This document shows positions 1 to 64,000 of a stretch of DNA of 64,000 nt, piece after piece. The stretch comes from Cognatundibacterium jejuense (lineage in GTDB: Bacteria; Pseudomonadota; Gammaproteobacteria; Burkholderiales; Burkholderiaceae_D). Where the stretch lies: the NCBI RefSeq assembly GCF_014284255.1, contig NZ_JACOFV010000007.1:1-64000 (forward strand). The letters are read 5' to 3'. A model generated the notes under the pieces. It searched no databases, was not told the origin of the DNA, and saw only the letters and a program-made list of their open reading frames with translations. Positions within the stretch are counted from its first letter, which is position 1, and each line of letters starts with the position of its first letter. Position numbers and translations under genes: made by a program.

Positions 1-406
1 AGGCGACAACAGAAGATCAAGCGTTGACAGAATTGGAGCGCTTTAGCCAGCAATGGGGTGAACAATATCCGCAAATTGCGAAGTCATGGTCGACCCACTG
101 GGTCAACCTGAGGACGTTATTTGAATACCCACCCGAGATTCGCAAAGCGATTTACACGACAAACGCCATTGAGTCATTGAACAGCGTGATCCGATCCGCA
201 ACCAAGCGTAGGAAGTTATTTCCAAGCGATGACTCGGCATTAAAAGTCATCTACCTTGCCATTTCGCAGGCAGCTAAAAAATGGACAATGCCTATTCAAA
301 ATTGGCGTATGGCGTTAAATCGTTTTATGATTGAGTTTGGTGACCGCATTCAAAAATACGATCACTAATTTGTTCCGTGGCATTTACACAGAATTTCTTA
401 CAGGCT
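1..406 (+). mobile_element. 3' end of an IS256-family insertion sequence (left part outside window)
   Basis: The window opens inside a transposase reading frame that ends at 368. It is followed by a short segment (about 380-406, containing TTTACACAGAAT and ACAGGCTC) that resembles the terminal inverted repeat of IS256/Mutator-type elements. The left end and target duplication are not visible, so the right boundary is approximate. The element lies on the downstream side of tRNA-Pro, in what looks like island DNA. Confidence 0.7.
3..368 (+). CDS. IS256-family transposase, C-terminal part
   Basis: The frame is open to the first base of the window, so this is the C-terminal piece (about 121 residues) of a roughly 400-residue DDE transposase. 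The recognisable part is the Mutator/IS256 C-terminal block: FEYPPEIRKAIYTTNAIESL, then SVIR, then a basic stretch KRRKLFP and a closing NRFMIEFGDRI. The NAIE region carries the conserved C-terminal catalytic Glu of this family. It would move the IS by cut-and-paste. Nothing shows whether the upstream half is intact. The stop at 366-368 lies about 38 bp before the presumed terminal repeat, which is normal for these elements. Confidence 0.85.
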   Translation, partial: ATTEDQALTELERFSQQWGEQYPQIAKSWSTHWVNLRTLFEYPPEIRKAIYTTNAIESLNSVIRSATKRRKLFPSDDSALKVIYLAISQAAKKWTMPIQNWRMALNRFMIEFGDRIQKYDH

Positions 407-429
407 CAGAATTGAAATTAATATTTTTT

Positions 430-1023
430 TCATTTGTACACGCTATCTATTTCATTCTGTTTAATCTCGCCAGATTGAAACTGTTTGAGTGTAGTAGCAA
501 AATTCTTTGCATCATCAGCACTTAATACAAAGCCTGAATCATTAAGGCATGTTCCCATAGCACAAAATTTCAACGCTAAAAAATGATGTGTGGCATTGCC
601 GCTATGAAACGTAAATTGAACATCTGGTCGCCCAAAGCTCCCCCAAACTTCAGCCTTGCCTATGTCTTTTGTGAATGAGTCCCCTCTGGTCGTTGCGAGA
701 GCTTCCCATTCGTTAAACTTGTTGATGAGTACAAGATAGTCATCAACTTTAGTTTTAAGAAAACGAATTTCTGTGTAGTCTAATCCGTACTGGTCACGAA
801 CTAACTTTGTAACACGTACCACCAAAACCATCTCATCGCCGCTTCTTTTCTCGATTGAAACAAATGTTGGTCGCTCTAAGTAATCTGAGGCAACCGAGTT
901 AAACATTCTTCCATGAAATGAAACTGAAATTCTGGTTGACTCCTCAGCCTTTACAGGGGCGACTATAGAGATAATGCCAGCAAAGAAAATTGCTAGAACG
1001 GAGACTGGTTTTATTAGGCTCAT
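430..1023 (-). CDS. exported protein of unknown function
   Basis: This is a 197-residue protein with a clear signal peptide. A short basic start (MSLIKP) is followed by a hydrophobic core to about residue 24 and a likely signal peptidase I site after VKA, so it should be periplasmic or secreted. The mature part has no motif I recognise. It contains a CAMGTC pair near residue 155 that could form a disulfide, and a hydrophilic C-terminus. The gene runs towards the IS right end and has no partner on its strand. The stop lies only about 24 bp from the presumed IS end. It is probably part of the accessory DNA beside tRNA-Pro. Function unknown. Confidence 0.65.
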   Translation of the reverse strand: MSLIKPVSVLAIFFAGIISIVAPVKAEESTRISVSFHGRMFNSVASDYLERPTFVSIEKRSGDEMVLVVRVTKLVRDQYGLDYTEIRFLKTKVDDYLVLINKFNEWEALATTRGDSFTKDIGKAEVWGSFGRPDVQFTFHSGNATHHFLALKFCAMGTCLNDSGFVLSADDAKNFATTLKQFQSGEIKQNEIDSVYK

Positions 1024-1117
1024 AGCAGTTAATTAAATAATTGATATTGCCTAAATATTACTACAATATTTAATTTTTGACTCTTACGGTTCTCATTTTA
1101 CTTCTTGAAAATATCAA

Positions 1118-1147
1118 TTGCTTAACAAGCTCCATCAGAGTTATAAT
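1118..1147 (+). promoter_or_regulatory. candidate sigma-70 promoter
   Basis: TTGCTT (1118-1123) and TATAAT (1142-1147) are separated by 18 bp, a good sigma-70 match. Transcription would start near 1154 and run into the hairpins at 1155-1176 and 1189-1230, then towards the AlpA-type regulator at 1296. Confidence 0.5.
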
Positions 1148-1153
1148 GCCAGC

Positions 1154-1232
1154 CTAGCTTAATTTAACTTAAGCTAAACCAGCCGCTGAAAAGCCCGCAC
1201 ATTGTAAGATTTTCTTACGAGCGGGCTTTTTT
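1154..1232 (+). ncRNA. candidate small RNA or terminator-containing leader
   Basis: The roughly 80-nt segment after the promoter has two hairpins. The first is a perfect 8-bp stem, TAGCTTAA (1155-1162) with TTAAGCTA (1169-1176). The second is a terminator with a 10-bp stem AAAAGCCCGC (1189-1198) / GCGGGCTTTT (1221-1230), an inner GTAAG/CTTAC stem and a following T-run. No open reading frame of note lies inside. It could be an independent small RNA or an attenuated leader of the downstream AlpA-type gene. Only structure supports it. Confidence 0.35.
1189..1232 (+). terminator. intrinsic terminator upstream of alpA-like gene
   Basis: A 10-bp GC-rich stem with an additional 5-bp inner stem is followed by TTTTTTGCTTTTG on the + strand. 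No protein gene ends upstream on this strand, which is what makes it unusual. Confidence 0.7.
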
Positions 1233-1295
1233 GCTTTTGTTTTTTGAATTTGCTTAATCTTTAAGGAGAAACGGCACAAAATAGGAGGGTTAATA

Positions 1296-1499
1296 ATGAC
1301 ATTTATTGCAACAAATGCTCGATTGATCAAAGTAGGACAGGTAGCTGAGATTTTAGGAATTGGTACTTCCACAGTTTGGAAATACTCAAAACAAAATGCA
1401 GGATTTCCTCAGCCACTTTCGATATCGGCAAGGAATACAAGATGGCGATTATCAGACGTAGAGAAATTTGTAGATGCGAAAGCAGATTCAATTCATTAA
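1296..1499 (+). CDS. AlpA-family helix-turn-helix regulator
   Basis: This small 67-residue protein has a MerR/AlpA-like winged helix: a helix-turn-helix beginning LIKVGQVAEILGIGTSTVWKY, then the typical FPQPLSI and TRWRLSDVEKFV segments. The family includes phage and integrative-element regulators that activate excision or integrase genes (AlpA of CP4-57). The ATG follows a good ribosome site (GGAGGGTTAATA). It lies about 110 bp from the 3' end of tRNA-Pro, the usual place for an element insertion, but no integrase is visible in this part of the window. Its target is therefore unknown and it may be a remnant. Confidence 0.8.
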   Translation: MTFIATNARLIKVGQVAEILGIGTSTVWKYSKQNAGFPQPLSISARNTRWRLSDVEKFVDAKADSIH

Positions 1500-1501
1500 A
1501 A

Positions 1502-1543
1502 TAAAAATGCCATTACAAACTTAAATGTAGTGGCATTTTTTTA
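1502..1543 (+). terminator. terminator of the AlpA-type gene
   Basis: An 11-bp stem AATGCCATTAC / GTAGTGGCATT (one G-T pair) directly follows the stop codon and ends in a run of seven T. Confidence 0.8.
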
Positions 1544-1607
1544 GTGCATCATTAGTGCAGGAGAACTTAAACTAGGGCGAGATGTTCTGCTAAGTCTTTG
1601 ATTTTAT

Positions 1608-1684
1608 TGGTCGGGACGGCAAGATTCGAACTTGCGACCCCGTGCACCCCATGCACGTACGCTACCAGGCTGCGCTACGCCCCG
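1608..1684 (-). tRNA. tRNA-Pro (anticodon GGG)
   Basis: The complement folds as a 77-nt tRNA. The acceptor stem is CGGGGCG/CGTCCCG, the anticodon stem CGTGC/GCACG with loop ATGGGGT (anticodon GGG), and the T-loop is TTCGAAT. The CCA end is encoded at 1610-1608. It decodes CCC and CCU proline codons. Its 3' end faces the IS/AlpA region, consistent with use as an integration site. Confidence 0.96.
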
Positions 1685-1695
1685 ACGAGCGAAAT

Positions 1696-1701
1696 ATTAT
1701 A
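1696..1701 (-). promoter_or_regulatory. -10 box of the tRNA-Pro gene
   Basis: On the minus strand a perfect TATAAT lies 11 bp before the tRNA 5' end. A convincing -35 box is not seen at 17 bp, so only the -10 is listed. Confidence 0.5.
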
Positions 1702-1919
1702 GTGTATAAAAGCCATTTTTGCTATGGTTGGGTATTAAGCTTGCAAGACTTTTCTGCGTTGAAAATATAAATTAATTTATTTTGCAAAATATGACTAAAA
1801 TATTTTCATATTCTCTCAAAAACAGTGAGAATAGTGGTTCAAGGTCGCAGCGCAAATTCAATGCTATGTAGCGTTAAAAAGCGCTGCGGTACGTACAAAA
1901 CAAAATACCTTTGGATACT

Positions 1920-3047
1920 ATGACAATTAAAATCAGTCAAAATTTTGATGCGGGTGCTATTGAGGTCGTTAAAGCAGAGCAGGCCGATGCGATCGAATTG
2001 AATTTGCGCAAAGACTCTCACGCAGATATCTGGCAATGGTTCTATTTCCGTTTGCAAGGTGCACGTGACCAGGAAACTGTAATGCGTGTTTTGAATGCGG
2101 GTAAGGCGACTTATGCTAAAGGGTGGGAAAACTATCGTGCAGTGGCGAGTTATGACCGCGAAACGTGGTTTAGGGTTGAGACCGAATTCGATGGCGAAGT
2201 GATGACCATCCGCCATACGCCTGAATCTGATAGTGTCTATTACGCTTACTTTGAACCATATAGCTGGGAACGTCATCTTGCGTTGCTGGGCAGTGTGGAG
2301 CATTCGCCATTGGCGCGTGTGGTTGATCTGGGTAATACCGTTGACGGTCGTGATCTGAATATGGTTGTCGTGGGTGACCCGGCTGCTGAAAAGAAAGTCT
2401 GGATCATCGCGCGTCAACACCCAGGTGAAACCATGGCTGAGTGGTTGGTCGAAGGTGTGTTGGATGCATTGCTTGCCCCTGCAAATCCGATCGCTCGCAG
2501 CATTCTGGATAAAGCGGTGTTGTACATTGTGCCGAATATGAATCCAGATGGCGCTTATCGCGGTAATTTGCGAACCAATGCTGCCGGCGCTAATTTGAAT
2601 CGGGAATGGATGACGCCGTCATTAGAAACTAGTCCTGAAGTATTTCATGTAAAAAATAAAATTCATGAAACTGGTTGCGATTTGTTCCTCGATATTCATG
2701 GTGATGAAGCATTGCCATATGTATTTGTGGCAGGTAGTGAAATGTTGGCTGGCTTTACTGAACAGCAAGCTCGCGATCAACAGGTTTTTGTTGATAGCTT
2801 CTGTCTCGCTAGCCCAGATTTCCAGACTAAAGTTGGCTATGCAGCGTCCAAGTACAATGAAGACGTATTGAAACTGGCATCTAAGTACATAGGCCATACC
2901 TTTAAATGCGTGTCTTTGACACTAGAATTGCCATTTAAAGATAATGACAACCTGCCTGATGCAGAAGTGGGCTGGGATGGTGCGCGTAGTGTAAAGCTGG
3001 GCGAGGCTATGTTGCAACCAATTCTGGCTTCATTGAACGCTAAGTAA
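1920..3047 (+). CDS. M14-family cytosolic zinc carboxypeptidase
   Basis: This 375-residue protein resembles the bacterial cytosolic carboxypeptidases related to the AGBL/CCP deglutamylases. The zinc ligands of the M14 family are visible: HPGE (His167, Glu170) and a third His at about 260 in DIHGDE. The catalytic Glu is at about 336 in LELPF. The N-terminal ~120 residues form the beta-sandwich domain typical of this subfamily, including YFEPYSWERH. There is no signal peptide, so it is cytoplasmic. The ATG at 1920 is preferred over an upstream TTG at 1911. The physiological substrate in bacteria is not established. The gene is monocistronic and has its own terminator. Confidence 0.85.
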   Translation: MTIKISQNFDAGAIEVVKAEQADAIELNLRKDSHADIWQWFYFRLQGARDQETVMRVLNAGKATYAKGWENYRAVASYDRETWFRVETEFDGEVMTIRHTPESDSVYYAYFEPYSWERHLALLGSVEHSPLARVVDLGNTVDGRDLNMVVVGDPAAEKKVWIIARQHPGETMAEWLVEGVLDALLAPANPIARSILDKAVLYIVPNMNPDGAYRGNLRTNAAGANLNREWMTPSLETSPEVFHVKNKIHETGCDLFLDIHGDEALPYVFVAGSEMLAGFTEQQARDQQVFVDSFCLASPDFQTKVGYAASKYNEDVLKLASKYIGHTFKCVSLTLELPFKDNDNLPDAEVGWDGARSVKLGEAMLQPILASLNAK

Positions 3048-3076
3048 TTGCAATTGCGGTTTGACTGATTGAAGGT

Positions 3077-3108
3077 AAGAGGGTGTCAGAAATGACATCC
3101 TCTTTTTT
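3077..3108 (+). terminator. terminator of the carboxypeptidase gene
   Basis: The stem AAGAGGGTGTCA / TGACATCCTCTT (12 positions, one mismatch), with loop GAAA, is followed by T residues. Confidence 0.85.
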
Positions 3109-3191
3109 CGTCATTTTTTAAGCGTGTAGTTTGATCGCATGTTTATGCGAAGTATCATGTGCGTCTGATATTGGCAAAAGAAGGAATAAAG

Positions 3192-3656
3192 ATGGGTATA
3201 GAAATAGAGCGCAAATTCTTGGTGACGAATAATGCCTGGAAGGAGTTCGCTGTTAGCAGTTACCTCAAGCAAGGATATATTAGTTCTGAGCCAGGTCGTA
3301 TCGTACGTGTGCGTATCGAAGGGCAAGCTGCAATGCTAACAATTAAAGGTCTGAACACCGGCATATCCTGTGGGGAATGGGAATACCCAATTCCTTTAAA
3401 TGATGCGCAAATGTTGCTCGATACCGTCTGTCAGAAACCACTGATAGAAAAATACCGTTACCGGCTTCCGATGGATGGTTTGACGTGGGAAATTGATGAA
3501 TTCTTAGGAGACAATGCAGGGCTGGTCGTAGCGGAAATTGAATTGCCTTCAGAGGGGTTCGAATTCCATCGTCCAGAATGGCTGGGTGAAGAAGTCAGCC
3601 ATGACCGACGTTATGCAAACGCTAATTTGCTCAAACATCCTTATAAATCTTGGTAG
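3192..3656 (+). CDS. CYTH-domain (triphosphate tunnel) protein
   Basis: This 154-residue single CYTH domain begins with the diagnostic ExExK motif (EIERKF at residues 4-9). It has basic and acidic residues on alternating strands (RIVRVRIEG, TIKG, EKYRYRL, WEIDEF, VAEIELP) that line the tunnel binding triphosphate and metal ions. Bacterial members hydrolyse inorganic tripolyphosphate or have unknown activity; adenylate cyclase activity (class IV) is less likely here. The ATG at 3192 has AAGGA upstream, so the earlier in-frame ATG at 3159 is not used. It stands alone, convergent with the MFS gene. Confidence 0.85.
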   Translation: MGIEIERKFLVTNNAWKEFAVSSYLKQGYISSEPGRIVRVRIEGQAAMLTIKGLNTGISCGEWEYPIPLNDAQMLLDTVCQKPLIEKYRYRLPMDGLTWEIDEFLGDNAGLVVAEIELPSEGFEFHRPEWLGEEVSHDRRYANANLLKHPYKSW

Positions 3657-3669
3657 GGAATGGTGAAAA

Positions 3670-3702
3670 TTGGGTCTGAGCTTCAATAAAACACAGACCC
3701 AA
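3670..3702 (-). terminator. terminator between convergent CYTH and MFS genes
   Basis: A perfect 9-bp stem TTGGGTCTG (3670-3678) / CAGACCCAA (3694-3702). The minus strand continues into TTTT, so it best serves the MFS gene. Confidence 0.6.
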
Positions 3703-3709
3703 AAAACGG

Positions 3710-4999
3710 TTACACGGCTTTTACTCCACGATTGGCTGCCTTGCGGTACAAAATTAAAGTCGCAGTCAAACCACACGCAGCAGCAAACGACATCCACATG
3801 CCTGGCGCTGCTTTGTCGTGCGTTACTTCAATCAACCACGTAGCAATCGCAGGTGTAAAACCGCCAAAAATCGCCGTCGCCAAACTATAGGCTAGAGAGA
3901 AGCCAGCGGTGCGAACTTCTACCGGCATCACCTCCGTCAGCGCCACGACCATCGCACCGTTGTAGCTCGCATATAAGAACGACAGCCACAATTCTGCGAT
4001 CAACATCTTTTGAAAACTCGGGTCGTTAGTCAGCCAGACCATGACAGGGTAGGCTGTCAGAATCGTTAAAACGGTGAAGGTCAGCAATAAAGGCTTACGA
4101 CCAATTTTATCTGACAAATTTCCCATGACTGGCAACCAAAAAAAGTTGGAAATACCAATGCATAAAGTCACGATCAGACTGTCTGTTGTAGTTAATTTAA
4201 GGACGCTTTTACCAAATGTTGGTGTGTAGACGGTAATCAGGTAAAACGATACCGTCGTCATCGACACCAATAACATCCCGCAAATTACCAGTCCCCAATT
4301 TTTAATCATAGACTGGAAGATTTCGCGCGCATCTGGCCTATGTTTGCGCTGCATAAACTCTTCGGTTTCTTGCAAAGAGCGGCGAATGACAAAGAGTACT
4401 GGAACGATCATGCAACCAATAAAAAACGGAATACGCCAGCCCCAATCAGATATTTCGTCTCTTGAAAGGAATTTATTAAGTGCATATCCCAAGGCTGCGG
4501 CAACGATAATAGCCACTTGCTGGCTCGCGGATTGCCAACTGACGTAAAATCCTTTGCGCCCTGGCGTCGCCATCTCAGCCAGATAGACCGATACGCCACC
4601 CAACTCCACGCCTGCAGAAAAACCTTGCAATAATCGTCCAACCAACACCAGAAAAGGTGCAAGATATCCGATGGTGGCGTAACTTGGAACACAGGCGATC
4701 AGAATGGTACCCAGTGCCATTAAAGCCAACGTGACAATCAAGCCCTGACGACGTCCAACTCTGTCGACATAAGCACCCAGAAAAATTGCGCCCAATGGAC
4801 GCATTAAAAAGCCAGCGCCAAAGGTCATAAAGGTCAACATTAATGATGCAAATTCATCACCGGCTGGGAAAAAAGCTTTAGAAATGTAGGTGGCGTAAAA
4901 ACCGAACAGGAAAAAATCAAACATTTCCATGAAGTTACCACTGGTGACGCGCAGTACGGTCCCGAGTTTAGAGCTGGGTTTGATTGGAGAGTTTGTCAT
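3710..4999 (-). CDS. MFS transporter, metabolite:H+ symporter (citrate/tricarballylate type)
   Basis: This 429-residue, 12-helix inner-membrane transporter belongs to the metabolite:H+ symporter subfamily of MFS. It opens with the subfamily signature [19 protein letters not shown]. It carries the loop 2-3 motif [12 protein letters not shown] and its repeat [13 protein letters not shown] after helix 8. The segment [21 protein letters not shown] in helices 4-5 is typical of citrate and tricarballylate symporters (CitA, TcuC). Citrate or a related tricarboxylate is the likely substrate, but no catabolic gene lies next to it to confirm this. The ATG start is clear. About 330 bp separate it from the upstream MaoC gene, so it probably has its own promoter. 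Confidence 0.85.
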
Positions 5000-5330
5000 A
5001 TTTAAATTTATAATAATGATGAAAACTACGCTGAAAAAATGAAGGCTGCGATCATTACTTGCGCAACATTGTTCATCAGGGCGATGTCAAAAACAACACT
5101 TTTAAAAATCGCTGTCTTGATCACTTCTGCTTGAAATACTTGTATAGCAGATTTTTTATTTTCTCTGCCGAGGTTTATTGTCTCACGCAAATGAGTTTAG
5201 CAGCTCTTAGCTCGATTCAACAATGTGCGGGAGGTAACGAAAGTTTTTGTTTTAATTTCGTGCGCCCATGGGTAACTGAAACTTGTTGCTTTCAGCTACC
5301 CATGTGTATCTGGCGAAAATAGGGGAGCCG
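5000..5330. other. intergenic region with one long hairpin
   Basis: No gene is seen here. It holds the promoter region of the MFS gene and, at 5267-5304, an inverted repeat CATGGGTAACTGAAA / TTTCAGCTACCCATG (15 bp, one mismatch, 8-nt loop). The hairpin lies 27 bp beyond the stop of the MaoC operon but lacks a T-run on either strand. Confidence 0.6.
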
Positions 5331-5786
5331 TTAATAACAACGAGCAATCGATTCAGCAACACATACTGGCTTGTCTGAGCCAGCTCGTTCTATGCTGACT
5401 TCCCAGGTCATTTGCGCTCCATCCTTGATGTCTTCAATCGAAAGCAATTTCAAATGGGCGCGCAATTGGCTGCCGACCGGAACCGGCGCGGGGAAGCGAA
5501 CTTTGTTCAGACCATAATTGACACCCATCTTGACATAGCTGAGATGTATAGCATTTTGCATTAAGGCTGGAAGCAAGGACAAAGTCAGAAAACCATGGGC
5601 GATAGGTGCGCCAAAAGGTGACTCACGCTTTGCCCGTTCTACATCTATATGTATCCATTGGTGGTCGCCCGTTGCTTCGGCGAACATATTGACCCGTTCT
5701 TGGGCAACCTCCACCCAATCGGAAGTGGCAACTTGTTGCCCGACCATATCTTTGAGCTCTTGTAAGCTTTGAATTTCACGCATCAT
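5331..5786 (-). CDS. MaoC-like (R)-specific enoyl-CoA hydratase
   Basis: This 151-residue single hot-dog domain protein is of the PhaJ/MaoC type. The hydratase motif is present: the catalytic Asp/His pair in FAEATGDHQWIHID (about residues 35-48), followed by GAPIAHGFLTLSLL. Such enzymes hydrate trans-2-enoyl-CoA to (R)-3-hydroxyacyl-CoA. The start lies 6 bp from the stop of the upstream MaoC gene, so the two are co-transcribed. Paired MaoC proteins often work as a heteromer on bulky or branched CoA esters. With the adjacent dehydrogenase pair this suggests oxidation of unusual acyl-CoAs. The exact substrate cannot be told. Confidence 0.85.
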   Translation of the reverse strand: MMREIQSLQELKDMVGQQVATSDWVEVAQERVNMFAEATGDHQWIHIDVERAKRESPFGAPIAHGFLTLSLLPALMQNAIHLSYVKMGVNYGLNKVRFPAPVPVGSQLRAHLKLLSIEDIKDGAQMTWEVSIERAGSDKPVCVAESIARCY

Positions 5787-5792
5787 CTCTCC

Positions 5793-6260
5793 TTAGTCTT
5801 GTGGACGACGACCAAACATACCCATGCCGTCAATCGTGCATACGACTTGTCCGTGCTGATTGACTGCTTTCCAGACGGTATTAACGACGCCACGGTCAGG
5901 TTTGGAGGTGGATGCTTTGGCGCCGGTCGTTTCTGCTGTGACTGTTAGTGTGTCACCGGGGCGTACCGGGGCTGTCCAACGGATGTTATCAATACCGGGG
6001 GATCCCATACTAGAGGAATCGCCAATAAAACCATCAACCACCATGCGCATCATCATGCTGCAGGTATGCCAGCCGCTGGCAATGACGTCGCCGAAGATGG
6101 ATTCTTTGGCGGCGACTTTATCGACGTGAAAGGTTTGCGGATCAAATTGCTGTGCGAAGGCGATAATTTCTTCTTCTGTCACGGTACGCTGGCCTAGCTG
6201 TATCGATTCGCCTGGGATAAAGTCTTCGAAGTACCATTTAAATCTTTTATTTGTCATCAT
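5793..6260 (-). CDS. MaoC-family dehydratase
   Basis: This 155-residue hot-dog fold protein begins FKWYFEDFIPGESIQLGQRTVTEEEI, typical of the MaoC/mesaconyl-CoA hydratase-like group. The active-site region is FAQQFDPQTFHVD followed by IASGWHTCSMMMRM. It carries the Asp/His pair in a less canonical form than its neighbour. ATG codons at 6260 and 6257 both follow AAAGGAAA; 6260 is chosen by spacing. It is the first gene of a two-gene MaoC operon and lies just downstream of the terminator that ends the acyl-CoA dehydrogenase operon. It may be the partner subunit of the following MaoC protein. Confidence 0.8.
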   Translation of the reverse strand: MMTNKRFKWYFEDFIPGESIQLGQRTVTEEEIIAFAQQFDPQTFHVDKVAAKESIFGDVIASGWHTCSMMMRMVVDGFIGDSSSMGSPGIDNIRWTAPVRPGDTLTVTAETTGAKASTSKPDRGVVNTVWKAVNQHGQVVCTIDGMGMFGRRPQD

Positions 6261-6328
6261 CAATTTCCTTTCGGTTCGTCCTTCTAATTGAAGCTACATA
6301 TCTACCTTAAGACCCCAAATTTATGACC

Positions 6329-6354
6329 AAAAAAATCCCGGTATTAGCCGGGAT
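6329..6354 (-). terminator. terminator of the acyl-CoA dehydrogenase pair
   Basis: ATCCCGG / CCGGGAT (7 bp, 6-nt loop) is followed on the minus strand by seven T. It lies 20 bp after the stop at 6374. Confidence 0.9.
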
Positions 6355-6373
6355 AATTCAAAAAACTTAGTTG

Positions 6374-7513
6374 TTATGCGCTGACTTTAAATCCAGGTTG
6401 TGCGACAAAACGAGCCAGATGATGATCCGTATCACCCAGCGACAATTCTATTGTCGTCAAACGTTTGAACATATGTGCCACCGGCAACTCGTTCGTGACA
6501 CCCATCCCACCATGCAATTGCACCGCTTGCTGGCCGATATAGCGCGCTGCTTGCCCGATCCGTGCTTTAGCCGCAGACAGAGTACGGCGACGTTCTTCGA
6601 CATTGGCTGATGACACCTTCACTGCCGCCAACGTTGCCATCGATCGGGCTTGTTCCATTTCCATAAACATCTCAGCCATGCGATGCTGTAAAACCTGGAA
6701 TTTGCCAATAGGTACGCCAAACTGTTGCCGGGTTTTTAGATAGTCCAGCGTGGCTGCAGTGATTGCTTCCATGATGCCTATGGCTTCGGAACACAATAAA
6801 GAAACGCCATAATCCGCAATTTCATCGATGAGTTCCCAGCCATCGTTTTCTTTACCTAGCATATTGATCGGTGCGACTTGGACCTGATCAAAACGGATAT
6901 CCGCGGCACGATAGCCATCAATGGTGCGGTAATCCGTTCTATGAATGCCGATGCTGTTGGCATCAACCAGGAACACATGGATGCCCGATTTATCACGCTG
7001 GTTTTCATTTGAGCGTGCTGACACGATCAGCATATCGGCTTGTGCGCCATGCAAAACGACGGTCTTGGTCCCATTGAGTACAAAACCATCTTTATTGGGG
7101 GTGGCAGTCGTTGCTATATCAAACAAATCGTAACGGGATTGTTTTTCTGCCAGCGCAACGGCGAGTTTTTTCTCGCCAGTGGCAATTTGTTCGAGCACGT
7201 CAAAATGTGCTTTGGCTTTTTTCAAAAACTCTGCGGCCAACACCGTTGCGAAATACGGTTCAACCACCAATCCACGCCCCAGCTCTTGCATGACCACCAT
7301 CATATCGACCGCTGACCCGCTAAATCCTCCCAATTCTTCTGGAATTGGCAGCGCGGTTGCCCCGAGCTCGGCTAATTCAGACCATGCCTTTGAGGATGTA
7401 CCTTTAGGAGAGCCGATGATGTGCTTGCGCTGCTCAAAGCCGTAATCTTTTTCTGCCCAGCGACGGATTGCTTCAGCAAATTGTTGCTGTTCTTGCGTTA
7501 GTTTGAAGTCCAT
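6374..7513 (-). CDS. acyl-CoA dehydrogenase, small-subunit type (PimD-like)
   Basis: This 379-residue acyl-CoA dehydrogenase fold protein resembles pimeloyl-CoA dehydrogenase small subunits. The FAD-contact motif QLHGGMG near residue 335 is intact. The C-terminal segment that in ordinary enzymes reads YGGSxEI is replaced by ELSLGDTDHHLARF. The catalytic-type Glu may be missing or displaced. It starts 10 bp after the stop of the next gene upstream (8714-7524), so they form one operon. Each lacks a motif the other has, pointing to a heteromeric enzyme as described for steroid and pimelate catabolism. AGGAAA precedes the ATG. Substrate unknown. Confidence 0.85.
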   Translation of the reverse strand: MDFKLTQEQQQFAEAIRRWAEKDYGFEQRKHIIGSPKGTSSKAWSELAELGATALPIPEELGGFSGSAVDMMVVMQELGRGLVVEPYFATVLAAEFLKKAKAHFDVLEQIATGEKKLAVALAEKQSRYDLFDIATTATPNKDGFVLNGTKTVVLHGAQADMLIVSARSNENQRDKSGIHVFLVDANSIGIHRTDYRTIDGYRAADIRFDQVQVAPINMLGKENDGWELIDEIADYGVSLLCSEAIGIMEAITAATLDYLKTRQQFGVPIGKFQVLQHRMAEMFMEMEQARSMATLAAVKVSSANVEERRRTLSAAKARIGQAARYIGQQAVQLHGGMGVTNELPVAHMFKRLTTIELSLGDTDHHLARFVAQPGFKVSA

Positions 7514-7523
7514 TGCGTTTTCC

Positions 7524-8714
7524 TCACAGTCCCAAAATCATTTGTGTAATGATGTTTTTCTGAATCTCGTTCGAGCCACCGTAGATGGAGGTCTTGCGGT
7601 AGTTGAAGTAATACGAGGCGAGGGCAGCCGCGTCGTCGTCACTGACGAGACTATGTTCAGTTTCACCTTCGAGAAATTGTGGATCAAACGGAAGACCGTA
7701 AGGACCGACGGTTTCCAGCATCAATTCAGTCAGTCTTTGTTGAATCTCTGTGCCTTTGATTTTAAGTAAAGACGCTTCAGGACCAGGGCGACCGCTATCT
7801 TGTGAGATCACGCGTAAGACGGTGATTTCCAATGCCATCAATTCGATTTCCAGACTGGCGACTTTATGGGCAAAAACAGGGTCATCGATTAAGGGCTTAC
7901 CGTTCTTTTGATGCTCGCCAGCGATGCGTTTTAAGAACAATAATTCGCGCTTGGCACGTCCAACAGCAGCGATATTGGTACGTTCATGGCCTAAAAGGTA
8001 CTTTGCATAAGTCCAGCCTTTGTTTTCTTCGCCGATCAGATTTTGTACAGGTACTTTGACGTTGTCGAAGAATACTTCATTCACTTCATGGTCTTCATCG
8101 AGCATGATAATAGGGCGCACGGTAATGCCTGGCGTTTTCATGTCGATCAGTAAAAATGAAATGCCTTCCTGCTTCCGTGCCGCTGGATCTGTGCGCACCA
8201 GGCAGAAAATCATGTCCGCGTGTTGTGCTAACGTCGTCCAGGTTTTTTGGCCATTGACGATGTAAAAATCACCATCTCGTTCAGCACGGGTTTTGAGTGA
8301 GGCAAGATCAGAGCCAGAGCCAGGTTCAGAATAGCCCTGACACCACCAGTCGTCGCAATTCAAGATGCGTGGCAGGTAGTAATCTTTTTGTGCCTGATTG
8401 CCAAACGCCATAATCACGGGTGCAACCATGTTCACGCCAAATGGCAAGATCGCAGGTGTGCCAGCGCGGGCGCATTCTTCTTCAAAAATATGTCTTTGCG
8501 TTGGCGTCCAACCCGTACCGCCGTATTCCACCTGCCAGCCTGTACCAACCCAGCCTTGTTTGGCAAGAATTTTATGCCAGCGAACAAAGTCTTCTCTGTT
8601 CATGCGCTTGTGGTTGCGAACCTTGTGTTGCAAATCAGCCGGAAGGTGCGCTTCTAAGTAGCTGCGCACCTCATCACGAAAAGCCAGGTCTTGCGCGGTG
8701 TAGTTCAAATCCAT
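7524..8714 (-). CDS. acyl-CoA dehydrogenase, large-subunit type (PimC-like)
   Basis: This 396-residue protein has the acyl-CoA dehydrogenase signature region WWCQGYSEPGSGSDLASLKT (about residues 123-142), with WTTLAQHAD following. At the C-terminus YGGSNEIQKNII is canonical. The position of the FAD motif QLHGGMG instead reads LETVGPYGLPF, complementary to the small subunit encoded next. The start has a strong site (CAGGAGACAAC ATG), the same leader found at 13400. It is the first gene of the operon. The pair probably forms an alpha2beta2 dehydrogenase acting on a dicarboxylyl-, branched- or cyclic-acyl-CoA. This is inference from motif loss and order. Confidence 0.85.
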   Translation of the reverse strand: MDLNYTAQDLAFRDEVRSYLEAHLPADLQHKVRNHKRMNREDFVRWHKILAKQGWVGTGWQVEYGGTGWTPTQRHIFEEECARAGTPAILPFGVNMVAPVIMAFGNQAQKDYYLPRILNCDDWWCQGYSEPGSGSDLASLKTRAERDGDFYIVNGQKTWTTLAQHADMIFCLVRTDPAARKQEGISFLLIDMKTPGITVRPIIMLDEDHEVNEVFFDNVKVPVQNLIGEENKGWTYAKYLLGHERTNIAAVGRAKRELLFLKRIAGEHQKNGKPLIDDPVFAHKVASLEIELMALEITVLRVISQDSGRPGPEASLLKIKGTEIQQRLTELMLETVGPYGLPFDPQFLEGETEHSLVSDDDAAALASYYFNYRKTSIYGGSNEIQKNIITQMILGL

Positions 8715-8904
8715 GTTGTCTCCTGAGATAAATGCCCGTTGATTGGCAACCTGAGAGATTCATGCAAGATCATGAGTGATGCCTTGCTATATTTTTTGTA
8801 TCTCTAAGGGAGTAAAACTAAAAAAGCACGACCGTTCAAAACAATTGTACAACGGATTTAAATTTTAGGCAGAGTATTCAGCTTCGTTGTGTGGCGATTT
8901 GAGA

Positions 8905-8949
8905 AAATGCCCGGATTTGGCTTCTGGGAAGAGCCAAATCCGGGCATTT
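8905..8949 (-). terminator. 17-bp perfect hairpin after the DUF2863 gene
   Basis: AAATGCCCGGATTTGGC (8905-8921) pairs perfectly with 8933-8949 around an 11-nt loop. It lies 26 bp after the stop of the DUF2863 gene. The minus-strand tail is only TTTTCTC, so it may act as a terminator or mainly protect the mRNA end. Confidence 0.6.
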
Positions 8950-8975
8950 CAAGCCGTTCTTCACGCTTCGATAAA

Positions 8976-10202
8976 TCAGTGAAAATGCGCTGTACCCGGG
9001 GCAGGTGTGTCCTCAGGCATTTCGGGGTGCACCAATTCCGCCTCTCTATCCGCAAACAATGGTGTGCCACAATCATCACAAAATTCCATAGCAAAAATTT
9101 CTTCCAGCTGGATGATGTCGGTGATCCCGCATTCGACCAAAATATCCGGGATGTCGCCACTCAGGCTCCCATTTTCATCCGAACCCATCGCGGCTTCCTG
9201 ATCCTCAGCCTGATACAAGGGCCAGACCACGCCATAAATCACCTCTGGCGCCTGACGCAGGCAGAAACTAATCCGGAATTCATCGATTTGCCCTGGCGTT
9301 TCTTGTACACCGCAAGCGGCAATGACAACACTCAACTCAGTTGGCTCTTTACCCAAGGTTTGCGTTAAGTAAAATGCTGCCGAACGTATCGATGCAGGCC
9401 GGATTTTGATATCCGCCTCACGACAAGCTGTGTAATACGCCTCTGGTAACAGCAGTTCTACACCACAACCTGGTAACAGATTCTTCACCAAAGGCTCTAC
9501 CTGTTGCTGCCACTCTTCTAATGCTGCGCTTTTGGCTTTGACGCAATCATACGGCGCATCTAAGGTTTGCCACTGAAATAAGGGTGCGTTCATTGGAACG
9601 GTAACGACACCGAGCAAATAGCGGATATCGGCCAGAAACGGTACGGTTTGCGCACGTTCTGCTTCTACCGGATAGGTGCTGTTTTTGAGTAAAGCCATCG
9701 CGTGACGCTCCATCAAAGCATAGGTTTCACTGTGATTGCGTGGCAATTGATCGATGGAATACAGATTAGGTAGCAAACGCAATTTGGCTTGATCGACCAA
9801 TAAATGCTGGTAAAGATGCTTTGAAAGTGACGCAAGTACATCAGCTGGTATTGCACCAGAGGCGATTTCAAAACGTGTCCAGGCAAGGATGGGGGCTGCG
9901 ATAAACAGGGCGCAATATTTCTGCCCATGAACCTCAAAAATAGCGCTGGTACTGATGGTTTCCAGTGTTTCAACCAACACCTCGTAAGCATTTGCCTGAG
10001 CAGAGAATAAATTTTCTGCGGCGGCATCTAAAATCTCCTGATGATGTTGCTTCAGGTTTTTAGCTACATACAAATCCAACTTTTCTTGCCAGGCAAGGTC
10101 TTCAAGACGGCTGGCGGACTGGGCGACGGCCAGCGAGAGATTGACCAGTCGTTGACTTTCTGCTGCCAGTTTCAGTCTATTTCGTTTTATAGGACGGCGC
10201 AT
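8976..10202 (-). CDS. DUF2863 family protein
   Basis: This 408-residue protein matches the Burkholderiales family DUF2863. It has a basic start (MRRPIKRNRLK) and a helical N-terminal half with LSLAVAQSASRLEDLAWQEKLD. The C-terminal part contains FCDDCGTPLFADREAELVHPEMPED, a CxxC pair that could bind zinc. No signal peptide or membrane segment is seen, so it is cytoplasmic. The ATG at 10202 fits the family N-terminus better than an extension to 10295. Function is not known; DUF2863 genes are usually single and conserved in the order. Here it stands between unrelated metabolic genes. Confidence 0.75.
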   Translation of the reverse strand: MRRPIKRNRLKLAAESQRLVNLSLAVAQSASRLEDLAWQEKLDLYVAKNLKQHHQEILDAAAENLFSAQANAYEVLVETLETISTSAIFEVHGQKYCALFIAAPILAWTRFEIASGAIPADVLASLSKHLYQHLLVDQAKLRLLPNLYSIDQLPRNHSETYALMERHAMALLKNSTYPVEAERAQTVPFLADIRYLLGVVTVPMNAPLFQWQTLDAPYDCVKAKSAALEEWQQQVEPLVKNLLPGCGVELLLPEAYYTACREADIKIRPASIRSAAFYLTQTLGKEPTELSVVIAACGVQETPGQIDEFRISFCLRQAPEVIYGVVWPLYQAEDQEAAMGSDENGSLSGDIPDILVECGITDIIQLEEIFAMEFCDDCGTPLFADREAELVHPEMPEDTPAPGTAHFH

Positions 10203-10355
10203 AATTGTATTCGTCAGAGATTGATCAAATGTTGAGCAAGCAATTGTGTACCCAAATGATGTCTGAAAAGTGAGACGCCTGTCGTAAAGCACCAATCAGG
10301 GCGGGCTATCTCACACTCCATTTATCCATTCGAGTAGCTAATTTGTCTGACTCGC

Positions 10356-11048
10356 TTATTTTTTGGCATATTGCGTTTTGCCAAACAATACCTCTTTCGC
10401 TTTATCATCAGTCAATGGTTTGCGTAGGTCGGCCAACACGGTGACCCCACGTTGTACAGCAGGACGCGCGCTGATTTCATCAAACCAGCGTTTCGCATGC
10501 GGAAAATCAGCCCAATCTATACCCTGATTCGCAAACGAGCGTGTCCATGGGAAGGTGGCGATATCTGCGATTGTGTATTCGTCACCGGCCAGATAAGGTG
10601 TATAAGACAATTGTTTATCGATGACGCCATATAAACGCTTGGCTTCATTGCTGTAACGATCAATTGCGTAATCTATTTTGTCTGGTGCATAAATGCGGAA
10701 ATGATGCGCCTGACCTAACATAGGACCAACGCCGCCCATTTGAAACATCAGCCATTGCAAAGTCGTGTATTTTTCACGATCTGTTTTGCCTAGGAATAAA
10801 CCCGTTTTACCTGCTAGATACACAAGGATGGCGCCAGACTCAAACAAAGAGATCGGTTTGCCATCCGGTCCATCAGAATCTACGATAGCGGGGATCTTGT
10901 TATTCGGAGAAATCGCCAGAAATTCAGCAGAAAATTGGTCGCCAGCACCAATATCAATCGGAATTGCCCGATAATCCAAACCACATTCTTCGAGCATAAT
11001 GTGTACTTTATGACCGTTTGGGGTAGGCCAGGAATAGACATCTATCAT
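10356..11048 (-). CDS. glutathione S-transferase-like disulfide-bond oxidoreductase (YfcG/YghU type)
   Basis: This 230-residue protein has a thioredoxin-like N-domain. It begins MIDVYSWPTPNGHKVHIMLEE, with the glutathione-contact segment NNKIPAIVD and ESGAIL (the GSH-binding Glu-Ser pair at about 66-67). An all-helical C-domain with YTIADIATFPW (N-capping box) follows. The TPNG motif in the first helix is characteristic of YfcG/YghU/Ure2p-type proteins, which reduce disulfides with glutathione rather than conjugate it. It is cytoplasmic. The start at 11048 follows AAGAGGATCGCG. It is single and divergent from the EamA gene. Confidence 0.85.
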   Translation of the reverse strand: MIDVYSWPTPNGHKVHIMLEECGLDYRAIPIDIGAGDQFSAEFLAISPNNKIPAIVDSDGPDGKPISLFESGAILVYLAGKTGLFLGKTDREKYTTLQWLMFQMGGVGPMLGQAHHFRIYAPDKIDYAIDRYSNEAKRLYGVIDKQLSYTPYLAGDEYTIADIATFPWTRSFANQGIDWADFPHAKRWFDEISARPAVQRGVTVLADLRKPLTDDKAKEVLFGKTQYAKK

Positions 11049-11211
11049 CGCGATCCTCTTCAAAAAGTGAATAAAAATGCAGGATCCCATTATGCAGAGA
11101 TTTCGGAGATTTTGCAGGTTTTAGTCAATACAAAAAATTATTTCTGGATTTTTATCAATTACTTGACCGGACTTAACGCTTATTTCATTTCCGGAAACCC
11201 TTAAAAGACGT

Positions 11212-12081
11212 ATGCAAACCACTATATTTCGCTCTTTGTTATCCTTGCATCTCGCCGTCATGTTATTCGGCGCGGCTGGAGTCATTGGCAAATACATTTC
11301 TGTGGGAGCGTTAAGTCTGGTTTTTGGTCGCACATTATTTGCAGCGGTGTCCCTGGCACCTTTAGTCAATTGGCACAGCGTCAAGGCAACTAAAAATCTT
11401 GCCGGTACGATAGGAAATGGCGCCTTATTGGCCGTGCATTGGCTTAGCTTCTTTGCCTCGTTACAATATGCGGCGGTTGCCTTTGGTTTGATGGGATTTG
11501 CGACGTATCCCATTTTTGTGGCCTTGCTGGAACCGTGGATATTCAAATTGCCTCGCCATCGCAGAGACGCTTGGATGGCCGTGATGGTGGTTGTTGGGCT
11601 GCTAGTGATGCTCAGCGACGCACATTGGCAAGGCGGCTCGGTGAAGGCGGTAGGGATGGGCATATTATCTGGCCTGTCCTTTGCATTACTAACCTTGAAT
11701 ACGCGTGATCAAAGCAAAAGCCTATCTGCGACACAAGTCGCGTTTATACAAAATAGCGTCGCGTGTCTCTTGTTGCTGCCGTTGGTGCTGTATCAAGGTG
11801 AACTGTATACGATCAACATCAAGACCTGGTTCCTGCTGGCACTATTAGGGAGTGTCTTTACCGCTTTGTCACATAGTCTGTTCGCTTATAGTTTACAGCG
11901 GCTACCTGCGACTCTGGTAAGCCTCACTGCTTCGCTAGAACCAGTTTATGGCATGGGTTTGGCTTATATTTTTTTGGGAGAAACTGTTTCTGGCAGGACT
12001 TTATGCGGAGCAGCAATTGTGCTTTTGACTACTAGCTTTGCCACCTATGCGCATAGATCAATAACAAACGAATCAAGTTGA
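11212..12081 (+). CDS. EamA/DMT-family transporter
   Basis: This 289-residue inner-membrane protein has about ten helices built as two EamA repeats. The first repeat includes LAVMLFGAAGVIGKYISVGALSLVFGRTLF. The second ends with the typical LSLTASLEPVYGMGLAYIFLGE segment, here VSLTASLEPVYGMG. Members export amino acids or other small metabolites. The substrate cannot be read from sequence. It is divergent from the GST-like gene and convergent with the acyl-CoA dehydrogenase at 12141, with a shared terminator. Confidence 0.85.
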   Translation: MQTTIFRSLLSLHLAVMLFGAAGVIGKYISVGALSLVFGRTLFAAVSLAPLVNWHSVKATKNLAGTIGNGALLAVHWLSFFASLQYAAVAFGLMGFATYPIFVALLEPWIFKLPRHRRDAWMAVMVVVGLLVMLSDAHWQGGSVKAVGMGILSGLSFALLTLNTRDQSKSLSATQVAFIQNSVACLLLLPLVLYQGELYTINIKTWFLLALLGSVFTALSHSLFAYSLQRLPATLVSLTASLEPVYGMGLAYIFLGETVSGRTLCGAAIVLLTTSFATYAHRSITNESS

Positions 12082-12087
12082 CTCATC

Positions 12088-12119
12088 GAAGAACGACGAA
12101 ATACCATTCGTCGTTCTTC
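12088..12119. terminator. hairpin between convergent genes
   Basis: A perfect 13-bp stem GAAGAACGACGAA / TTCGTCGTTCTTC with a 6-nt loop lies 6 bp after the EamA stop and 21 bp after the dehydrogenase stop on the other strand. T-runs are weak on both sides. Confidence 0.65.
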
Positions 12120-12140
12120 ACGAAAAAGCGACTGATGAGG

Positions 12141-13400
12141 TCAAGAACGGGTAATCGGAAGACCCAGATCTTCATTAAGGCTGATATGTTTTGCCAGCTC
12201 CAGTTTAGCAATGGCGTTGCGATGTACTTCGTCCGGTCCGTCGGCGAGGCGTAGGGTACGATTGCCTGCCCATTGTGCAGCAAGAGGAAAATCACCCGAG
12301 ACACCACCAGCACCGTGTGCCTGAATGGCCCAGTCCAGTACTTGTTGCGTGACGTTAGGTGCCAGCACCTTGATCATCGCGATTTCGGCTTGCGCATGCT
12401 TGTTACCGACCGTGTCCATCATATACGCCGCTTTAAGCGTCAATAGGCGAGCGGTGTCGATTTGTATGCGGGATTCGGCAATACGTTCGCGCCAGATGCT
12501 TTGTTCAGAGATTTTTTTACCGAAAGCAGTGCGGCTGTTGAGACGTTTGCACATCAATTCTAAAGCGCGTTCAGCAACGCCAATCGCGCGCATGCAATGG
12601 TGGATGCGACCAGGCCCTAAACGGCCTTGCGCAATTTCAAAGCCGCGACCTTCGCCTAGCAGTATATTGCTCGCAGGCACGCGCACATTCTCAAACAAAA
12701 TTTCACAGTGACCGTGTGGCGCATCGTCATAGCCAAAAACTGGCAGAGGACGTTTGACCGTGATGCCGGGTGTTTTGGCATCGACCAAAATCATTGACTG
12801 TTGCGAATGGCGTGCGGCATTAAAATCTGTTTTCCCCATCAAGATGTACACGGCGCAACGCGGATCACCAGCGCCTGAAATCCACCATTTATGGCCGTTG
12901 ATGACGTAATGATCACCGTCACGATCGATTCTGGTTTCGATGTTGGTGGCATCGGACGAGGCGACGCCAGGTTCTGTCATCGCAAAAGCGGAACGAATTT
13001 CACCGCGCAATAAGGGTTCTAACCATTGTTTTTTGTGCTCTTCGGTACCGTAACGTTCAATGGTTTCCATATTGCCGGTATCTGGTGCCGAACAGTTGAA
13101 TACTTCTGGTGCCCAACTGACACGACCCATGATTTCGCATAAAGGGGCGTAATCAAGGTTAGAAAGGCCTTCCGGAGCGCGTACCGATTTAGGTAAAAAC
13201 AAATTCCATAAGCCTTGTTCGCGCGCTTTGGGTTTGAGGTCTTCTATGATTTGTGTGGCTAACCAACGATTGCCCTTGTCAGTACCATTGCGGTCGATTT
13301 CTTCTTTGTATGCTTTTTCGTTTGGATAAATGTGTTCATCCATAAAGCGTAATAACTTTGCTTGCAAGGTCTGGCAGCGTTCTGAGTAGTCGAATTCCAT
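12141..13400 (-). CDS. acyl-CoA dehydrogenase of the ACAD10/11 (LvaC-like) type
   Basis: This 419-residue protein has [11 protein letters not shown] after the signature region [15 protein letters not shown], the flavin-site segment [12 protein letters not shown], and the C-terminal [15 protein letters not shown] and [14 protein letters not shown]. These features match dehydrogenases of the ACAD10/11 group. The gene follows the phosphotransferase at 14535-13459 by 58 bp on the same strand. In human ACAD10/11 the same two domains are fused. In Pseudomonas levulinate catabolism (LvaA/LvaC) they act in sequence on phosphorylated 4-hydroxyacyl-CoA. The start follows CGGAGACAAC, like the gene at 8714. 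The role is inferred from this pairing. Confidence 0.85.
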
Positions 13401-13458
13401 GTTGTCTCCGGTGTGTTTTTATTGCGGTGAAAATCGATTTAATGCTGTGTCAGTTTCT

Positions 13459-14535
13459 TTAACGCAGGGTTTTGTTCACATAACTCCAACCTAATTCGGC
13501 CATCGGTCTTGCCGCTTCGCCGGATTTCTTCGCTTGCGCGCTCGACGCTGTGCCATCGACGTAGCGCTTCATAATGCCTTGCAAAATACCGGCCATACGG
13601 AATAGGTTATAGGCAAGGTAAAAATCAAAGTCTTCTGGACGTATGGTTTTGCCTGTGCGTTCACAATACTTGGCGATGTATTCTGCTTCACTTGGAATGC
13701 CGAGAGCCTTATGATCCAGACCTTTGATGCCGCGGAACTGTCCCGGTGTGACGTGCCAGCTCATACAATGATAAGAAAAATCTGCCAATGGATGGCCCAA
13801 TGTCGATAATTCCCAATCTAAAATTGCCAGAATCCGTGGCTCGGTCTTGTGGAACATCATGTTATCAAGGCGATAGTCACCATGCACGATGCTGGTGTCG
13901 TCTCCTGCAGGGATATGATGCGGCAACCAGGCAATCAAGTTGTCCATTGCTTCAATTTTTTCTGTCTCCGAAGCACGGTACTGCTTTGTCCAACGATCAA
14001 TTTGGCGCGCAAAGTAATTACCTGGTTTGCCGTAATCTGAGAGGCCTATGGCAGCGTAGTCTATGGTATGCAATTGCGCGATAACGCGGTTCATTTCATC
14101 GTAGATTTCGGCACGTTGGGTCGGCGTCATCTCTGGCAGTGACTGATCCCACAATACTCGACCGTCGACAAATTCCATGATGTAGAAAGCGCGTCCAATC
14201 ACATCTTCATCGCTACAGAGTGCATATTGTTTGGCGGCGGGGAAACCTGATTTACTCAAAGCGTCCATGACTTTAAATTCACGCTCTATCGCGTGTGCTG
14301 AGGGCAGCAATTTAGCTACCGGACCAGGTTTGGCACGCATGACGTAATGCTGTTCGCCAGCGCTGAGTTTGAACGTCGGGTTGGATTGCCCGCCTTTAAA
14401 CTGTGTGACCACCAATTTGTCAGCCATTGCTGCATCAAAACCAGCGACGTGTTGACGCATATAGTCAGCGAGTGCGCCGATATCAAATTTCTGGCGGTCG
14501 GCAACTGGCATGGTGCCCATGAATTCTTCAAACAT
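13459..14535 (-). CDS. APH-fold phosphotransferase (LvaA/ACAD10-11 kinase-like)
   Basis: This 358-residue protein has the aminoglycoside/choline kinase fold. It shows FKGGQSNPTFKL (nucleotide loop), an invariant Lys in YVMRAKPG, the Brenner motif VHGDYRLDN with catalytic Asp, and the metal-binding ILDWELSTLGHPLADF. These enzymes phosphorylate hydroxyl groups of CoA esters rather than antibiotics in this context. The neighbouring dehydrogenase gene suggests phosphorylation of 4-hydroxyacyl-CoA before elimination and isomerisation. The start at 14535 has GAGGAGACATCA upstream, so the extension to 14613 is unlikely. It is the first gene of the pair. Antibiotic resistance is not implied. Confidence 0.85.
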   Translation of the reverse strand: MFEEFMGTMPVADRQKFDIGALADYMRQHVAGFDAAMADKLVVTQFKGGQSNPTFKLSAGEQHYVMRAKPGPVAKLLPSAHAIEREFKVMDALSKSGFPAAKQYALCSDEDVIGRAFYIMEFVDGRVLWDQSLPEMTPTQRAEIYDEMNRVIAQLHTIDYAAIGLSDYGKPGNYFARQIDRWTKQYRASETEKIEAMDNLIAWLPHHIPAGDDTSIVHGDYRLDNMMFHKTEPRILAILDWELSTLGHPLADFSYHCMSWHVTPGQFRGIKGLDHKALGIPSEAEYIAKYCERTGKTIRPEDFDFYLAYNLFRMAGILQGIMKRYVDGTASSAQAKKSGEAARPMAELGWSYVNKTLR

Positions 14536-14717
14536 TGATGTCTCCTCGCTTTTGCGGATTTTGAGTAATGTTATGTTGATTAATCTTAACGCGGCCTTGA
14601 CCTGTCGAACCAAGAGGGGTTGAAAAGTATTTTAACCCAATAAATCGAACGTCCGTACTATTTTATTTGTATCGTGCTTTTTCTGCTTAACATTACTCAT
14701 CATTCCTGACAATGCGT

Positions 14718-14757
14718 AAAAAAACGGCATCAGAGCTAAGTCAAGATGCCGTTTTTT
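14718..14757 (-). terminator. terminator of serB
   Basis: AAAACGGCATC / GATGCCGTTTT (11 bp, 13-nt loop) is followed on the minus strand by a T-run. It lies 20 bp after the serB stop. Confidence 0.9.
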
Positions 14758-14776
14758 AAACCTTAATCTATAGAGT

Positions 14777-15637
14777 CTAATGCAAAATATTTAATATGCC
14801 GTCTAATCCGACAAAATTCAGCGCCACATTCGCCTGTGCTCTGACCACAGGTTTGGCGCGAAACGCCACCGACATACCCGCAATGCCCATCATTTTTAAA
14901 TCATTTGCCCCGTCGCCCATGACAATCGCTTGCTGAGGCGTGATTTGTAGTTCCAGACAAACACGTTCGACAGTTCTTTGTTTTTCGTCGGCGTCGACGA
15001 TCGTTCCTATCACTTTGCCGGTCAGTTTGCCATTGTCAATTTCTAAGACATTCGAATGACTGTAATCGAGATTGAGCATGGCTTTCATCCGATCAGTAAA
15101 GAACGTAAATCCGCCAGAAACCAATAAAGTCTTTAACCCCGCCGCCTGAATCGCCTTGAGCATCGGTGCTGCGCCGAGCGACAATTGCAAGCGTTCGTCA
15201 AAAACACGATGCAAGGCGGAGGCATCCAAGCCTTTTAACAAAGCGACGCGGCGGATCAGGCTTTCCTGAAACTCAAGCTCACCACGCATGGCGGCTTCTG
15301 TAATTTCAGCAACTTGCGGCTTCAAGCCTTGCATATCAGCGATCTCATCTATGCATTCGATGGTGATCAGCGTCGAATCCATGTCCATCGCGACCAGTTT
15401 AAAGTCGCTTAAGGGACGTGGCGTCTCAATTGCCGTAACATCCCATGCATTAGAAAAACAATGCTGCTGAATTTCGTTGAAAGTTTGCGGCCCAATGCCG
15501 ACTCCTTCCAATCGTACAGCATGACTGCTAATGGATGTCATGGCGGCTGCTTGTGTCAGTGCGACGATGGTTTGCAGTTGCGGATGCTGGAGATTAATCT
15601 CTTGCAAAGACTGAATAATGAGGCTTGTAGTTGTCAT
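14777..15637 (-). CDS. serB: phosphoserine phosphatase
   Basis: This 286-residue HAD-family enzyme carries out the last step of serine synthesis, O-phosphoserine to serine, in the cytoplasm. HAD motif I is AMDMDSTLI with nucleophile Asp85 and acid/base Asp87. Motif II is TLLVSGGFTFF, with a Lys in the following region. Motif IV is VMGDGANDLKMM. The first ~75 residues are a degenerate regulatory domain as in other proteobacterial SerB. The ATG at 15637 is preferred over the TTG at 15649. The gene lies 17 bp after mfd on the same strand, so it may be co-transcribed with it. Confidence 0.95.
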   Translation of the reverse strand: MTTTSLIIQSLQEINLQHPQLQTIVALTQAAAMTSISSHAVRLEGVGIGPQTFNEIQQHCFSNAWDVTAIETPRPLSDFKLVAMDMDSTLITIECIDEIADMQGLKPQVAEITEAAMRGELEFQESLIRRVALLKGLDASALHRVFDERLQLSLGAAPMLKAIQAAGLKTLLVSGGFTFFTDRMKAMLNLDYSHSNVLEIDNGKLTGKVIGTIVDADEKQRTVERVCLELQITPQQAIVMGDGANDLKMMGIAGMSVAFRAKPVVRAQANVALNFVGLDGILNILH

Positions 15638-15654
15638 GGATAAAGGCAAACGAA

Positions 15655-18600
15655 TTATTGTAAGGCTTTTAAAGTACTCTTAATTTGGGCCACGCGGCTC
15701 GCAAGATCTGGCATGTTTGCAGTAATGCGCAATTTGTCCTGACCATTGAGTTTGATATGCTTATTTTTTTGGATTAACTCAATAATCCGCATGGCATCGA
15801 TCGGTGGTTGCGGTTCAAATTGCAGATTTGCTGCTTCGCTATGCACATCAATTTTGATGATGCCCAAAGGTTTAGCTGCCACGCGTAAGCGATGCGTTTC
15901 AAGCAAAGACTGTACTTGTTCAGGTAACTTGCCAAAACGGTCTATCATTTCTTCTTGCATATCATCAATGGCACTGGCTTTGCTGCAATTCGCCAGACGC
16001 TTGTAGATAGAAAGACGTTCATGCACGTCGCCGCAAAAGTCATTCGGCAACAGGGCAGGGATATGCAAATTAATTTCCGTCGTTGTCGACAAAGGTGCTG
16101 CGAGATCCGGTTCCTTACCGTTTTTCAGAGAGCGCACAGCCTCGCTGAGCATATCGGAATACATCTGGAAGCCGATTTCATGCATTTCGCCAGATTGATT
16201 ATCACCCAGAACCTCACCAGCGCCGCGGATTTCAAGGTCATGCATTGCCAGATAAAAGCCGCTACCCAGCTCTTCCATTTGTTGAATCGCTTCCAAACGG
16301 CGATTTGCTTGTTTCGTCAAGCCTTGTACATCATGTACCAACAGATAAGCATACGCCTGATGATGAGAGCGACCGACGCGACCGCGTAATTGATGCAACT
16401 GCGCCAGACCAAATTTATCCGCTCTATGCATGATAATCGTATTGGCAGTCGGGACGTCAATACCGGTTTCGATGATCGTCGTGCACAACAGAATATTATG
16501 GCGCTGGGCGACGAAGTCACGCATGACTTTTTCCAGATCACGTTCGTGCATCTGCCCATGCGCCACCACCACACGTGCCTCTGGGAGCAGAGCCTCCAGC
16601 ATGGCTTTGCGGTTTTCGATGGTTTCTACTTCGTTATGTAAGAAATAGACTTGGCCACCGCGCTTGAGCTCACGCAGACAAGCCTCGCGAATCACTGAAT
16701 TATCTTCGCTGCGTACAAAGGTCTTGATCGCCAGACGTTTTTGCGGAGCGGTCGCGATAATGGAAAAATCGCGCAGACCTTCCAGCGCCATGCCCAAAGT
16801 ACGTGGAATTGGCGTTGCAGTGAGGGTCAGGACATCAACTTCAGCACGAAGTGATTTCAGTGCCTCTTTTTGACGCACTCCAAAACGATGCTCTTCGTCG
16901 ATAATGACGAGACCTAATCGGGAGAATTTCACATCGTCGGATAAAAGCTTATGCGTGCCGATAACGATATCTACCGTGCCATCGCCCATGCCTTTGATGG
17001 CCTGATTGATCTCTTTGCCGGAGCGGAAGCGGGATAATTCAGCGATTTTAACTGGCCAATTGGCAAAGCGATCAGCAAAAGTTTGCGCGTGTTGCTCCGC
17101 CAGCAGCGTCGTCGGCGCAAGGATGGCGACTTGCTTGCCGCCCATGACCGCCACAAATGCGGCACGTAAGGCGACTTCAGTCTTACCAAAGCCAACGTCA
17201 CCGCAGATCAAACGATCCATAGGCTTGCCAGATGTCATATCGCCAATGACGGCAGTAATCGCAGCTGCCTGATCGGGTGTTTCGTCAAAGCCAAAACTTT
17301 CCGCAAAGGCTTCATAGTCTTTGCTGGAATATTCAAAAGCATGCCCTTGGCGTAAGGCACGTCGCGCATAGAGATTGAGCAACTCAGCAGCGGTGTCGCG
17401 GATTTGTTGCGCGGCTTTTTTCTTGGCTTTTTCCCACTGACCCGAACCCAGGCTATGCAAAGGTGCGTCATCCGGGGAAGCGCCGGAATAGCGCGAGATG
17501 ACATGCAATTGCGCCACAGGCACATAGAGCTTGGTTTCTTTTGCATATTCCAGATGCAAGAATTCAGTATCGCCTTCGCCCAAATCCATGCTGATCAAGC
17601 CCATATAGCGGCCGATACCATGGTTACTATGCACGACAGGGTCGCCAATTTTGAGTTCCGACAAGTCGCGCACCATGTGTTCGACTTGCGTGACTGCTTC
17701 TTGTTTTTTCCGACCTATACGTTTGCCGCTGCCTGCATATAACTCGGCTTCCGTCACAAACGCGATACCGTCAGCCAGAATAAAACCAGCGTGCAATGGT
17801 GCGACACCCAGCATCAGCTTGGCATTGGACGTTACAAAATCAGTATAGCCCTCGCATAAACTCAGCGAGATTGCATATTCATTGAAATATTGTTGCAGCG
17901 TTTCGCGGCGACCTAAGGTTTCAGCACAGATCATCACGCGTTTATCGGTTTGCAACAGGAACGAGCGCAAATTGGTCAGCGGATCATCGGCCCTGCAATT
18001 AACTGCGATATCCGGCAAAAAGCTGGAGACTTCGGACGCGCCAGCGGCTTTATCAGCATTCGCAATCACCCAACGTGCTTGCGATTTTAAAGCACCAAAA
18101 AAGTCTTCATCGCGTAAAAACACGGTTTCTGGCGCTAACACCGGACGTTCTCTGTCAGATTTTAAGAACTGGTAACGTGAGCGCGTATCCGTCCAGAAGC
18201 GTTGTATCGCTTCATCAATATTGCCGACTAACGCGAAATGCGCAGCTGGCGGTAGGTAATCAAACAGAGTCGCAGATTGTTCAAAAAACAGTGGCAAGTA
18301 ATACTCAATACCAGCCGAAGCAATCCCATTACCTATGTCTTTGTAAATAGAAGAACGGGAAGGATCTCCTTCAAAGGTCTCGCGCCAGCGGCTACGGAAA
18401 GCCGCACGCGCGGGTTCGTCCATAGGAAATTCGCGTCCTGGCAGCAAACGTACTTCTGGCACCGGATACAAAGAGCGCTGCGTATCAGCATCAAACGTGC
18501 GTATGGTCTCTATCGTGTCGCCAAACAAATCAAGGCGATATGGCAGTGCCGATCCCATCGGAAACAGATCGATCAGGCCGCCTCGTACCGAATATTCACC

Positions 18601-19086
18601 GGGGGACATGACTTGATTGACATGGCTGTAGCCAGCTAAAGTCAGCTGCGATTTGAGCTTGGCTTCATCCAGCGTATCGCCTTTTTTGAAGAAAAAGGTA
18701 TAGGCGGCCAGAAATGACGGTGGCGCCATGCGGAGCAGGGCAGTGGTTGCTGGCGCTAGCAGCACATCACAATTACCGTTTTGAATCTCATGCAAACTCG
18801 CCAGACGTTCTGAGACCAGATCCTGATGCGGAGAGAAAGCGTCGTAAGGCAATGTTTCCCAATCCGGCAGCAAATGGCAACGTAGCTCGGAATTGAACCA
18901 AGGAATTTCATCACGCAAGCGCTGAGCATCGCCAGGATTGGCAACAAACACGGTTAACATGCGTTTTTCAGATTTCAGAGCTGTCGCCGCTTGCGCCAAA
19001 GCAAACGCATCGGCAGAGCCGTGCAGGAAAGGGAGTGCCAGTCTATGGCCGGGTTTTGCTAAAGATTTGTTGAAATCGAATGACAT
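15655..19086 (-). CDS. mfd: transcription-repair coupling factor
   Basis: This 1143-residue superfamily 2 translocase removes RNA polymerase stalled at lesions and recruits UvrA. The order is the UvrB-like N-terminal domains (residues 1 to about 350), then the RNA-polymerase-interacting CarD-like domain (about 475-550, with GDPVVHSNHGIGRYMG). The helicase core follows, with Walker A GDVGFGKTEVALRAAF, DEEHRFG (Walker B), TATPIPRTL and QLRGRVGRS. The C-terminal TRCF domain (NDFCGDVHERLSIYKRL) ends the protein. The length is normal. It is divergent from ispD with a 136-bp gap. Confidence 0.97.
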   Translation of the reverse strand: MSFDFNKSLAKPGHRLALPFLHGSADAFALAQAATALKSEKRMLTVFVANPGDAQRLRDEIPWFNSELRCHLLPDWETLPYDAFSPHQDLVSERLASLHEIQNGNCDVLLAPATTALLRMAPPSFLAAYTFFFKKGDTLDEAKLKSQLTLAGYSHVNQVMSPGEYSVRGGLIDLFPMGSALPYRLDLFGDTIETIRTFDADTQRSLYPVPEVRLLPGREFPMDEPARAAFRSRWRETFEGDPSRSSIYKDIGNGIASAGIEYYLPLFFEQSATLFDYLPPAAHFALVGNIDEAIQRFWTDTRSRYQFLKSDRERPVLAPETVFLRDEDFFGALKSQARWVIANADKAAGASEVSSFLPDIAVNCRADDPLTNLRSFLLQTDKRVMICAETLGRRETLQQYFNEYAISLSLCEGYTDFVTSNAKLMLGVAPLHAGFILADGIAFVTEAELYAGSGKRIGRKKQEAVTQVEHMVRDLSELKIGDPVVHSNHGIGRYMGLISMDLGEGDTEFLHLEYAKETKLYVPVAQLHVISRYSGASPDDAPLHSLGSGQWEKAKKKAAQQIRDTAAELLNLYARRALRQGHAFEYSSKDYEAFAESFGFDETPDQAAAITAVIGDMTSGKPMDRLICGDVGFGKTEVALRAAFVAVMGGKQVAILAPTTLLAEQHAQTFADRFANWPVKIAELSRFRSGKEINQAIKGMGDGTVDIVIGTHKLLSDDVKFSRLGLVIIDEEHRFGVRQKEALKSLRAEVDVLTLTATPIPRTLGMALEGLRDFSIIATAPQKRLAIKTFVRSEDNSVIREACLRELKRGGQVYFLHNEVETIENRKAMLEALLPEARVVVAHGQMHERDLEKVMRDFVAQRHNILLCTTIIETGIDVPTANTIIMHRADKFGLAQLHQLRGRVGRSHHQAYAYLLVHDVQGLTKQANRRLEAIQQMEELGSGFYLAMHDLEIRGAGEVLGDNQSGEMHEIGFQMYSDMLSEAVRSLKNGKEPDLAAPLSTTTEINLHIPALLPNDFCGDVHERLSIYKRLANCSKASAIDDMQEEMIDRFGKLPEQVQSLLETHRLRVAAKPLGIIKIDVHSEAANLQFEPQPPIDAMRIIELIQKNKHIKLNGQDKLRITANMPDLASRVAQIKSTLKALQ

Positions 19087-19207
19087 TGCGGCTGAAAATT
19101 GAAGATACCGTAAAAGCAGCTGAAGGAACCGCGTACAGAATGAAATACGCGGTTAAAATGAAACCTCATTATAAACGAATGGGCAGTTTGGCATCAGACA
19201 GCCTAAT

Positions 19208-19240
19208 AAAGATGCATGAAAGATGCATGAAAGATGTATG
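19208..19240 (+). repeat. three tandem 11-bp repeats over the ispD start
   Basis: AAAGATGCATG occurs at 19208-19218 and 19219-19229, then AAAGATGTATG at 19230-19240. Each unit contains ATG codons, two of which (19223 and 19238) are in the ispD frame. Confidence 0.85.
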
Positions 19241-19957
19241 CAAGAAGAAATTAAACAACAATTGGATACCCAAAAGAACGCGCAAAAGGGTGCACCAAAA
19301 TACGTCGCTTTAATCCCCGCTGCCGGTGTCGGTAGCCGTATGGGTAAGAATGCACCCAAGCAATATTTAACGATTGCTGGACAGTCGATTTTGCAGCACA
19401 CCGTCAACGCCTTCTTGAGTTTTGATGGGGTGTCACATACCTACGTGGTGGTGAGTCCGGACGATGCATATGTGGATGATTTTTTACAGCCGTCGTCGCG
19501 CTTAAGCGTATTGCGTTGTGGGGGAGAGACCCGACGCGATTCCGTGCGTAATGGTCTGACCGCCATCGCAAAGGAAGCACAAGGCGATGATTGGGTCATG
19601 GTGCACGACGCCGCCAGGCCTGGCCTGACTGCCGGGCTATTGAGCAAATTATTAAGCGAAGTTGGAACGAACATGGTTGGCGGATTGCTCGCCTTGCCTG
19701 TCGTTGACACGGTTAAGCGCGTCGTTGACGGCAAAGTGCAAACGATATCCCGGGATGGAATGTGGCTGGCACAGACGCCGCAGATGTTTCGCTTCCAGCT
19801 CTTGTGCGACGCCTTGGACGCGGCTGATCAGGTGACCGACGAGGCCAGTGCGGTGGAAGCGGCCGGACATATTCCATTGCTCATTGAAGGACATGTCTGT
19901 AATTTAAAAGTCACTTTGCCAGCGGACTTGGAGCAGGTAAGCCAGTATTTAAAATAA
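19223..19957 (+). CDS. ispD: 2-C-methyl-D-erythritol 4-phosphate cytidylyltransferase
   Basis: The third enzyme of the MEP isoprenoid pathway, transferring CMP to methylerythritol phosphate. The nucleotidyltransferase motif ALIPAAGVGSRMGKNAPKQYL lies at about residues 29-49. The second part of the active site is HDAARPGLT, and WLAQTPQMF and TDEASAVEAAGH follow. The protein is 244 residues from the ATG at 19223 or 239 from 19238. Both starts lie inside an 11-bp tandem repeat, and neither has a strong ribosome site. ispF follows 43 bp downstream, the usual pairing. The first ~25 residues are longer and more polar than in most homologues. Confidence 0.93.
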   Translation: MHERCMQEEIKQQLDTQKNAQKGAPKYVALIPAAGVGSRMGKNAPKQYLTIAGQSILQHTVNAFLSFDGVSHTYVVVSPDDAYVDDFLQPSSRLSVLRCGGETRRDSVRNGLTAIAKEAQGDDWVMVHDAARPGLTAGLLSKLLSEVGTNMVGGLLALPVVDTVKRVVDGKVQTISRDGMWLAQTPQMFRFQLLCDALDAADQVTDEASAVEAAGHIPLLIEGHVCNLKVTLPADLEQVSQYLK

Positions 19958-20000
19958 TTTAAAATTACATAATAAAAGTACATAAAAGAAAGAAAATTTG

Positions 20001-20504
20001 ATGAAGAATAATGTTCCTCCTTTTAGAATCGGGCAAGGTTACGACTGTCACGCTTTGGTACCAGGCCGAAAGTTAATTATTGGCGGTGTCGATATTCCGC
20101 ATAAAACAGGTTTATTGGGTCATTCGGACGCTGATGTCTTGTTGCATGCGATCACTGATGCGATTTTTGGATCGGCTGGTTTGGGGGATATCGGACGCCA
20201 CTTTCCAGATACGGACGCCAAATTTTCGGGAGCCGACTCACGTGTGTTATTGCGTGAGGCTGTGAAGCGGCTCAACGATGCTGGCTACGCAATCGGGAAT
20301 TTGGATGCCACCATCATTGCGCAAGCGCCAAAGATGGCACCGCATATCCCAAGCATGGTGCAACATGTGGCTGCTGATTTGCAAGTGGATGTATCGCAAA
20401 TCAATATCAAGGCAAAGACCAATGAAAAATTAGGTTACCTTGGCAGAGAAGAAGGTATTGCTGCAGAAGCAGTGGTGCTGGTGTATAAGCTAGACAATCA
20501 ATAA
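20001..20504 (+). CDS. ispF: 2-C-methyl-D-erythritol 2,4-cyclodiphosphate synthase
   Basis: This 167-residue enzyme of the MEP pathway cyclises CDP-methylerythritol phosphate with loss of CMP. The zinc-binding motif GYDCHAL (Asp and His) and the third ligand in [16 protein letters not shown] are present. [11 protein letters not shown] and the C-terminal [22 protein letters not shown] are also typical. The ATG at 20001 is preceded by AAGAAAGAAAATTTG. It is probably co-transcribed with ispD. Confidence 0.97.
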
Positions 20505-20587
20505 TCAAAGATAGCGACATGAAACAGCGTGCGTTGGTGTGCATCACTTTACGTCAACTTTGACATCTACAAAAAACGGAGAAATAA

Positions 20588-20860
20588 ATGAACCAAGAAC
20601 ACGTCAAACAATTACTCACACAATTGCATACTGAATTAGCAGGTACCGAAGAAGTTGATGGCGAATTGAAGTCTTTGCTACAAAATTTAAACAAGGACAT
20701 TCACCAGGTTTTGAATAGCGATCAACAGCACGATGATCCAGTCTACGCGGCATTGAGTGAGCGCTCTGTGTCTCTGTCAGCCAAATTCGCTGCAGAACAC
20801 CCTAAGCTAGAACCAGTGTTGCGTGAGCTGGCGTCTATGTTGGCAAAGATTGGCGTTTGA
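20588..20860 (+). CDS. DUF4404 family protein
   Basis: This 90-residue, helix-rich, acidic protein matches the small DUF4404 family found in proteobacteria. It starts MNQEHVKQLLTQLHTEL and has SAKFAAEHPKLEPVLRELASMLAKIGV at the end, a conserved pattern. No signal peptide or catalytic motif is seen. GGAGAAATAA precedes the ATG. It is 83 bp from ispF on the same strand, but the function is not known and a link to isoprenoids is not implied. Confidence 0.75.
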   Translation: MNQEHVKQLLTQLHTELAGTEEVDGELKSLLQNLNKDIHQVLNSDQQHDDPVYAALSERSVSLSAKFAAEHPKLEPVLRELASMLAKIGV

Positions 20861-20989
20861 TATTTGGCGCTTAAATCAATTTAAAAAGTAAAACGAGATC
20901 ATTGAAGGTGCCCCACACGGATGCAAGGTGATCGCTTCATGATTTCGTGACGGTTTTGTCTAACTCAAAAAATCAAATCTGAACGATTA

Positions 20990-21523
20990 ATGATGCGCCT
21001 ACCTACAATGCCATCTCTTGGCGATTCGGGATTCCTACTCAGGCCGATAGAATTGACTGATGTTCAAGCGTGGTATTGCTATTTGTCGATGCCGCACGTC
21101 ATTGAACATACGAGTTGGAATCTGCATTCTGCAGATGATCTGAAGGCGATCATTACATCATCGAACACAGATGATGCCAATTCACCGCTACGTCTTGCTA
21201 TCGTTGAAACGGCAACGAATAATTTTGTCGGGACAATCGGCTTTCCTCTTATTTCATCGGTCAATCGTACCGCGGAACTGGCTTATGACCTGCACCCTAA
21301 CTATTGGGGTAAAGGGATTGCCACCTTATGTGCAAAAGCTTTAGTACATTGGGCATTAACCGAAGGGAAGTTCGTACGTGTACAGGCAACAGTGCTCGAT
21401 ACCAATCTTGCATCGGCCAACGTATTGAAAAAAATCGGATTTGTATTTGAAGGGAAGCTGAAAAACTACCGCATTGTGCGTGGCCAGCCACGCGACTATG
21501 CTATGTTTTCCGCGACCTCTTAG
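20990..21523 (+). CDS. GNAT-family N-acetyltransferase (RimJ/RimL type)
   Basis: A 177-residue GNAT domain of the acetyltransf_3 kind. It has FLLRPIELTDVQAWYCYLS at the N-terminus, ELAYDLHPNYWGKGIATLCAKALV (acetyl-CoA loop) in the middle, and VLDTNLASANVLKKIGFVFEGKLKNYRIVRGQPRDYAMFS at the end, which is typical of RimJ/RimL-like enzymes. It acetylates N-termini or small amines; the substrate is unknown. ATG codons at 20990 and 20993 are adjacent and either could be used. There is no operon partner. Confidence 0.85.
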   Translation: MMRLPTMPSLGDSGFLLRPIELTDVQAWYCYLSMPHVIEHTSWNLHSADDLKAIITSSNTDDANSPLRLAIVETATNNFVGTIGFPLISSVNRTAELAYDLHPNYWGKGIATLCAKALVHWALTEGKFVRVQATVLDTNLASANVLKKIGFVFEGKLKNYRIVRGQPRDYAMFSATS

Positions 21524-21617
21524 AAAATCGCCTCTGGCGTAAGTCTTGTTCAAAACGTATGTGTGCCGATGATATCCAGATAAATGCGTACATACATATT
21601 AAAGAAAAGGAAATATT

Positions 21618-22610
21618 TTGGGCGACCATCACGATCACAAAACGCATGATCATTCGCATGACCACGAACACGAACACGATCATAGCGAAGGTCACGGTCA
21701 TGAGCATGGACACCATGGTCACTCGCACGCACCCAAAGACTTCGGCAAGATCTTTTTCTTGGGCGTTATACTCAATTCTGGCTTTGTATTGGCTGAATTC
21801 TTCTTCGGTATTCTCAGTAATTCAGCCGCTTTGCTGGCAGATGCCGGCCATAACCTGAGTGATGTGCTAGGTCTCTTGCTTGCTTGGGGCGCCAGTATTT
21901 TGGTCAAAAAGCAGCCTTCAGGACGTTTTACTTATGGCCTGCGCAGTACTTCAATCTTGGCGGCGCTTGCAAATGCCGTAGTCTTGCTAGTAGTGACTGG
22001 TGGTATCGCCTGGGAAGCGATTTTACGTCTACAACATCCTGAACATGTAACTGGCATGACCGTCATTATCGTTGCCGCTATTGGTGTCGTCGTTAATTTG
22101 AGTACCGCATTGCTGTTTGTCTCTGGCAGACATGATGATCTGAACTTACGTGCTGCATTTTTGCATATGGCGGGTGATGCTGCGATTTCTCTCGGCGTGG
22201 TGATTGCTGGTTTTGTGATGATTTATAGCGGCTGGGATTGGTTAGATCCTGCGGTGAGTCTGGTGATTTCTATATTTGTCGTTGTAGGTACATGGGGATT
22301 ATTAAGAGATTCCATCAATCTGGCATTGCATGCGGTTCCTGCCAGTATTAATTCGGTCGAAGTTCATGCGTTTTTGACTAAACTGCCTGATGTGACAGAA
22401 GTACATGACTTGCATATCTGGGGCATGAGCACGACCGAAGTCGCATTGACTGCGCACCTAGTTGTTTCTGGCACGTACCCTGGCGATGCATTCAGAAAAA
22501 TGGTTACCGACGAATTATTAAAGCGCTTCAAAATCGGCCATGCGACTCTACAAATAGAACTAAATGATTCGGGCATCCCATGCGACTTAGCGCCAACTGA
22601 CGTGGTTTAA
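21618..22610 (+). CDS. cation diffusion facilitator, zinc/cadmium exporter (CzcD/ZitB-like)
   Basis: This 330-residue inner-membrane antiporter has six helices. The first ~40 residues are extremely His-rich (alternating H, D, E, G, S). The metal-site residues are in helix 2 (ADAGHNLSDVLG, His-x3-Asp) and helix 5 (HMAGDAAISLG, His-x3-Asp). The His/Asp-His/Asp set is typical of zinc and cadmium transporters. The cytoplasmic C-terminal domain contains DVTEVHDLHIWGMS. Translation most likely starts at TTG 21618, with AAAAGGAAA seven bases upstream; no ATG fits before the His-rich part. It exports Zn2+ in exchange for protons. Confidence 0.9.
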   Translation: MGDHHDHKTHDHSHDHEHEHDHSEGHGHEHGHHGHSHAPKDFGKIFFLGVILNSGFVLAEFFFGILSNSAALLADAGHNLSDVLGLLLAWGASILVKKQPSGRFTYGLRSTSILAALANAVVLLVVTGGIAWEAILRLQHPEHVTGMTVIIVAAIGVVVNLSTALLFVSGRHDDLNLRAAFLHMAGDAAISLGVVIAGFVMIYSGWDWLDPAVSLVISIFVVVGTWGLLRDSINLALHAVPASINSVEVHAFLTKLPDVTEVHDLHIWGMSTTEVALTAHLVVSGTYPGDAFRKMVTDELLKRFKIGHATLQIELNDSGIPCDLAPTDVV

Positions 22611-22618
22611 CGTATGAC

Positions 22619-22649
22619 GATCTGTAACGCGGGCACAACCCACAATACA
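22619..22649. terminator. weak hairpin between convergent genes
   Basis: ATCTGTA pairs with TACAGAT and an inner GGG with CCC. It lies between the stops of the CDF gene and the histidine kinase. There is no T-run, so its termination role is uncertain. Confidence 0.35.
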
Positions 22650-22652
22650 GAT

Positions 22653-24707
22653 TTACGCTACCGGCAAGGTGAACCAGAAGGTACTGCCTTTTCCAGAGGC
22701 TGACTCAAATCCAATATTCCCTTGCATTTGCTGTATTAATTTTTTACTTATATTCAATCCCAGACCCGTACCACCTTGTTGACGGGTATTGGAATTATTC
22801 GCCTGAGCAAAAGCTTCGAAGATACGGCTGTGAAAATGTTCTGGGATCCCTTCACCCATATCAATCACCGCCACTTTAAAGCAGCTTTCTTCCTTAATCA
22901 GGCGAATTTTCACGACATCATCGTTATGAGAAAATTTTGCCGCATTCGATAAAAGATTTGCCAACACTTGTTTGATACGTTCAGGATCGCCTTTAACTAA
23001 AGCTACGGCCGACGACCCTGCGTATTCAAAACTAACGTTAAAGGTCGATGCAAAATCTTTATTCTCATCGACCGCTTGTTCAATAATATTACTTACGTTT
23101 ACGGTCTGAATATCCATCAACATCTTGCCGGACATAAGCTTTTCCATATCCAGAATATCATTCAGCAAGACAATCAAGCGTTGGCTATTTCTATGGGCGA
23201 CTTTAATTAAATTCAAGGCTTGATCTGGTAGTTTGCCAAGCAACTCACTTTCAAGCAAACCGAGTGCTCCACGGATCGAAGTGACTGGCGTTCGTAATTC
23301 GTGACTTACCGTAGAAACAAATTCCGCTTTGAGTTGTTCGATGTTTTTGCGATCTGAAATATCCGTGTGCGTGCCGACCATACGCACAGGCCTACCGTTG
23401 TCATCGCGTTTAACGACCATCGCGCGATCATGGATCCAGATATAGCTACCATCCTTGCATCTGAACCGGTATTCGTGCGAAAAAGTGTTCGTCATTCCTT
23501 GAAAATTAGCTTCCACTGCAGCCATTAACTCTGCTTCATCTTCTGGATGAATACGGTCAGACCATTCCTTGATGCTATCGCTAATCTCGCTATCATCGTG
23601 GCCTAGCATCTTTTTCCATTGCGTTGAATAGATACATTTCTCAGCTGGAATGTCCCAATCCCAGACCCCGTCACCACTTCCTTCTAAGGCAAACTCCCAA
23701 CGTTCTTCGCTAATTTTCAGCGAGGCAAGGGCTTTTGCCATTTCCTGTTCCAGACGAATTTTTTGAGTTATATCCATGCCGACACCACAAGTGCCTATGA
23801 TTTCTCCATTAGCATCAAGTAGGGGAGAGCGAATCACCAGATAAATGTGTGGACCATCGTCTCTTTGAACAATGTTTTCGGTGCGTCGCGGTGCGCCTGA
23901 GGCAATCATCTCGCTTTCAACTTGATAGACATCATCCGCTAATTCTGGCGGCAAAACCTCGCGATAATGCGTGCCGAAAATTTCATCGTTTCTACACTTA
24001 AAAACAGTTTCATACTCTTTATTGACATACAGATAACGGCCGTTTAAGTCGCGGACATGAACGTAAGAAGCGGTGCAGTCAATGACGGTTTTAAGTAGAC
24101 TATTATTTTCTATCGCATAACGACTATCGTGCGCCTGATTTTGAATTTCAGGTACGATCGACGTTGGTCGCTGGTATTGAGTTACGATTGGCGAAGACAG
24201 CTGCAGTTTCTGGAGCAAACTGGCAGTAAGAGAAATACAGCCCCTAGTTTGGCTGACGTGTTTCAGAATTTCCGCTTCAGTCCAACTTGCAAAAGCAAGT
24301 AACTGTTGATTATTTATTTCGTTGGGAGTCGATTGCCCGGGGCAGTGGATAATAAGGGCGCCAAGAATTTTACCATCTACCCATTTAATTGGAACGCCAG
24401 AAAATGACCCCGTTCCATTTTCTTTTTGCGTTAATTTTGCAGGAATCACAAACTGACGAGTGCGCCATAGAGAGTGACAAAGTTCAATAATCTCTCTTGT
24501 CTGATGTTGAGCCTGCAAGCCTAGACATTCACTCACATCAATAGCGAGGTCGGGACGAAAAACAATCAGCACGCGGCAATTGCCAAACACTTTTTCTGCC
24601 GTTTGCAGTATCGGCACAAAGCACGATAAAGAAGACAGGCAAACAGAACCGGAGGCGGGTAATTCAACGGCAGTCTGGCTACCTTGCAAGGAAATGTTTT
24701 TTTCCAT
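22653..24707 (-). CDS. orphan PAS-domain sensor histidine kinase
   Basis: This 684-residue cytoplasmic sensor has no transmembrane segment. An N-terminal GAF-like region (about 20-175, WRTRQFVIPAKL, GALIIHCPG) is followed by a PAS domain (about 205-330, VHVRDLNGRYLYVNKEYE). A second PAS with PAC (about 340-460, WDWDIPAEKCIYSTQWKKMLG) comes next. The HisKA box is SHELRTPV with His469. The ATPase domain has N-box NLLSNAAKF, DMGEGIP, and QGGTGLGLNISK. No receiver domain or response regulator is adjacent, so its partner is elsewhere. The signal is unknown; the PAS type could bind flavin, haem or small ligands. Confidence 0.9.
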   Translation of the reverse strand: MEKNISLQGSQTAVELPASGSVCLSSLSCFVPILQTAEKVFGNCRVLIVFRPDLAIDVSECLGLQAQHQTREIIELCHSLWRTRQFVIPAKLTQKENGTGSFSGVPIKWVDGKILGALIIHCPGQSTPNEINNQQLLAFASWTEAEILKHVSQTRGCISLTASLLQKLQLSSPIVTQYQRPTSIVPEIQNQAHDSRYAIENNSLLKTVIDCTASYVHVRDLNGRYLYVNKEYETVFKCRNDEIFGTHYREVLPPELADDVYQVESEMIASGAPRRTENIVQRDDGPHIYLVIRSPLLDANGEIIGTCGVGMDITQKIRLEQEMAKALASLKISEERWEFALEGSGDGVWDWDIPAEKCIYSTQWKKMLGHDDSEISDSIKEWSDRIHPEDEAELMAAVEANFQGMTNTFSHEYRFRCKDGSYIWIHDRAMVVKRDDNGRPVRMVGTHTDISDRKNIEQLKAEFVSTVSHELRTPVTSIRGALGLLESELLGKLPDQALNLIKVAHRNSQRLIVLLNDILDMEKLMSGKMLMDIQTVNVSNIIEQAVDENKDFASTFNVSFEYAGSSAVALVKGDPERIKQVLANLLSNAAKFSHNDDVVKIRLIKEESCFKVAVIDMGEGIPEHFHSRIFEAFAQANNSNTRQQGGTGLGLNISKKLIQQMQGNIGFESASGKGSTFWFTLPVA

Positions 24708-25421
24708 ACGCGTTTATCCAAAGGTAGGTGGGCACGTTTGCGTACATCGATAATAAAACATCAATGAAAATAAATATTCACTGACATTTTATATGAGAAA
24801 CATTTTTATGCGCGACAAATATATCCACGCCTTAACAACGCAGCAAACTCAGCTAGCGCAGATAAGCTAAAGCAGGTAAAAAAGAGCAATCTTAGAACCA
24901 AGTCTAAATTAGGGTAAAGAAAAGAAAAATATGGCAATTTCTTAAATTTGGCTGATTTTCATATGTGGAGTAATTTTCGAACATGTCTGCAAAACCCAAA
25001 TGTTCGAAAATTACTTCCGAGTGCTATTTTCTGCACACTTTCAACGTAAATCGAAAGTAGGACATTTTTGTAAATTTGACTAATTTACTTCCCAAAATGT
25101 TCGAACATTAGTTCCGAGCGCTGATTTGGTCACTTGTTGAGCCCTGATTAGAAACAGCTTTATATTCGCATAATTTATATTATGTAAAATACAGTAATAA
25201 AAATGAAACCAGAGCCTTGAACTGCACCCCAAATTTAGAGACTATTTAATAACCTAGTGGAAGCCCCGTTGCGCCCTGCGTATCGCAGTGCGCCAAGGTG
25301 CACTTGCTCACCCGCTTGGCTTTGTGTGGCTAGTTTGGAGAGCTGTTTTTTCCCTATTAATATCTGTGACGCCTCAGATTAATTCGATACAATATTTATT
25401 TTTAAACAATGGAAACGCCAT
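24708..25421. other. 700-bp gene-free stretch with repeats
   Basis: No convincing gene is seen. It contains a family of 26-bp repeats around TTCGAA (24970-25122) and a GC-rich segment able to form two nested hairpins ending in a T-run (25271-25353). The first ~250 bp after the kinase start are AT-rich and hold its promoter region. Confidence 0.6.
24970..25122. repeat. inverted and direct copies of a TTCGAA-centred repeat
   Basis: A perfect 15-bp inverted repeat (24970-24984 and 25000-25014, 15-nt loop) brackets the first copy. A 26-bp direct copy follows: 25000-25025 and 25097-25122 agree at 23 of 26 positions. All three share ATGTTCGAA and ATTA, and the second copy contains the palindrome ATGTTCGAACAT. 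The two direct copies also share TTCCGAG. Confidence 0.8.
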
Positions 25422-25934
25422 ATGAAATTCCTCGCATTGATCGCGTTAGCTGTTTTGGCAATACTTGCCATCGCCATAAACAACCGCATAAAGTCCAAAT
25501 CTAAAAAAACACCGGGCGACATTTCTAAGAAATTGCCATTGACAAAAAATGAGCAGCCTATGTACTTCCGGTTAGCTGAAGCACTGCCAGAATATGTGGT
25601 TCTTGCGCAAGTGGCGTTCTCTGCGTTGTTGCAAACGAAAAATCGCGCTACGCGAAATAAATTTGATAGAAAAGTGGCTGACTTCGTCGTTTGCACAAAG
25701 GCATTTGAAGTCTTGGCAATTGTGGAGCTTGACGACTCGAGCCACAAAGGACGAGAAGAACAAGACAGGGCGCGTGACTCTCTATTAACGAATGCCGGAT
25801 ATCGCGTGGCCAGATATGCACGCACGCCAGATGTGGAAACGATAAAGCGGGACATTACTGGCCACCTTCTGAAGCCAAACGCTTCGCTTTCAAACGAAGA
25901 CAATATTCCCGAACGCGTTTCCCCTCACTTTTAG
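25422..25934 (+). CDS. membrane-anchored DUF2726 protein
   Basis: This 170-residue protein begins with one hydrophobic helix (residues 3-20), followed by a basic stretch RIKSKSKK that keeps the rest in the cytoplasm. The main domain matches DUF2726. It has VVLAQVAFSALL, the basic RATRNKFDRKVADFVVC, and VLAIVELDDSSHKGREEQDRARDSLLTNAGYRVARY. DUF2726 is related to the restriction-endonuclease-like fold, and the segment E-x-D...(Q/E) resembles such a core, so nucleic acid binding or cleavage is possible. No activity is established. It is single and lies in an accessory stretch. Confidence 0.75.
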   Translation: MKFLALIALAVLAILAIAINNRIKSKSKKTPGDISKKLPLTKNEQPMYFRLAEALPEYVVLAQVAFSALLQTKNRATRNKFDRKVADFVVCTKAFEVLAIVELDDSSHKGREEQDRARDSLLTNAGYRVARYARTPDVETIKRDITGHLLKPNASLSNEDNIPERVSPHF

Positions 25935-26195
25935 TGATTTGGAGTGCGTGGGCGCCCTACTTTAAAGGCGTCAAATGTATCGCGCTTAAATTTGTCTCGT
26001 AATTGATTCATAAAACCCTCTGATCTTGCCGCCAAGGCGTATATTGTTTTTCAACGAATGCGATAATAGGTCAGACAATCTATGTTGAAAACGATAGGAT
26101 CCGACTTTTTTAGGATATCTTACGTTTGTCAGGGTGTTGACAATACGATGTAAATATTTCATTGGCGATGGTTAGTTTTTGCAAGGGTATAGACA

Positions 26196-26969
26196 ATGAC
26201 GAAACAGTTTTTCTTATTTGCCTTATTACCTTTACTACTTATATTGAGCCCATCACGCGCTTGTGATGTCAACGCTCCGGCGGATAATGTGCCTCTGAAC
26301 ACTGATCCAAATCTTCGGGGAGTTGCCGTCTTCTTGCCCTCATTGCTAGAACGGGATGATCAAGGGCCGTTTGTTGATTTGATCAAGGTAATTAATAAGT
26401 ATTACCCTGAGGGCAAGATCAGCATCACTATTGAGCCAGTAAAAAGAATTTATTCGGATATCAATAACCGGCGCGCGGATTTTGGTATGCCGACAATGAA
26501 ATTAAATGATGCACAAGAAGCGACGCTGCCCACGCAATTTTCCCATGAATCGTTGGGAAAGGTGACTTTTGTCCTCTACAGCAATAAAAAGAGACCCGTT
26601 AGTAAATTGGATATGTCCGCGCGTTCAGTCAATACGTTGAACATTGAAGCGCCGCCGGTCGATTGGGGCTTTCCGGTCCAAGCTGTGGTCGATCTTGAGT
26701 TGTCAATGAAAAAGCTCAATGCGGGTCGTATAGACGTGGTTTTATGGGCGCAAGAGGAAGCGGATTACGAAATTAAAAAGCTTCATCTTAATAATATACA
26801 ACGAGCCTATTTTAATGATTATCCCGATATGTTCTTTATGCCCTGCAGTAAACGAGGTGATTTTGTCAATCAAGCTATCAGTAAAGCAATAAGAGCTGCT
26901 GCACTCAGCGGTGAATTACAAAAAGCCCATGACAAGGTGCATCATTCATATGTTGATTGGCAACCGTAA
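26196..26969 (+). CDS. periplasmic solute-binding-like protein (SBP family 3 type)
   Basis: This 257-residue protein has a signal peptide (residues 1 to about 22, cleavage near SRA). The mature part resembles the stand-alone family 3 binding proteins. It shows VFLPSLLERDDQGPFVDLIKVINKYYPEG, then IEPVKRIYSDINNRRADFGMPT (the ligand-domain segment where a small molecule is bound), and VNQAISKAIRAAALSGELQKAHDK at the end. No permease or ATPase gene lies nearby, so it may sense rather than transport, as many such orphan proteins do. The downstream decarboxylase gene is 428 bp away, so no clear operon is seen. Confidence 0.65.
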   Translation: MTKQFFLFALLPLLLILSPSRACDVNAPADNVPLNTDPNLRGVAVFLPSLLERDDQGPFVDLIKVINKYYPEGKISITIEPVKRIYSDINNRRADFGMPTMKLNDAQEATLPTQFSHESLGKVTFVLYSNKKRPVSKLDMSARSVNTLNIEAPPVDWGFPVQAVVDLELSMKKLNAGRIDVVLWAQEEADYEIKKLHLNNIQRAYFNDYPDMFFMPCSKRGDFVNQAISKAIRAAALSGELQKAHDKVHHSYVDWQP

Positions 26970-27397
26970 GGCAAACAGGCGCAGATGAATAGTCTGTCAA
27001 TTTGGGTTCTCCACTGCTCTACTTTCACATTTTTCCAGTTTCTTTGTCCTCTGTACTAAAGCAGGACAAAAAAGATATTCGAACTCCCCTCCTCGCTTTG
27101 ATGTGCAACAAAACATTTCGCTGGCATTTACTAAGCATACCTTCGTTTTTCGCTTGTTTTTTTACAACAGCGCTTTTTTTGGTGTGGCGAGAAATTCTTG
27201 CCACTGTCAATACATTGCGTTACGGTAAGTCACTTAACGTTGCAAAAGATGGTGACGAAGACTATTCTCGCTTTTACTTTTCCGCAGAGTTAAACGAACT
27301 AGATTACCGACGCCCACGCCTGCATACGACACCCCGATGCCGGCCTTCAACGTCGGCCTTCCACACGATGGTAGTGCTTATTTGAGGAGACATTATT
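26970..27397 (+). other. 428-bp region upstream of the decarboxylase
   Basis: No supported gene is seen. A 127-codon open frame from a TTG at 27002 has no ribosome site and unnatural composition at its end. A strong ribosome site (GAGGAGA at 27384-27390) precedes the decarboxylase. No terminator or recognisable regulatory site was found. Confidence 0.5.
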
Positions 27398-28867
27398 ATG
27401 CAAAGTAGTCTGGATTACAGTATGAAAGAATTAGAATCCATCCTTCAGAAAACAAACGAAATTATTTTGAATCAGTATAAACAAAGTAAAGAGCAGCCTG
27501 GTTTTCGCTGTGCTAAACAAAAAGAAGTAGAAGCGTGGTTTGATGAACCATTACCCAAACTGGGAATGGATCCGATAAAACTTCTTGAGAAGGTCAAAGA
27601 AAAGGTTCTGGAGAATGCGAACGGAAATTTCGGTCCAAATATGTATGGCTACGTGATTTCCGGAGGCAATCAAATATCGACGATTGCAGATTTTTTAGCG
27701 TCAACCATCAATCAAAATGTCGCTAAATGGCACATGTCTCCTGTCATGACTGAGATTGAAAAGCGGGTCGTTGCATGGACAGCAGAAATGGTAGGTTTCG
27801 TCCCTGAGGCCGGTGGAGTCATGGTTAGCGGTGGCTCAGCGGCTACGCTCACAGGTCTTACAGTGGCGCGGAATATTTTTTTCAGACAGAAAAATATCAA
27901 TAAACACGGACTCTTTGGTATCAAGCCCTTCACCGTCTATTGCTCAACCGAAACCCATAATTGTACTGACAAAAGTGTCGCCTTGTTAGGCTTGGGTACC
28001 GATCATTTGCGGCGCATTCCCGTCAAAGATGATTTCACTATTGATCTCTCCGCATTAGAGTCGAAGATTCTTGCGGATATTGCTGCAGGATATACCCCCT
28101 TTTGCGTCATCGGAAATGCGGGAACAGTGAATACGGGGGCGGTTGATGATCTGGTTGGACTTTCCGCCATTGCAAAAAAATATGGACTTTGGTTTCACGT
28201 CGATGGTGCATATGGCGGGTTGGTTGTCTCCCTTCCGGGTTTGAAACATAAATATAACGGAATGCAACTCGCAGACTCTATTGGCGTGGATTATCACAAA
28301 TGGCTGTATCAGCCGTTCGAGGTTGGTTGTACGTTGGTGAAAAACTGGAGTTTGTTACGGGAGGCGTATTTTAAACAGGCAGATTATCTAGACACTTCCT
28401 TTGAAAAAGAAGAACAAAGAGTTGAATTTAACGAGCATTATTTTCAACTTTCCAGAAACGCGAAAGCTTTTAAAGTCTGGATGTCACTCAAAGCCTACGG
28501 CTTCTCAAAGATACAGGCAATGATGCAAAAAGACATTAACCTCGCCCGCTATCTTGAAAACCTGATTAACACGTCCGATGACTTTGAACTGAAATCTAAG
28601 AGCGATTTAGGCATTGTATGCTTCCGCTACATCGGTTCACGGCTGACATCGGCTGAGATAACGGAAATTAATCAAAAACTTATCATCGCGCTCGAGTCGG
28701 ACGGAAGGATTTTTATCACTGGTACCAGGCTGAACGATGAATTTGTCTTGCGCGCGTGCATTATTAATCACCGCAAATCAGAGGCTTCGATCGAGTATAT
28801 GCTTGACACGATTCGTGATGTGGCTAAGAGCTTGGTGGGTTCAGAAACACAAGAGTGCTATGCGTGA
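27398..28867 (+). CDS. PLP-dependent group II amino acid decarboxylase
   Basis: This 489-residue fold-type I PLP enzyme is of the aromatic-amino-acid/glutamate/diaminobutyrate decarboxylase family. The substrate-side motif is WHMSPVMTEIEKRVVAW. The PLP phosphate and ring contacts are GGSAATLTGLTVARN, TVYCSTETHNCTDKS and GNAGTVNTGAVDDL, with FHVDGAYGG. The Schiff-base Lys301 is in DYHKWLYQP. It would make an amine and CO2, but the substrate (aromatic, or 2,4-diaminobutyrate) cannot be fixed. The protein has Lys/Asn-rich surfaces and the gene is more AT-rich than its neighbours, suggesting acquisition. GAGGAGA lies upstream of the ATG. Confidence 0.85.
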   Translation: MQSSLDYSMKELESILQKTNEIILNQYKQSKEQPGFRCAKQKEVEAWFDEPLPKLGMDPIKLLEKVKEKVLENANGNFGPNMYGYVISGGNQISTIADFLASTINQNVAKWHMSPVMTEIEKRVVAWTAEMVGFVPEAGGVMVSGGSAATLTGLTVARNIFFRQKNINKHGLFGIKPFTVYCSTETHNCTDKSVALLGLGTDHLRRIPVKDDFTIDLSALESKILADIAAGYTPFCVIGNAGTVNTGAVDDLVGLSAIAKKYGLWFHVDGAYGGLVVSLPGLKHKYNGMQLADSIGVDYHKWLYQPFEVGCTLVKNWSLLREAYFKQADYLDTSFEKEEQRVEFNEHYFQLSRNAKAFKVWMSLKAYGFSKIQAMMQKDINLARYLENLINTSDDFELKSKSDLGIVCFRYIGSRLTSAEITEINQKLIIALESDGRIFITGTRLNDEFVLRACIINHRKSEASIEYMLDTIRDVAKSLVGSETQECYA

Positions 28868-28886
28868 TTTTTTGTACCATTGATAA

Positions 28887-28924
28887 AAAAAAGCGAGATA
28901 GTTTGAACCATCTCGCTTTTCATT
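28887..28924. terminator. bidirectional terminator between decarboxylase and ppsA
   Basis: AAAAGCGAGAT / ATCTCGCTTTT (11 bp). On the minus strand it is followed by a run of eight T (ppsA side) and on the + strand by TTTTCATTTT. Confidence 0.85.
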
Positions 28925-29015
28925 TTAAACATATAATTTTTGTGAAAATTCAGTACAACTCAGTACAACCTCAGTACGATGAAGCTCGACAAAAATTAAC
29001 TGGCCCGCAGCCTAA

Positions 29016-31433
29016 TTATTTACTAACTGCCGCCAGTTTTTGCCATGTATCAACAACAGAGTCAGGATTTAACGAAATTGACTCAATGCCCTCTTTCATC
29101 AACCATTCTGCAAAGTCAGGATGATCAGAAGGACCTTGCCCACAAATACCAACGTATTTATTCAACTTAGTACATGCCGCTATAACCTTAGACAACAAAG
29201 CACGCACAGCAGGATCGCGCTCATCAAAGTCAGCTGCCAGTAATTCCATGCCGGAATCACGATCCAGACCCAGCGTCAATTGAGTCAGATCATTAGAGCC
29301 AATTGAGAAACCATCAAAGAATTGCAAGAACTCTTCTGCCAGAATCGCATTGGATGGCACTTCGCACATCATAATCAGACGCAGGCCATTTTCGCCACGT
29401 TTCAAACCATTTTTCGCAAGTAAATTGACGACTTTTTCTGCCTGACCAAGTGTACGAACGAAAGGAACCATGATTTCGACGTTAGTCAGCCCCATGTCGT
29501 TACGAACACGCTTCATTGCCTGGCATTCCATTTCGAACGATTCAGCAAAGTCGGCTGCAAGATAACGCGCCGCACCGCGGAAGCCCAGCATTGGGTTTTC
29601 TTCGTCAGGTTCGTAGCGAGACCCGCCAATCAGTTTTTTGTATTCATTCGATTTGAAATCAGATAAACGAACGATCACTTTCTTCGGCCAGAAAGCAGCC
29701 GCAATCGTTGCGATGCCTTCAGCCAATTTGTCGACGTAGAAAGCACGTGGTGAAGCATGCCCGCGAGCTACGGATTCAACTGCCTTCTTCAAATCAGGAT
29801 CAATATTTGGGTATTCCAGAATTGCTTTTGGATGCACGCCAATGTTGTTATTGATGATGAATTCCAGACGTGCCAGACCAACGCCATCATTTGGTACCGA
29901 TTGGAAATCAAATGCCAATTGCGGGTTACCGACATTGAGCATGACTTTCAATGGCAGCTTAGGCAATTCACCGCGCAGTTCTTCGGTGACTTCAGTTTCC
30001 AGTAAGCCGTCATAGATCTTGCCTTCGTCGCCTTCGGCACAGGACACAGTCACCAGTGTACCGTCCTTCAGCATATCAGTGGCATCACCGCAGCCAACGA
30101 CGGCAGGCACGCCCAGTTCACGCGCAATAATCGCAGCGTGGCAAGTACGACCACCTCGGTTAGTCACAATCGCTGCAGCACGTTTCATGACTGGTTCCCA
30201 GTTGGGATCGGTCATATCAGCAACCAATACGTCGCCCGGTTGTACGCGTTCCATTTCGGACGGATCATGAATTACACGAACACGACCAGCACCGATTTTT
30301 TGACCGATGGCGCGACCAGACGCCAACACTGTACCGCTACCTTTGAGTTTGAAACGCTGTTGCGCATCAGTGGACTTTTGTTGAGACTTAACCGTTTCTG
30401 GACGTGCTTGCAAGATGTAGAGTTTACCGTCGCGACCGTCTTTGCCCCATTCAATGTCCATAGGGCGGCCATAATGCTTCTCGATAATGACAGCATACTT
30501 AGCCAATTCCACGACTTCAGTATCGGTCAAAGAATAACGGTTGCGCATTTCGACTGGCACATCAACAGTTTTTACAGAGCGCCCTGCTTTGGCTTCACCA
30601 GTAAATTCCATCTTGATCAGCTTTGAGCCAATGTTACGGCGAATAACAGGCAATTTACCCAGCTCCAGCATCGGTTTGTGAACGTAAAATTCGTCAGGAT
30701 TTACCGCACCCTGCACCACTGTTTCGCCCAAACCGTAGCTGGAGGTAATAAATACGACGTCTTTAAAGCCAGACTCCGTATCAATCGTGAACATCACACC
30801 AGCTGCGCCCAGATCTGAGCGCACCATGCGTTGTACACCGGCAGACAAAGCAACTTCGGCGTGAGTAAAGCCTTTGTGAACACGGTAGGAAATCGCGCGA
30901 TCATTGTACAAAGAAGCAAACACGTGCTTCATTGCTTCGAGAACGTTATCAATACCAACCACGTTCAAAAAAGTTTCTTGTTGACCAGCAAAAGATGCAT
31001 CTGGCAAATCTTCCGCCGTTGCAGAGGAACGCACTGCGAACGACATTTCGGCGCTGGAGTCTGCAACCAGTTTGTTGTAGAACTCTTCGATTTCTTTTTG
31101 CAAACGTGGCTGGAACGGTGTATCGATAATCCATTGACGGATTTCCGCACCGGCTCTAGCTAATTCTTTGACGTCATCGATGTTTAAATCGGCAAGACGA
31201 TCGGCAATACGTTGCGCCAAAGGCAAGCCGCCATTTTCGCTATACGATAAAAAATCGCGGAATGCTTGTGCTGTTGTGGCAAAGCCACCCGGAACACGAA
31301 CACCTGCAGTGGCGAGCTGACTGATCATTTCGCCTAAAGATGCATTTTTCCCGCCGACGGATTCAACATCCGTCATTCGTAGATGCTCAAATGAGGCAAC
31401 GTAAGTTGCTTCAGTATTTGCTGCGTTGGACAT
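29016..31433 (-). CDS. ppsA: phosphoenolpyruvate synthase
   Basis: This 805-residue cytoplasmic enzyme makes phosphoenolpyruvate from pyruvate and ATP, releasing AMP and phosphate, for gluconeogenesis. The ATP-grasp domain starts with [12 protein letters not shown] (residues ~27-38) and includes [27 protein letters not shown]. The swivelling domain contains the catalytic His in [17 protein letters not shown]. The C-terminal barrel has GFRGAARYL and CEVPSN, with [14 protein letters not shown] near the end. AGAGG precedes the ATG. It is divergent from ppsR, whose product controls it by phosphorylation of the Thr near the catalytic His (TCH). Confidence 0.97.
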
Positions 31434-31789
31434 AACAACCTCTTTTTGATGGTAAGAAATCTTTGCTATTGACTGCGGTACTGCTTCGTCTATCGCTATT
31501 TTTTTGTTATTCTTGGTACGAATGACGTGCGTCGTGCTCTTGCAGCATTTTACATTGTGTCCTGCAGAATTTATCTATGCCAAAGAAGAATTTCCCTTCT
31601 TTTTTATTTGTTCGATATACAAAAATTTTTCACTTGTATGTTTGTGCTGTGTTAAGAAAACGACATGCGGGCTACAAACAAGCAGGAATTGAAGTAAAAC
31701 AAAGGAAATGGCTCTCGAATTATTTGATTTCCCTTTTTATTTCCTATTTTATTTCCGACTTTACTAATTACCACAAAGCAAAATAAAAA
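31434..31789. other. divergent promoter region of ppsA and ppsR
   Basis: This 356-bp region is AT-rich, especially towards ppsR. It must contain both promoters, but no clear -35/-10 pair or operator palindrome stands out, and no other gene was found. Confidence 0.5.
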
Positions 31790-32638
31790 ATGCCAGAATC
31801 CCAATCACATGCACTGCCAAAAGCTAATCGTACCGTGTTTTTTGTCTCCGACGGCACAGGTATTACCGCTGAAACCTTCGGACATTCGGTGCTGACCCAG
31901 TTTGATCTGAAATTTCGACAAATCCGATTGCCATTTATTGATACTCTGGATAAGGCACATGATGCGGTCAAACGAATAAATGACGCATTCACGCAAGACG
32001 GAGTGCGGCCTATTGTTTTTTCTACGCTGGTCAAAGCCGATCTGGCGGGCGTTGTTTTTAAATCCAAAGGATTGCATATGGATTTAATTCAAACATTTGT
32101 CTCACCACTTGAACAAGAGTTAGGCGTCAAATCAACGCACACGATAGGTCGTAGCCATAATATTGCAGATTCGGAAGAATACAAGAATCGTATTGAGGCG
32201 ATTAATTTCTCACTGGCACATGACGATGGTCAATCAAACAAAAACTTGTCGACCGCCGATGTGATTTTGGTTGGTGTCTCGCGCTCTGGTAAAACACCAA
32301 CCAGTCTGTACCTGGCGATGCAATATGGGATTAAGGCGGCAAATTATCCGTTGATTCCAGACGATTTTGAACGTGGCAAGCTGCCATCTGTACTACCAGA
32401 GTTTAAAAGCAAGATGTTCGGCTTGAGTATCGCGCCTGAACGCTTATCGGAAATTCGGAATGAACGCCGTCCAGGTAGTAAATATGCATCAATAGAAAAT
32501 TGCCGTTATGAAATTAATGAGGCTGAAGCGATGATGAAACGCGAAGGAATTCGCTGGTTATCGTCAACCGCTAAATCTATTGAGGAAATCTCAACCACGA
32601 TTTTGCAAGAAATTAAAGCGGACATAAAAGTGTATTGA
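31790..32638 (+). CDS. ppsR: PEP synthase regulatory protein (bifunctional kinase/pyrophosphorylase)
   Basis: This 282-residue DUF299-family protein inactivates PEP synthase by ADP-dependent phosphorylation of a Thr and reactivates it by phosphate-dependent dephosphorylation. Recognisable parts are [23 protein letters not shown] at the N-terminus and HTIGRSHNI in the middle. The P-loop-like [19 protein letters not shown] (about residues 157-175) is also present, with [15 protein letters not shown] following. It is divergent from ppsA, its target. The length is typical. Confidence 0.95.
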
Positions 32639-32644
32639 CTGACT

Positions 32645-32728
32645 CACCAGTCAAAGCACTGTTGTAGGGCAGGTGCAATCCGCGCTATGCTTTTGAGTAA
32701 AACGACTGGTGAATTACACCTGCCCTAC
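32645..32728. repeat. extragenic inverted repeat (GTAGGGC...GCCCTAC)
   Basis: GTAGGGCAGGTG (32664-32675) pairs with CACCTGCCCTAC (32717-32728). CACCAGTC (32645-32652) is complementary to GACTGGTG (32704-32711), so the two pairs interleave. It lies between the convergent ppsR and trmH-type genes. It shares the AGGGCRGGT core with the element at 48676. Confidence 0.7.
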
Positions 32729-32762
32729 GAAATATCGTCACTGGCTTGAAATCAGGAGATGT

Positions 32763-33548
32763 TTATTTAAGTTGCTGACGTACTTGCTCAAAAAAACAAA
32801 TCGCGGCACTGGCCGCCACATTTAAAGACTCGATAGCAGCTTGCTGAGGAATTGTCACTGTGTGTGTTGCCTTTGCCATCAAATTGTCAGACACGCCCTG
32901 CCCTTCATGTCCAAATAGCCAGACTACTGCTTGGCTCAAATCTGCCTGATAGATCGTTTTAGTTGTGTGCGAACTAGTCGCCAAAACAGGGATATTCGAT
33001 TTTGAAAGCACTTCTTCGAGGTCAATATTTTCAAAAATGTTCAACAGGAAATGTGCTCCCATCCCCGCACGCATAACTTTTGGTGACCATGCAAATGCAG
33101 TCCCGGGGCTACAAAACACGTTTTTGACACCCGCAGCTGCAGCACTGCGCAAAATTGAACCCAGATTGCCAGGATCTTGCAAATTATCCAGAGCAACCGA
33201 TGTTTCGCTAATCGTGTTTGGTAATACGGGTTCTGGCGTAGCGATTAAAAACATGATGCCCACGCCGTTCTCAACCTGACTGATCGCTTGATACAACGCC
33301 TCAGGCAAACTAATGCAGCGCACATTCTTTTGTTCGCATTGAGAGAGCAGTTGACTCACCTCAAAATCATCAGTTGTCGCGTCGGACACAATGCATAACT
33401 CTGGTTGTCCAAGATGCTGTAAATAAGCCTCACACAAATGGACGCCATCAAGCAAGGTCCGGCCCGCTTTGCGACGCGCCTGCGAGCTAGTGGCAATTAA
33501 TTTAAGTTCTTTGTACTGCGGGTTATCGCGGGAAGTAATTGATTTCAT
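32763..33548 (-). CDS. TrmH/SpoU-family RNA 2'-O-methyltransferase
   Basis: This 261-residue SPOUT methyltransferase methylates the ribose 2'-OH in rRNA or tRNA. The N-terminal L30e-like substrate domain (about 1-100) opens with [24 protein letters not shown]. Motif 1 is [21 protein letters not shown]. Motifs 2 and 3 are [13 protein letters not shown] and [19 protein letters not shown], which form the deep trefoil knot and SAM pocket. Its start overlaps the rnhB stop by 4 bp (ATGA), so they are translationally coupled. The exact target nucleotide is not known. Confidence 0.9.
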
Positions 33549-34141
33549 TTCAACAAAGCCTTCACAGGCGCATAGGACTTGCGGTGAAATGGCGCAACAC
33601 CATGTTCACGTAATCGTTCAAGATGTAAAGCAGTCGGATAGCCCTTATGCTGATCCAACGCGTATTGCGGATATTGTTTGTGCAGCTCGTAGAGCGCATG
33701 ATCACGCGCGGTTTTGGCTAAAATCGATGCAGCAGAAATCGCAGCCACCTTATCGTCGCCTTTAACTATCGCTTCCGAGCGTATCGCCATAACTGGACAA
33801 CGATTTCCGTCAATCAAAGCCAGACTTGGGGTTACCGACAACGCCTCAACAGCACGGCGCATGGCCAGCATAGTCGCTTGCAAAATATTGAGTTCATCAA
33901 TCTCTTGTTCAGAACATTCGGCAATAGCCCAAGCCAGCGCATGCTGCTTAATTTCTATGGCCAAGGCGTCACGTTTTGCTTCGGATAATTTTTTTGAATC
34001 TCGCAGACCCGCTATCGGGTGTTTTGGATCAAGTATTACAGCAGCGGCCATCACTGGCCCAGCCAATGGCCCACGACCAGCCTCATCTACACCACAAATG
34101 ACTTCACCTTCATAATCAAACAAATTTAAGCTTTCTTTCAT
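33545..34141 (-). CDS. rnhB: ribonuclease HII
   Basis: This 198-residue enzyme cleaves the RNA strand of RNA-DNA hybrids and removes misincorporated ribonucleotides. The acidic metal site is visible: [16 protein letters not shown] (Asp-Glu at about 17-18), ALIDGNRCP (Asp at about 108) and the last Asp in [16 protein letters not shown]. It is 1 bp from the glutaredoxin-like gene and overlaps the methyltransferase gene, so the three probably form one transcript. Confidence 0.96.
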
Positions 34142-34142
34142 A

Positions 34143-34394
34143 TCAACCCTGAAAAAATGCCTTCAAGGCAGTGGTATCTAAATAGTAATGGCAAATTTTT
34201 TGGCTTGGTTGCCCCGGCTTGTTTCCAACCAAAACCGGAACCAATTCATCATAAAGACTCACCAGTTCGGCATCAGAATCAATGTCAATGACTTCTACCG
34301 TAAATTGAAAATCCGGAGTATGCGCTTGCAATTGCTCCAACATATCGTCGCAAAGGTGGCAGTAACTACGAGAATATAGGGTAAAAGATATCAT
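34143..34394 (-). CDS. glutaredoxin-like protein (DUF836 type)
   Basis: This 83-residue thioredoxin-fold protein has the redox motif CHLC (residues 9-12, in [12 protein letters not shown]), then [23 protein letters not shown] with the cis-Pro segment VPVLV. These small proteins are found near envelope-stress and lepA genes in Burkholderiales, and their role is not established. The ATG at 34394 gives the usual family length; a longer frame to 34427 adds a hydrophobic leader not seen in the family. It lies just upstream of rnhB, 1 bp apart. Confidence 0.8.
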
Positions 34395-34572
34395 GATTAA
34401 CACCAATAAAATTTGCAGGGCTCGCACGAAGATGTTTGAGTAGCGGCACGGCTAGATCAACAACTTAAATACTGCCTGTTTCACATTGGCTTTTCAGCAT
34501 AGCGTGAACGAATCGCAGCGGATGTGTTCATTATAAGTCCTGTGCCGCGCTACAACAAAATTTGTAGACGAT

Positions 34573-34609
34573 AAAAAACCGTATCAGTAAAAACATTACT
34601 GATACGGTT
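34573..34609 (-). terminator. terminator of the rpoE-mucD operon
   Basis: A perfect 14-bp stem AACCGTATCAGTAA / TTACTGATACGGTT with a 5-nt loop is followed by T-run on the minus strand. It lies 45 bp after the mucD stop. Confidence 0.93.
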
Positions 34610-34653
34610 CGTTTTGCAACCTATTCCTGAACGGTATGCAAATACCTACAAGT

Positions 34654-36129
34654 TTATTGCGCCTGAGATTTGACCAAAATAAATTGAGACAGATTGCCAC
34701 GACGAACAAGCAATGCAACGGCTTTTTTTCCATCCAATTTAGCAACCATTGCACTAAATTGTTTGACGTCTTTTACATCAACATTGTTCAGCGTCAAAAT
34801 GACATCGCCCGGGAGTAAGCCAGCAGCAGCCGCTGCGCCATCTACTGTCTCAATGACGACACCCCCACCAGGAAAGTCCTTTTTCTGGGCATCGCTCAAC
34901 TCGGAAGCGTAGACACCTAACACATTGGCCTGGTCTTTCTTGCCCTTCTTATCGGCCTTTTGCGCAGTTTTCTCCGCTTCGATCTCAGCGATGCTCACTC
35001 CCAGCTCACGCAGAGCACCTTTGCGCCAAATTGTGACAACGGCTTTTGATCCAGGCTTAATTGCACCAACAATACGTGGCAAATCTGATGACTTGCTAAT
35101 TGGTTGGCCATTGAACTTCAAAATCACGTCACCATCCTGAATACCGGCTTTTTCAGCGGGTGAGCCTGCCTCGATATGAACGACCAACGCACCTTCTGCT
35201 TTGCTCAGACCGATAGATTCAGCAACATCTTTTGATACTTCGCCAATCTGCACGCCAATGCGTCCACGCGTGACTTTACCTGAAGTTTTTAACTGATCAG
35301 CTACCCGCATAGCTTCATCGATGGGCACTGCAAACGAGATGCCCATGTAACCGCCAGAGCGGCTATAAATTTGCGAGTTAATACCGATCACCTCGCCACG
35401 CATGTTAATCAGCGGACCGCCTGAGTTACCTGGATTGACGGCAACGTCGGTCTGAATTAATGGCAGATATTCGCCAGTATCACGCGCTTTGGCAGAAATA
35501 ATACCGGCAGTGACAGTATTGTCTAACTCGAATGGTGAGCCGATCGCGATCACCCATTCGCCAGCGCGGATCTTATCTGAATCTCCGATTGTTGCTTTTG
35601 GTAATTTGCTGCCTTCGATTTTGATCAAAGCAACATCAGTACGTTTATCGATACCAATCACTTTGGCTTTGAATTCGCGCTTATCAGTCAGCTTGACATA
35701 AATATCCGACGCGCCATCCACCACGTGGGCATTGGTCAGCACAAAACCGTCCTGCGAAATGATAAAGCCGGAGCCAACGCCTCTTGGGATTTCTTCTTGT
35801 TGCTGTGGAACTTGTTTGCGCCCCCGAGGTGCTGGTGCCTGTTTAGGCATGGGCATTCCAAAAAAACGCTGGAAAAACTCTTGCATTTGCTGATCGTCAG
35901 CGCCCATTTCACCCTGCGATTGCTGCGCTTTCTCGGTAGTACGAATATTCACAACAGCAGGTCCCACTTTATCGACCAAATCAGTAAAATCAGGCAATCC
36001 TGTAACCACGGGTGCGGCTTGTGGCGCAGAGGTGGCACTGAGTGCCACGGGGCTAGCCATCGATACACAAAGACCAATAATCAAACCAGATAAAATTTTT
36101 TCAGTAGGAAAATATTTTTTTTTATTCAT
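34654..36129 (-). CDS. mucD: periplasmic Do-family serine protease
   Basis: This ~491-residue DegP/HtrA protein has a signal peptide (ending near ALSATSA). The trypsin-like domain has the triad His in TNAHVVD, Asp in DKRTDVALI and Ser in PGNSGGPLI. Two PDZ domains follow (about 285-370 and 400-490, GALVVHIEAGSPAEKAGIQDGDVIL and AAAGLLPGDVILTL). It degrades or refolds damaged envelope proteins. It is the last gene of rpoE-rseA-rseB-mucD, the order of the mucD/algW-type cluster. The ATG at 36129 is chosen over an upstream GTG at 36141. It is part of the sigma-E response. Confidence 0.93.
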   Translation of the reverse strand: MNKKKYFPTEKILSGLIIGLCVSMASPVALSATSAPQAAPVVTGLPDFTDLVDKVGPAVVNIRTTEKAQQSQGEMGADDQQMQEFFQRFFGMPMPKQAPAPRGRKQVPQQQEEIPRGVGSGFIISQDGFVLTNAHVVDGASDIYVKLTDKREFKAKVIGIDKRTDVALIKIEGSKLPKATIGDSDKIRAGEWVIAIGSPFELDNTVTAGIISAKARDTGEYLPLIQTDVAVNPGNSGGPLINMRGEVIGINSQIYSRSGGYMGISFAVPIDEAMRVADQLKTSGKVTRGRIGVQIGEVSKDVAESIGLSKAEGALVVHIEAGSPAEKAGIQDGDVILKFNGQPISKSSDLPRIVGAIKPGSKAVVTIWRKGALRELGVSIAEIEAEKTAQKADKKGKKDQANVLGVYASELSDAQKKDFPGGGVVIETVDGAAAAAGLLPGDVILTLNNVDVKDVKQFSAMVAKLDGKKAVALLVRRGNLSQFILVKSQAQ

Positions 36130-36199
36130 GGACTTACTCACTTTTATTGCGTGGACAAAATAAATTCAAGTTTTTACTACCAGCGCTGCATCAATCGAT

Positions 36200-37216
36200 T
36201 TATTTGGATTTGAGTTCAATCGAATTGATCACTTGGCGAATTGCTGCTACTGGCACCTCACCTATCACAGTCAGCCAGTAATTTCCTTGTCGTTTAGTCA
36301 TAATCGCCATCGCTCCTTGTTGCAAACTTCCTTCATTACGGCGCTCCAGATCAGGTTCAATAAACACCGAGATAGTCGCCATGCCGTCGGAAAAGATCAT
36401 TTGAATCACTTGGTGCGATGGGACTGCCTTTTTGTCACTCAAGCTTGACGCAGGAGAGGAAATCACCCGCTTCATTTCTTTGATCTTGATAAAACCCGCA
36501 GGCAAGGATTTGACTACCCAGCCTGACACAATATTGGATTGAACCGTCAGATTTTCAATATTCCATTGATTCAGATTTTGAAAACTCGGCTTTAACTTGT
36601 TCTTATCAACGTCACCCAATTTCAATTGAGTAAAAGCAATTTGCTCAATCACCTCATCACGACTATTGACAGTCTGGACACGCAATAACAATCCCGATTG
36701 TTTTTCTGCGCAGAGCTTGTATCCGTAGCGACTCCCGTCTTTAGGAGTCAATGTATAGGTCTGACATTCAAGACCAGCAACCCGGTTTGGCTCGCCCTTC
36801 TTGAAAGTATAGACATCCGGTAATGATTGCGCGTTATGCGAGAACAAAGCAGGAAACACTTCCTGAGTCACGTTCTTTTCTACTTGTATGGTTTTACTAT
36901 CAGGCAAATAACAGGATACTTCATCATTTTTGCGGATATATTCACGAGAATTGCCATCGAGAATTTCAAGCTTTTCCAATTCACCATTCGCGTCAGCATG
37001 GTGGGTGATCTTCGATGTTCTAATCTGGTTTGCTTGTTGATAAACGAACGTCCCAGAATAGTTCAATTTCTGCGGCGATGATTGAATCATGCGTATAAGA
37101 CCTTGCACTTCCAGCTTCTCATCTGCTGCGCTAGTTTGCGTGCCTGCCCAAGCTACACTTACCCCAGTGCTAAGATACACCAGCAATAATGAAAATTGAA
37201 CACGATTAAACCGCAT
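36200..37216 (-). CDS. rseB: sigma-E regulatory protein RseB/MucB
   Basis: This 338-residue periplasmic protein has a signal peptide (to about residue 24, AWA). The lipoprotein-like first domain (LNYSGTFVYQQANQIRTSKITHHADANGE) and the C-terminal domain (VVKSLPAGFIKIKEMKR, VFIEPDL) match MucB/RseB. It binds the periplasmic part of RseA and senses lipopolysaccharide or misfolded proteins, protecting RseA from the protease cascade. It starts 5 bp after rseA, so they are cotranscribed. Confidence 0.93.
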   Translation of the reverse strand: MRFNRVQFSLLLVYLSTGVSVAWAGTQTSAADEKLEVQGLIRMIQSSPQKLNYSGTFVYQQANQIRTSKITHHADANGELEKLEILDGNSREYIRKNDEVSCYLPDSKTIQVEKNVTQEVFPALFSHNAQSLPDVYTFKKGEPNRVAGLECQTYTLTPKDGSRYGYKLCAEKQSGLLLRVQTVNSRDEVIEQIAFTQLKLGDVDKNKLKPSFQNLNQWNIENLTVQSNIVSGWVVKSLPAGFIKIKEMKRVISSPASSLSDKKAVPSHQVIQMIFSDGMATISVFIEPDLERRNEGSLQQGAMAIMTKRQGNYWLTVIGEVPVAAIRQVINSIELKSK

Positions 37217-37221
37217 AATGA

Positions 37222-37902
37222 TTATTTCTCCGATGCGGATTTATTGCTATTCGGCCGATTCACGTATTGCGCTGCATTGCTAATGGCGGGAGAAAACCGT
37301 TGATGCGCGAGGAGATAACTGTCAATTCTCGGATCGCGAACCATGTCAATTTGATTCTGCGCATCCGCATCTTGAGCAGCAGTTACGAAACGTGGCATAT
37401 CGTCTGCCGAGGCGACTTCAGTAGATTCAGATCCAACTGACGTCGAGACGAGTTGAATCTGACGCGCAGAACTATCTGCCTTACTTACCTGCCCCGATGA
37501 AAAATTATCGCGACCAAAATGGGATAATTGTGGGCCAAATGCGAATGCAAACACCGCTGCCGCAGTCGCACTGGCAATTGCCATATAAGAACGGAAGAAC
37601 TGGCGTTTGCCTGTAGTCGACTGCTCCGCCTGATACTTAGCGTGCGCTTCCGGAACGAGTAAAACGGGTTCAGATGCAAAACGATCTGCAAAGCGTTGGC
37701 TAAAATCGCTACTCATCTTTACTGCCAGATCATCTGAATGCAGAACATCCGCGATCAAATGATAGGTATCCCATGCATCTTTTTCATGCTGAGATAAACT
37801 TTGTTTCAGCATGTGTTGCAGTTCGGCGTCGCTTATTTCGCCGTCTTGCATTGCTGATAGGCTTTCGTATTTTGAGATGTCGTTGTTCATTTTATTTGCC
37901 AT
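37222..37902 (-). CDS. rseA: anti-sigma-E factor RseA/MucA
   Basis: This ~226-residue inner-membrane protein starts with the sigma-binding domain (SALQDGEISD-like: LSAMQDGEISDAELQHMLKQ, WDTYHLIADVLHSDD). One transmembrane helix follows at about residues 100-120 (SYMAIASATAAAVFAFAFG), then a periplasmic tail. It holds RpoE inactive until cleaved. The start is uncertain: ATG at 37902 or 37890, neither with a strong ribosome site, which fits coupling to rpoE 40 bp upstream. The helix and order with rpoE and rseB make the assignment firm. Confidence 0.92.
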   Translation of the reverse strand: MANKMNNDISKYESLSAMQDGEISDAELQHMLKQSLSQHEKDAWDTYHLIADVLHSDDLAVKMSSDFSQRFADRFASEPVLLVPEAHAKYQAEQSTTGKRQFFRSYMAIASATAAAVFAFAFGPQLSHFGRDNFSSGQVSKADSSARQIQLVSTSVGSESTEVASADDMPRFVTAAQDADAQNQIDMVRDPRIDSYLLAHQRFSPAISNAAQYVNRPNSNKSASEK

Positions 37903-37942
37903 GGTACTGCGAATTCTAATCAATATTTTTGGTGTGACGCGA

Positions 37943-38545
37943 TTACCAGCGATTATCCAAAGTCGTTCCTAAAACTGGCCGCAATCGTTCTGCAATTGCC
38001 TCACGCGCTCGAAAAATTCTGCTGCGCACAGTGCCGATCGGACACAGCATCACTTCTGCAATTTCATCGTAGCTCAAACCTTCAATTTCCCTGAGGGTGA
38101 TGGCATTTCGTAATTCTTCTGGCAATGCAGACATTGCAGCATTCACTGTTGCAGCAATTTGTTTGCTTGCCAATAAAGACTCCGGCGTATTAATATCTCT
38201 TAGTCCATCCGCATCGGAAAAAGTTTCGGCTTCTTCTACATCACTTTCCGTCGAAGTAGGCGCCCTACGACCTTGCGTCACCAAGTAATTCTTGGCCGTG
38301 TTAATACCAATTCGGTACAGCCAGGTATAAAACGCAGCATCTCCACGAAAATTTGGTAAGGCACGGTACGCCTTAATGAATGCTTCCTGCACCACATCTT
38401 CGGCCTCAGCCTGATCATAGACGAGCCTAGACACGAGCCGCAATAATTTCCGTTGATACTTGGAAACCAGAAGCTCAAATGCCTTTTTATCACCACGCTG
38501 CACGCGCTCGACCAAAATTTGATCTATCTCGCGCTCTGTCGTCAC
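37943..38545 (-). CDS. rpoE: extracytoplasmic-stress sigma factor RpoE
   Basis: This 200-residue ECF sigma factor has region 2 (KKAFELLVSKYQRKLLRLVSRLVYDQAEAEDVVQEAFIKAYRALPNFRGDAAFYTWLYRIGINTAKN), the most conserved part. Region 4 follows with a helix-turn-helix (LPEELRNAITLREIEGLSYDEIAEVMLCPIGTVRSRIFRARE). It directs transcription of envelope-stress genes and usually of its own operon. The start is GTG at 38545, with CAGGATGATTGA upstream. It is the first gene of rpoE-rseA-rseB-mucD. Confidence 0.97.
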   Translation of the reverse strand: MTTEREIDQILVERVQRGDKKAFELLVSKYQRKLLRLVSRLVYDQAEAEDVVQEAFIKAYRALPNFRGDAAFYTWLYRIGINTAKNYLVTQGRRAPTSTESDVEEAETFSDADGLRDINTPESLLASKQIAATVNAAMSALPEELRNAITLREIEGLSYDEIAEVMLCPIGTVRSRIFRAREAIAERLRPVLGTTLDNRW

Positions 38546-38639
38546 TCAATCATCCTGTTTTTTTGCAAAAAACTATTCTATAAAAAATTATTCTGCCTTC
38601 AAAGCACAATTCATACAAACCATAGAGTCATGTATAAAC

Positions 38640-39143
38640 TTAAAAGTTCCCGCCTATTTGGTTTTTCTGCTTACTCCCGCTCAAATGATGCTGACGCGCC
38701 CAAAGCAGACTAACACGCAAATGTTGAAAGCTCAGCGCATCAAGTGAATCCCTCATCACGATCAACGTTCTTTTAGATAAATCATTTTCCAGCATATGCA
38801 AAACCATCAAATCATTCCAGATGACGGCACTAGCGCTCAAACTCACGGCGATACTAGCTTTGAAGTGATTTTCTTTAGTGATCTGGCGCAACACCATAGC
38901 GCCATCCGAGGCAATATCTAAACGCCAAAATCCAATAAGACGCCACTTGCGCAACACGTAACCACAAAGGAGGCTAAAAAACAGAATAACGAATACTGGA
39001 AGGAATACGGAATTAGAAAAAAATGTTAGCTGCTGGTTGAATAGCAATAAGTAGAGAGCAAGACTCGCTAGTGCGCACATGCATAAACTTAACACCAATA
39101 CAATGCGCGACGGTTTAATAACAACATTGAGGGTAATCGACAT
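38640..39143 (-). CDS. YgfX/CptA-like inner membrane protein
   Basis: This 167-residue protein has two adjacent hydrophobic helices near the N-terminus (about residues 12-35 and 45-60), then a soluble tail with LRKWRLIGFWRLDIASDG and LSFQHLRVSLLWARQH. Its layout and its position between fabF and rpoE match the small YgfX-type proteins of betaproteobacteria. In Escherichia coli the homologue was described as a toxin acting on cytoskeletal proteins; the role here is unknown. The ATG at 39143 is used. It lies 95 bp before rpoE and may be cotranscribed with it. Confidence 0.65.
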   Translation of the reverse strand: MSITLNVVIKPSRIVLVLSLCMCALASLALYLLLFNQQLTFFSNSVFLPVFVILFFSLLCGYVLRKWRLIGFWRLDIASDGAMVLRQITKENHFKASIAVSLSASAVIWNDLMVLHMLENDLSKRTLIVMRDSLDALSFQHLRVSLLWARQHHLSGSKQKNQIGGNF

Positions 39144-39150
39144 ACAAAGC

Positions 39151-39188
39151 AAAAAAGGCACTTCGATTCAAAAGAAACGAAGTGCCTT
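39151..39188 (-). terminator. terminator of the fab operon
   Basis: AAGGCACTTCG / CGAAGTGCCTT (11 bp) is followed by TTTT on the minus strand. It lies 19 bp after the fabF stop and separates the fab operon from ygfX-rpoE. Confidence 0.9.
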
Positions 39189-39206
39189 CTCTTTAATGCC
39201 AATGAC

Positions 39207-40448
39207 TTATACTTTGGCGAAAATCAAAGTACCGTTCGTTCCGCCGAAACCGAACGAATTTTTCATCGCATAATCAATCTTCATATCTCTGGCAGTGTTT
39301 GCACAATAGTCCAGATCACATTCAGGATCTTGATTAAAGATGTTCATCGTCGGTGGAGAAACTTGATTATACACAGCCAACACTGTAAATAGTGATTCCA
39401 GACCACCTGCACCACCGAGCAAGTGCCCGGTCATGGATTTGGTTGAATTCACCGTTAACTTGTATGCAGAATCACCAAATGCGGCTTTAATTGCATCAGT
39501 TTCATTTTTGTCACCGAGTGGCGTTGATGTACCATGGGCATTCAAATATTGAATCTGATCAGCACTAATACCCGCATCTTTCAACGCATTGACCATGCTG
39601 CGACGTGGGCCATCCATACTTGGTGAAGTAATGTGATAAGCGTCTCCACTCATCCCAAAACCAAGCACTTCAGCATAAATTCTGGCACCGCGCGCTTTAG
39701 CATGCTCATACTCTTCCAGCACCATCACACCAGCACCTTCGCCCAGAACAAAACCGTCACGGTCTTTATCCCAAGGGCGAGAAGCTGTAGCGGGATCATC
39801 GTTACGAGAAGATAAGGCACGAGCTGAAGCAAAACCACCCAGACCCAAAGGAGAAATCGTCGACTCAGCACCACCGGCAATCATGACATCAGCATCACCG
39901 TACTCAATCATCCGGGCGGCAGAGCCCAAACAATGTAAGCCAGTAGTACAGGCAGTCACTATCGCCAGATTCGGCCCTTTCAGACCAAATTTAATCGATA
40001 AGTGACCAGAAATCATGTTGATAATCGATGCCGGAACAAAGAAAGGGCTGATGCGACGCGGACCGCGCTCCATCAGCGTTTCTTTCGTTTCCTCGATCAG
40101 TGGCAAGCCACCAATACCAGAACCGACGATAACACCGATACGTTCGGAATTTTCTTCGGTAACAGTCAAACCACTATCGTGAAACGCCTGCATCCCGGCA
40201 GCGATGCCATAGTGGATGAAGGTATCCATGTTACGAGCTTCTTTTGCCGGCAAGTACTCTTCGACATTAAAGCCCTTCACTTCCCCAGCAAAATGCGTGG
40301 AAAAAGAAGTTGCGTCAAATTTGGTGATCGTTGCAATACCAGACTGCCCGGCCTTAATTGCTTCCCATGCAGCAGCAACTGTATTGCCAACTGGTGAAAT
40401 GCAACCTAATCCGGTTACGACAACACGACGTTTAAGCGAACGACTCAA
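39207..40448 (-). CDS. fabF: 3-oxoacyl-ACP synthase II
   Basis: This 413-residue thiolase-fold enzyme elongates acyl-ACP with malonyl-ACP in fatty acid synthesis. The catalytic Cys is in [12 protein letters not shown] (about residue 165). The two His are in [11 protein letters not shown] and [13 protein letters not shown]. The GFGGTNGTL glycine loop ends the protein. The start is TTG at 40448 with a strong AGGAG seven bases upstream. It follows acpP by 35 bp, the usual pair. Confidence 0.97.
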
Positions 40449-40483
40449 GCGTTTCTCCTGGATTTGAAAACAAGGTAACTGAA

Positions 40484-40723
40484 TTATGCCTTAACGTGCG
40501 CAGTAGCGTAGTCAATCGCTTGTTGCACAGTGGTGATTTTTTCAGCTTGATCGTCAGGGATTTCCATTTCGAATTCGTCTTCGAGAGCCATCACTAATTC
40601 AACGGTATCTAAAGAATCTGCACCTAAATCATCAACGAAAGAGGATTCAATTTTGATGTCTGCTTCAGCAACACCCAGTTGTTCAGCAACAATTTTCTTA
40701 ACGCGTTGTTCGATATCGGACAT
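40484..40723 (-). CDS. acpP: acyl carrier protein
   Basis: This 79-residue acidic protein carries growing acyl chains. The phosphopantetheine Ser is in [12 protein letters not shown] (Ser37), the hallmark of ACP. The start at 40723 has GGAG upstream; a longer frame to 40747 is not supported. It lies between fabG and fabF. Confidence 0.98.
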
Positions 40724-40873
40724 TTGTATCTCCAGTGAAAAAATCAAAAATAAGGGCCTACAGAAAGTGCGCGCATTTTAGCAGGTTTGTACCTAAAAAA
40801 AGCAAGCTCTAAATTTTCAGCGATAACTCCGGCTAATTTCGCCGAAATCACTGACAATTAACAACAAAATAAA

Positions 40874-41626
40874 TTACGCCAAATACATCCCGCCATTGAC
40901 ATGCAATGTAGTACCAGTAATATAACCTGCATCTGGCGAAGCTAAAAACACGGTAGCGGCAGCAATATCTTCCGGACGACCTAGTTTGGCCATAGGAATT
41001 TGCGCCAAAATTACCGCTTTTTGTTCATCAGTTAATGCTTTGGTCATATCAGTATCAATAAAGCCAGGTGCAATACAGTTGACAGTGATATTGCGGCTAC
41101 CGATTTCACGTGCCAGCGCACGACTCATACCAGCGACACCCGCTTTAGCTGCTGCATAGTTCATCTGACCCGGATTGCCCGACGATCCAACCACGGACGT
41201 AATATTGATGATGCGGCCATGCTTTGCTTTCATCATGCCACGCAATACTGCGCGTGATAAGCGTGCTACTGAATTCAGATTGGTAGAAATGACATTATCC
41301 CACTCATCTTCTTTCATGCGCATCGCCAATTGATCTTGCGTAATCCCGGCATTATTGACAAGAATAGACAGACTTCCAAATTCCTTTTGAATTTCTTCAA
41401 CCAGAGCACTGCAACGCTCAACATCGTTGACGTTAAATGCAACACCTTTACCAGCATCGGCACCAACTTCAGATAAATAAGCCGAAATCGCCTCTGCACC
41501 TGATTCTGTTGTTGCTGTGCCAATTACTTTTGCACCTGCATTTGCCAGAGCAACAGCAATTGCTTTACCAATGCCGCGCGATGCTCCAGTGACCAGCGCT
41601 ACCTGATTTGCTAATGGTTTCGTCAT
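40874..41626 (-). CDS. fabG: 3-oxoacyl-ACP reductase
   Basis: This 250-residue short-chain dehydrogenase reduces 3-oxoacyl-ACP with NADPH. It has the cofactor motif VTGASRGIGKAIA, the NNAG motif (ILVNNAGITQD), the catalytic Ser in ITSVVGSSGNPGQMNYAAAKAG with Tyr and Lys (YAAAK), and the C-terminal ITGTTLHVNGGMYL. Its ATG overlaps the fabD stop by 4 bp, so translation is coupled. Confidence 0.97.
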   Translation of the reverse strand: MTKPLANQVALVTGASRGIGKAIAVALANAGAKVIGTATTESGAEAISAYLSEVGADAGKGVAFNVNDVERCSALVEEIQKEFGSLSILVNNAGITQDQLAMRMKEDEWDNVISTNLNSVARLSRAVLRGMMKAKHGRIINITSVVGSSGNPGQMNYAAAKAGVAGMSRALAREIGSRNITVNCIAPGFIDTDMTKALTDEQKAVILAQIPMAKLGRPEDIAAATVFLASPDAGYITGTTLHVNGGMYLA

Positions 41627-42555
41627 TTTAAGATTTCCAGTACTTTTTCCAAACTTGCTGCATCAAAAATCGCATCACCCAACAGATCACCATGAATACG
41701 CTTCGTCAAACCGGACAATACTTTACCTGGCCCGCATTCAATCAAGTGCGTAATACCGCTCACCTGCATTTCTTTTACAGTCTCAACCCAACGCACCGGA
41801 CTGGCTGCCTGACGAACCAGAGCGTCTTTGATAGAGGCAGGATCCATCACGATTGCCACATCGACATTGTTGATCAATGGAATTGATGGCGCAGAAAAAC
41901 TCACGCCTGCGAGATAGTCGCGCAACTTATCTGATGCTGGCTTCAGTAATGAAGAATGGAAAGGCGCGGATACAGGCAAAACTAATGCACGCTTTGCACC
42001 TTTAGCCTTAGCCAATTCACACGCGCGCTCAACGGCTGCTTTCGTTCCTGCGATAACAACTTGAGCTGGCGCATTAAAATTCACAGCCTCTACAACACCC
42101 ACAACAGAAGCCTCGTGGCAGACGGCAGCAACATCTTCGTCGGACAAGCCTAGAATTGCAGCCATACCACCCTGCCCGACAGGAACTGCCTCTTGCATAG
42201 CCTGGGCACGGAAGCGGACTAAAGGAACCGCGTCTTTAAATGCGATAACGCCGGCTGCGACGAGTGCTGAGTATTCGCCCAGACTATGTCCAGCAACAAC
42301 TTTAGGGGCAGCACCACCAGCAGCAATCCAGGCCCGGTAGCATGCAACCGCTGCCGTTAACATCACTGGCTGCGTGTTGGTGGTCAAATCGAGGTCTTCT
42401 TTTGGACCTTCGGCAATTAATTTACCAAGGTCAAATTGCAACGCATCAGAAGCTTCGGCAACAGTTTGCTGAACGACGGCATTATCAGCAAAACCATTCA
42501 GCATCCCTATCGCCTGCGAACCTTGGCCGGGAAAAACAAATGCAAATTGGGTCAT
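41623..42555 (-). CDS. fabD: malonyl-CoA:ACP transacylase
   Basis: This 310-residue enzyme loads malonyl groups on ACP. It has the N-terminal FVFPGQGSQAIGM, the nucleophile Ser in VAGHSLGEYSALVAAG (about residue 92), and the His in SAPFHSSLLKP (about residue 200). GPGKVLSGLTKRI ends the fold. It lies between fabH and fabG and overlaps fabG. Confidence 0.97.
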   Translation of the reverse strand: MTQFAFVFPGQGSQAIGMLNGFADNAVVQQTVAEASDALQFDLGKLIAEGPKEDLDLTTNTQPVMLTAAVACYRAWIAAGGAAPKVVAGHSLGEYSALVAAGVIAFKDAVPLVRFRAQAMQEAVPVGQGGMAAILGLSDEDVAAVCHEASVVGVVEAVNFNAPAQVVIAGTKAAVERACELAKAKGAKRALVLPVSAPFHSSLLKPASDKLRDYLAGVSFSAPSIPLINNVDVAIVMDPASIKDALVRQAASPVRWVETVKEMQVSGITHLIECGPGKVLSGLTKRIHGDLLGDAIFDAASLEKVLEILK

Positions 42556-42588
42556 GTTTTATATGTCTCTCTTGGGTTATTTTGATAA

Positions 42589-43575
42589 CTACATTTGAAC
42601 GATGGCAGCACCCCAGGTAAATCCACCACCGACACCTTCCAACAAAATTTTGTGACCAGGCTGCACGCGCCCGTCACGCACAGCAGCATCTAAAGCAAGC
42701 GGAATGGATGCTGCCGATGTATTACCATGTTGATCAACCGTAACAACCAACTTATCCATAGGCAAACGCATCTTTTTTGCAGTGCTTTGCATAATGCGGA
42801 TATTTGCCTGATGAGGAATCAGCCAGTCGATATCTGCCGCTTTCAGTCCAGCAGCCTCTAAAGCTTCGTTTGCTACTTTTTCCAACACTGATACTGCTAG
42901 CTTAAAAACCGCCTGACCGTCCATATGCAAATAGCCGCTACCAGCGATCGCATCATTCTGTACCTGCCCTGGCACGCACAATATGTCAGCATAACTACCA
43001 TCAGCATGAAGTTTGGTTGCCAAAACGCCCGGCACTTCTGAGCGAGACATGACGACTGCTCCTGCACCATCACCGAATAAGACGCAAGTTGTGCGATCTT
43101 CAAAATTCAAAATACGCGAGAAAACTTCAGCACCGATAACCAGAGCATTTTTATGTGAGCCCGACTTGATCATGCTATCTGCAATCGACATCGCATACAT
43201 AAAGCCACTACACACCGCCTGCACATCCATTGCTGCAGCACCATTCTTAATGCCCAACTTATTTTGAACGATGCACGCGGTGCTTGGAAAGCCGCCGATA
43301 AAGTCCGGCGTCGAGGTCGCCAAGATAATCATATCAATATCGTTTGGCTGCATCTTGGCTGCGTCCAGCGCTTGCTTTGCTGCAGCGACCGCCAGGTCAC
43401 TGGAATTGACGCCCTCTTCAGCATAATGACGGAAAGAAATCCCGCTGCGAGAAACAATCCACTCATCAGACGTCTCAATTCCCTTCGCAGCAAGCTGATC
43501 TGTCAAATCTTGATTACTAACTCTTCTGGATGGCAAGTAGCTACCGGTACCAATAATTTTGCTAAAAAATGTCAT
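42589..43575 (-). CDS. fabH: 3-oxoacyl-ACP synthase III
   Basis: This 328-residue enzyme starts fatty acid synthesis by joining acetyl-CoA and malonyl-ACP. The catalytic Cys is in [13 protein letters not shown] (about residue 114). The His is in [13 protein letters not shown] and the Asn in [15 protein letters not shown]. It ends with [13 protein letters not shown]. Its ATG overlaps the plsX stop by 4 bp. Confidence 0.97.
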
Positions 43576-44648
43576 GCGATCTTCTGTGCCGTTTGGTCGT
43601 TGTTGTCTGGCGTCGCCGGGTCTGCCACCGGCATCAGTATTGCCATTGAAGTTGAAATACGCGTTAAAACATCATTTTTTGCAGCATCAAATGCGCGCTG
43701 TATCGCCCATTCGTAACTGTATTTATCAGCGCTACCATGACTCTTAAACACGATGCCACGCAGACCAAGTAAGCTGCCGCCATTGTAGTTAGATGGATTC
43801 ATGGTGCGGGAGATAGACTTCAAAGCGCCACGCGCAATAATTGCGCCCAGAATATTGAGTGGACTACTTTTAAATGCCTCGGTCAAGGTCGTTTTTACAA
43901 AGCGCCCCATACCTTCTGCAGCTTTTAAAGTGACATTTCCAACAAAACCATCGCACACAACGATATCTGTCGTGCCTTTAAAAATATCATTACCTTCTAC
44001 GTTGCCGTAAAAGTTCAATAGGCCGCGCTCATGGTCAGCGCGCAATAATTGCGCTGTTTTTTTAACGACGTCGTTACCTTTAATATCCTCTTCACCGACA
44101 TTAAGTAAACCTATGCTTGGTTTTTCTCTACCCTCGAGCGCCGAGACCAGAACCGATCCCATAATTGCAAATTGATGTAAATGCAAAGGTTCGCAATCGA
44201 CGTTTGCGCCAAGATCGAGCATGTATGTTGGCTTATTTTTTTGATTTGGCAACATGCCGAAGATGGCCGGCCTGTCGACGCCCTGCATCGTTTTTAATAC
44301 GTAGCGCGAAACAGCCATCAGTGCGCCGGTATTGCCAGCCGATACGCAAGCTTGCGCGTTTCCTTCTTTTACCTGGGTGACGGCAACGCGCATGGAAGAA
44401 TCCTTTTTGCGCCGCAACGCCACTTCGATAGGGTCATCCATTTCCACGGTTTCAGATGCGTGAATGACTTTAATTCTTGGATGCTGGCTAGCGTGATTCT
44501 TTTTTAGTTCAGCGTGAATATTTTCCTCAAGCCCAACCAATAGAAATTCGACGTCGGGCTCACGCTTTGCGAAGGCAACCGCCGCCGCCACGGTAACTGC
44601 AGGTCCGTGATCGCCGCCCATGCAGTCTATGGAAATTTTTATTGTCAT
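43572..44648 (-). CDS. plsX: phosphate acyltransferase
   Basis: This 358-residue peripheral membrane enzyme makes acyl-phosphate from acyl-ACP for phospholipid synthesis. It opens with [44 protein letters not shown] and [16 protein letters not shown] are conserved family blocks. It follows rpmF after a terminator, and overlaps fabH. The length is normal. Confidence 0.96.
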
Positions 44649-44850
44649 GTGGTGTTACGAAACTTCTGTGCGAAACAGCTAGTGTACCAAATTAGAGGAG
44701 TATTTCAGTTATTTTCATTGCCATTTAGTAATGAAATAAGAAAAAAACTGAAATTCTTTAGGTTTAGAACGGGAAACTTCCCCTCTACGAACCGCGATTT
44801 ACGAATAAAAACCGCTTAAAGACATCTCCCAGCGAAACTTAAAGACGTAA

Positions 44851-44891
44851 AAAAAGCGGCGCCAAGTCTAAGACTCGTTACGCCGCTTTTT
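44851..44891 (-). terminator. terminator between rpmF and plsX
   Basis: AAAAAGCGGCG / CGCCGCTTTTT (11 bp) with a T-run on the minus strand. It lies 16 bp after the rpmF stop, so plsX has a separate promoter or depends on readthrough. Confidence 0.88.
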
Positions 44892-44906
44892 TACTAAAAA
44901 ACGAGA

Positions 44907-45089
44907 TTACTCGTCGTTTTTAGTTTTCAATACTTTACGACCACGGTAAAAGCCGTTAGGGCTGATGTGGTGACGCAGATGTGTTTCACCAGTTGTTGGC
45001 TCGATACCTAACTGTGGTGCAGTCAGGAAATCGTGGGAACGGTGCATGCCACGTTTGGATGGGGATTTTTTATTTTGCTGAACTGCCAT
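44907..45089 (-). CDS. rpmF: 50S ribosomal protein L32
   Basis: This 60-residue ribosomal protein starts [20 protein letters not shown], the invariant L32 N-terminus, and contains [15 protein letters not shown]. It lacks the zinc Cys residues of some L32 forms. The ATG at 45089 follows TAGGAGTTATC. It follows yceD, the usual order. Confidence 0.97.
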
Positions 45090-45213
45090 GATAACTCCTA
45101 ATACTTCAAAAAATGTTTCTAAAAATTTACACACCTGGCTGAAGAGTGCGAACATCACCAACCAAGAATCCCTAACAATACTTCGACCTGAGTGTTTTTT
45201 CAGAATAATGCCA

Positions 45214-45738
45214 CTAGGTACGCCCACTTATCTTCTTCAGCACAGCAAAAGGAGATACTTTTTCACTGCTTTCTGCGTCAACCCGTGCAGTAGAATCTGC
45301 TGAAGCCAATGTTACATCTGGGCATACTGCATGTTTGGGCGATTGGGGTATTGCGAGTAGCGCTTCATCCTCTATCAATGCAAAGACATCGAATGTTTTG
45401 CTACCTACTACAACATCGACCTCGTCATCTTCAAGTAATGCGTCTATTTCATCGGCATTTTCTTCGTTTTTGGCGAGTATCAATACTGATTCTGAGTCTA
45501 TTTCAAATGCAAAAGGTGTTAGACAACGCTGACACATCAAATTCACACTACCTGTCACCGTCAATACCAACTCTGCGTGACCTAATTTGTCTTTTCCACC
45601 TAACAAAGTCCAGTTCAACACACCTGCAGTGTTGGCACTTTCCTCTGTAAGACGCGGAAAATCTGCTACCGGAATGCTACCGGACCGCTGCTCTTCGAGC
45701 CGACAAAACGTGAAGGCGTCAATCACAAAAGCTTGCAT
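45214..45738 (-). CDS. yceD: YceD/DUF177 family protein
   Basis: This 174-residue acidic protein is of the DUF177 family. In bacteria and plastids the family is linked with 23S rRNA accumulation and is encoded beside rpmF. The conserved block [19 protein letters not shown] contains a CxxC pair. The ATG at 45738 ([13 protein letters not shown]) fits the family N-terminus; the longer frame to 45786 is less likely. It is divergent from the maf-type gene. Confidence 0.88.
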
Positions 45739-45860
45739 AGGATTATTTGAACCCAGAAAACCTGCGATAATAACAGCACTTGCCATTATTAGTCAAAGGC
45801 TTAGGCTCACTTTTTAGGCTAAAACAAGGCAAAATCGCAATTTAAAGCAAAATTAACACG

Positions 45861-46502
45861 ATGACTACGCATCTATCTACGCAACAAGCCAATATCAACA
45901 GCAATCCAAGTCTCATTTTAGCATCTAGTTCAGCCTATCGCCGCGAGCTGCTAAGCCGCTTGCAACTGCCATTTGCATCCATGTCGCCAGGCATCGATGA
46001 AACACCTCTGGCCGCCGAAACACCACCAGCGACGGCACTGCGACTGGCTCGACAAAAAGCAGAAGCCATTGCCACGCAACTCAATCAACATGAGCCAACT
46101 CTGATCATAGGCTCCGATCAGGTCGCAACCTTGGATGACTTGCAAATTGGCAAACCAGGTAATCACGACAACGCGCTAAAGCAGTTGCAACTCATGCGCG
46201 GGCGCGAAGTGGTCTTTCATACCGCACTTTGCTTACTCGACACTCGCACCAACGCTACGAACCCACTGCAGATTCGCGATATCGAAACGGTCGTTCGCTT
46301 CCGCGATCTGAGCGATGCCGAGCTGGATGCGTATTTACGGATAGAGCAACCGTACGATTGTGCAGGAAGTGCCAAAAATGAAGCACTGGGAATCACCATT
46401 TTGTCTTCGATAAAAAGCGACGATCCGAGCGCATTAACTGGTCTGCCATTGATTGCCTTAACAGATATGCTGCGCAACGCTGGTGTTAGCTTTTACAAAT
46501 AG
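45861..46502 (+). CDS. Maf-like nucleotide pyrophosphatase (YceF type)
   Basis: This 213-residue Maf/HAM1-related enzyme hydrolyses modified nucleoside triphosphates; YceF members prefer 7-methyl-GTP. The N-terminal loop LILASSSAYRRELLSRL binds phosphate. IIGSDQVATLDD and KPGNHDNALKQLQLMRGREVVFHTALCL are typical of the YceF group (the Asp in SDQVA). DCAGSAKNEALG ends the active site. It is divergent from yceD, as in related genomes, and lies upstream of the methylase gene. Confidence 0.88.
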   Translation: MTTHLSTQQANINSNPSLILASSSAYRRELLSRLQLPFASMSPGIDETPLAAETPPATALRLARQKAEAIATQLNQHEPTLIIGSDQVATLDDLQIGKPGNHDNALKQLQLMRGREVVFHTALCLLDTRTNATNPLQIRDIETVVRFRDLSDAELDAYLRIEQPYDCAGSAKNEALGITILSSIKSDDPSALTGLPLIALTDMLRNAGVSFYK

Positions 46503-46622
46503 TGGGGGAGTATCCTTATTTTTCACCAAATTCTCATAAGAATATAGAAGCCGTTGAAAAATACTCCCCACCAGTACTTAAAAATATCACGAATAAACAA
46601 TAACACAAACGAAAAATACACC

Positions 46623-47375
46623 ATGACAGGCACACTTTTCCTCATTCCAAATACATTGGGATACTCCGAAGGCCAGCAAGAAGGCTTATTGGCAAAAATT
46701 ATCCCCGATACAGTGCAAGCGATGACTGCACAACTCAACTATTTTGTCGCTGAAAACGCAAAAACCACCCGTGCTTATTTAAAGTTGTTGGGTCAGCACC
46801 ATCCACTAAAACTTGCAATGCAAGAAATCCAGATTAGCGAATTAAACGTTAATACGCCAACTCAAGCATTAGAAGGCTTGCTTCAGCCTTTATTGCAAGG
46901 TCACGATGTCGGCTTGATCTCTGAGGCCGGCGTTCCAGCCGTTGCAGATCCTGGCGCAAACCTGGTGCGATTAGCGCATCAAAACGGCATCAAAGTTCGC
47001 CCGCTTGTTGGCCCCTCCTCTCTTTTATTGGGTCTGATGGGCAGCGGCTTGAATGGTCAGAGCTTTGCATTCCATGGCTATCTTCCTACGGATGCTGCCT
47101 TGCGCGCGAAACGTATCAAAGAATTGGAAGATCGCTCCAAAAAAGAAAAACAAACGCAATTACTGATTGAAACACCTTATCGCAACGCTGCCATGCTGGA
47201 AGCCTTAGCAACACATTGCAATCCCAGCAGCCTGATCTGTGTTGCAACGGACCTGAGCCTACCTACCGAATCAATCATGACACTTACTGCCGCGGATTGG
47301 AAAAAGCGCATCTCAAGCAGTCAATTACCGGATTTTCATAAAAAACCAACGGTTTTTTTATTCCTGGCAAATTAA
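46623..47375 (+). CDS. SAM-dependent methyltransferase of the tetrapyrrole methylase fold (RsmI-related)
   Basis: This 250-residue protein has the SAM-binding GLISEAGVPAVADPGANLVRLAHQNGIKV and LVGPSSLLLGLMGSGLNGQSFAFHGYLP blocks. These match RsmI-type ribose methyltransferases, but with a shorter N-terminus (MTGTLFLIPNTLG). It is usually annotated as an uncharacterised relative of RsmI next to maf in Burkholderiales. The ATG at 46623 is preferred over 46554. Target unknown. Confidence 0.85.
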   Translation: MTGTLFLIPNTLGYSEGQQEGLLAKIIPDTVQAMTAQLNYFVAENAKTTRAYLKLLGQHHPLKLAMQEIQISELNVNTPTQALEGLLQPLLQGHDVGLISEAGVPAVADPGANLVRLAHQNGIKVRPLVGPSSLLLGLMGSGLNGQSFAFHGYLPTDAALRAKRIKELEDRSKKEKQTQLLIETPYRNAAMLEALATHCNPSSLICVATDLSLPTESIMTLTAADWKKRISSSQLPDFHKKPTVFLFLAN

Positions 47376-47463
47376 ATAACAACCCTCCGAAAATAGCAAA
47401 AATCGAACGAACGGTTTGTTTTTTCGATTTGCGCTACTATGTCTTTTTTCGGAGGAAATACCC

Positions 47464-48624
47464 ATGTTGAATTTTGATTTCTACAATCCCACCCACATTC
47501 TTTTTGGCAAGGGGCGTATTGCCGATTTGAACAAGGTCATCCCAGAGAACGCCAAAGTACTTTTACTCTACGGTGGCGGCAGCATTAAGCAAAATGGCGT
47601 TTTTGACGAGGTCATTGCAGCGTTAGGCACACGTTCTGTTACCGAATTTACTGGAATAGAACCAAACCCCAGTTACGAAACGCTCATGCAAGCGGTGGAA
47701 GTCATCAAAAATGGACAAATTGACTTCCTGCTAGCAGTGGGCGGCGGCTCAGTCATTGACGGCACCAAGTTCATCGCTGCAGCGGCCTTATTTGAGGGCG
47801 GTGACCCATGGGCAATTCTGGAAAAACGCGGCAGCAACATCACAAAAGCCTTGCCTTTCGGCAGTGTTCTGACCCTACCAGCAACAGGATCGGAAATGAA
47901 TGCGGGAGCTGTGGTGACACGCAAATCAATCAAAGCAAAAATGGCCTTCTCCAGCCCACATTGCTACCCGAAATTTTCAATACTCGATCCAACCAAAACC
48001 TACACCCTGCCAGTTCGCCAGATTGGCAATGGTGCGGTCGATGCTTTTGTACACGTCATGGAACAGTACATGACCTACCCGGTTAATTCACCAGTCCAGG
48101 ACAGATTTGCTGAAGGTTTATTAAAGACCTTAATCGAAGAAGGTCCCAAAGCACTGAAGAACCCTGAAGATTACGACGTACGTGCCAACCTGATGTGGTG
48201 CGCCACGATGGCACTCAATGGCTTGATCTCAGCCGGCGTTCCGCAAGACTGGGCGACCCATATGATTGGCCACGAACTAACCGCCCTACATGGCATTGAC
48301 CACGCACAAACCCTGGCGATCGTATTGCCAAGCATGCTCAGAGTACGTAAAGAATCAAAACGTGCCAAACTCTTGCAATACGCTGAACGTATCTGGGATT
48401 TGCGCGATGGCGATGAAGACACACGCATTGAAACAGCAATTAGCCGCACGCAAGATTTCTTTGAGCAAATGGGCGTCAAAACACGCTTAAGCGATTACGC
48501 ACTCAATGCAAGCAACATCGATCCTATCGTCGCCGCTCTGGAAACGCATCGCATGGTTGCCTTAGGTGAAAAACGCGATGTGACGTTAAACATCAGTCGT
48601 CAGGTGTTAGAACTAAGTCTTTAA
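47464..48624 (+). CDS. yqhD: iron-containing alcohol dehydrogenase (NADPH-dependent aldehyde reductase)
   Basis: This 386-residue group III alcohol dehydrogenase resembles YqhD, which reduces short and medium aldehydes with NADPH. The N-terminal NFDFYNPTHILFGKGRI and the nucleotide motif LLYGGGSIKQNG are present, with AVGGGSVIDGTKFIAA following. The metal ligands are in DAFVHVMEQY and MIGHELTALHGIDHAQTLAIV. ATG 47464 follows TCGGAGGAAAT. It is single, with its own terminator. Confidence 0.92.
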   Translation: MLNFDFYNPTHILFGKGRIADLNKVIPENAKVLLLYGGGSIKQNGVFDEVIAALGTRSVTEFTGIEPNPSYETLMQAVEVIKNGQIDFLLAVGGGSVIDGTKFIAAAALFEGGDPWAILEKRGSNITKALPFGSVLTLPATGSEMNAGAVVTRKSIKAKMAFSSPHCYPKFSILDPTKTYTLPVRQIGNGAVDAFVHVMEQYMTYPVNSPVQDRFAEGLLKTLIEEGPKALKNPEDYDVRANLMWCATMALNGLISAGVPQDWATHMIGHELTALHGIDHAQTLAIVLPSMLRVRKESKRAKLLQYAERIWDLRDGDEDTRIETAISRTQDFFEQMGVKTRLSDYALNASNIDPIVAALETHRMVALGEKRDVTLNISRQVLELSL

Positions 48625-48640
48625 ACAGCATTCAGAAAAA

Positions 48641-48669
48641 AAATCCGGCACTTTTGTAATGCCGGATTT
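48641..48669 (+). terminator. terminator of yqhD
   Basis: AAATCCGGCA / TGCCGGATTT (10 bp) with a 9-nt loop, followed by TTAT. Confidence 0.75.
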
Positions 48670-48675
48670 TATATA

Positions 48676-48756
48676 GGGCGGGTATAACCCGCGCAGTCAG
48701 GTGGTGATTTAGTGATGTGGGGCTTGGCAAAGAATTGGCGGGTTGAACCCGCCTTA
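48676..48756. repeat. extragenic palindrome pair (GCGGGTN3ACCCGC)
   Basis: Two copies of a short palindrome lie 44 bp apart: GCGGGTATAACCCGC at 48678-48692 and GGCGGGTTGAACCCGCC at 48737-48753. The first is preceded by TAGG and the second followed by TTACC, giving an overall inverted layout. It lies between the convergent yqhD and the last gene of the J-domain operon. Confidence 0.75.
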
Positions 48757-48762
48757 CCATCA

Positions 48763-49986
48763 TTACTTGCCGCCTGCTTTTTGCACATGACAATGTAAAG
48801 CAAGAAACCGCATTGCGCCGCTATACGTCGTGTCCCAATCATCAAGCAAATAATTATTGGCTTCTTCGATAAAGTTAACCCAATCTTCCAATAAACCCTC
48901 TTGCTTTTCATGTGGCGCAGAGTCTTTAATCCACGCCGTCGCCAACTCATGCGGAAAACCATCGTTTCTGAATTGCTTAACAATAGACTTCGCAATCTTT
49001 TCCGATATGCTGGTTTTTGGCGTAATCCCTGCAGAAATACAAACGAATAGCGTCATCAGCGAATCAACGTCGGTCTTGCCTTTGGTCAGCCGACTCCATT
49101 CTTTCGATACCAAAGCATCGTATTCAGATGTATCTTCAATCTCATGATCACCAAGATAGTATTTATCCTTCAAGGTAAATACCAGGCGATCGAGTGGGGC
49201 TTTTTTATCTTGCAACACCGGAATATCGTGCGTCTTAATTTCTTCAACAATACGCTGTACAACTGATAAAAACTGCCCCGGAATCTCAGACAAATCAACA
49301 TTGGTAATCGCCTTGTTGCGCTTCGCAACCGGCATAGCTCGAATCGCGTCAATCAAAGTCGCAAACTCGAGTTGATTGGCGAGATTATCATCTGGCCCAC
49401 CAAACATCATCACCAATAATGCAGATCTGACGACACCAACCGCTTCAACATCTTCATCTTTTAAATTTTCGGCAGACAGTCCAAGATATTCTCCAAACCA
49501 ATAGCCTGCCGCGATTTCCAAGGCATTCAACTGACGATGCTCGAGAGTATTGCGGTATTCATGTGGTTTTTCTTTGAGTGACCATGCTTCCAGAAAGTCT
49601 TCCACCCTTCCCTTTGCCTCGCGACCGAGTAAAGCGTATTCTGGTAACGCGAACAGCGTTTTCAGCAGCCCAGAGCCGCCGCGGGATAAGCTCAAAAACG
49701 TATTATCGCGGATAAGCTTTGCGGCAATTTCTAAATCACCTCTGGAACTTTCAATCAGATAAAGACTGGCAAGATTAACAATGCGCTTACGTGCCGCTTC
49801 AATTTCTGGTCGCAAATATTTACTACCGAATGCATCCGCGATTTGCACTAAGCCTTTTGGCGCTTCTGCTTCAATGGCTGCGATTTTACTGCTAGAAATG
49901 ATCGCCCGCTGCACACCAAAACGCAAGGCGGATTCAAAAAATGGACGATTATCGATCAGAGCAATATCGTAGGGTGTATCAGACAT
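48763..49986 (-). CDS. uncharacterised 407-residue protein of the J-domain operon
   Basis: This 407-residue cytoplasmic protein has no signal peptide or membrane segment and I recognise no family. It is alpha-helical in character, with repeated acidic and Leu-rich helices, and contains IVEEIKTHDIPVLQDKKAPLDRLVF and DDWDTTYSGAMRFLALHCH near the end. It starts at ATG 49986 with MSDTPYDIALIDNRPFFESA; the longer frame is unlikely. It lies 96 bp after the 254-residue gene on the same strand, so it is probably the last gene of the operon. Function unknown. Confidence 0.7.
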   Translation of the reverse strand: MSDTPYDIALIDNRPFFESALRFGVQRAIISSSKIAAIEAEAPKGLVQIADAFGSKYLRPEIEAARKRIVNLASLYLIESSRGDLEIAAKLIRDNTFLSLSRGGSGLLKTLFALPEYALLGREAKGRVEDFLEAWSLKEKPHEYRNTLEHRQLNALEIAAGYWFGEYLGLSAENLKDEDVEAVGVVRSALLVMMFGGPDDNLANQLEFATLIDAIRAMPVAKRNKAITNVDLSEIPGQFLSVVQRIVEEIKTHDIPVLQDKKAPLDRLVFTLKDKYYLGDHEIEDTSEYDALVSKEWSRLTKGKTDVDSLMTLFVCISAGITPKTSISEKIAKSIVKQFRNDGFPHELATAWIKDSAPHEKQEGLLEDWVNFIEEANNYLLDDWDTTYSGAMRFLALHCHVQKAGGK

Positions 49987-50082
49987 GGGATCTTTACTCG
50001 TGTAAATTTTCAAGGGAGACAAGCAAAAAATGCAGAACGCTGCATGCGTCCTGCATTTCAACCAGCAATCAACTAACAAGCA

Positions 50083-50847
50083 TTACAGCGCTGACTCTTC
50101 GTCATCATCCTTATCATCGCCATCATCATTATTTTTCGGACGATCATCCTCCTCTTCGGATTCAGCTTCGCCACCTTCTAGTTCATCCGATTGAAGATTA
50201 GCCAGGTAAGCCTTATAACGCGCCCGCAACTTCATTAACACTTCACGGAAAATCTCTGGCAACTCATAGCGTAAGATGTAAGTCACCTGCATCCAGTCGC
50301 GATCTTCCAGATTTGCCATATCCAAAGGCGATGCCAAACTTTCGGTATCGCGATCCAGATTCATCAAATCATCTTCTTGCGCCTGCGTTTTAGCACCATC
50401 ACCATACTCATACAGATCGAACGTTGCATAACGATAGAAATGCTCGACCATTTGTGTACGATCCAGCAAATAATCGACCAAAGCATCGTAGCCGCCGTCG
50501 ACTTCGGCGATTTCATACAAAAATTCCGCCGGATCAGCACCTTCACGGAAGATCACAGAATTGATCATGCCGCGCAATTGTTCATGGGTCTGGTCGCCAT
50601 AACGACGCTCCAACACCACCGCTTGAGCAAATTGCTCTGGCGTTACCAACAAGTTCACCAATGATTCTTTTGAGGCATCGTATTCGCGAATAATCGCTAA
50701 CAAATCCTTCGATGGAAAATCATCCAGCGCGGCTACCAGCGCCTTATCTCCCTGAGTTTCTGCGATATTTGCCAATGCAAATTCAGCACCGGCAATGTCG
50801 CCCGCCAGAATCAGATTTTGCGCTTCAATTAATGCAGGTAATGTCAT
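50083..50847 (-). CDS. uncharacterised 254-residue protein with acidic C-terminal tail
   Basis: This 254-residue cytoplasmic protein has a helical N-terminal half (LIEAQNLILAGDIAGAEFALANIAETQGDKALV resembles helical-repeat segments). A central part contains ERRYGDQTHEQLRGMINSVIFREGADPAEFLYEIAEVDGG. The C-terminal ~35 residues are almost all Asp, Glu, Lys and Asn. Such tails can bind chaperones, ribosomal proteins or basic partners. It starts 8 bp after the 198-residue gene. I do not recognise the family. Membership of the J-domain operon is the best clue to its job. Confidence 0.7.
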   Translation of the reverse strand: MTLPALIEAQNLILAGDIAGAEFALANIAETQGDKALVAALDDFPSKDLLAIIREYDASKESLVNLLVTPEQFAQAVVLERRYGDQTHEQLRGMINSVIFREGADPAEFLYEIAEVDGGYDALVDYLLDRTQMVEHFYRYATFDLYEYGDGAKTQAQEDDLMNLDRDTESLASPLDMANLEDRDWMQVTYILRYELPEIFREVLMKLRARYKAYLANLQSDELEGGEAESEEEDDRPKNNDDGDDKDDDEESAL

Positions 50848-50855
50848 AACTATCC

Positions 50856-51452
50856 TTAATCTTTGCGATCAAAACCTTGCTCAGCAAGCCAATCAGCACC
50901 AGCTTCATCAAGATCATAATCATCGCCATCATCACCGTCGTCACGACCGTGGCGGCCGTAATTGCCATCGAGGTCACCGTTTTCTTTCAGTTCTTCTGCT
51001 TCCTCGTTGGCTTCGCTATCCTCATCATCCTCAAGGGTGTTGGTCGCACTATGCTTGCGAGCTTGCTGCCCACGATTCAAATATTCAAGTGCAACAGCAA
51101 TCACCATAAAACGCTCTCCGCCTTCTGCATTAAGAACAATTTTACTTAATGGCTCAGCCCAAGGTTCCAGCTTAACCGCTGTAGACAAACTCTTCCAGGT
51201 TGGCAGCTTAGACTCTTCTTTGGTACTTAAGGTTTCCATGACCAGTGGATTCATAAAAATGAAACCAGAATGGAAAGCAGACGCCAGCATCTCTGGATTA
51301 CTTCCCATCATTGGCAATAACAAAGGTAATTGCTCTGCTTTTTCGCGCAATCTGGCCTTGAGTATGTTCTTACCCTCGGAATCTGACTTTAAATCTTCAA
51401 TTTCTGCATTGTAAACCGAGGTCAAGTCTTCAAAAAAACGTGACAATTTCAC
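50856..51452 (-). CDS. uncharacterised 198-residue acidic protein, coupled to J-domain gene
   Basis: This 198-residue cytoplasmic protein has a helical first two-thirds (MKLSRFFEDLTSVYNAEIEDL, LPLLLPMMGSNPEMLASAFHSGFIFMNP). The C-terminal ~60 residues are a strongly acidic, Asp/Glu/Gly-rich tail. Translation starts at GTG 51452 with CAGGAG upstream and overlaps the J-domain stop by 4 bp, so both proteins are made together. No known family was recognised. The coupling suggests it is a client or adaptor of the J-domain protein. Confidence 0.72.
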   Translation of the reverse strand: MKLSRFFEDLTSVYNAEIEDLKSDSEGKNILKARLREKAEQLPLLLPMMGSNPEMLASAFHSGFIFMNPLVMETLSTKEESKLPTWKSLSTAVKLEPWAEPLSKIVLNAEGGERFMVIAVALEYLNRGQQARKHSATNTLEDDEDSEANEEAEELKENGDLDGNYGRHGRDDGDDGDDYDLDEAGADWLAEQGFDRKD

Positions 51453-51727
51453 TTCAATACTCCTGATAAATAGTGCTTCCAGATTTCTGTCGCCGTTTCT
51501 AGTGGCGAATCCAGCAAATTCCGGCGACGATTCTCGTCGTAAGCAGTGCGCGCCGCATCGTCCGACAGGATGTCGTAGGCTTCCTTCACTGCATGGAATT
51601 TTTCCGGTGCCAATTCCGACGTGTTACGGTCGGGATGAAATTCGGCAGCTTTTTGACGGAAGGCTTTCTTAATATCGGCCAGTGATGCATTCGGCGCGAT
51701 ACCCAGAATGACGTAGTAATCTTTCAT
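51449..51727 (-). CDS. short J-domain (Hsp40) protein
   Basis: This 92-residue protein is a J-domain with little else. It starts MKDYYVILGIAPNASLADIKKAFRQKAAEF, then the HPD triplet (residues 31-33, FHPDRN) that stimulates Hsp70 ATPase, then KFHAVKEAYDILSDDAARTAYD. It has no Gly/Phe linker, zinc or client domain, so client choice must come from partners. Those are probably the coupled acidic proteins downstream. It is the first gene of the four-gene operon, 265 bp after slyD on the same strand. The ATG at 51727 is chosen over a frame extending to 51802. Confidence 0.88.
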   Translation of the reverse strand: MKDYYVILGIAPNASLADIKKAFRQKAAEFHPDRNTSELAPEKFHAVKEAYDILSDDAARTAYDENRRRNLLDSPLETATEIWKHYLSGVLK

Positions 51728-51992
51728 AGACTCTTTGAAAAAATTAACGGAATTCTGCGCTACATTGCCGCATTCGCCGCATGTTGAAACAAAAACATTC
51801 ACGCAAAAAGCGCGACTGCTTTCGCCAGGCTTTGGACTGCATCAACACTTAAATGTCAGCGTTGGTTCAGATGTAACGATATGGATATTTTTTTCAGCAA
51901 ATACATCACTCCGGCGGCGTATTCGCGGCTCACAACTTCATTCAACACCTGAAACCGCAAAAAAACAAAGGCCGGAGCTATCAAACCATAAA

Positions 51993-52472
51993 TTAATGTT
52001 GATGACCGTGCTCACCATGCACATGGCCATGCACGATTTCTTCATCAGATGCTTCACGGATTTCCAATACTTCAGCATCAAAACGGATTGTCATACCAGC
52101 TAAAGGATGGTTGCCGTCAACAGTAACCACGCCAGCATCGATCGCTGTTACGCGGAATTGCATGGTTTCTTCTGTTTCTGGATCGCGAGTTTCAAACATC
52201 ATTCCAACTTCGATATCTGGTGGAAACAAGCCGACATCTTCTTGACGAACATATTGTGCGTCGAATTCACCAAAACCTTCTTCCGGTGTCAAAGTGACAG
52301 AAACTTTATCCCCTACGGATTTGCCATCCAATGCAGCTTCAACTGCTGGTAAAATATTATCGTAGCCACCATGCAAATAAACGATAGGGTCGTGATTTTG
52401 ATCGATGATGTTGCCCTCAGCATTAAACATAGTGTAGTTCAGGCTGACAACAGAATTTGGAGTAATTTGCAT
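51993..52472 (-). CDS. slyD: FKBP-type peptidyl-prolyl isomerase SlyD
   Basis: This 159-residue cytoplasmic chaperone and prolyl isomerase starts MQITPNSVVSLNYTMFNAEG. The inserted flap domain lies at about residues 72-125 (ETRDPETEETMQFRVTAID, VDGNHPLAGMT). It ends in a short His-rich tail (HGHVHGEHGHQH) that can bind nickel or zinc, as in E. coli SlyD but shorter. It lies beside the J-domain operon, so a shared protein-folding role is possible but not shown. Confidence 0.92.
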   Translation of the reverse strand: MQITPNSVVSLNYTMFNAEGNIIDQNHDPIVYLHGGYDNILPAVEAALDGKSVGDKVSVTLTPEEGFGEFDAQYVRQEDVGLFPPDIEVGMMFETRDPETEETMQFRVTAIDAGVVTVDGNHPLAGMTIRFDAEVLEIREASDEEIVHGHVHGEHGHQH

Positions 52473-52804
52473 AATGATAGATAAAAGATAAAAATAGGTA
52501 AATGAAAGAGATCATTGAAATTGAAGCACAAACAAGGCATCAAGTGTTCATGGACAGCGTACAGCAATGCAGCATTTACTTCTTTTTGCAAGCAGAACAA
52601 ATTACTAATTTGGTGCTTCTCAGGAAATCACGTTCATAACTGGGGGTATATTGTAGCAGAGCGCGCCGTTTCTCTCAGTTTTAGCAATGCAAAGGTGAAA
52701 TAATTCAGCAGATTCAGTAAGTCACGGAAAAAAGACTAAGCATTAATGGCTAAAACAGAGTATATTCCGCAGCCTTCATAAAATCCTCTAAAGAGACTTT
52801 CTCC
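52473..52804. other. 332-bp region between slyD and rlmI remnant
   Basis: No gene or strong hairpin was found. It must contain the divergent promoters of slyD and of the rlmI remnant. Confidence 0.5.
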
Positions 52805-53380
52805 ATGCTAATCATTACAATTAAACAAGGCAAAGAAAAAGCACTCCTGGCGGGTGAACCCTGGGTTTATCTTTCAGCAATATCCAGAATCGATGGTAAG
52901 TTTGAAGAACGATTAAAATCCGGTGCGACGACCCTCATCCGATCTTCTTCCGGTCAGTTCTTGGCTCGCGGCGGCTGGAGCCCTAAATCGCAAATTCGGG
53001 CAAGAATTTGGACTTTAGATGAAAAAGAGGCAGTTGATCACGCCATGATCAAACGCAGAATCCAGCATGCACTTACAAAACCACGTCCAGTTAAAAATTC
53101 AAAGACAGCTGCACAGCGATTGATCAACGCTGAAGCAGATCAATTACCTGGTCTTGTGGTCGATTATTACGGTGAAAATCCAGGTTATCTGGTTTGCCAG
53201 TTTCAAGCTGCTTGTGTCGACGCCTGGAAAGTAACCATCGTTAAAGCGTTGATCGCTGAAACCGGATGCCCGAACGTTTATGAGCATGCTGACGAATTGA
53301 TACGTGCCGGCGAAGGCCTTCCGGCAAATTCCGGCTCACTTGCAGGTGACGAGCTGCCAATAGAATTTCAGTTTGAATAG
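52805..53380 (+). pseudogene. rlmI: rlmI remnant: N-terminal half of a 23S rRNA m5C1962-type methyltransferase
   Basis: This 191-residue frame matches the first half of RlmI-type enzymes, which are about 390-400 residues. The PUA domain (about 1-80, AGEPWVYLSAISRID, SGQFLARGGWSPKSQIRARIW) and the start of the RlmI middle domain (RLINAEADQLPGLVVDYYG, VYEHADELIRAGEGLP) are present. It ends at about the point where VDIxxGHKTGFYLDQR should follow. The SAM-binding and catalytic Cys domain is absent and not found elsewhere in the window. It is followed within 80 bp by the integrase gene on the other strand. Disruption by insertion or deletion is inferred. Confidence 0.8.
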
Positions 53381-53458
53381 CGCACGTTACCAGCGGCACC
53401 AACAATTTTGCGTGGATTGGAAAAAGCAGAGGTAAGCAATATTCGAGTTATAGCTCTT

Positions 53459-54463
53459 TTATGGACTTGATTTAGTGAGCAAGCCAGACATGGCATTTTC
53501 GGCAAACTGATCGGCCTCCTCAATATATCCCTGAACCGTGCCATCAAACCGCCAACCACCTTGTCGCTTAATATCGCGAAAACTCGCTCCCGCCCGGTAT
53601 GCACTGGTTGCCATGCCGCGTCGCAAACTATGACTACTTAATTTTAATAGGTGATCCACGCCCGCCTGTTCGGCGCAATCGCTCAAAATGGCATTGACAG
53701 ATGCAGCATTTAAGCCAGTGTTTGCGACTTGCCCCCATTTATTGATGCCACTAAATAGATAGCCATCACTGATTTCGGCGGAGTCTAGCCATTTTTTTAA
53801 GGCCGCACAAGGACAACAGACACCTTTTCCATACGGTATTGCTTTGCTGATCCCCGCGCCAGTTTGGTCAGTTTTGGATTTAGGAAGCAGAATAAGAACA
53901 CCGTCACGCTCCCACTTAAGATTTTCCAGCTTAAGATTAACCAACTCGGAGCGGCGAAAGCCCCCAAAAAAGCCAATTTGCAACAAAGCATTATCACGCA
54001 GGCTTTTCAGAGAGTTGACCGTCTGCAAAAACAGCACGATTTTCTCAAGATCTTCATGAAGCAAAGCACTCGCCTTTTGTTTTGGCCGTCCACACTTGCG
54101 TTCAATCCCTAATAATATCTTTCTGAGCTGCGGACTGACGCAAGGATCATTGAACCCCTGATGTTTATGCCACTGCGAGATAGCGGTTATTTTCAAGCTC
54201 AATGTGCGCGGATTGAGGGTCTCAGAGAAGTCAATCAAGTAGTTAATTATGGTGCCTTGATCCGAAGGTAGATGACCTCCCCAATTCAAAAAATGCCGCA
54301 CCGCGGAGCGATATGCGCGACGGGTGTTGTCTGACGTAGCCGCCGCAATAAACTCGCTCTGCAATTCCCGCCTAACGCCAATAGCTACACGAGACATAAC
54401 GATATCAGCCTCCTCGCTTGCCAACTCTTTGCTATGGGTTTCTATCAGATTTTGCTTTGCCAT
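53459..54463 (-). CDS. tyrosine recombinase (TnpS-like integrase)
   Basis: This 334-residue site-specific recombinase has an N-terminal core-binding domain (SDNTRRAYRSAVRHFLNWG, ITAISQWHKHQGFNDP). The catalytic domain has Arg170 in FGGFRRSEL, His278-x-x-Arg281 in SHSLRRGMATSAY, Trp304 in GGWRFDGT (Cre-like, instead of His) and nucleophile Tyr313 in VQGYIEEAD. All key residues are intact, so it should be active. It is divergent from the KfrA-like gene, with a palindrome between, which suggests a resolvase role rather than phage integration. Size is close to that remembered for TnpS. Confidence 0.88.
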   Translation of the reverse strand: MAKQNLIETHSKELASEEADIVMSRVAIGVRRELQSEFIAAATSDNTRRAYRSAVRHFLNWGGHLPSDQGTIINYLIDFSETLNPRTLSLKITAISQWHKHQGFNDPCVSPQLRKILLGIERKCGRPKQKASALLHEDLEKIVLFLQTVNSLKSLRDNALLQIGFFGGFRRSELVNLKLENLKWERDGVLILLPKSKTDQTGAGISKAIPYGKGVCCPCAALKKWLDSAEISDGYLFSGINKWGQVANTGLNAASVNAILSDCAEQAGVDHLLKLSSHSLRRGMATSAYRAGASFRDIKRQGGWRFDGTVQGYIEEADQFAENAMSGLLTKSSP

Positions 54464-54524
54464 GGTTTTTCACGCTTTTTTTAAAACTGTAATGCTTATT
54501 TGGAAGGTTAAGCTCAATACCAAT

Positions 54525-54562
54525 TTATAACCTTCGATAATATACATTATCACAGGTTATAA
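54525..54562. promoter_or_regulatory. 38-bp palindrome, candidate recombination core site
   Basis: Outer arms TTATAACCT (54525-54533) and AGGTTATAA (54554-54562) are perfect 9-bp inverted repeats. Inner arms GATAAT (54536-54541) and ATTATC (54546-54551) flank a 4-bp centre ATAC, leaving only two unmatched bases on each side. The size and symmetry fit a core site bound by two recombinase monomers, as in lox or rst. A further AAGGTTA (54504-54510) on the left repeats the outer arm in direct orientation relative to AGGTTA. Confidence 0.6.
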
Positions 54563-54602
54563 ACTCACTTTATTTTTAAACTTTATTTAATATTTATAGT
54601 GT

Positions 54603-54614
54603 AATATTACGTAA
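54603..54614 (+). promoter_or_regulatory. 12-bp palindrome upstream of the KfrA-like gene
   Basis: TATTACGTAATA is a perfect palindrome about 30 bp before the ATG at 54646, followed by a half-site-like TACGTTTTACGT. It sits where an autoregulatory operator would overlap the promoter. TTGGAGTAAG is the ribosome site. Confidence 0.4.
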
Positions 54615-54645
54615 TACGTTTTACGTTATCTAATTGGAGTAAGTC

Positions 54646-55707
54646 ATGGCCCGTTCTGGAGTTTTGTTTTCCGATGTATGTAGAGCCGCCCAAAAAATTC
54701 AACAGTCCGGCGCCATTCCAACGGTGGATAGCGTACGTCAGGTAATGGGCAATACCGGCAGCAAAAGTACGATCAGTCCCATGCTAAAGCGCTGGAAAGA
54801 AGAAAACCAAGAAGAACTCAAGGCCGTCAGCTCTGGGCTACCTGAAGCAATCCTCAACGCCGTGCGCGGCGTCTATGAACTCACTCAAGCCGAAGCGGCC
54901 AATGAAATAAGCGAAATGAGGATTCAACATCAGAAAGAATTGGAAGATGCAAGAACAAACCTCGCCCAACTAAAAGCTGAGGCCGATGACTTATCAAATT
55001 GCAATAAGGATCTGGCTCAACAGTTAAAAGATATAGGCGCAGAAAAAAACAAATTAACAGTAGAGCGCCAAAATCTCCAACTCCAACTTGCAACAATGCA
55101 AAGTGACAATGTTGGTATGCAGGGCCGCATCTCTGATAGCGAAAATCAACTTAAAGCACTACATCAACAGCTTCACTCCTCCCGCGCACAGTTTGAACAT
55201 TATCAACAGGCAAGTACAAACCAGCGAAATGAAGAACGCGAGGCCTTTAATTTACGCATCAATCGCTTAGAGCAAGATTTAAAACTAGCCAGAATGAGCA
55301 ATGCCGAATTGCAAAATCACACTACCAAGCAAACAGCAGAGATCCAACAACTCCTTACCAGCCAGTCCCGGATGAAAGAAATCGCTCAGGTGCAACTGGA
55401 AGAATTAAGCAGGATAGAAAATTTGCAGAACAAGACCCAGTTCACGCTCGAAGAAATGCAAGCCGTCAACAACAAATTAGCGCAAACATTAAAGGCCAGT
55501 CAGTCAAATTTGCATGAAACACAGATCTCGCTTGCAATCTCGATCGAAAAGCAAGAATTACTCAAGCAACAATTGCACGAGATTCAACTGAAAGATAATA
55601 AATTGGAACGAGAACAACTCGAACTGCTTAAAACGATCGTACTTCAGCAACAAATTGCCGCAAACAATAGCAATCCACAAACAATGAATCAAACAGAAAT
55701 TAAATAG
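54646..55707 (+). CDS. KfrA-like DNA-binding coiled-coil protein (TnpT-like)
   Basis: This 353-residue protein has an N-terminal KfrA-type DNA-binding domain. Residues 1-55 contain GVLFSDVCRAAQKIQQSGAIPTVDSVRQVMGNTGSKSTIS, a helix-turn-helix found in plasmid KfrA and in TnpT. From about residue 80 to 340 it is one long coiled coil rich in Gln, Glu, Leu and Lys. In Tn4651-type elements TnpT helps TnpS by binding next to the crossover site. It is divergent from the recombinase with 182 bp between. A plasmid-type KfrA is the alternative, but no partition or replication gene is near. Confidence 0.8.
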   Translation: MARSGVLFSDVCRAAQKIQQSGAIPTVDSVRQVMGNTGSKSTISPMLKRWKEENQEELKAVSSGLPEAILNAVRGVYELTQAEAANEISEMRIQHQKELEDARTNLAQLKAEADDLSNCNKDLAQQLKDIGAEKNKLTVERQNLQLQLATMQSDNVGMQGRISDSENQLKALHQQLHSSRAQFEHYQQASTNQRNEEREAFNLRINRLEQDLKLARMSNAELQNHTTKQTAEIQQLLTSQSRMKEIAQVQLEELSRIENLQNKTQFTLEEMQAVNNKLAQTLKASQSNLHETQISLAISIEKQELLKQQLHEIQLKDNKLEREQLELLKTIVLQQQIAANNSNPQTMNQTEIK

Positions 55708-55849
55708 AAATTAAATAGAAATAACGATGAACATGCTGAACGATCGATCAATTAGACTGAGTCGCAACAAGCTAAGTCAGGCTTAAGCTAAATCAACTTA
55801 ATGACTCAAAATCAAGGATATCAATTGAATGCCGACCCATATTGATATA

Positions 55850-55868
55850 TATTCTCATTATCATTTAG
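55850..55868 (-). promoter_or_regulatory. candidate Fur box upstream of feoA
   Basis: On the minus strand the 19 bp read AATGATAATGAGAATATAT-like around TGATAATGAGAAT, close to the Fur consensus GATAATGATAATCATTATC. It lies about 30 bp before the feoA ATG, where Fe2+-Fur would repress. The exact phase of the box may be shifted by a base or two. Confidence 0.6.
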
Positions 55869-55897
55869 AATCACAAAAATCAATATAGTCTGGCGCC

Positions 55898-56221
55898 ATG
55901 AGTAGTCAATCCGCAAACTTTTCCCTCGATACCACACTGAATTGCCTTAAGGTTGGCGAAACAGCATTGGTTAATCATGTCACACCCCAATTCCAAGGTG
56001 AATCAGGAGGCGTGAGCGATATTTCGCGTCGATTGAAAGAGCTCGGCTTCGTGCAAGGCGAACAGGTAAAGATCTTGCACAAGGGCTATTTTGGCGGTGA
56101 ACCACTAGCAGTGCGGGTTGGACAATCAACTTTTGCTTTACGTAACTTTGAGGCAGCTTTAATAGGTGTTACAAAGATAAGCGCAACTGCGATGGGTGCA
56201 ACGAAGCTTGGATCAATTTAA
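55898..56221 (+). CDS. feoA: ferrous iron transport protein A
   Basis: This 107-residue cytoplasmic SH3-like protein helps FeoB. The FeoA core (about 16-95) contains LKVGETALVNHV, SRRLKELGFVQGEQVKILHKGYFGGEPLAVRVG and FALRNFEAALI. The N-terminus is longer than usual by about 15 residues. The stop overlaps the feoB start by 1 bp (TTTAATG). A candidate Fur box lies upstream. Confidence 0.95.
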   Translation: MSSQSANFSLDTTLNCLKVGETALVNHVTPQFQGESGGVSDISRRLKELGFVQGEQVKILHKGYFGGEPLAVRVGQSTFALRNFEAALIGVTKISATAMGATKLGSI

Positions 56222-58107
56222 TGACTGTCAATACACTTTTTTCACCTCGAATTGCGCTGGTTGGCAACCCCAACTGTGGTAAAACCGCCCTTTTTAATCG
56301 CTTAACAGGCGCCAGACAAAAAGTTGCCAATTACGCTGGTGTAACAATAGAACGCAAAGAGGGAAAATTTACGTCGGCAAGTGGAAGGCACTGGCACGTG
56401 CTCGATCTTCCTGGCACCTATAGCCTTCAAGCAATTACGCCAGACGAAAAAATTACGGAAGAAGTGATCACCGGCCAAAGGGCGAATGAAGCCTTACCCG
56501 ATGCCATTCTTTGCGTCGTGGATGCTACAAACCTAAAACGCGGCTTACGTCTTGCCTTAGAGTTAAAAAATCTAGGCTTACCGTTGGTTCTTGCAATCAA
56601 TATGATGGACGTCGCCAGAAAACGCGCTATTCATATCGATGTTCAGGCTATGCAAGCAGCCTTAGGCATTCCCGTCGTCGAGACCGTTGCGGTCGACACC
56701 AAAGGCGTGGACACGTTACTGTCTGAACTTGAATCTCTGGCGAAAACACTCAAGCAAAGCAATGACACCCATACCATCGAGCTACCCCAACATTCGCCCG
56801 AGGAAATTCAGGCTGCAGCAAATGCGATTTTAAAAGCCTGCGTGCAATCAACCATTTCTGACGGCGATCAATTGCCGTTAAGTTTTCGCATCGATAACTG
56901 GGTTTTACATCCAGTTATCGGACCATTAATTTTTGCCAGTTTAATGTTTCTCGTGTTTCAGGCGGTATTTGCCTGGGCTCAACCACCGATGGACTTTATT
57001 AAAGGCTCAATGGAGTATATCGGCGCGCTGGTCGAGAGTTCACTGCCAGAAGGTATGCTGCAGGGCTTACTGGTGAAGGGTGTCATTGGCGGCGCGGGCA
57101 GTGTGCTGGTGTTTTTACCGCAAATTGTTATTTTATTTTTCTTTATCCTAGTGATGGAAGATTCAGGCTATTTGCCGCGTGCGGCGTTTTTACTGGATCG
57201 CATAATGGGAAAAGTTGGATTATCTGGCCGAGCATTCATTCCGCTACTGTCTAGTTTCGCCTGTGCGATTCCTGGCATTATGGCGACCCGGACGATACAA
57301 AATCCGCGCGACCGCCTGGTCACAATTATGATTGCTCCGCTGATGACCTGCTCAGCCCGTCTGCCAGTGTATGCACTAATTATTGCCGCTTTTATTCCGG
57401 AACGTACCGTATTTGGCATCCTGAGTTTACAAGGCGTGGTGCTGTTTGTTCTATATGTTGCTGGTATTGTTTCAGCAATGCTGGTGGCACTCGTGTTTAA
57501 GCGCTTGTGGGGCAAGGCTGAACAACATCCTTTAATGCTGGAACTGCCTGATTACCGCTGGCCTAACTTGCGCAATCTGACAATCGGCTTATGGGAACGA
57601 ATTAAAATTTTTACCACCAGGGTTGGCACAATTATTCTGGCACTAATGATATTGCTATGGTTTTTGAGCAGTTTCCCAGGAGCGCCAGAAAATGCCCCTC
57701 ACCCGCCAATTTACTACAGTTTTGCAGGCTACCTTGGTCGCCTGCTTGAATATCTGTTCGCGCCGATTGGTTTTAACTGGCAGATTTGCATCGCTCTGGT
57801 ACCTGGTTTGGCAGCACGTGAAGTGGCGGTTGCCGCTCTGGGAACTGTCTATGCACTATCCCAAACTGGTGAAGAATTAAGTCACTCACTAGAACCACTA
57901 ATCTCGCACTCATGGAGCCTGCCAACCGCCCTCTCTCTATTAGCTTGGTATGTCTTTGCACCACAGTGCATCGCAACGCTCAGTGTAGTTAAACGAGAAA
58001 CCAATACGCTACGTTACCCAGTTTTGATGGCAGCTTATTTATTTGGTCTGGCTTACTTTGCCTCACTAATTACTTACCAGGTAGCGAAGCTTTTTACAGG
58101 AGTTTAA
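56221..58107 (+). CDS. feoB: ferrous iron transporter B
   Basis: This 628-residue inner-membrane Fe2+ transporter has an N-terminal GTPase: G1 ALVGNPNCGKTALFN, G3 DLPGTYSL, G4 NMMD. A membrane part with two Gate motifs follows, including LSSFACAIPGIMATR and APLMTCSARLPVYAL, which carry the conserved Cys residues. It is shorter than the ~770-residue enteric form because it lacks the extra C-terminal cytoplasmic region and has a shorter linker, as is common in betaproteobacteria. It is followed 2 bp later by the small Cys-rich protein gene. Confidence 0.96.
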   Translation: MTVNTLFSPRIALVGNPNCGKTALFNRLTGARQKVANYAGVTIERKEGKFTSASGRHWHVLDLPGTYSLQAITPDEKITEEVITGQRANEALPDAILCVVDATNLKRGLRLALELKNLGLPLVLAINMMDVARKRAIHIDVQAMQAALGIPVVETVAVDTKGVDTLLSELESLAKTLKQSNDTHTIELPQHSPEEIQAAANAILKACVQSTISDGDQLPLSFRIDNWVLHPVIGPLIFASLMFLVFQAVFAWAQPPMDFIKGSMEYIGALVESSLPEGMLQGLLVKGVIGGAGSVLVFLPQIVILFFFILVMEDSGYLPRAAFLLDRIMGKVGLSGRAFIPLLSSFACAIPGIMATRTIQNPRDRLVTIMIAPLMTCSARLPVYALIIAAFIPERTVFGILSLQGVVLFVLYVAGIVSAMLVALVFKRLWGKAEQHPLMLELPDYRWPNLRNLTIGLWERIKIFTTRVGTIILALMILLWFLSSFPGAPENAPHPPIYYSFAGYLGRLLEYLFAPIGFNWQICIALVPGLAAREVAVAALGTVYALSQTGEELSHSLEPLISHSWSLPTALSLLAWYVFAPQCIATLSVVKRETNTLRYPVLMAAYLFGLAYFASLITYQVAKLFTGV

Positions 58108-58109
58108 AT

Positions 58110-58361
58110 ATGCAAACAGCCATCACCATTGCTATTCTATTGCTCGCAACAGCTTATCTATTTTTCAAATGGATCCCCGCCTCCTTACGCAAAAAAATAC
58201 ATGCGGGATTAGCAGAGCGCCACCCGCAATTAGCAAACCAGTTTGACAGCACTATAAAAAATTGTGCAAGTGGCTGCTCTTCGTCGTGCAACAGCTGTGA
58301 AACGTCAACAATTATTAAGTCCGATCTTGATGTAAAACCAATTAATTTCATTCGCAAATAG
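58110..58361 (+). CDS. FeoB-associated Cys-rich small membrane protein (DUF6587-like)
   Basis: This 83-residue protein has one N-terminal transmembrane helix (about residues 3-20), then a basic stretch and the motif CASGCSSSCNSC (four Cys) near residue 52. It matches small FeoB-associated proteins found after feoB in Burkholderiales. The Cys cluster could hold iron or a cluster and may replace FeoC. CAGGAG precedes the ATG and overlaps the end of feoB. Function is inferred from position. Confidence 0.78.
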   Translation: MQTAITIAILLLATAYLFFKWIPASLRKKIHAGLAERHPQLANQFDSTIKNCASGCSSSCNSCETSTIIKSDLDVKPINFIRK

Positions 58362-58496
58362 CAAGTAAAATACCAACAAGACTACGATTTAATACAAATT
58401 AAGCTATAGCTTACAATGATAAGCTCATGTATCCTTTTGCCGTATTAACAGAAGCCCATTCTGGCTCCGAGATCATTTTCAGGAACGCGCAAAAAC

Positions 58497-59102
58497 ATGC
58501 TTAGCTGTGCATATGATAAGACCGAAAAAGGCCGCGAAGAAATCGCAACCAGGAAACATCAATTAGCGAATCGATTACGCACTTTACTAGTGATGATTGA
58601 TGGAAAAAAAAGTGCTGCGGATTTACTTAAAAAGTTGGCTGCAATAGGTTTAGATGAAAACAGTATTCAGGAGCTGATCGATCTGGAAATGATTGCTCCC
58701 ACGCTTGAGCTCGAGCCTGAGCCTGCGTCTGCGCCTGCATCAGAAAGCGACGAGTCAGACGTGGCAGTCAAGGAGGAAAATCAGCCCCCCATCGCCCAAT
58801 CAGATAACGTTTCCACTGAGGAAACAGAAGCCGAACAATTCCAGGCAATTTACAATTTCTTTAACGACACCATCAAGAGCGCTTTAGGATTTCGCGGCTT
58901 CACTTTACAGCTTAAAGTCGAGCGGGCAAAATCGATCGATGACTTTAAAAATCTGCGTCACGCATACCTTGAGGCAATACTAAAAGTCAAAGGCCGTGAG
59001 ATGGCGCGCAGTTTGCGGGATAGGCTTGATCTCTTGCTGCATGAGAGTGAAAAAATTAAGCGAGATAGTCTGAGTACGGATACCATCTTCGATTACAAGT
59101 AA
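58497..59102 (+). CDS. uncharacterised 201-residue protein
   Basis: This 201-residue cytoplasmic protein has two parts. The N-terminal ~65 residues (DKTEKGREEIATRKHQLANRLRTLLVMIDGKKSAADLLKKLAAIGLDENSIQELIDLEMI) look like a winged helix. A Glu/Pro/Ala linker (LELEPEPASAPASESDESD) leads to a helical C-terminal domain (YNFFNDTIKSALGFRGFTLQLKVERAKSIDDFKNLRHAYLEAILKVKG). I have seen this pattern in proteins annotated as hypothetical in Burkholderiales, but know no function. The ribosome site is poor and a 25-codon open frame overlaps the start, suggesting coupling. A bidirectional terminator follows. Confidence 0.75.
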   Translation: MLSCAYDKTEKGREEIATRKHQLANRLRTLLVMIDGKKSAADLLKKLAAIGLDENSIQELIDLEMIAPTLELEPEPASAPASESDESDVAVKEENQPPIAQSDNVSTEETEAEQFQAIYNFFNDTIKSALGFRGFTLQLKVERAKSIDDFKNLRHAYLEAILKVKGREMARSLRDRLDLLLHESEKIKRDSLSTDTIFDYK

Positions 59103-59115
59103 GTAGTGATTGATT

Positions 59116-59146
59116 AAAAAAGCCCGGAAAATTATCCGGGCTTTTT
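59116..59146. terminator. bidirectional terminator
   Basis: AAAAAGCCCGGA / TCCGGGCTTTTT (12 bp, 6-nt loop) lies between the convergent 201-residue gene and the ABC-F gene, with T-runs on both strands. Confidence 0.93.
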
Positions 59147-59170
59147 CGTATCACAAAAAGCTTATCACTC

Positions 59171-60772
59171 TTATTCGATGCCTTGGCTAGCCAGATATTC
59201 TTCATAGCTACCTCGGAAATCAATGATTTCGTTTTCTTTAATTTCCAGAATACGGTTCGCCAAAGAAGAAACGAATTCTCGGTCATGTGAAACGAAAATC
59301 AAAGTTCCAGCGTATTTTTCAAGCGCAATATTGAGAGACTCAATTGATTCCATATCCATGTGATTGGTTGGCTCATCCATTAACAATACATTGTGACGAC
59401 CCAACATCAATTTACCGTACATCATGCGGCCTTTTTCACCACCAGATAATACTTTGACGGATTTTTTCACATCATCGCCGCCAAACAATAAACGACCCAG
59501 GATAGAACGTACCGCCTGATCATCATCACCTTCTTGCGTCCATTGACCGATCCAGTCCGTCAGATTTTTATCTGTTGCAAATTCTTCGGTCGGATCTTGC
59601 GGCATGTAGCCGACATTTGCGTTCTCCGCCCATTTAACGGTACCGCGATCCGCATCTAAGCCTGCGATTTCCTTGCCACCGATGCAGCGCAGCAAAGTGG
59701 TTTTACCGACACCATTGGAGCCGATAATTGCGATGCGCTCACCAGCCTCAACCATGAGCTCAACATTTTTGAACAAGGTACGATCGTAAGCTTTGGTAAT
59801 TCCCTGCACTTCAACGGCAAGGCGATGCAATTTCTTCTCACCATCAAAACGCACAAATGGATTTTGGCGACTAGATGGTTTAAATTCTTCAATTTTGATC
59901 TTATCAATCTGTTTCGCGCGTGAAGTTGCTTGACGCGCCTTCGACTTGTTTGCAGAGAAGCGACGGACGAAGTCTTGTAATTCAGCGACTTTGTCTTTTG
60001 CCTTGGCATTATTGGCCAACTGTTGAGCGCGCGCTTGGGATGATGCGAGCATGTAATCATCGTAATTGCCTGGATAGATTTTCAACGTGCCGTAATCCAT
60101 ATCTGCCATGTGCGTACATACCTGATTCAGGAAGTGACGATCATGGGAAATGATAATCATGGTCGAATTACGCTGATTCAAAATATCTTCTAACCAGCGA
60201 ATCGTGTTGATATCGAGGTTATTGGTCGGTTCATCAAGCAGCAAAATGTCTGGATTTGAGAACAGCGCCTGCGCCAATAAAACGCGCAATTTCCAGCCAG
60301 GTGCAACTGAACTCATCGTCCCCTGATGTTGGTCTGTCGGAATGCCCACGCCCAGCAATAACTCGCCTGCGCGAGCTTCCGCAGTATAGCCGTCATATTC
60401 AGCGAACTTCGCCTCTAAATCAGCCGCCTTCATGTAATCGTCATCAGTTGCTTCTGGGTTGGCGTAGATCGCGTCGCGTTCAGCCATAGCAGCCCACATT
60501 TCAGTATGGCCCATCATGACGACATCAAGCACACGCATATCTTCAAATGCAAACTGATCCTGGCGCAATTTACCGAGACGTTCGTTTTGATCCAGCATGA
60601 CGGTACCAGAGGATTGCTCGAGGTCACCACCCAGAATTTTCATGAAAGTCGATTTGCCGCAACCATTGGCACCAATTAAGCCATAACGGTTGCCTTCGCC
60701 AAACTTGACGGAGATGTTTTCAAACAGCGGCTTAGGGCCGAACTGCATGGTAATGTTAGCGGTAGATAGCAC
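59171..60772 (-). CDS. ybiT: ABC-F family ATPase (YbiT-type)
   Basis: This 533-residue soluble protein has two ABC ATPase domains. The first has Walker [11 protein letters not shown] (about 35-44) and signature [30 protein letters not shown]. The second has [11 protein letters not shown] and [16 protein letters not shown] followed by [11 protein letters not shown]. The two are joined by a basic P-site-tRNA interaction linker ([22 protein letters not shown]). The WKLRVLLAQ signature is typical of YbiT. ABC-F proteins act on the ribosome, releasing stalled translation. The start is GTG at 60772 with AAAAGG upstream. Confidence 0.92.
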
Positions 60773-61019
60773 AGAAAACCTTTTGCGATAAAGATATGAA
60801 TTAACCTTAAATTATAACATCGCTTGCAGCCAGGATTTTAGTCCCCCAAAGGAGAGTGGCAAAATAAAGCCGTGATTTGAAATCACTCAACGTTTTATCT
60901 TAAGTGAAGTCGACTCAAATTCAAGTATCGACAGGAAAACACTGAGACCCTGCCGCAATGCTCAAGCAATCCGTGGATTTACTACAAAAATATTATCTAA
61001 ATTGCAGTTAAAAACCTCA

Positions 61020-62267
61020 TCACCAGTTTGATTCGAGCGTTGCCTGATGCTTTGCCTGAGCTTTTCTTTGAGCGCGATAAATTCCTGTATCGCCAGAAAA
61101 TAAATAACTAACAACACAAGCCAAGGCGGCGTAAACGCCAATATCAGCACCAAATAGTTCTATCGCCATAAATGTGGATGCAATTGGCGTATTCGCAGCA
61201 CCAGCAAAAACCGCCACAAACCCCAAACCAGCCAGTAAGGCAAACGGTAAATGCAGGAAAGGCGCCAGAATATTTCCCAAGCTAGCACCAATGTAGAATA
61301 AAGGCGTCACCTCACCACCTTTAAAACCGGTTCCAAGAGAGGCGATGGTAAATAAACCTTTAACCGCAAAATCGTACGAGGCAAGCGGATGCGCAAACGC
61401 ATCAACAATGCCCGGTATTCCAAGACCAATAAACCGATCAGCGTTAAAAAAATAAGCTACGCTGGCAACAACGATACCGCCAAGAAACGGTCGCAATGGC
61501 GCATAACCGATTGAGTCTTTCATCAAGGTACTCAGACCATGCGTCAGCGTAGCAAACACGCGTCCAGTCAAACCAAACACCGCTCCGGCAAATAATATTG
61601 CCAAAACAATCCAGGCGTTAAAGCCAGGAATATTAGCGATATGATAATGCGTATGATGAACACCCCATAATAAACCTACCTGGTCGGCGACCACGGCAGC
61701 GATCAGACAAGGCAACAAAGAATCAAATCGCAATCTGCCAATCGCCAACACCTCAAGTCCGAAAATCGCACCGGCCAGTGGCGTACCGAAAACCGAAGCA
61801 AAACCTGCACTAATCCCAGCCATTAACAAAATTCGCCTGTCCTCGGACTTGAGCTTAAATACATGCGTCAGCTGATCTGCTAATGCGCCGCCCATTTGCA
61901 CGGCGGTTCCCTCACGCCCAACTGATGCCCCAACCAAATGAGAAATCACGGTACCTGCGAGCACCAAGGGTGCCATGCGCAAAGGAATCACTTTTTTGGG
62001 GTCATGGATTTCATCGATCAATAAATTATTCCCTGCCTCCACTTGCTGACCAAAACGCAGATACAGCCAACCGACAAAAAAACCAGCAAGAGGCAAAGCC
62101 AGCATCAATTCACGATGCGCAATGCGCGTGGCAGTCGCCCATTCCAGCGCAAACAAGAAAAACGCAGAAGCTGTGCCCGCCAACAAGGCAACCAAGGCTG
62201 CCAATGGTAGCCATTTAACTAAATAAATCAATAAATGGTGACGCTCAAAAGCTTCTGAATTTTCCAT
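61020..62267 (-). CDS. CLC-family anion transporter, probable fluoride exporter (CLC-F type)
   Basis: This 415-residue inner-membrane protein has the CLC fold. The selectivity segments are unusual. Chloride transporters have GSGIP, but here EAGNNLLIDEIH is found. The gating segment is GREGTAVQMGG rather than GREGP, and GGEVTPLFYIGASLGN is the third. These features resemble the CLC-F clade, which are F-/H+ antiporters. The predicted chloride-binding Tyr region could not be confirmed. No fluoride riboswitch was seen upstream. It lies 52 bp after a GAF-protein gene on the same strand, which is not a known partner. Confidence 0.75.
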   Translation of the reverse strand: MENSEAFERHHLLIYLVKWLPLAALVALLAGTASAFFLFALEWATATRIAHRELMLALPLAGFFVGWLYLRFGQQVEAGNNLLIDEIHDPKKVIPLRMAPLVLAGTVISHLVGASVGREGTAVQMGGALADQLTHVFKLKSEDRRILLMAGISAGFASVFGTPLAGAIFGLEVLAIGRLRFDSLLPCLIAAVVADQVGLLWGVHHTHYHIANIPGFNAWIVLAILFAGAVFGLTGRVFATLTHGLSTLMKDSIGYAPLRPFLGGIVVASVAYFFNADRFIGLGIPGIVDAFAHPLASYDFAVKGLFTIASLGTGFKGGEVTPLFYIGASLGNILAPFLHLPFALLAGLGFVAVFAGAANTPIASTFMAIELFGADIGVYAALACVVSYLFSGDTGIYRAQRKAQAKHQATLESNW

Positions 62268-62319
62268 GTAATTTCTACAGACGATAAGGACTCACTGGCA
62301 GCAGCCTTGGTAGCCATGA

Positions 62320-63006
62320 TTAAGATTGAAGTATCACAGCCAAAGCTGTCGCAACAGATAAAAGCAACGCTAATTCCTTTTCAATAAACATATTTTTTGA
62401 AAAAGCTTCGGAATCAATAATGCCTATCACACTACCATCATCGGCCAATAGTGGCAAACAAGCTTCTGACTGCACTTTGGGATCGCAAGTGTAATACTCG
62501 CCCCCTGCAGCCAGATAAACGCCAACGTCGTTAATAATCCGTGCTTTTCCTGTCATACCAACTGTGCTGTTATTACTCATTGCTGCAAACTCTTGCGTCA
62601 AAGGAAATTCAGCACGTGAAGCTGCTCCGAAATAAGCCAGCTTCACCAAGACCGTGTCACCTTGTTGGTTCTGACGCTTCTGGTAAACACCAAACCATTG
62701 ACTTGCACTTTGCTGCTGATAGAAATCGACGATACTTTGCAATTGACCAAGCATCTGGACGTTGGCTGCTGTTTTACCGCCGAGTATCACTGACAAATCA
62801 TAAGGCTCCGCTGCCAATTGATCGAAGATAGAACAAGAACCGCCCTCACCCAATTCTGGCACCTGGTATTGCCATTTGATGTTCTCTGGCGACGCTTGAG
62901 CCAAGTTATTTAATTGACTCTGGTATCCGGCAAATAGCGTAGAAAAATCTGAAGGCAAGTCTTGTTTTTGAATCCCGCTCCGGGAGAGGTATTGGTCGAT
63001 TAACAT
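62320..63006 (-). CDS. GAF-domain protein of unknown role
   Basis: This 228-residue cytoplasmic protein has a C-terminal GAF-like domain with TVGMTGKARIINDVGVYLAAGGEYYTCDPKVQSEACLPLLADDGSVIGIIDSEAF. The block QSEACLPLL with one Cys resembles methionine-sulfoxide-reductase-type GAF domains (fRMsr), which use Cys residues. A second Cys is in YYTCDP and another in GGSCSIF, so redox activity is possible. The N-terminal half is not recognised. ATG 63006 is chosen; upstream in-frame start at 63054 is possible. It may be cotranscribed with the CLC gene. Confidence 0.7.
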   Translation of the reverse strand: MLIDQYLSRSGIQKQDLPSDFSTLFAGYQSQLNNLAQASPENIKWQYQVPELGEGGSCSIFDQLAAEPYDLSVILGGKTAANVQMLGQLQSIVDFYQQQSASQWFGVYQKRQNQQGDTVLVKLAYFGAASRAEFPLTQEFAAMSNNSTVGMTGKARIINDVGVYLAAGGEYYTCDPKVQSEACLPLLADDGSVIGIIDSEAFSKNMFIEKELALLLSVATALAVILQS

Positions 63007-63090
63007 AGGGGTTCCGGCAACTAAAATGCGAGTCAGTTTAGCAGATAGACGCAACGCCGTCAGAACATCTCGCGCGATGCGTAGTTGGAT

Positions 63091-63122
63091 AAAAAAACGC
63101 GGTACTAAGACCGCGCTTTTTA
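63091..63122 (-). terminator. terminator of the 3-hydroxyacyl-CoA dehydrogenase gene
   Basis: CGCGGT (63098-63103) pairs with ACCGCG (63110-63115), and seven T follow on the minus strand. It lies 57 bp after the stop at 63179. Confidence 0.85.
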
Positions 63123-63178
63123 AGGCAACACATCAATATATCAGGGGGCGACTTGAAAAACTCGCTCATCTCGCCAGA

Positions 63179-64000
63179 TCAGTTAAACGTTTTCCCTTCC
63201 TCCGCCAGCCTTGCCAGTAATGGCGCAGGCTTCCAGGCGTCACCATGGCGTCCTTTGGCATATTTCGCCATTGCCATCACCACATTTGGCAAGCCAACTG
63301 TATCGGCATAGAACATTGGACCACCAGTATGCAATGGGAAACCATAACCAGTCAGGTACACCATATCGATATCAGAAGCGCGTGTTGCAATACCCTCTTC
63401 CAATATATACGCAGCTTCATTAACGAGTGAATAAATCAAGCGTTCAACGATTTCCTGGTCAGAGATTTTTCTGCGCGTAATTCCCAGATCTGCTGAGTGT
63501 TTGACGATCATATCATTCACGACTGATGATGGATAAGCCTTACGGTCACCGGGTTTATAGTCATACCAACCGGCGCCAGTTTTTTGCCCGAAACGCCCCA
63601 TCTCACACAATAAGTCGGCCGTTTTGGAATAAGTTATTTGTGGCTTTTCGACATAGCGACGTTTACGGATATACCAGCCGATATCGTTACCAGCCAGATC
63701 ACCCATGCGGAAAGGACCCATAGCGAAACCGAGTTTTTCAACTGCCTTATCAACTTGTTCAGGCGTACATCCTTCTTCCAACAAGAAGCCCGCCTGGCGG
63801 CTGTACTGTTCTATCATGCGATTGCCAATGAAGCCGTCGCAGACACCAGACACCACCCCCGTTTTTTTGATTTTCTTGGAAATGCCCAAGATAGTCGCCA
63901 GAACGTCATTTGCAGTTTTTTTGCCGCGGACGATTTCCAGCAATTTCATCACATTCGCCGGACTGAAAAAGTGGGTGCCGATGACATCCTGAGGACGCTT
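63179..64000 (-). CDS. 3-hydroxyacyl-CoA dehydrogenase, C-terminal part (5' end outside window)
   Basis: The frame is open to the last base of the window and encodes the C-terminal ~273 residues of a multifunctional FadB/FadJ-like enzyme. The NAD-domain ends with RPQDVIGTHFFSPANVMKLLEIV, whose His is the catalytic residue. SGVCDGFIGNRMIEQYSRQAGFLLEEG opens the C-terminal dehydrogenase domain, and GRFGQKTGAGWYDYKPGDRKAY and the second repeat with VYLTGYGFPLHTGGPMFYAD follow. It oxidises 3-hydroxyacyl-CoA in beta-oxidation. An N-terminal hydratase/isomerase domain is likely but not visible. Confidence 0.9.
   Translation of the reverse strand, partial: KRPQDVIGTHFFSPANVMKLLEIVRGKKTANDVLATILGISKKIKKTGVVSGVCDGFIGNRMIEQYSRQAGFLLEEGCTPEQVDKAVEKLGFAMGPFRMGDLAGNDIGWYIRKRRYVEKPQITYSKTADLLCEMGRFGQKTGAGWYDYKPGDRKAYPSSVVNDMIVKHSADLGITRRKISDQEIVERLIYSLVNEAAYILEEGIATRASDIDMVYLTGYGFPLHTGGPMFYADTVGLPNVVMAMAKYAKGRHGDAWKPAPLLARLAEEGKTFN

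Follow-up and report, generated by a model that had tools for sequence, protein, structure and literature searches.

A four-gene operon of Cognatundibacterium jejuense that appears to be a diverged betaproteobacterial branch of the cold-adaptation operon atcJABC

Our sequence comparisons indicate that four consecutive genes of Cognatundibacterium jejuense form a diverged betaproteobacterial branch of the Shewanella-type cold-adaptation operon atcJABC. The genes lie on the minus strand at positions 51727-48763 of the window (the whole 64,000-nucleotide stretch of DNA that was analyzed), and translation of their open reading frames gives products of 92, 198, 254, and 407 amino acids (Table 1). 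We think it likely that these products include a DnaK adaptor chain (AtcJ-AtcC-AtcB) that is needed for growth in the cold. The original prediction described the layout of the locus correctly: the coordinates, protein lengths, HPD motif, 4-bp GTGA overlap, 8-bp gap, and both acidic tails were all confirmed from the sequence. However, its statement that no system of this composition had been described was wrong, as the atcJABC operon of Shewanella oneidensis (SO_1850, SO_1849, SO_1848, and SO_1846) was published as a cold-adaptation operon in 2019 (PMC6715715).

The operon and its homology to atcJABC

The first two genes overlap by 4 bp (51449-51452, GTGA on the minus strand), and the start codon of atcA is a GTG at 51452. 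atcA and atcB are separated by 8 bp (50848-50855), and atcB and atcC by 96 bp. Hairpins resembling the one that we found between atcB and atcC (Table 1) are present in some Undibacterium loci. The ATG start of atcC gives the 407-residue protein; were translation to begin at a TTG further upstream, the product would have 438 residues.

Table 1. Features of the atcJABC-like operon (positions in the window; fractions are aligned sequences or loci)
Feature	Position	Strand	Description and evidence
atcJ	51449..51727	-	92-aa J-domain protein with short C-terminal tail; Pfam DnaJ 78.3 bits, NCBIfam AtcJ 57.2 bits (cut-off 150), alignment
AtcJ HPD motif, residues 31-33	51629..51637	-	translation; invariant in 19/19 aligned AtcJ, including the window
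AtcJ tail P-x7-W, residues 75-83	51479..51505	-	presumed AtcC-binding element; 18/19 aligned (window included), 79/79 named-collection loci, 18/18 gammaproteobacterial
atcA	50856..51452	-	198 aa; N-terminal part (~1-126) conserved, followed by an acidic linker and a conserved peptide at the end
AtcA terminal peptide WLAEQGFD, residues 188-195	50868..50891	-	behind variable acidic linker; [WF][LM]xxQGF in 78/78
atcB	50083..50847	-	254 aa; core helical in the AF2 model, then an acidic tail that ends in EESAL
AtcB terminal EESAL, residues 250-254	50086..50100	-	SA[LI] end in 80/80 loci; synonymous codons vary freely
Hairpin and T-run between atcB and atcC	50027..50059	-	might act as a terminator or attenuator within the operon; 14 pairs, from a consensus scan only
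atcC	48763..49986	-	407 aa; nearly all-helical model (AF2)
AtcC residues 11-259	49210..49956	-	aligns with shorter gamma AtcC (8-254); hhalign
AtcC C-terminal part, residues 260-407	48766..49209	-	unaligned to gamma AtcC; hhalign, lengths

We assign the operon to the atcJABC group because profiles of matched beta- and gammaproteobacterial proteins aligned strongly and those of mismatched proteins did not. In hhalign comparisons, the matched pairs gave E 3e-11 for AtcA (residues 24-136), 3.5e-8 for AtcB (N-terminal half only, residues 1-123), and 7.6e-10 for AtcC (residues 11-259), whereas three mismatched control pairs gave E 0.31, 0.34, and 0.68. Alignments A1-A3 consisted of the window sequence and 19 of 21 loci from its family and order, A4 (AtcJ) of the window and 18 of the 21, A5-A7 of 13 of 18 gammaproteobacterial loci, and A9 and A10 of the window with 40 and 43 further loci, respectively, drawn from 43 chosen among 80 betaproteobacterial loci.

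Matches to the NCBIfam Atc models followed the order of the operon, with AtcJ at gene 1, AtcA at gene 2, and AtcC at gene 4. The window proteins scored below every equivalog cut-off: 57.2 of 150 bits for AtcJ (NF050028), 18 of 200 for AtcA (NF047888), and 23.9 of 370 for AtcC (NF047890), and the window AtcB by itself matched no NCBIfam Atc model, including that for AtcB (NF047889). Among the window proteins and 19 aligned relatives, the AtcC model matched 20 of 20 (best E 6.2e-9), the AtcA model 15 of 20 (best E 1.3e-7), and the AtcB model 8 of 20 (best E 0.0016, a weak match, since an unrelated family reaches 0.0066). With scores this far below the cut-offs, we place the window genes in the wider Atc family and not among the NCBIfam equivalogs, and a divergence of this size means that equal function is not guaranteed. 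We also looked for strong matches to unrelated families; AtcA, AtcB, and AtcC matched the Atc families instead.

AtcJ contains a genuine J-domain (Pfam DnaJ, E 4.5e-22, residues 3-64). With 92 residues, an intact HPD at residues 31-33, and nothing beyond a short C-terminal tail, it is a class C J protein. Three full-length Hsp70 genes are present in the genome. The tail carries the motif P-x7-W (P75 and W83), which we take to be the AtcC-binding element; the abstract of Weber et al. 2023 reportedly states that this motif mediates AtcC binding. The sole exception among the 19 aligned AtcJ proteins, from locus L058, has an alanine in place of the tryptophan.

The operon of the window resembles that of S. 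oneidensis in having four genes in identical order, a short J protein with an HPD motif and a short tail, an AtcA of similar size, and an AtcB of about 250 residues, with AtcA, AtcB, and AtcC homologous by profile comparison. Similarly, an acidic-tailed AtcA and an AtcJ with P-x7-W were found in all 18 gammaproteobacterial loci. There are also differences. AtcC has 407 residues in the window and about 297 in S. oneidensis, and AtcB ends in EESAL in the window, in contrast to DDMFSFL[DE] or close variants in 14 of the 18 gammaproteobacterial loci. atcJ overlaps atcA by 4 bp in the window, whereas in S. oneidensis it lies 120 bp before atcA, and there it is atcA that overlaps atcB (PMC6715715). 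The neighboring slyD is likewise a feature of the window and a difference from S. oneidensis.

Distribution and gene neighborhood

The original prediction proposed a survey of gene neighborhoods, and the four genes do stay together. The order J-A-B-C was found in 21/21 loci from the family and order of the window (at L008, the contig ends within atcJ) and in 18/18 gammaproteobacterial loci (at L184, atcJ is truncated in the same way). Among named genome contigs, the best 80 of 286 AtcB relatives all had A-B-C in order, and 79 of these 80 had atcJ as well; the other, L070, has a contig edge before atcJ and was dropped from the AtcJ counts. The 21-locus and 80-locus sets overlap in some genomes. 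The arrangement is not due to chance, because the same four genes occur in the same order in 21/21 and 79/80 loci. The 4-bp overlap of atcJ and atcA was found in 61 of 79 loci.

The presence of the operon in betaproteobacteria is patchy. An AtcC match was found in 32 of 116 genomes of the window's family (11 of 44 genera), with one copy broken by stops, and in 4 of 100 genomes of an order-wide sample. The nearest of the best 80 of 286 AtcB relatives are from Undibacterium species; other hosts in this set include Collimonas, Rhodoferax, Glaciimonas, Herminiimonas, Variovorax, and Accumulibacter. In a gammaproteobacterial order-wide sample centered on a SeqA-bearing genome, AtcC was found in 35 of 247 genomes, 31 of them above the curated cut-off. 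In a class-wide search with the gammaproteobacterial AtcC model, the genome of the window was the only match among 369. Weber et al. 2023 reportedly place AtcJ homologs in beta- and gammaproteobacteria in their abstract, and the betaproteobacterial branch would then already have been noted. The title of that paper (Environ Microbiol 25:2447; doi 10.1111/1462-2920.16478) concerns conservation in environmental proteobacteria (reference 43 of PMC10939069).

slyD is located just upstream of atcJ in the window (52472-51993, also on the minus strand), as originally described, but this is not general. Among the genes searched, slyD was directly upstream of atcJ in 32 of 80 loci. These were most Undibacterium loci, those of Sapientia and Solimicrobium, and some from genomes of Oxalobacteraceae or Burkholderiales; none of the listed Collimonas, Rhodoferax, Glaciimonas, and other loci was among them. 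We suspect that the adjacency reflects one inherited neighborhood; it is weak evidence for a functional link between slyD and atcJABC.

Terminal peptides, acidic tails, and the long AtcC

The window AtcA is acidic from about residue 140 onward. In the 78 AtcA proteins that entered the statistics on linkers and terminal peptides, the linker is 37-71 residues long with 29-47% aspartate or glutamate, and in all 78 it is closed by [WF][LM]xxQGF. One defense kinase model matched AtcA at chance level (E 0.039).

In the window AtcB, the acidic stretch is the last 35 residues or so. The share of acidic residues in the AtcB tail is not constant (16-52% over 80 loci), and the protein ends in SA[LI] in 80/80 loci (EESAL in 54, EESAI in 22, DESAL in 2, and GESAL and DDSAL in 1 each). 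In 44 sequences, mean modal identity was 0.33 in the variable tail compared to 0.75 in residues 1-140, and the last five positions had values of 0.95, 0.98, 1.0, 1.0, and 0.68. Every TCN serine codon and every alanine codon is used at this end, so that selection acts on the protein. We rejected the idea that the AtcB end is conserved merely as an overlapping ribosome-binding site of atcC: 40 of 79 loci have a gap of at least 40 bp before atcC, and there is synonymous variation in the codons. The gammaproteobacterial AtcB proteins end in DDMFSFL[DE] or close variants in 14 of 18 loci and in DDMFAPL in 4 of 18, again acidic and then hydrophobic.

The AF2 model of AtcB has a helical core (pLDDT 75.5), with residues 227-254 below pLDDT 50. 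Its top two structural matches were to the cytosolic N domain of MgtE (Z 8.4 over 113 residues at 2.6 A and Z 7.4 over 126 residues at 3.5 A); FliG gave Z 5.6. Profile comparison did not bear out kinship with MgtE_N (hhalign E 0.061 and 0.06; the controls gave 0.24 for AtcC and 0.37 for AtcA), and PF03448 matched 2 of 44 AtcB members (best E 0.094). There is no usable sequence relation, any likeness would be one of fold, and helical repeats can reach such Z scores by chance. Separately, UPF0270 (best E 0.0038) and DUF6890 (best E 0.0019) each gave weak matches to 11 of 44 AtcB members, as did the NCBIfam YheU model to 3 of 20 (best E 0.0066).

AtcC is 401-435 residues long in the 76 complete copies among the 80 betaproteobacterial loci, about 100 residues longer than the gammaproteobacterial protein (296-301 residues in 14 of 18 loci and 306 in 4). 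The parts that do not align are the C-terminal 150 residues or so of the window AtcC (260-407) and the last 43 or so of the gammaproteobacterial AtcC. The AF2 model is nearly all-helical (mean pLDDT 87.9), and comparison to PDB structures (VIA) gave nothing usable (best Z 4.9 at rmsd 19.5). GemA matched 2 of 41 AtcC members weakly (best E 2.1e-5); the window AtcC itself had no Pfam match.

Of the profile and structure searches that had been suggested for these proteins, profile comparison identified AtcA, AtcB, and AtcC, whereas Foldseek gave no match for the AtcB and AtcC models at E <= 0.001. The betaproteobacterial AtcC and AtcB profiles matched no PDB sequence up to E 1, and for the gammaproteobacterial ones there were one and five matches, all weak (E 0.34-0.84). 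In a literature search covering work other than Weber et al. 2023 itself, neither the terminal peptides nor the long AtcC were found to be described.

A possible adaptor chain and its alternatives

The Shewanella system suggests how the operon might work. In S. oneidensis, AtcJ stimulates DnaK and uses its C-terminal 21 residues to bind AtcC; AtcC in turn binds AtcB, and growth in the cold is strongly reduced when AtcJ, AtcB, or AtcC is lost (PMC6715715). A single sentence of a meeting report states that AtcB contacts RNA polymerase (PMC7871303). AtcJ is a minimal class C J-domain protein. By homology, its HPD loop would recruit DnaK and stimulate it, and its short tail would dock on AtcC through the P-x7-W element. 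AtcC would hold AtcB, and the chain could put DnaK wherever AtcB binds, probably on RNA polymerase or on a client on RNA polymerase, and would be needed for growth at low temperature. We infer that Undibacterium uses this chain too, with RNA polymerase as its presumptive end point. The original suggestion of a J protein that recruits Hsp70 together with its operon partners fits the Shewanella data (PMC6715715), although its novelty does not stand.

The adaptor chain can be compared to other dedicated J proteins. In the genome of the window, a separate HSP70 gene adjoins a J-domain match, and this pair is presumably hscA/hscB. HscB carries its own client-binding domain, unlike AtcJ. Like the operon of the window, the HscB/IscU system of Fe-S assembly has a dedicated class C J protein that is encoded with its dedicated partner and works with an Hsp70 (PMC6715715).

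We suspect that the acidic tails serve as flexible tethers and that the conserved peptides at their ends are putative docking motifs. We speculate further, and with some doubt, that the tails act not as acid patches but as variable tethers showing [WF][LM]xxQGF in AtcA and EESA[LI] in AtcB (DDMFSFL[DE] or DDMFAPL in gammaproteobacteria). Together with the AtcJ tail, these peptides could dock the chain on a shared target, either RNA polymerase or the long C-terminal part of AtcC, and this part of AtcC might have been gained for that purpose.

It is also possible, though unlikely, that the operon is homologous to atcJABC and keeps the DnaK-adaptor architecture but serves a stress or client other than growth in the cold. 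The divergence below the equivalog cut-offs, the additional 100 or so residues of AtcC, the differing AtcB ends (SA[LI] vs DDMFSFL[DE]), and the patchy presence in family and order would all be consistent with such a change. However, all four genes, their order, and the AtcJ tail motif are kept, and the core interaction is therefore probably the same. It is highly improbable that the operon encodes an undescribed Hsp70-recruiting complex: Pfam has no model above cut-off for genes 2-4, but AtcA, AtcB, and AtcC were identified by NCBIfam and profile comparison, and the system has been in print since 2019 (PMC6715715). A defense or mobile-element module, which could be suggested by the patchy distribution and the chance-level kinase match of AtcA, is just as improbable, as none of the four proteins had a PADLOC match up to E 5, an IMG/VR search in which the window AtcB was the only query, and which can reach only close relatives, yielded no relative among 39 pattern matches, and many Undibacterium loci have the same chromosomal neighbors.

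Placing the operon in the atcJABC group removes its apparent novelty and puts it in a system with published biochemistry, which makes its function a directly testable question. In the 80 betaproteobacterial loci (the best of 286), constraint is on the AtcJ tail motif and on the peptides that end AtcA and AtcB, and not on the acidic stretches. These constrained residues are concrete sites at which to test how a J protein that has no client domain directs DnaK.

Divergent and decayed relatives

The P-x7-W motif in the AtcJ tail, the presumed AtcC-binding element, has its W replaced by A at locus L058 (genome G054, AtcJ at 7756-8040), the most diverged of the relatives in the AtcJ alignment. Four loci (L181-L184, in genomes G758, G654, G686 and G727) form an additional gammaproteobacterial branch, with AtcC scores of 38-43 bits, wider spacing between the genes and an AtcB that ends in DDMFAPL at its C-terminus. 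The atcC copy on contig C22 of G564, a small genome (1.7 Mb) from the same family as the window, is broken by internal stops and is a product of gene decay.

Other folding factors

Judged by eye, an ORF at L009 (77-520, minus strand), in a different genus, looks like an FKBP-type protein. It lies 3' of atcC, one ORF further on and on the same strand, and would be a second prolyl-isomerase neighbour besides the slyD of Undibacterium. Hsp70 genes of the window's own genome (G000) are listed in the table.

Hairpin and Hsp70 features
Feature	Location	Strand	Remark
Hairpin, 14 pairs, then T's	window 50027-50059	minus	between atcB and atcC; consensus scan only
DnaK-like gene, full-length	G000:C6:16607-18801		adjoins J-domain gene
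DnaK-like gene, full-length	G000:C10:1588-3893		adjoins J-domain gene
Third HSP70 gene	G000 C1		adjoins J-domain match

The hairpin between atcB and atcC

On inspection by eye, a clear hairpin immediately 5' of a T-run was found between atcB and atcC at 8 of the 76 loci with a complete AtcC, all from Undibacterium; their stem sequences are of two dissimilar kinds. In other gaps the hairpin looked weaker or unclear. This hairpin may tune the level of AtcC.
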